A DNA stretch of 10,122 nucleotides from Candidatus Poribacteria bacterium (GTDB lineage Bacteria; Poribacteria; DTPJ01; WJIO01): positions 1 through 10,122 of the forward strand of contig WJIO01000131.1 in NCBI GenBank assembly GCA_014730235.1, read 5' to 3'. Below the pieces are notes generated by a model. That model searched no databases, was not told where the DNA came from, and saw nothing but the letters and a program-made list of their open reading frames with translations. Both the position numbers and the translations under genes were made by a program. Shown here piece after piece: positions 1 through 10,122 of this stretch (the stretch's first letter is position 1; each line of letters opens with the position of its first letter).

Positions 1-900
1 ACTGTGGCTTAAGGCTGTGTGGATTTGCCATTTCATTTCGCTGTGGGTCGGCTGGCCGTAACCCGCTGTATCTCTAGCTTCCAGAACCACATGTATTTCC
101 GGTCTGGATAGTTTATGTTTATCCCTGTCTTTATAGACTACATTTCTGAGCTGTTTTGTTGACCAGTGTATACGATCCCAGTTTGGTTTGCGCACCGGTT
201 GTTTTCCACTTGTAGACCATAAAAAGGTGTTAGAGCTTATCATCACCACATCAGCAGGTCGGGTAAAGGATGCAAGGGATCTCTTGTCATAGTATTTTCC
301 GCCTATACTTACGTCAATATACATCTTATGCGGTTCCATGCCAGTAGATTTCTCTATTTCCCTGATCTTTTGAACCATCTCAGAATGTATGCCAGTATCA
401 AAATTATGACTGCTACCCATTGGTTCTTCTGAAAGATACCATCCGCCAAGAGTCCCTGCATATATACTGTCCTTCTCCCATTCGCATAGATGCCTGATGA
501 ACTGGTTGAAGGCGTAAGCTCTATTGGCCCTATAATAGCTGTAGAGAGGGCCTACTATAACCTTCAATCTTACCTCGCCATCCTGATTTGTAAGATTAAA
601 AGCTTCTTCCATGTAGGCTATCCACCACTGGGCATAGGGATTTTTGCCGAATTCTACTTTTGGTAAGTCCTTGGGTCTGGGCCAGTAGTGCATTGTCATG
701 TTGCAGGCTTCGTATTCTGCATCCTCTACTCCCTGCCATACTTCCTTTAAGTCGGGAGTCGGGCTGGCCAGGTTGCCGTCTTTTGAGAAATATGTGTTAT
801 ACATTCCTACTGTTACATTATGACTTTTTAGTTTAGCATGGGCATTAATATTAAAAATTAAGATAAAAAAACATATGGTTAAAATCATATATCGCTTCAT
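1..900 (-). CDS. Secreted TIM-barrel, glycoside-hydrolase-like protein (3' part outside window)
   Basis: The reverse strand is open for exactly 300 codons from ATG at 900 to the window edge, so the C-terminus is missing. Residues 1-22 form a signal peptide (Lys/Arg start, hydrophobic core, AHA cleavage site), so the product is exported. The ATG is preceded by GGAG about 9 bases upstream. The mature part has the alternating strand-helix look of a TIM barrel, rich in Trp and Tyr. A strand-like segment ends in GGWYLSEEP (E158/E159), and a later one reads VVLEARD (E274), followed by a GQPTHSEM turn. Two such acidic positions resemble the acid/base and nucleophile strands of retaining glycosidases, or DUF4434-like barrels, but I cannot name a family. 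It is transcribed divergently from the catabolic cluster that starts at 1111, which suggests a role in extracellular glycan attack. Protein-coding status is secure; enzymatic function is inferred. Confidence 0.8.
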   Translation of the reverse strand, partial: MKRYMILTICFFILIFNINAHAKLKSHNVTVGMYNTYFSKDGNLASPTPDLKEVWQGVEDAEYEACNMTMHYWPRPKDLPKVEFGKNPYAQWWIAYMEEAFNLTNQDGEVRLKVIVGPLYSYYRANRAYAFNQFIRHLCEWEKDSIYAGTLGGWYLSEEPMGSSHNFDTGIHSEMVQKIREIEKSTGMEPHKMYIDVSIGGKYYDKRSLASFTRPADVVMISSNTFLWSTSGKQPVRKPNWDRIHWSTKQLRNVVYKDRDKHKLSRPEIHVVLEARDTAGYGQPTHSEMKWQIHTALSHS

Positions 901-938
901 TATTTATTACTCCGTTTATGAGGATCTCCAATTGAGCC

Positions 939-967
939 TTGAAATACTGTTTAAGTGAGTATATACT
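939..967 (+). promoter_or_regulatory. Predicted sigma70 promoter for the catabolic cluster
   Basis: TTGAAA at 939-944 and TATACT at 962-967 are separated by 17 bases, close to the sigma70 consensus with ideal spacing. Transcription would start near 974 and give a leader of about 137 bases before the ATG at 1111. This is a sequence match only. Confidence 0.5.
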
Positions 968-987
968 GTGATAGAAAAACTACTTCT

Positions 988-1008
988 CGATTTTATAAAC
1001 GATTTATA
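988..1008. promoter_or_regulatory. Possible operator: short direct and inverted repeat
   Basis: CGATTTTATA at 988-997 is followed by CGATTTATA at 1000-1008, and the same stretch contains the inverted repeat TATAAA-CGA-TTTATA (994-1008). It lies 20 to 40 bases downstream of the predicted -10 element, where a repressor could act. AT-rich sequence produces such patterns by chance, so this is tentative. Confidence 0.2.
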
Positions 1009-1110
1009 GAACCAAAAGTTTATACATTTTAATTCTTTGAATAAGACTGATTTATTTTTGTGATATATACCAATGAGATTATCTTTACATTTTAGGATTA
1101 GGAGAAAGTT

Positions 1111-2352
1111 ATGGATAAAATACGAGTTGGTGTTGTTGGTGTTGGGAGAGGTTCCAGCTTTGCAAGGAGAGTTGGGCCCTATCTTGATATGGAACTGGTA
1201 GCGCTGTGTGACAAGTGGAAAGAACGGCTTAACGCTCTTGGTAAAGATTTGAATGTAACCACCTATACAGATTATGATAAATTCCTTGAGCATGATATGG
1301 ACGCAGTTATTCTTGCCAATTATTTCCATGAACATGCACCGTTTGCCATAAAGGCACTGAATTCAGGCAGGCACGTTATGTCTGAGACCAGCGCATGTTT
1401 TACTATTGGTGAAGGTGTTGCACTGGTGGAAGCCGTGGAGAACAGCGGCAAGATATATATGTTTGCGGAAAATTATCCATTTATGCTTTTTAATCAGGAA
1501 ATGCGCAAGCTGTATCAGTCGGGTGTAGTAGGAGAATTCCAGTATGGTGAAGGTGAATATGTGCATCCCATGGTGGCTGAAAGTATGAACAGCATATCAC
1601 CGGGGATAAATCACTGGCGAAACTGGATACCTGTTACTTATTACAATACCCATTCTCTGGCTCCGGTTATGTGCATTACGGATACATGGCCCGTAAAGGT
1701 AAATGGATTTGTTATTCCATACGATCCTACAGATGAAAATCGCCAGAAAACTACAAGGGTCAATGACGTAGCATCGGCTATATTAGTGCGTATGAATAAC
1801 GGTGCTGTGGTTAAGCTTCTTCAGGTCTCACTTAGAGGACATGGTGTATGGGTTCGTATACATGGCAACAAGGGATTGATGGAGAATTTGCGTCATGGTG
1901 ATCGTCAGATGGTGCGATTGCGCAGAGAACCATTTGATATAGGTGAAAATGAAGAAGTGGAAAAAATATATAAACCAGAATTTCCAAAAGAACATGAGAA
2001 AGCCCTGGAATCCGGTCACGGCGGCGGCGACTATTTCGTCACCTATCAATTTGCTGAAGCTATAAGGAAGAATCAGCAACCATATCTTGACGTTTACCGG
2101 GGTGTGGTAATGTCCAGCGTTGGTATACTGGCCTATCGTTCTGCACTTAACGATTCCAATACTGTAGATATGCCGGACTTTAAGAATAAAGAAGAACGCA
2201 GCAAATATGCCGATGATCACTGGAATCCCGCACCAGGGAGACGTAAAGAGGACGATCCCTGGCCCAGTATAACAGGCGAAATTAAACCTACAAAAGAAGG
2301 CCTGGAGTATGCCCGGAAAGTGTGGGATAAAATTGGCTATCACGGAGAATAA
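1111..2352 (+). CDS. Gfo/Idh/MocA family oxidoreductase
   Basis: Predicted cytoplasmic, NAD(P)-dependent sugar or cyclitol dehydrogenase-like protein of 413 residues, normal for the family. The N-terminal Rossmann fold begins directly with a beta strand and a glycine-rich loop (VVGVGRG, residues 8-14). A second family landmark is the segment after HVM at residues 91-98, where the usual Glu-Lys-Pro motif reads E92-T93-S94, so the common Lys is absent. It is followed by AENYPF (119-124), a pattern I associate with Gfo/Idh proteins carrying SEVPA instead of EKP, some of them GH109-like. H181 in YNTHSLAP is a candidate catalytic histidine in the C-terminal alpha/beta domain. AGGAG at 1100-1104 supports the start. 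It is the first gene of the rightward cluster; the stop is three bases before the next start. The specific substrate is unknown. Confidence 0.9.
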   Translation: MDKIRVGVVGVGRGSSFARRVGPYLDMELVALCDKWKERLNALGKDLNVTTYTDYDKFLEHDMDAVILANYFHEHAPFAIKALNSGRHVMSETSACFTIGEGVALVEAVENSGKIYMFAENYPFMLFNQEMRKLYQSGVVGEFQYGEGEYVHPMVAESMNSISPGINHWRNWIPVTYYNTHSLAPVMCITDTWPVKVNGFVIPYDPTDENRQKTTRVNDVASAILVRMNNGAVVKLLQVSLRGHGVWVRIHGNKGLMENLRHGDRQMVRLRREPFDIGENEEVEKIYKPEFPKEHEKALESGHGGGDYFVTYQFAEAIRKNQQPYLDVYRGVVMSSVGILAYRSALNDSNTVDMPDFKNKEERSKYADDHWNPAPGRRKEDDPWPSITGEIKPTKEGLEYARKVWDKIGYHGE

Positions 2353-2355
2353 ACC

Positions 2356-3498
2356 ATGTATTCTTATGATGAATTAGGAGAAAGAGCAAAGCTGGCCCAT
2401 GATACGGTAATGCGTAAACCAACTATCGGTATTCCTACATGGTCTATATTGATAATGGAGCATGAACAGATTGATATGCTGGCCGGGGTTGAACCGGGAG
2501 AATATAAGAAAAATCCTGAGCCTGTATATATGAAATATCTACACAACACCGGCACTTGTTTTGTTGATCAGTATATACCATTTAACCCCCTGACAATCGG
2601 CAAAAAAGGTTATGAAGGCAAGGAAAAAGGCGTTACTACAGGGGCAGAGAAAATTGTTGTGAATGATATGCTTATTGACTCCCCGGAAACGGTGGTGGAA
2701 CATCTGGAAAAATTTGTCTTCCCTGGAATAAAAAATGCAATAGCCAACTTTAATGAAGATGCAAGGGTCAAGGCTATCCTGGATAATGAAAATGCACAAC
2801 AGGAGAAGCTTGGAAATAATATTCTCAAGACGGGTTACGCCTTTATTAGCTTTCCCGGTTTTCGATATGGAACTTATGGTTATGAATATTACCTTATGAC
2901 CCATGCCGTATACCCGGAAGTAATGGAGAAGGATTTTTCCCTTCAGGCTGATCTGGCATTATTGAATAACAAAGCCGCAGCCAGAGCTTATGAAGAGGGT
3001 GATCTGCCGCCTTTATATAGATTGGATCATGACATGGCTGATTCCCGGGGGATGCTGGTAAATCCGGAACTCCTGGAAAAAATTTGGTTTCCCCATTTCG
3101 CCAGATGTCTTGAACCTATGGCAAAGACTGACGTAAGAATGCTCTGGCACTGCGACGGAAACCTGATGGATATTGTTCCGGGACTTCTTGATTCCGGTGT
3201 TAAGGGGTTCCAGGGATTTCAATACGAATGTGGTATGGATTATGAGAAAATTTGCAGGATGAAAACAAGAGACGGCGAACCATTGTCCATAATCGCCGGT
3301 GTATCTGTTACAAGGACACTGCCTCTGGGAAAACCCAAAGACGTAAGGGATGAGATGAAATGGTTGGTGGAAAACGGTCCTGAAACTGGATTATTTCTAG
3401 GCTGTTCCAGTTCCGTTACTCCCGGTGTTCCCTGGGAGAATATTAAAATTTTGTTTGAAGGATTTGAATATTACAGAAAGAAAGGCAGAAAAGGATGA
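2356..3498 (+). CDS. Uroporphyrinogen decarboxylase (URO-D)-like protein 1
   Basis: A 380-residue protein of the URO-D/MtaA superfamily, a TIM-barrel fold that includes heme decarboxylases and zinc methyltransferases acting on methyl-corrinoids. Landmarks are RLDHDMADSRG (222-232), a strand ending in WHCDGN (264-269), the GFQGFQ turn (284-289), IIAGVSV (312-318) and FLGCSSSVTPGVPWENI (347-363). True MtaA enzymes bind zinc through His-x-Cys and a later Cys. Here H265 and C350 are in plausible places, but the second position of the pair reads Asp (H-C-D), so methyltransferase chemistry is uncertain. A true heme-pathway HemE is unlikely given the catabolic context and a second paralogue at 4936. 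GGAG at 2344-2347 lies inside the end of the preceding gene, eight bases before the ATG, suggesting translational coupling. Family secure, reaction unknown. Confidence 0.85.
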   Translation: MYSYDELGERAKLAHDTVMRKPTIGIPTWSILIMEHEQIDMLAGVEPGEYKKNPEPVYMKYLHNTGTCFVDQYIPFNPLTIGKKGYEGKEKGVTTGAEKIVVNDMLIDSPETVVEHLEKFVFPGIKNAIANFNEDARVKAILDNENAQQEKLGNNILKTGYAFISFPGFRYGTYGYEYYLMTHAVYPEVMEKDFSLQADLALLNNKAAARAYEEGDLPPLYRLDHDMADSRGMLVNPELLEKIWFPHFARCLEPMAKTDVRMLWHCDGNLMDIVPGLLDSGVKGFQGFQYECGMDYEKICRMKTRDGEPLSIIAGVSVTRTLPLGKPKDVRDEMKWLVENGPETGLFLGCSSSVTPGVPWENIKILFEGFEYYRKKGRKG

Positions 3499-3604
3499 AA
3501 TTGCCGGTTTTCATTTCATTAATTTTCCTTGTAATCGTCTGCCAAAAATTAGTGGCTCTTCCGATTTGAGTATGGAAATGTAAAAAACATCTTCTAATTG
3601 AGAA
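3495..3604 (+). pseudogene. Remnant of a secreted-protein gene (signal-peptide stub)
   Basis: An ATG at 3495 overlaps the preceding stop (ATGA) and has AAAGG about nine bases upstream. It encodes 24 residues, MKLPVFISLIFLVIVC followed by QKLVALPI, then TGA at 3567-3569. This is a textbook export signal with nothing attached. In the +1 frame the sequence continues with protein-like codons (RFEYGNVKNIF, 3562-3594) to TAA at 3595, as if one base had been gained or lost. The dispersed repeat begins at 3605, right where coding signs end. I read it as the decayed 5' end of a formerly coupled exported protein. It could also be a genuine tiny hydrophobic peptide or chance. Confidence 0.35.
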
Positions 3605-3760
3605 CTGATATTTCTAAAATTAACTAAAACCAGATGTTGTAGTGCTTAAAGGGATACTAGCAAATGAAAATGCTATCAAGCTGTCATTCCTGCCTTCGCA
3701 GGAATGACAAGCTGAGAGACTTTTCAAATTATTACCATGCTAAACCCGGAAGAACCAAAT
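3605..3760 (+). repeat. Dispersed repeat, copy 1 (with intact palindrome)
   Basis: Positions 3605-3688 match 9697-9780 without gaps at 80 of 84 bases. The match then resumes after an 11-base gap (3700 onward against 9781 onward) and, after a more divergent part, ends with the shared word CCCGGAAGAACCAAA near 3745-3759. No transposase or coding sense is visible, so it is a non-autonomous intergenic repeat. It lies between URO-D-like protein 1 and the sialidase-like gene and fills most of the 300-base gap from 3499 to 3798. Confidence 0.85.
3682..3709. repeat. Perfect palindrome inside repeat copy 1
   Basis: Arms TGTCATTCCTGC (3682-3693) and GCAGGAATGACA (3698-3709) pair perfectly over 12 bp around the four-base loop CTTC. 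The same arms recur at 6929-6956 with loop GAAA, which is the opposite-orientation form of nearly the same loop. It is a REP-like mobile palindrome of a type widespread in bacterial intergenic DNA. Confidence 0.9.
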
Positions 3761-3798
3761 TAGTTTTAAAGGAAATTGCAAATTCAGGAGAGAATCCA

Positions 3799-4923
3799 AT
3801 GAAGTTTAACGAGATCAAATACCAGAACCCGGCTACAAAGACTTATCTTGGGAGTCCAAGTATCATAAGGCTGGATAACGGCAGTCTGCTGGGAACCCAT
3901 GATTATTTTGGCCCTGGATGCCCTAAAAATTACGAAGGGGAAGAAGGACTTACCAGCGTTTATCGCTCTGATGACGACGGGAAAACCTGGGTTAATGTAA
4001 CTCACATAATGAACGCTTTCTGGGGGAACCTGTTTAAGCATAAGGGATCAGTCTATTTGCTTAGTTCATCCCAGCAGTATGGGTCAATAGTCACCCGACG
4101 GAGTGACGATAACGGCAATACATGGACGCATCCAGCCGATGGAAAGACGGGATTGCTATTCAAGGGAGGCCCTTTCAGAAATCCGCCCAATTATCACTGC
4201 GCACCAATGCCCATGCTGTATAAAGACGGCAGGATATATCGGGCTTTTGAGGACTGCACCCCTTGTAACTGGGGTATAGGCTTCCAATCTTCAGTTATAT
4301 CTGTGGATGAAGATGCAGACCTTTTAAATGCTGAAAACTGGACAATAAGCAATAAGCTGCCGTATGATCCGGGCTGGACACCAAAGGAATGGGGCAAAGT
4401 GACTCGTCCCGGATGGCTGGAAGGTAATGTGGTGGAAACGCCAGATGGTGAAATATGGAACATCCTGCGCTTTAACTCTACGCCGGTGGTGGATAAAGCC
4501 GCTATTGTAAAAGTATTCGACGAAGGTAAAAAAATATCCTTTGATCCCGAAACCGGATTTATTGATTTCCCCGGAGGTATGACGAAGTTTTCCATACGTC
4601 GCGATCCTGTGACAAATTTGTATTTAACCCTTAGCAATAATAACACCGATCCCAAATGGCCCAGTCAGCGAAACGTTCTGTCTCTCCATGTATCAAAGGA
4701 TTTAATCCACTGGAAGCATGTAAAGACATTATTGAAAGATGACCAGGACATATCCTACGAGGATTCCATGAAATACACAGGTTTTCAGTATGTGGACTGG
4801 CAGTTTGACGGTGATGATATAATATACATGGTTCGTATGGCCTATGGTGGAGCCCATAATTTCCACGATGCCAACAGGATGACTTTTCATAAGCTGGAAA
4901 ATTTCCGGGATTTACTGGAATAA
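3799..4923 (+). CDS. Sialidase-like (BNR/Asp-box) beta-propeller protein
   Basis: From ATG 3799 the product has 374 residues. Two Asp boxes are plain: SDDDGKTW (57-64) and SDDNGNTW (102-109), the turn signature of sialidase-superfamily propeller blades. IIRLDNGSLL (22-31) recalls the N-terminal Arg region of sialidases, but a full catalytic set (Arg triad, Tyr/Glu pair) cannot be confirmed, so exo-sialidase activity should not be assumed. I chose 3799 because AGGAG lies eight bases upstream (3786-3790) and the protein-like sequence begins there. The reading frame extends upstream to 3664, but those 45 codons are translated repeat DNA. No signal peptide is present from this start, unusual for a glycan hydrolase. 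URO-D-like protein 2 follows after 12 bases, indicating one operon. It may process a glycan or oligosaccharide; the substrate is unknown. Confidence 0.82.
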   Translation: MKFNEIKYQNPATKTYLGSPSIIRLDNGSLLGTHDYFGPGCPKNYEGEEGLTSVYRSDDDGKTWVNVTHIMNAFWGNLFKHKGSVYLLSSSQQYGSIVTRRSDDNGNTWTHPADGKTGLLFKGGPFRNPPNYHCAPMPMLYKDGRIYRAFEDCTPCNWGIGFQSSVISVDEDADLLNAENWTISNKLPYDPGWTPKEWGKVTRPGWLEGNVVETPDGEIWNILRFNSTPVVDKAAIVKVFDEGKKISFDPETGFIDFPGGMTKFSIRRDPVTNLYLTLSNNNTDPKWPSQRNVLSLHVSKDLIHWKHVKTLLKDDQDISYEDSMKYTGFQYVDWQFDGDDIIYMVRMAYGGAHNFHDANRMTFHKLENFRDLLE

Positions 4924-4935
4924 ACGGAGGTATAA

Positions 4936-6036
4936 ATGAACCAACAACGGGAATCTTTCAGGGCTATGATGGATTTTGGAAAACCGGAATTGCTATGCCA
5001 GTTTGAATGGGGTTACTGGGGTGAAACTGTGGAGCGATGGCGAAATGAAGGTCTGCCAGATGGCGTGGAACCCTGGGATGACTGCGATATAGTCCATTAC
5101 TTCAGACCGCCTATCCATAACGCTGTTTACCCCTACTTTGAACGGGAAATACTGGAGGAGGATGATGAGAGTGTCCTGGTTAGAACTGAATCCGGTATTA
5201 TTTGTCGAGAGAGTAAAATCGGTATGAGAGTTCCCCAGTTCATTAAACACCCGGTAAGTAATCGAGATGATTTTGAGACCATAAAGGAACGCCTTGATCC
5301 CAAAACCCCGGGACGCTATCCGGATAATTGGGATGAATGGGTTGCCAATGCCCCGGATTTTCCCCACATACTATGCCTTGGACGCAGGGAAAACGGTTTC
5401 TTCGGTTGGCTGAGGGAACTTATGGGACTTGAGGGGTTGCTTCTGGCTTATGTGGATCAGCCTGAACTGGTGCATGAAATATGCAGATACCATGTAAATT
5501 ACCTGAAAGATTTATACGAGAAGGCCCTGCAGGATATAGACTTTGATTTCATCTTTATGTGGGAGGATATGTCCTATAAGAATGGGCCGTTAATTTCACC
5601 GGAATATTTCAGGACATTTATGCTGCCCTACTACAAGGAGATGGTGGATTTTTATAAGCAGATGGGCGGAAAATGGGTAACAGTAGACAGTGATGGCGAT
5701 ATATCCAAGCTAATTCCATTGTTCATTGAAGCAGGTATTGACGGGCTTTTGCCCTTTGAAGTTGCCGCTGATATGGATATTGTAAAAATTCGGCAGGAGT
5801 TTCCTGATCTAATTATCTTTGGAGGTATTGATAAGCGGGAAATAGCAAAAGGCCCGAAAGCCATTGATCAGGAACTGGAAAGCAAGCTGAACTTTATGTT
5901 TGATTGCGGTGGTTACCTGCCAAGTATGGATCATCATATACCCCCGGAAGTGTCTTACGATAATTTTAAGTATTATCTTAAAAGATGCCGGGATATATAT
6001 GATTCTATTAATAATCCAAAATTAAGAGGTGTATAA
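4936..6036 (+). CDS. Uroporphyrinogen decarboxylase (URO-D)-like protein 2
   Basis: A 366-residue second member of the URO-D/MtaA superfamily, clearly different from the copy at 2356. Landmarks are FMWEDMSYKNGPLISPEYF (207-225), a strand ending in VDSDGD (250-255) where methyltransferase members have a His/Cys zinc pair, IDGLLPFE (268-275), FGGIDKREIAKG (295-306) and the C-terminal GGYLPSMDHHIPP (325-337). With D251 and D253 in place of the usual His and Cys, zinc-dependent methyl transfer of the MtaA type looks unlikely or modified. GGAGG at 4926-4930 lies five bases before the ATG. It sits 12 bases after the propeller gene and one base before the LamG gene start, so it is central in the operon. 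It is probably a cytoplasmic catabolic enzyme; the reaction is not known to me. Confidence 0.87.
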   Translation: MNQQRESFRAMMDFGKPELLCQFEWGYWGETVERWRNEGLPDGVEPWDDCDIVHYFRPPIHNAVYPYFEREILEEDDESVLVRTESGIICRESKIGMRVPQFIKHPVSNRDDFETIKERLDPKTPGRYPDNWDEWVANAPDFPHILCLGRRENGFFGWLRELMGLEGLLLAYVDQPELVHEICRYHVNYLKDLYEKALQDIDFDFIFMWEDMSYKNGPLISPEYFRTFMLPYYKEMVDFYKQMGGKWVTVDSDGDISKLIPLFIEAGIDGLLPFEVAADMDIVKIRQEFPDLIIFGGIDKREIAKGPKAIDQELESKLNFMFDCGGYLPSMDHHIPPEVSYDNFKYYLKRCRDIYDSINNPKLRGV

Positions 6037-6037
6037 A

Positions 6038-6784
6038 ATGAGAAGTATTATGTTTGCGACAATTATTGCGTCAATTTTTGTAGTAGGTGCTTTTGCTCAG
6101 GATGAAATAACTCCTGTATTATACTTTTCCTTTGAAGAAGAGGATGATGAAATCATTGACGTATCCGGAAACGGAAATAACGGTACAATCTTTGGGGAAG
6201 GCAACTTCGTTGAGGGTAAATACGGCATGGGTATTGAATTAGGTGGCCCTGATACAATTGATGTGCTCCATTCGGATACCCTGGTATTTCTTGACGAATT
6301 AACCGTTGGTGTCTGGGTAAACCTGGAAGCAGTAGCTAACCAGAAAATAATCGGTAAGTCGCCTATTGGCAGCGGTTGGGTTCTGGGAGTCAATGGCGGT
6401 ATTTACCCGGAAGTTTGGGATAAAAACGGCACAAACCATACCATAACTCAGGGTTCTGTTACTGCTGGTGAATGGACTCATCTTGCCATGACATATAATA
6501 CTGATACTGAACAGATGTTGTTATATATCAACGGTGAACAGGTGGCAGAATTAGCTAATGGGGGTAATCCTATTGGTGACACCAATAATCAGATGGTAAT
6601 CGGCGCTTCACCGTGGGGTAAAGACTGGACCAGCGCTGGTATTTATGACGAAATAAAGCTTTATAACGTTGCCTTCGATGCAGATCAGGTAGTCAATATG
6701 CTTATGGAAGAAGGCGTAGGTAGTGCTGCTGTATCAGCTAATGGTAAAATTTCTTCCCTCTGGGGAGAAATCAAGATTTATTGA
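6038..6784 (+). CDS. Secreted LamG/concanavalin-like domain protein
   Basis: A 248-residue exported protein: signal peptide 1-20 ending AFA before Gln21, then a single LamG-type jelly-roll that usually binds or decorates carbohydrate. Typical pieces are YFSFEE with DVSGNGNNGT (29-50), LTVGVWVNLE (88-97), EWTHLAMTYN (145-154), LYINGEQV (162-169) and IYDEIKLYN (202-210). The last residues (VSANGKISSLWGEIK, 232-246) form a separate short tail of the kind I recall from Poribacteria LamG proteins; its role is unknown. ATG 6038 is favoured because AAGAGGTG at 6024-6031 lies six bases upstream; a GTG at 6029 in the same frame would add three residues and has no better site. It begins one base after the previous stop and is the last gene before a hairpin. 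Confidence 0.85.
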   Translation: MRSIMFATIIASIFVVGAFAQDEITPVLYFSFEEEDDEIIDVSGNGNNGTIFGEGNFVEGKYGMGIELGGPDTIDVLHSDTLVFLDELTVGVWVNLEAVANQKIIGKSPIGSGWVLGVNGGIYPEVWDKNGTNHTITQGSVTAGEWTHLAMTYNTDTEQMLLYINGEQVAELANGGNPIGDTNNQMVIGASPWGKDWTSAGIYDEIKLYNVAFDADQVVNMLMEEGVGSAAVSANGKISSLWGEIKIY

Positions 6785-6809
6785 TATTGATTAATTCTTT
6801 TAAAACCTG

Positions 6810-6847
6810 ATTCAGGTTGGGTTAAGTTTGCAAAACCCAGCCTGAAT
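6810..6847 (+). terminator. Terminator-like hairpin after the LamG gene
   Basis: ATTCAGGTTGGGTT (6810-6823) pairs with AACCCAGCCTGAAT (6834-6847) over 14 bp including one G-T wobble, around a ten-base loop. It starts 25 bases after the LamG stop codon. The following bases (ATTATCTTACTTTATTG) are T-rich but not a clean T tract, so termination efficiency is uncertain. Confidence 0.6.
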
Positions 6848-6889
6848 ATTATCTTACTTTATTGTAATCGTTAAAAAATGAAAAATGTG

Positions 6890-6919
6890 TTTACAATAGT
6901 CGCTTTTTCTATGTTTAAT
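6890..6919 (+). promoter_or_regulatory. Possible promoter for the ECF module
   Basis: TTTACA (6890-6895) and TTTAAT (6914-6919) are 18 bases apart, a fair sigma70-like pair. A start near 6926 would place the palindrome at 6929-6956 at the very 5' end of the transcript. Sequence match only. Confidence 0.35.
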
Positions 6920-6928
6920 TGTAGAATT

Positions 6929-6956
6929 TGTCATTCCTGCGAAAGCAGGAATGACA
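6929..6956. repeat. Solitary REP-like palindrome
   Basis: TGTCATTCCTGC (6929-6940) and GCAGGAATGACA (6945-6956) form a perfect 12 bp stem with a GAAA loop. The arms are identical to those inside repeat copy 1 at 3682-3709, but the flanks here share nothing with that repeat, so the palindrome moves or is copied on its own. Confidence 0.9.
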
Positions 6957-7039
6957 GAGCAATGTCTACTTAGCGATTAAACCATTTAGTAAAGGGGAAT
7001 TTAAGGATATTTATTGGAAATCACTCAGGAGCAATGTCT

Positions 7040-7993
7040 ATGAAAGAATTATTTACAATGTGGAAAAATACCAGGATGATAGTTCTTACGGCGGTAACAG
7101 CGTCTATATACGCGGCGGTGCTTATACCCTTTAAGGTTGCTATTCCACTGGTTCCGGGTTTTACAGAAGTCAGGCCGGCAAATGTAGTTCCGATTGTATG
7201 TTCACTCATGTTTGGACCTGCTGCTGCCTGGGGGGCTGCTATAGGTAACACAATTGGCGATTTCTTTGGGACTTTCGGCCTGGGAACTATATTTGGTTTT
7301 ATAGGGAATTTTCTATATGGATATATACCCTACAGAATGTGGAAGGCCTTTGGAAGTGGCGAACCTGTTACCCCCAGGCGACGCTCCTTTTCTACAGCTT
7401 TAGTTGTAGCCCTTGTGGTACTTGCTGTTGTATTACTTTTACCTCCTGCTGTCAGGACTTTAAGAGATGGCTCTGCATATAAAATAGATTTATCATCAAA
7501 ACCTGTACTTTTTGGAATTTTTCTGGTAACTCCTGTATCATTCCTTGCGGCTTTATTTATGACTCTTCCCTACCTTCTGGTTACAATTTCAGCCAGCTTA
7601 GCCTGCGGTATTATGATCGGTTGGGGTGTTCATATTCTTGGACTTGTCCCATTTCCTGCCCTTGGTAATATAATCGTTTTAAATAATCTGCTGGTTTCTA
7701 TTGTCCTTGGCCCTATACTTCTTCCGGCCCTTTATCCTGTGGTGAAACGATTGGGTTTAATCTATTCTGAGGTTATGGATGAGCAGGATCAGGCAAAGGC
7801 GCGAAGATGGGCAAGTGCTTTAATGGTTATAGCTGTTATTTCTGCCCTGATAGTTGGTAACTGGGTTTCTATCGGTGGTTATGATATGGGTGTTATGGGC
7901 GATGGATTCGGGCCTGTAGTAGGTCAAGGCGGCGTTGGTCTGGCCCTGACCCCTTTTATACTACTGATATTAATCGCAGCGGCAGCCATGTAG
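7040..7993 (+). CDS. ECF transporter substrate-binding (S) component-like membrane protein
   Basis: A very hydrophobic protein, 317 residues from ATG 7040. The first part has the S-component pattern: a basic start, TM1 (12-33) with an ASIYA (AxxxA) motif that contacts EcfT in known complexes, then conserved-looking EVRPANVVPIV and GNTIGDFFGTFGLGT in a region of close-set helices (to ~100). Further hydrophobic segments lie near 117-138, 157-197, 209-235, 257-277 and 299-316. About ten segments and 317 residues exceed the usual six helices and ~200 residues, so there is an extra C-terminal half. AGGAG at 7027-7031 gives eight-base spacing to ATG 7040; ATG 7034 in the same frame would leave only two. 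The fused ATPase starts 15 bases after the stop, supporting a vitamin, cofactor-precursor or metal importer. The substrate cannot be told from sequence. Confidence 0.72.
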   Translation: MKELFTMWKNTRMIVLTAVTASIYAAVLIPFKVAIPLVPGFTEVRPANVVPIVCSLMFGPAAAWGAAIGNTIGDFFGTFGLGTIFGFIGNFLYGYIPYRMWKAFGSGEPVTPRRRSFSTALVVALVVLAVVLLLPPAVRTLRDGSAYKIDLSSKPVLFGIFLVTPVSFLAALFMTLPYLLVTISASLACGIMIGWGVHILGLVPFPALGNIIVLNNLLVSIVLGPILLPALYPVVKRLGLIYSEVMDEQDQAKARRWASALMVIAVISALIVGNWVSIGGYDMGVMGDGFGPVVGQGGVGLALTPFILLILIAAAAM

Positions 7994-8008
7994 TGATGTT
8001 TATTTATA

Positions 8009-9679
8009 ATGAATTATATAGAAATACAAAATCTAAGCTTCACATATAGTAATGACGACAAGAAAGCCCTTGATGATGTTAATTTCAAACTTAACAAGGG
8101 TGAGATGGTGGTTATAATGGGTAAGTCAGGAGCCGGAAAATCAACTTTTTGCCGTTGTCTTAACGGCGTTATACCCAAGTTCCAGAAAGGGGATTTTTCC
8201 GGTAAAATTACAGTATTGGGCGAACCTACAAAGGACAAGCGTATTTATGAAATAGCCCGAAACGTGGGTCTGGTATTTCAGGATTTTGAACCTCAGTTAT
8301 TCTCAACCAGTGTTGAGCTTGAGGTGGCCTTTGGCCCTGAGAATTTATCTCTACCAAGGGAAGAAATAAGTAAACGTATTAAATATGCTCTCCACACAAC
8401 AGGCCTTGAGGGTTTTGAAAATCGTCAGCCCTATAACCTTTCTGGTGGTGAAAAACAGCGTTTAGCCATTGCCTCTATTTTATCTATCAGGCCAAAAATC
8501 CTTGTGCTGGATGAACCCACCACTGATTTAGATCCTCAGGGAAGATATGACATAATCACATCCCTGAAAAAACTCAGGACTGAATCGGTAAGCTTGATCC
8601 TTGTGGAGCAGGATGCTGAGGATGTAATTGCTGCTGATCGTATAGTGATAATGGACGCCGGCGAGATCGTAACATCAGGAGAACCCGTCTATATATTGAC
8701 TGATATAAAATTGCTGGAAAAACATGGCATCCGGCCACCTCAGATAGCCAGGATATTTGAAAATGAAGATCATATACCACTTACGGCTGAAGAGGCTTTC
8801 GATAAAATCTCCGTTTCTATAGATGAAGAGAAATACAAAGGACTTGAGAAAAATGATGAAAAACGTAAAAATGATTACGGATCACTTGTAATCCAGATAA
8901 ATGATCTAAGGCATAGCTATCCACAGGTTGGCGATGTGCTTAAAGGCGTTGATCTGGAGATCAGGGAAGGGGAGTTTGTAGCCATAATAGGTCAGAATGG
9001 TTCCGGTAAGACCACACTGGCAAAGCATTTTAACGGTCTTTTAAGGCCGTCAGCAGGAATGATTAAAATTTATGGAAAAGACGCGTCAAAAATGAAAGTG
9101 TCTGATCTGGGCAGAATCACCGGGTATGTATTTCAAAATCCCGACCATCAGATTTTTGCCAGCACAGTGAAGGAAGAACTCGCCTTCGGGCCCGAAAACT
9201 ATGGTCTTTCCAGGGATGAAATTGATTTAAATATCAAGGAAGCTCTGGAAGCTGTTCATCTGGAAGGTTATGAAGATGTTGATCCTTTTTCCCTTACCAA
9301 AGGTGAACGTCAACGGGTAGCTGTTGCATCAATATTATCCTGTAAGCCTGAGATACTTGTATTGGATGAACCAACAACAGGTCTGGATTATCTACAGCAA
9401 AAAAGCATGATGGAGCTACTCAGCAATCTGAACGAAGCCGGACATACTATTGTAATTATCACTCATGCCCTCTGGGTAGTAGGTGAATATGCCCATAGAG
9501 CTGCTGTAATGCACGATGGTTCAATCATAATGGACTCAACAGTAAGAAAAGCTTTTTCACAACAGCAAAAGCTGGAATCAGTGGGGCTGAAACTCCCGGA
9601 AATAGTCAGAATGGGTAATATGATGGGGAAAACTATTCTTTCTGTTGAAGAATATAAATATATAACTGACAATAAGTAA
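8009..9679 (+). CDS. ECF transporter double ATPase (fused EcfA-EcfA')
   Basis: A 556-residue fusion of two ABC nucleotide-binding domains, the energising subunit of an ECF-type importer at the inner face of the membrane. Domain 1: Walker A GKSGAGKST (38-46), Q-loop Q91, signature LSGGE (144-148), Walker B ILVLDE (164-169). Domain 2: Walker A GQNGSGKTT (328-336), Q-loop Q376, signature LTKGE (429-433), Walker B ILVLDE (449-454), switch H486. The linker at about 255-292 is charged. In domain 1 the switch His is Gln (VEQD, Q201), and domain 2 has a degenerate signature; both fall in the same composite ATP site. It follows the S component by 15 bases with no clear Shine-Dalgarno, so translation may depend on coupling. 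No EcfT gene follows; the next gene is ftsY. Confidence 0.92.
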   Translation: MNYIEIQNLSFTYSNDDKKALDDVNFKLNKGEMVVIMGKSGAGKSTFCRCLNGVIPKFQKGDFSGKITVLGEPTKDKRIYEIARNVGLVFQDFEPQLFSTSVELEVAFGPENLSLPREEISKRIKYALHTTGLEGFENRQPYNLSGGEKQRLAIASILSIRPKILVLDEPTTDLDPQGRYDIITSLKKLRTESVSLILVEQDAEDVIAADRIVIMDAGEIVTSGEPVYILTDIKLLEKHGIRPPQIARIFENEDHIPLTAEEAFDKISVSIDEEKYKGLEKNDEKRKNDYGSLVIQINDLRHSYPQVGDVLKGVDLEIREGEFVAIIGQNGSGKTTLAKHFNGLLRPSAGMIKIYGKDASKMKVSDLGRITGYVFQNPDHQIFASTVKEELAFGPENYGLSRDEIDLNIKEALEAVHLEGYEDVDPFSLTKGERQRVAVASILSCKPEILVLDEPTTGLDYLQQKSMMELLSNLNEAGHTIVIITHALWVVGEYAHRAAVMHDGSIIMDSTVRKAFSQQQKLESVGLKLPEIVRMGNMMGKTILSVEEYKYITDNK

Positions 9680-9696
9680 GTCTCAATAATGAATTT

Positions 9697-9839
9697 CTGA
9701 TATTTCTAAAATTAACTAAAACCAGATGTTGCAGTGCTTAAAGAGACACTAGCAAATGAAAATGCTATCAGGCTGTCATTAGGAATGACAAACAGAGGAT
9801 ATTTTTTTCATTTCTACACTAACCCCGGAAGAACCAAAA
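9697..9839 (+). repeat. Dispersed repeat, copy 2 (palindrome shortened)
   Basis: This is the second copy of the repeat at 3605-3760, in the same orientation and about 6.1 kb away. Four substitutions occur in the first 84 bases. Eleven bases corresponding to 3689-3699 are missing, reducing the 12 bp stem to TGTCATT-AGG-AATGACA (9774-9790). It lies between the double ATPase and ftsY and fills most of that 186-base gap. Confidence 0.85.
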
Positions 9840-9865
9840 TATTTAAGTAGAAAGGTTAATAAATA

Positions 9866-10122
9866 ATGCTCAGAATATTCAAACGTAAAGATAAAGAGGA
9901 AGATAAGCAAACGCATGAAATAAAGCAGGAGGAAGAGGCTAAAAAGGAGAAAGAAGCAAAGAAAGACTCCGCTCAAAAACTTCGGATGGGTTTATCAAAG
10001 ACCCGAACGAGTTTGAAAGATCGTATTAGCGGCCTCCTGCGGCGAAAAGAAAGAATTGATCCCGAATTATTAGACGAGATGGAAGAAATACTTATTCAAT
10101 CGGATGTTGGTGTAAATACAGC
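9866..10122 (+). CDS. ftsY: Signal recognition particle receptor FtsY (N-terminal part)
   Basis: The first 85 codons of ftsY, cut by the window edge. FtsY is the membrane-associated GTPase that receives SRP-ribosome complexes and hands nascent membrane proteins to SecYEG. Residues 7-39 are a short Lys/Glu-rich A domain, starting after MLRIFKRK. The N domain begins with GLSKTRTSLKDRISGLL (42-58), then IDPELLDEMEEILIQSDVGV (64-83), the four-helix-bundle pattern of SRP GTPases; the GTP-binding G domain lies beyond the window. AGAAAGG at about 9849-9855 precedes the ATG by roughly ten bases. The charged A domain is short, as in many non-enterobacterial FtsY proteins. It is unrelated in function to the upstream transporter. 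Confidence 0.9.
   Translation, partial: MLRIFKRKDKEEDKQTHEIKQEEEAKKEKEAKKDSAQKLRMGLSKTRTSLKDRISGLLRRKERIDPELLDEMEEILIQSDVGVNT

Follow-up and report, generated by a model that had tools for sequence, protein, structure and literature searches.

What role do two diverged members of the uroporphyrinogen decarboxylase (UroD) superfamily play in a cluster of carbohydrate-type genes? Our analysis concerns a stretch of Candidatus Poribacteria DNA of 10,122 nt (the window), which is a whole contig (C50) of a 5.53-Mb assembly in 451 contigs. The initial annotation, made from the sequence of the window, had read positions 1111-6784 as a co-transcribed catabolic cluster acting in an uncharacterised pathway, perhaps one of demethylation or decarboxylation of a modified sugar.

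Gene organization of the cluster

ORF calling places five genes in this interval, all on the same strand, which encode a Gfo/Idh/MocA protein, URO-D1, an Asp-box protein, URO-D2 and a LamG protein (Table 1). These are not chance reading frames, since all five are long, match a protein family and have homologues. The genes called initially are therefore real, and two of their starts are revised. The open reading frame of the Asp-box protein (3664-4923) has its first start within a dispersed repeat, and a Shine-Dalgarno sequence, AGGAGA, lies about 7-12 nt upstream of the ATG at 3799, so that the latter is the likelier start. The LamG frame can be read from 6029 or from the ATG at 6038, which yields a protein with a clean signal peptide. 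The spacings of 3 and 12 nt between consecutive genes are exact, and that of 1 nt requires LamG to start at 6038. Strict co-transcription of all five genes, which these spacings had been taken to support, is not upheld: a 300-nt gap with the dispersed repeat, for which we found 176 matches at 67 loci in 0.94 Mb sampled from the same genome, splits the cluster into a Gfo-URO-D1 and an Asp-box-URO-D2-LamG part. An Rfam scan of the window and nine orthologue loci detected no riboswitch or other RNA.

Table 1. Features of the cluster, with position in the window, strand and supporting evidence.
Gfo/Idh/MocA protein, GH109-like	1111..2352	+	PF01408 50.8 bits; PDB 2IXA, 6T2B; 69% homologue beside URO-D1 in L091
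URO-D1, UroD superfamily, H265-C-D267-G-N	2356..3498	+	PF01208 28.5 bits; orthologues 50-69%; predicted structure
Dispersed repeat with palindrome TGTCATTCCTGC...GCAGGAATGACA	3605..3765		between URO-D1 and Asp-box gene; second copy 9697-9844
Asp-box/BNR_2-like beta-propeller, 374 aa from likely start	3799..4923	+	BNR_2 30.7 bits; start by Shine-Dalgarno and repeat
URO-D2, UroD superfamily, D251-x-D253...D332-H333 type	4936..6036	+	PF01208 43.9 bits; invariant residues; predicted structure
Secreted LamG (Laminin_G_3) protein, C-terminal S-x-W-G-E-I-K motif	6038..6784	+	Laminin_G_3 82.4 bits

The LamG assignment is borne out by its Pfam match, and the C-terminal motif of this protein recurs at the C-terminus of nine sampled proteins. 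The Asp-box propeller falls just under the BNR_2 cut-off of 31.4 bits, and a PDB sequence search returned no confident relative of it. For the first gene, the Gfo/Idh family is confirmed by Pfam; its description as an oxidoreductase has to be qualified, as the closest solved structures are GH109 glycosidases. The best PDB sequence matches are 2IXA (67.4 bits; two matched stretches, top among all PDB sequences) and 6T2B (57.6 bits), and the similarity to the solved enzymes extends over both domains. In common with these NAD-dependent glycosidases the protein has lost the lysine of the E-K-P motif, which is replaced by S-E-T-S-A, and it retains their GHGG-DYF motif as GHGGGDYF; unlike them, it scores 12.5 bits against the GH109 C-terminal model PF21252, where the cut-off is 27. 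We regard it as GH109-like, probably acting via NAD-dependent oxidation at the sugar ring.

URO-D1 and URO-D2 are divergent members of the UroD superfamily

The description of URO-D1 and URO-D2 as two different paralogues is correct. Both score above the curated PF01208 cut-off of 23.9 bits, both AlphaFold models (pLDDT 94 and 93, respectively) display the UroD-type barrel, and their motifs differ. The URO-D1 model superposes on a UroD structure with a VIA Z of 21.4 (rmsd 4.0 over 314 residues) and on the methylcobalamin:CoM methyltransferase 4AY8 with a Z of 18.9 (rmsd 4.6 over 304 residues); the corresponding values for URO-D2 are 25.7 (rmsd 3.5 over 310 residues) for UroD and 21.4 (rmsd 4.1 over 306 residues) for 4AY7, the second entry for this methyltransferase, which is also the first Foldseek match of the URO-D1 model. 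CdmB (9rui) is absent among the fold matches listed, an absence that is no evidence for a different fold. Searching the PDB by sequence with each URO-D protein alone produced no meaningful relative. Their earlier placement in the MtaA/CmuA branch proved too specific: TIGR01463 scores of 25.6 and 23.3 bits lie far under the cut-off of 235.4, and the His-x-Cys...Cys ligands are absent. The hemE equivalog model, TIGR01464, gives no match to either protein at an E-value of 0.1. URO-D1 and URO-D2 are thus filed as UroD-superfamily members that belong neither to MtaA/CmuA nor to HemE.

Where MtaA has its zinc ligands, URO-D1 carries an invariant H265-x-D267 and the third, cysteine ligand is not conserved; URO-D2 carries D251-x-D253 and D332-H333. 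An alignment of 27 sequences shows that residues E210, D211, D251, D253, K300, D332 and H333 of URO-D2 are invariant. Phylogenetic analysis places 18 clear D-x-D...D-H sequences and two related ones in a single clade that includes URO-D2 (support 0.88), and the URO-D1 orthologues in a separate clade (support 1.0). Within the superfamily the S-methyltransferases use a His-Cys-Cys site, and in the O-methyltransferases the cysteines are replaced by carboxylates or non-ligands (PMC10418091); CdmB functions without zinc (PMC13222342). Putative carboxylate/histidine ligands in place of His-Cys-Cys are what an oxygen substrate would lead us to expect.

The two proteins belong to a large paralogous expansion, with 76 PF01208 matches in their own genome and 81 UroD ORFs by profile search, only one of which keeps the His-Cys-Cys zinc site. 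Six genera of the phylum, the organism's own among them, have at least 17 UroD copies each (copies were scored up to 29, so that a count of 29 means at least 29). In the sponge-type relatives, as we read the well-sampled genera of the phylum, and in the remaining relatives the copy number is one or two. Among the MAGs that encode a URO-D1 orthologue (50-69% identity) are some labelled Armatimonadota, Thermoflexales, PVC group, Planctomycetota, Omnitrophota, Desantisbacteria and Hydrogenedentes, and the 69% match comes from a same-order relative deposited as Candidatus Poribacteria. A literature search on UroD proteins, either in Poribacteria or in the utilisation of polysaccharides, yielded no relevant work.

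Corrinoid proteins and their activase

The initial annotation had seen no corrinoid-binding gene in the window, and we confirm this; none is present in the URO-D1 orthologue loci either. Elsewhere in the genome, where the initial annotation had proposed to look for them, both a corrinoid protein and a reductive activase are available, none of them adjacent to the window genes. Four B12-binding_2 proteins are encoded (C202, C110, C346 and C339), two of which are of the methyltransferase type: that of C202 lies 25 nt from a UroD gene, and the similar protein of C110 shares its contig with another UroD gene. The C346 gene precedes a gene read as homocysteine S-methyltransferase type, and the C339 protein is longer and different. 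The single RACo gene of the genome (C296) has a ROK kinase gene on one side and a Gfo/Idh gene on the other, all on the same strand.

Relatives display a tighter arrangement. No corrinoid gene is found within short flanks of the D-x-D genes, and larger regions contain three linked loci. One (L236, genome G040) carries, on one strand, genes for a corrinoid protein, RACo, DUF1638, a UroD protein with HSCG, a UroD protein with HSDG and a D-x-D...D-H protein; the second (L235, G055) has the same order of corrinoid, RACo, two UroD genes and a D-x-D gene; in the third (L234, G057) the D-x-D gene adjoins the corrinoid gene. The D-x-D...D-H enzymes of these loci fall in one clade with URO-D2, as a distinct subclade with just 30-32% identity to it. 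The presence of its active-site type inside corrinoid/RACo operons makes URO-D2 the more secure methyltransferase candidate of the two, and the fact that such operons contain several different UroD proteins suggests that one corrinoid protein can be shared, as the window would require. A further locus (L201, G001), from a same-order relative, combines a corrinoid protein, three URO-D proteins and one distant UroD-like protein, RACo, a carbohydrate-type ABC importer and GH3. These clusters lend support to demethylation as the most plausible reading of the window, as the initial annotation had suggested.

A stand-alone corrinoid protein, often away from any methyltransferase gene, is encoded in 11 of the 12 genomes with URO-D1 orthologues. 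A protein acting in trans would fit this pattern; because stand-alone corrinoid proteins are common, the support is permissive rather than specific. RACo was also considered as a marker of the UroD expansion and proved uninformative, being present in nearly all relatives, expanded or not. In G057 it is close to a pterin-binding methyltransferase gene, in what is probably part of a Wood-Ljungdahl cluster.

Gene neighbourhoods in relatives

The association of the URO-D genes with each other and with Gfo/Idh recurs outside the window. In an unplaced bacterium (L091), a D-x-D...D-H protein with 34% identity to URO-D2, a URO-D1 protein (58%) and a Gfo/Idh protein (69%) are encoded in a row. A Gfo protein of 47% identity lies inside another URO-D1 locus (L092), and in G057 (contig C114) a D-x-D gene is overlapped by a URO-D1-like gene. 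In a same-order relative (L086) cobU, cobT, GNAT, URO-D1 and another Gfo/Idh gene follow one another at distances of 0-11 nt, without Asp-box, URO-D2 or LamG genes; in the window's own genome cobT is on a different contig (C271), with an unrelated Gfo/Idh gene after it, and does not adjoin URO-D1. In four loci (L086, L092, L095 and L169) a GNAT gene lies beside a URO-D1-type gene or is fused to it, with an extra profile match in L097, and a third, distant UroD-like protein adjoins URO-D1 in L095 and is also present in the L092 locus.

For some D-x-D genes the neighbours encode GH95, sulfatase, Gfo/Idh, GH43/GH130-like and LamG proteins, with no corrinoid gene beside them. Of 49 neighbours of D-x-D genes, 4 are Gfo/Idh genes, that of the window among them, compared with none of 82 genes taken from contigs chosen arbitrarily, in what is a small sample. 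Across the whole genome, Gfo/Idh genes lie within 2 kb of 10 of 79 UroD genes where 6.0 are expected, which is not a significant enrichment, nor is that of AP-endonuclease-2-type isomerases near UroD genes. The carbohydrate context claimed for the two paralogues is supported, and the link to sugars rests on these clade-specific associations.

Discussion

Our analysis suggests, tentatively and with a confidence that stops a little short of even, that this locus takes part in corrinoid-dependent methyl transfer from a glycan-derived substrate. The cluster would supply part of a pathway for glycan catabolism, with URO-D2, and probably also URO-D1, serving as substrate-specific corrinoid methyltransferases. 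The methyl donor would be a sugar methylated at O (or N), or some other product derived from a glycan, and the acceptor a shared corrinoid protein that is encoded elsewhere and that the one RACo of the genome would keep active. Putative carboxylate/histidine ligands (D-x-D...H or H-x-D) would hold the metal in place of His-Cys-Cys. The GH109-like protein may cleave or oxidize the sugar, and the Asp-box propeller and secreted LamG protein may bind or process the glycan. The genes, their folds and motifs, the recurrent triple of URO-D2-type, URO-D1 and Gfo genes and the corrinoid/RACo operons of relatives are observed directly, and we infer the activity and its direction, the corrinoid protein acting in trans, the methylated sugar and the part played by URO-D1. 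Counted against corrinoid dependence are the ratio of about 81 UroD genes to two methyltransferase-type corrinoid proteins, an invariant lysine and carboxylates that would suit a lyase or isomerase equally, and the lack of any gene that points to a methylated-sugar substrate.

The main rival draws on the same observations. URO-D2, and perhaps URO-D1, may be corrinoid-free, metal-dependent enzymes of sugar catabolism (a lyase, decarboxylase, isomerase or hydrolase) built on the UroD barrel, in which D-x-D...D-H and the invariant lysine bind metal and a sugar or sugar acid. The seven invariant residues are compatible with such an enzyme, as are the missing corrinoid gene beside either URO-D gene, the position of some D-x-D genes beside glycosidase, sulfatase, Gfo/Idh and LamG genes and the excess of UroD paralogues over corrinoid proteins. 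The same active-site residues, however, occur in corrinoid/RACo-operon enzymes of other genera, and the characterised superfamily members that are not decarboxylases are mostly methyltransferases (PMC10418091, PMC13222342); we consider this alternative possible but on the unlikely side. That there is no single pathway, the two parts of the cluster being unrelated units in a genome rich in Gfo/Idh, UroD and LamG genes, is less probable again. The gap with its mobile-type repeat, the near-chance distances between UroD and Gfo genes genome-wide and the L086 locus with URO-D1 but not the second part are what such an accident would leave, whereas the triple of URO-D2-type, URO-D1 and Gfo genes in another lineage, the adjacent URO-D1-like and D-x-D genes of G057 and the Gfo gene of the L092 locus argue for a functional connection. 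Ordinary uroporphyrinogen decarboxylases of haem synthesis would share the fold and the PF01208 match; the failure to match TIGR01464, the dozens of divergent copies and neighbours unrelated to haem make that identity highly improbable.

Corrinoid-dependent methyl transfer would place URO-D1 and URO-D2 alongside known enzymes from which they differ in several respects. The soluble coenzyme M methyltransferases MtaA, MtbA and MtsA and the Mlp proteins belong to the UroD superfamily (PMC10418091) and share with them the barrel and the positions of the metal site, with 4AY7/4AY8 among the best structural matches. Unlike these enzymes, the window proteins have H-x-D or D-x-D...H, score far below the family cut-offs, lack an adjacent corrinoid gene and stand in a sugar context. 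By published description, MtvB, OdmB, VdmB, MtoB and CdmB are members of the same superfamily with carboxylate-containing or absent zinc sites, which use a separate corrinoid protein and activase and have many paralogues per genome (PMC13222342). The known substrates of that group are methoxy-aromatics or haloalkanes (PMC13222342), whereas the neighbours of URO-D1 and URO-D2 are carbohydrate genes. A cytochrome P450 oxidatively demethylates 6-O-methyl-galactose, an algal methoxy sugar (PMC10033563); like the proposed pathway, this removes a methyl group from a sugar, in an oxygen-dependent reaction that does not involve a corrinoid. In the literature that we covered on methyl removal from methylated sugars, this P450 route was the only one found.

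Methylated sugars are present in algal, plant and microbial polysaccharides. We speculate, as a proposal more doubtful than probable, that an undescribed anaerobic route exists in which a UroD-fold family with D-x-D...D-H and H-x-D sites moves methyl groups from O- or N-methylated sugars to shared corrinoid proteins, in conjunction with GH109-like glycosidases that depend on NAD, and that the roughly 80 paralogues are a repertoire for many methylated glycans. The D-x-D clade and the corrinoid-linked operons provide sets of enzymes that are open to direct testing. If true, the route would give a reason for the large UroD families of several uncultivated phyla and a function for the carbohydrate gene neighbourhoods of poorly annotated UroD proteins, and glycan methyl groups would enter one-carbon metabolism in anoxic settings.

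Other genes, a repeat and a C-terminal motif

The window also carries transporter genes, a divergent gene and a repeat (see table). The contig, which the window covers entirely, showed no identifiable EcfT gene. The minus-strand gene diverges from the cluster and extends past the contig end. The dispersed repeat, with 176 matches in 0.94 Mb sampled from the same genome, is probably a MITE/REP-like element. Of 702 proteins, 9 (including the LamG protein) terminate in the motif [ST]-x-W-G-x-[IVL]-K, which occurs internally in only two cases among 243,055 residues scanned; it may be a C-terminal sorting signal.

Features of the window and of sampled loci (L)
Feature	Location	Strand	Remarks
Signal-type N-terminus protein	1-900	-	no Pfam family
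QueT-family membrane protein, then one gene in which two ECF ATPase modules are fused	7034-9679		
Dispersed repeat, ~160 nt	3605-3765, 9697-9844, 6928-6957		palindromic core TGTCATTCCTGC
C-terminal motif	6740-6784		LamG end; also L099, L108, L114, L120, L126, L154
Distantly UroD-like family, ~360 aa	L092:254-1342, L095:5778-6872, L201:1981-3048		no Pfam match

UroD-like proteins and their neighbours

The top PF01208 match of this genome is the His-Cys-Cys protein on contig C282. None of the genome's PF01208 matches stood out as a clear HemE, in contrast to a relative (G057, contig C62) whose protein scores 454 bits; either incomplete assembly or haem auxotrophy may explain this. The tabulated ~360-aa family distantly resembles UroD (hhalign probability 91%), contains an H-x-D-G motif and occurs together with UroD or corrinoid genes at all three loci.

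GNAT acetyltransferase genes recur next to URO-D1-type genes or as fusions with them (L086:787-4936, in a same-order relative; L092; L095; L097; L169:1733-3421), and this repeated association suggests that acylation belongs to the same pathway.
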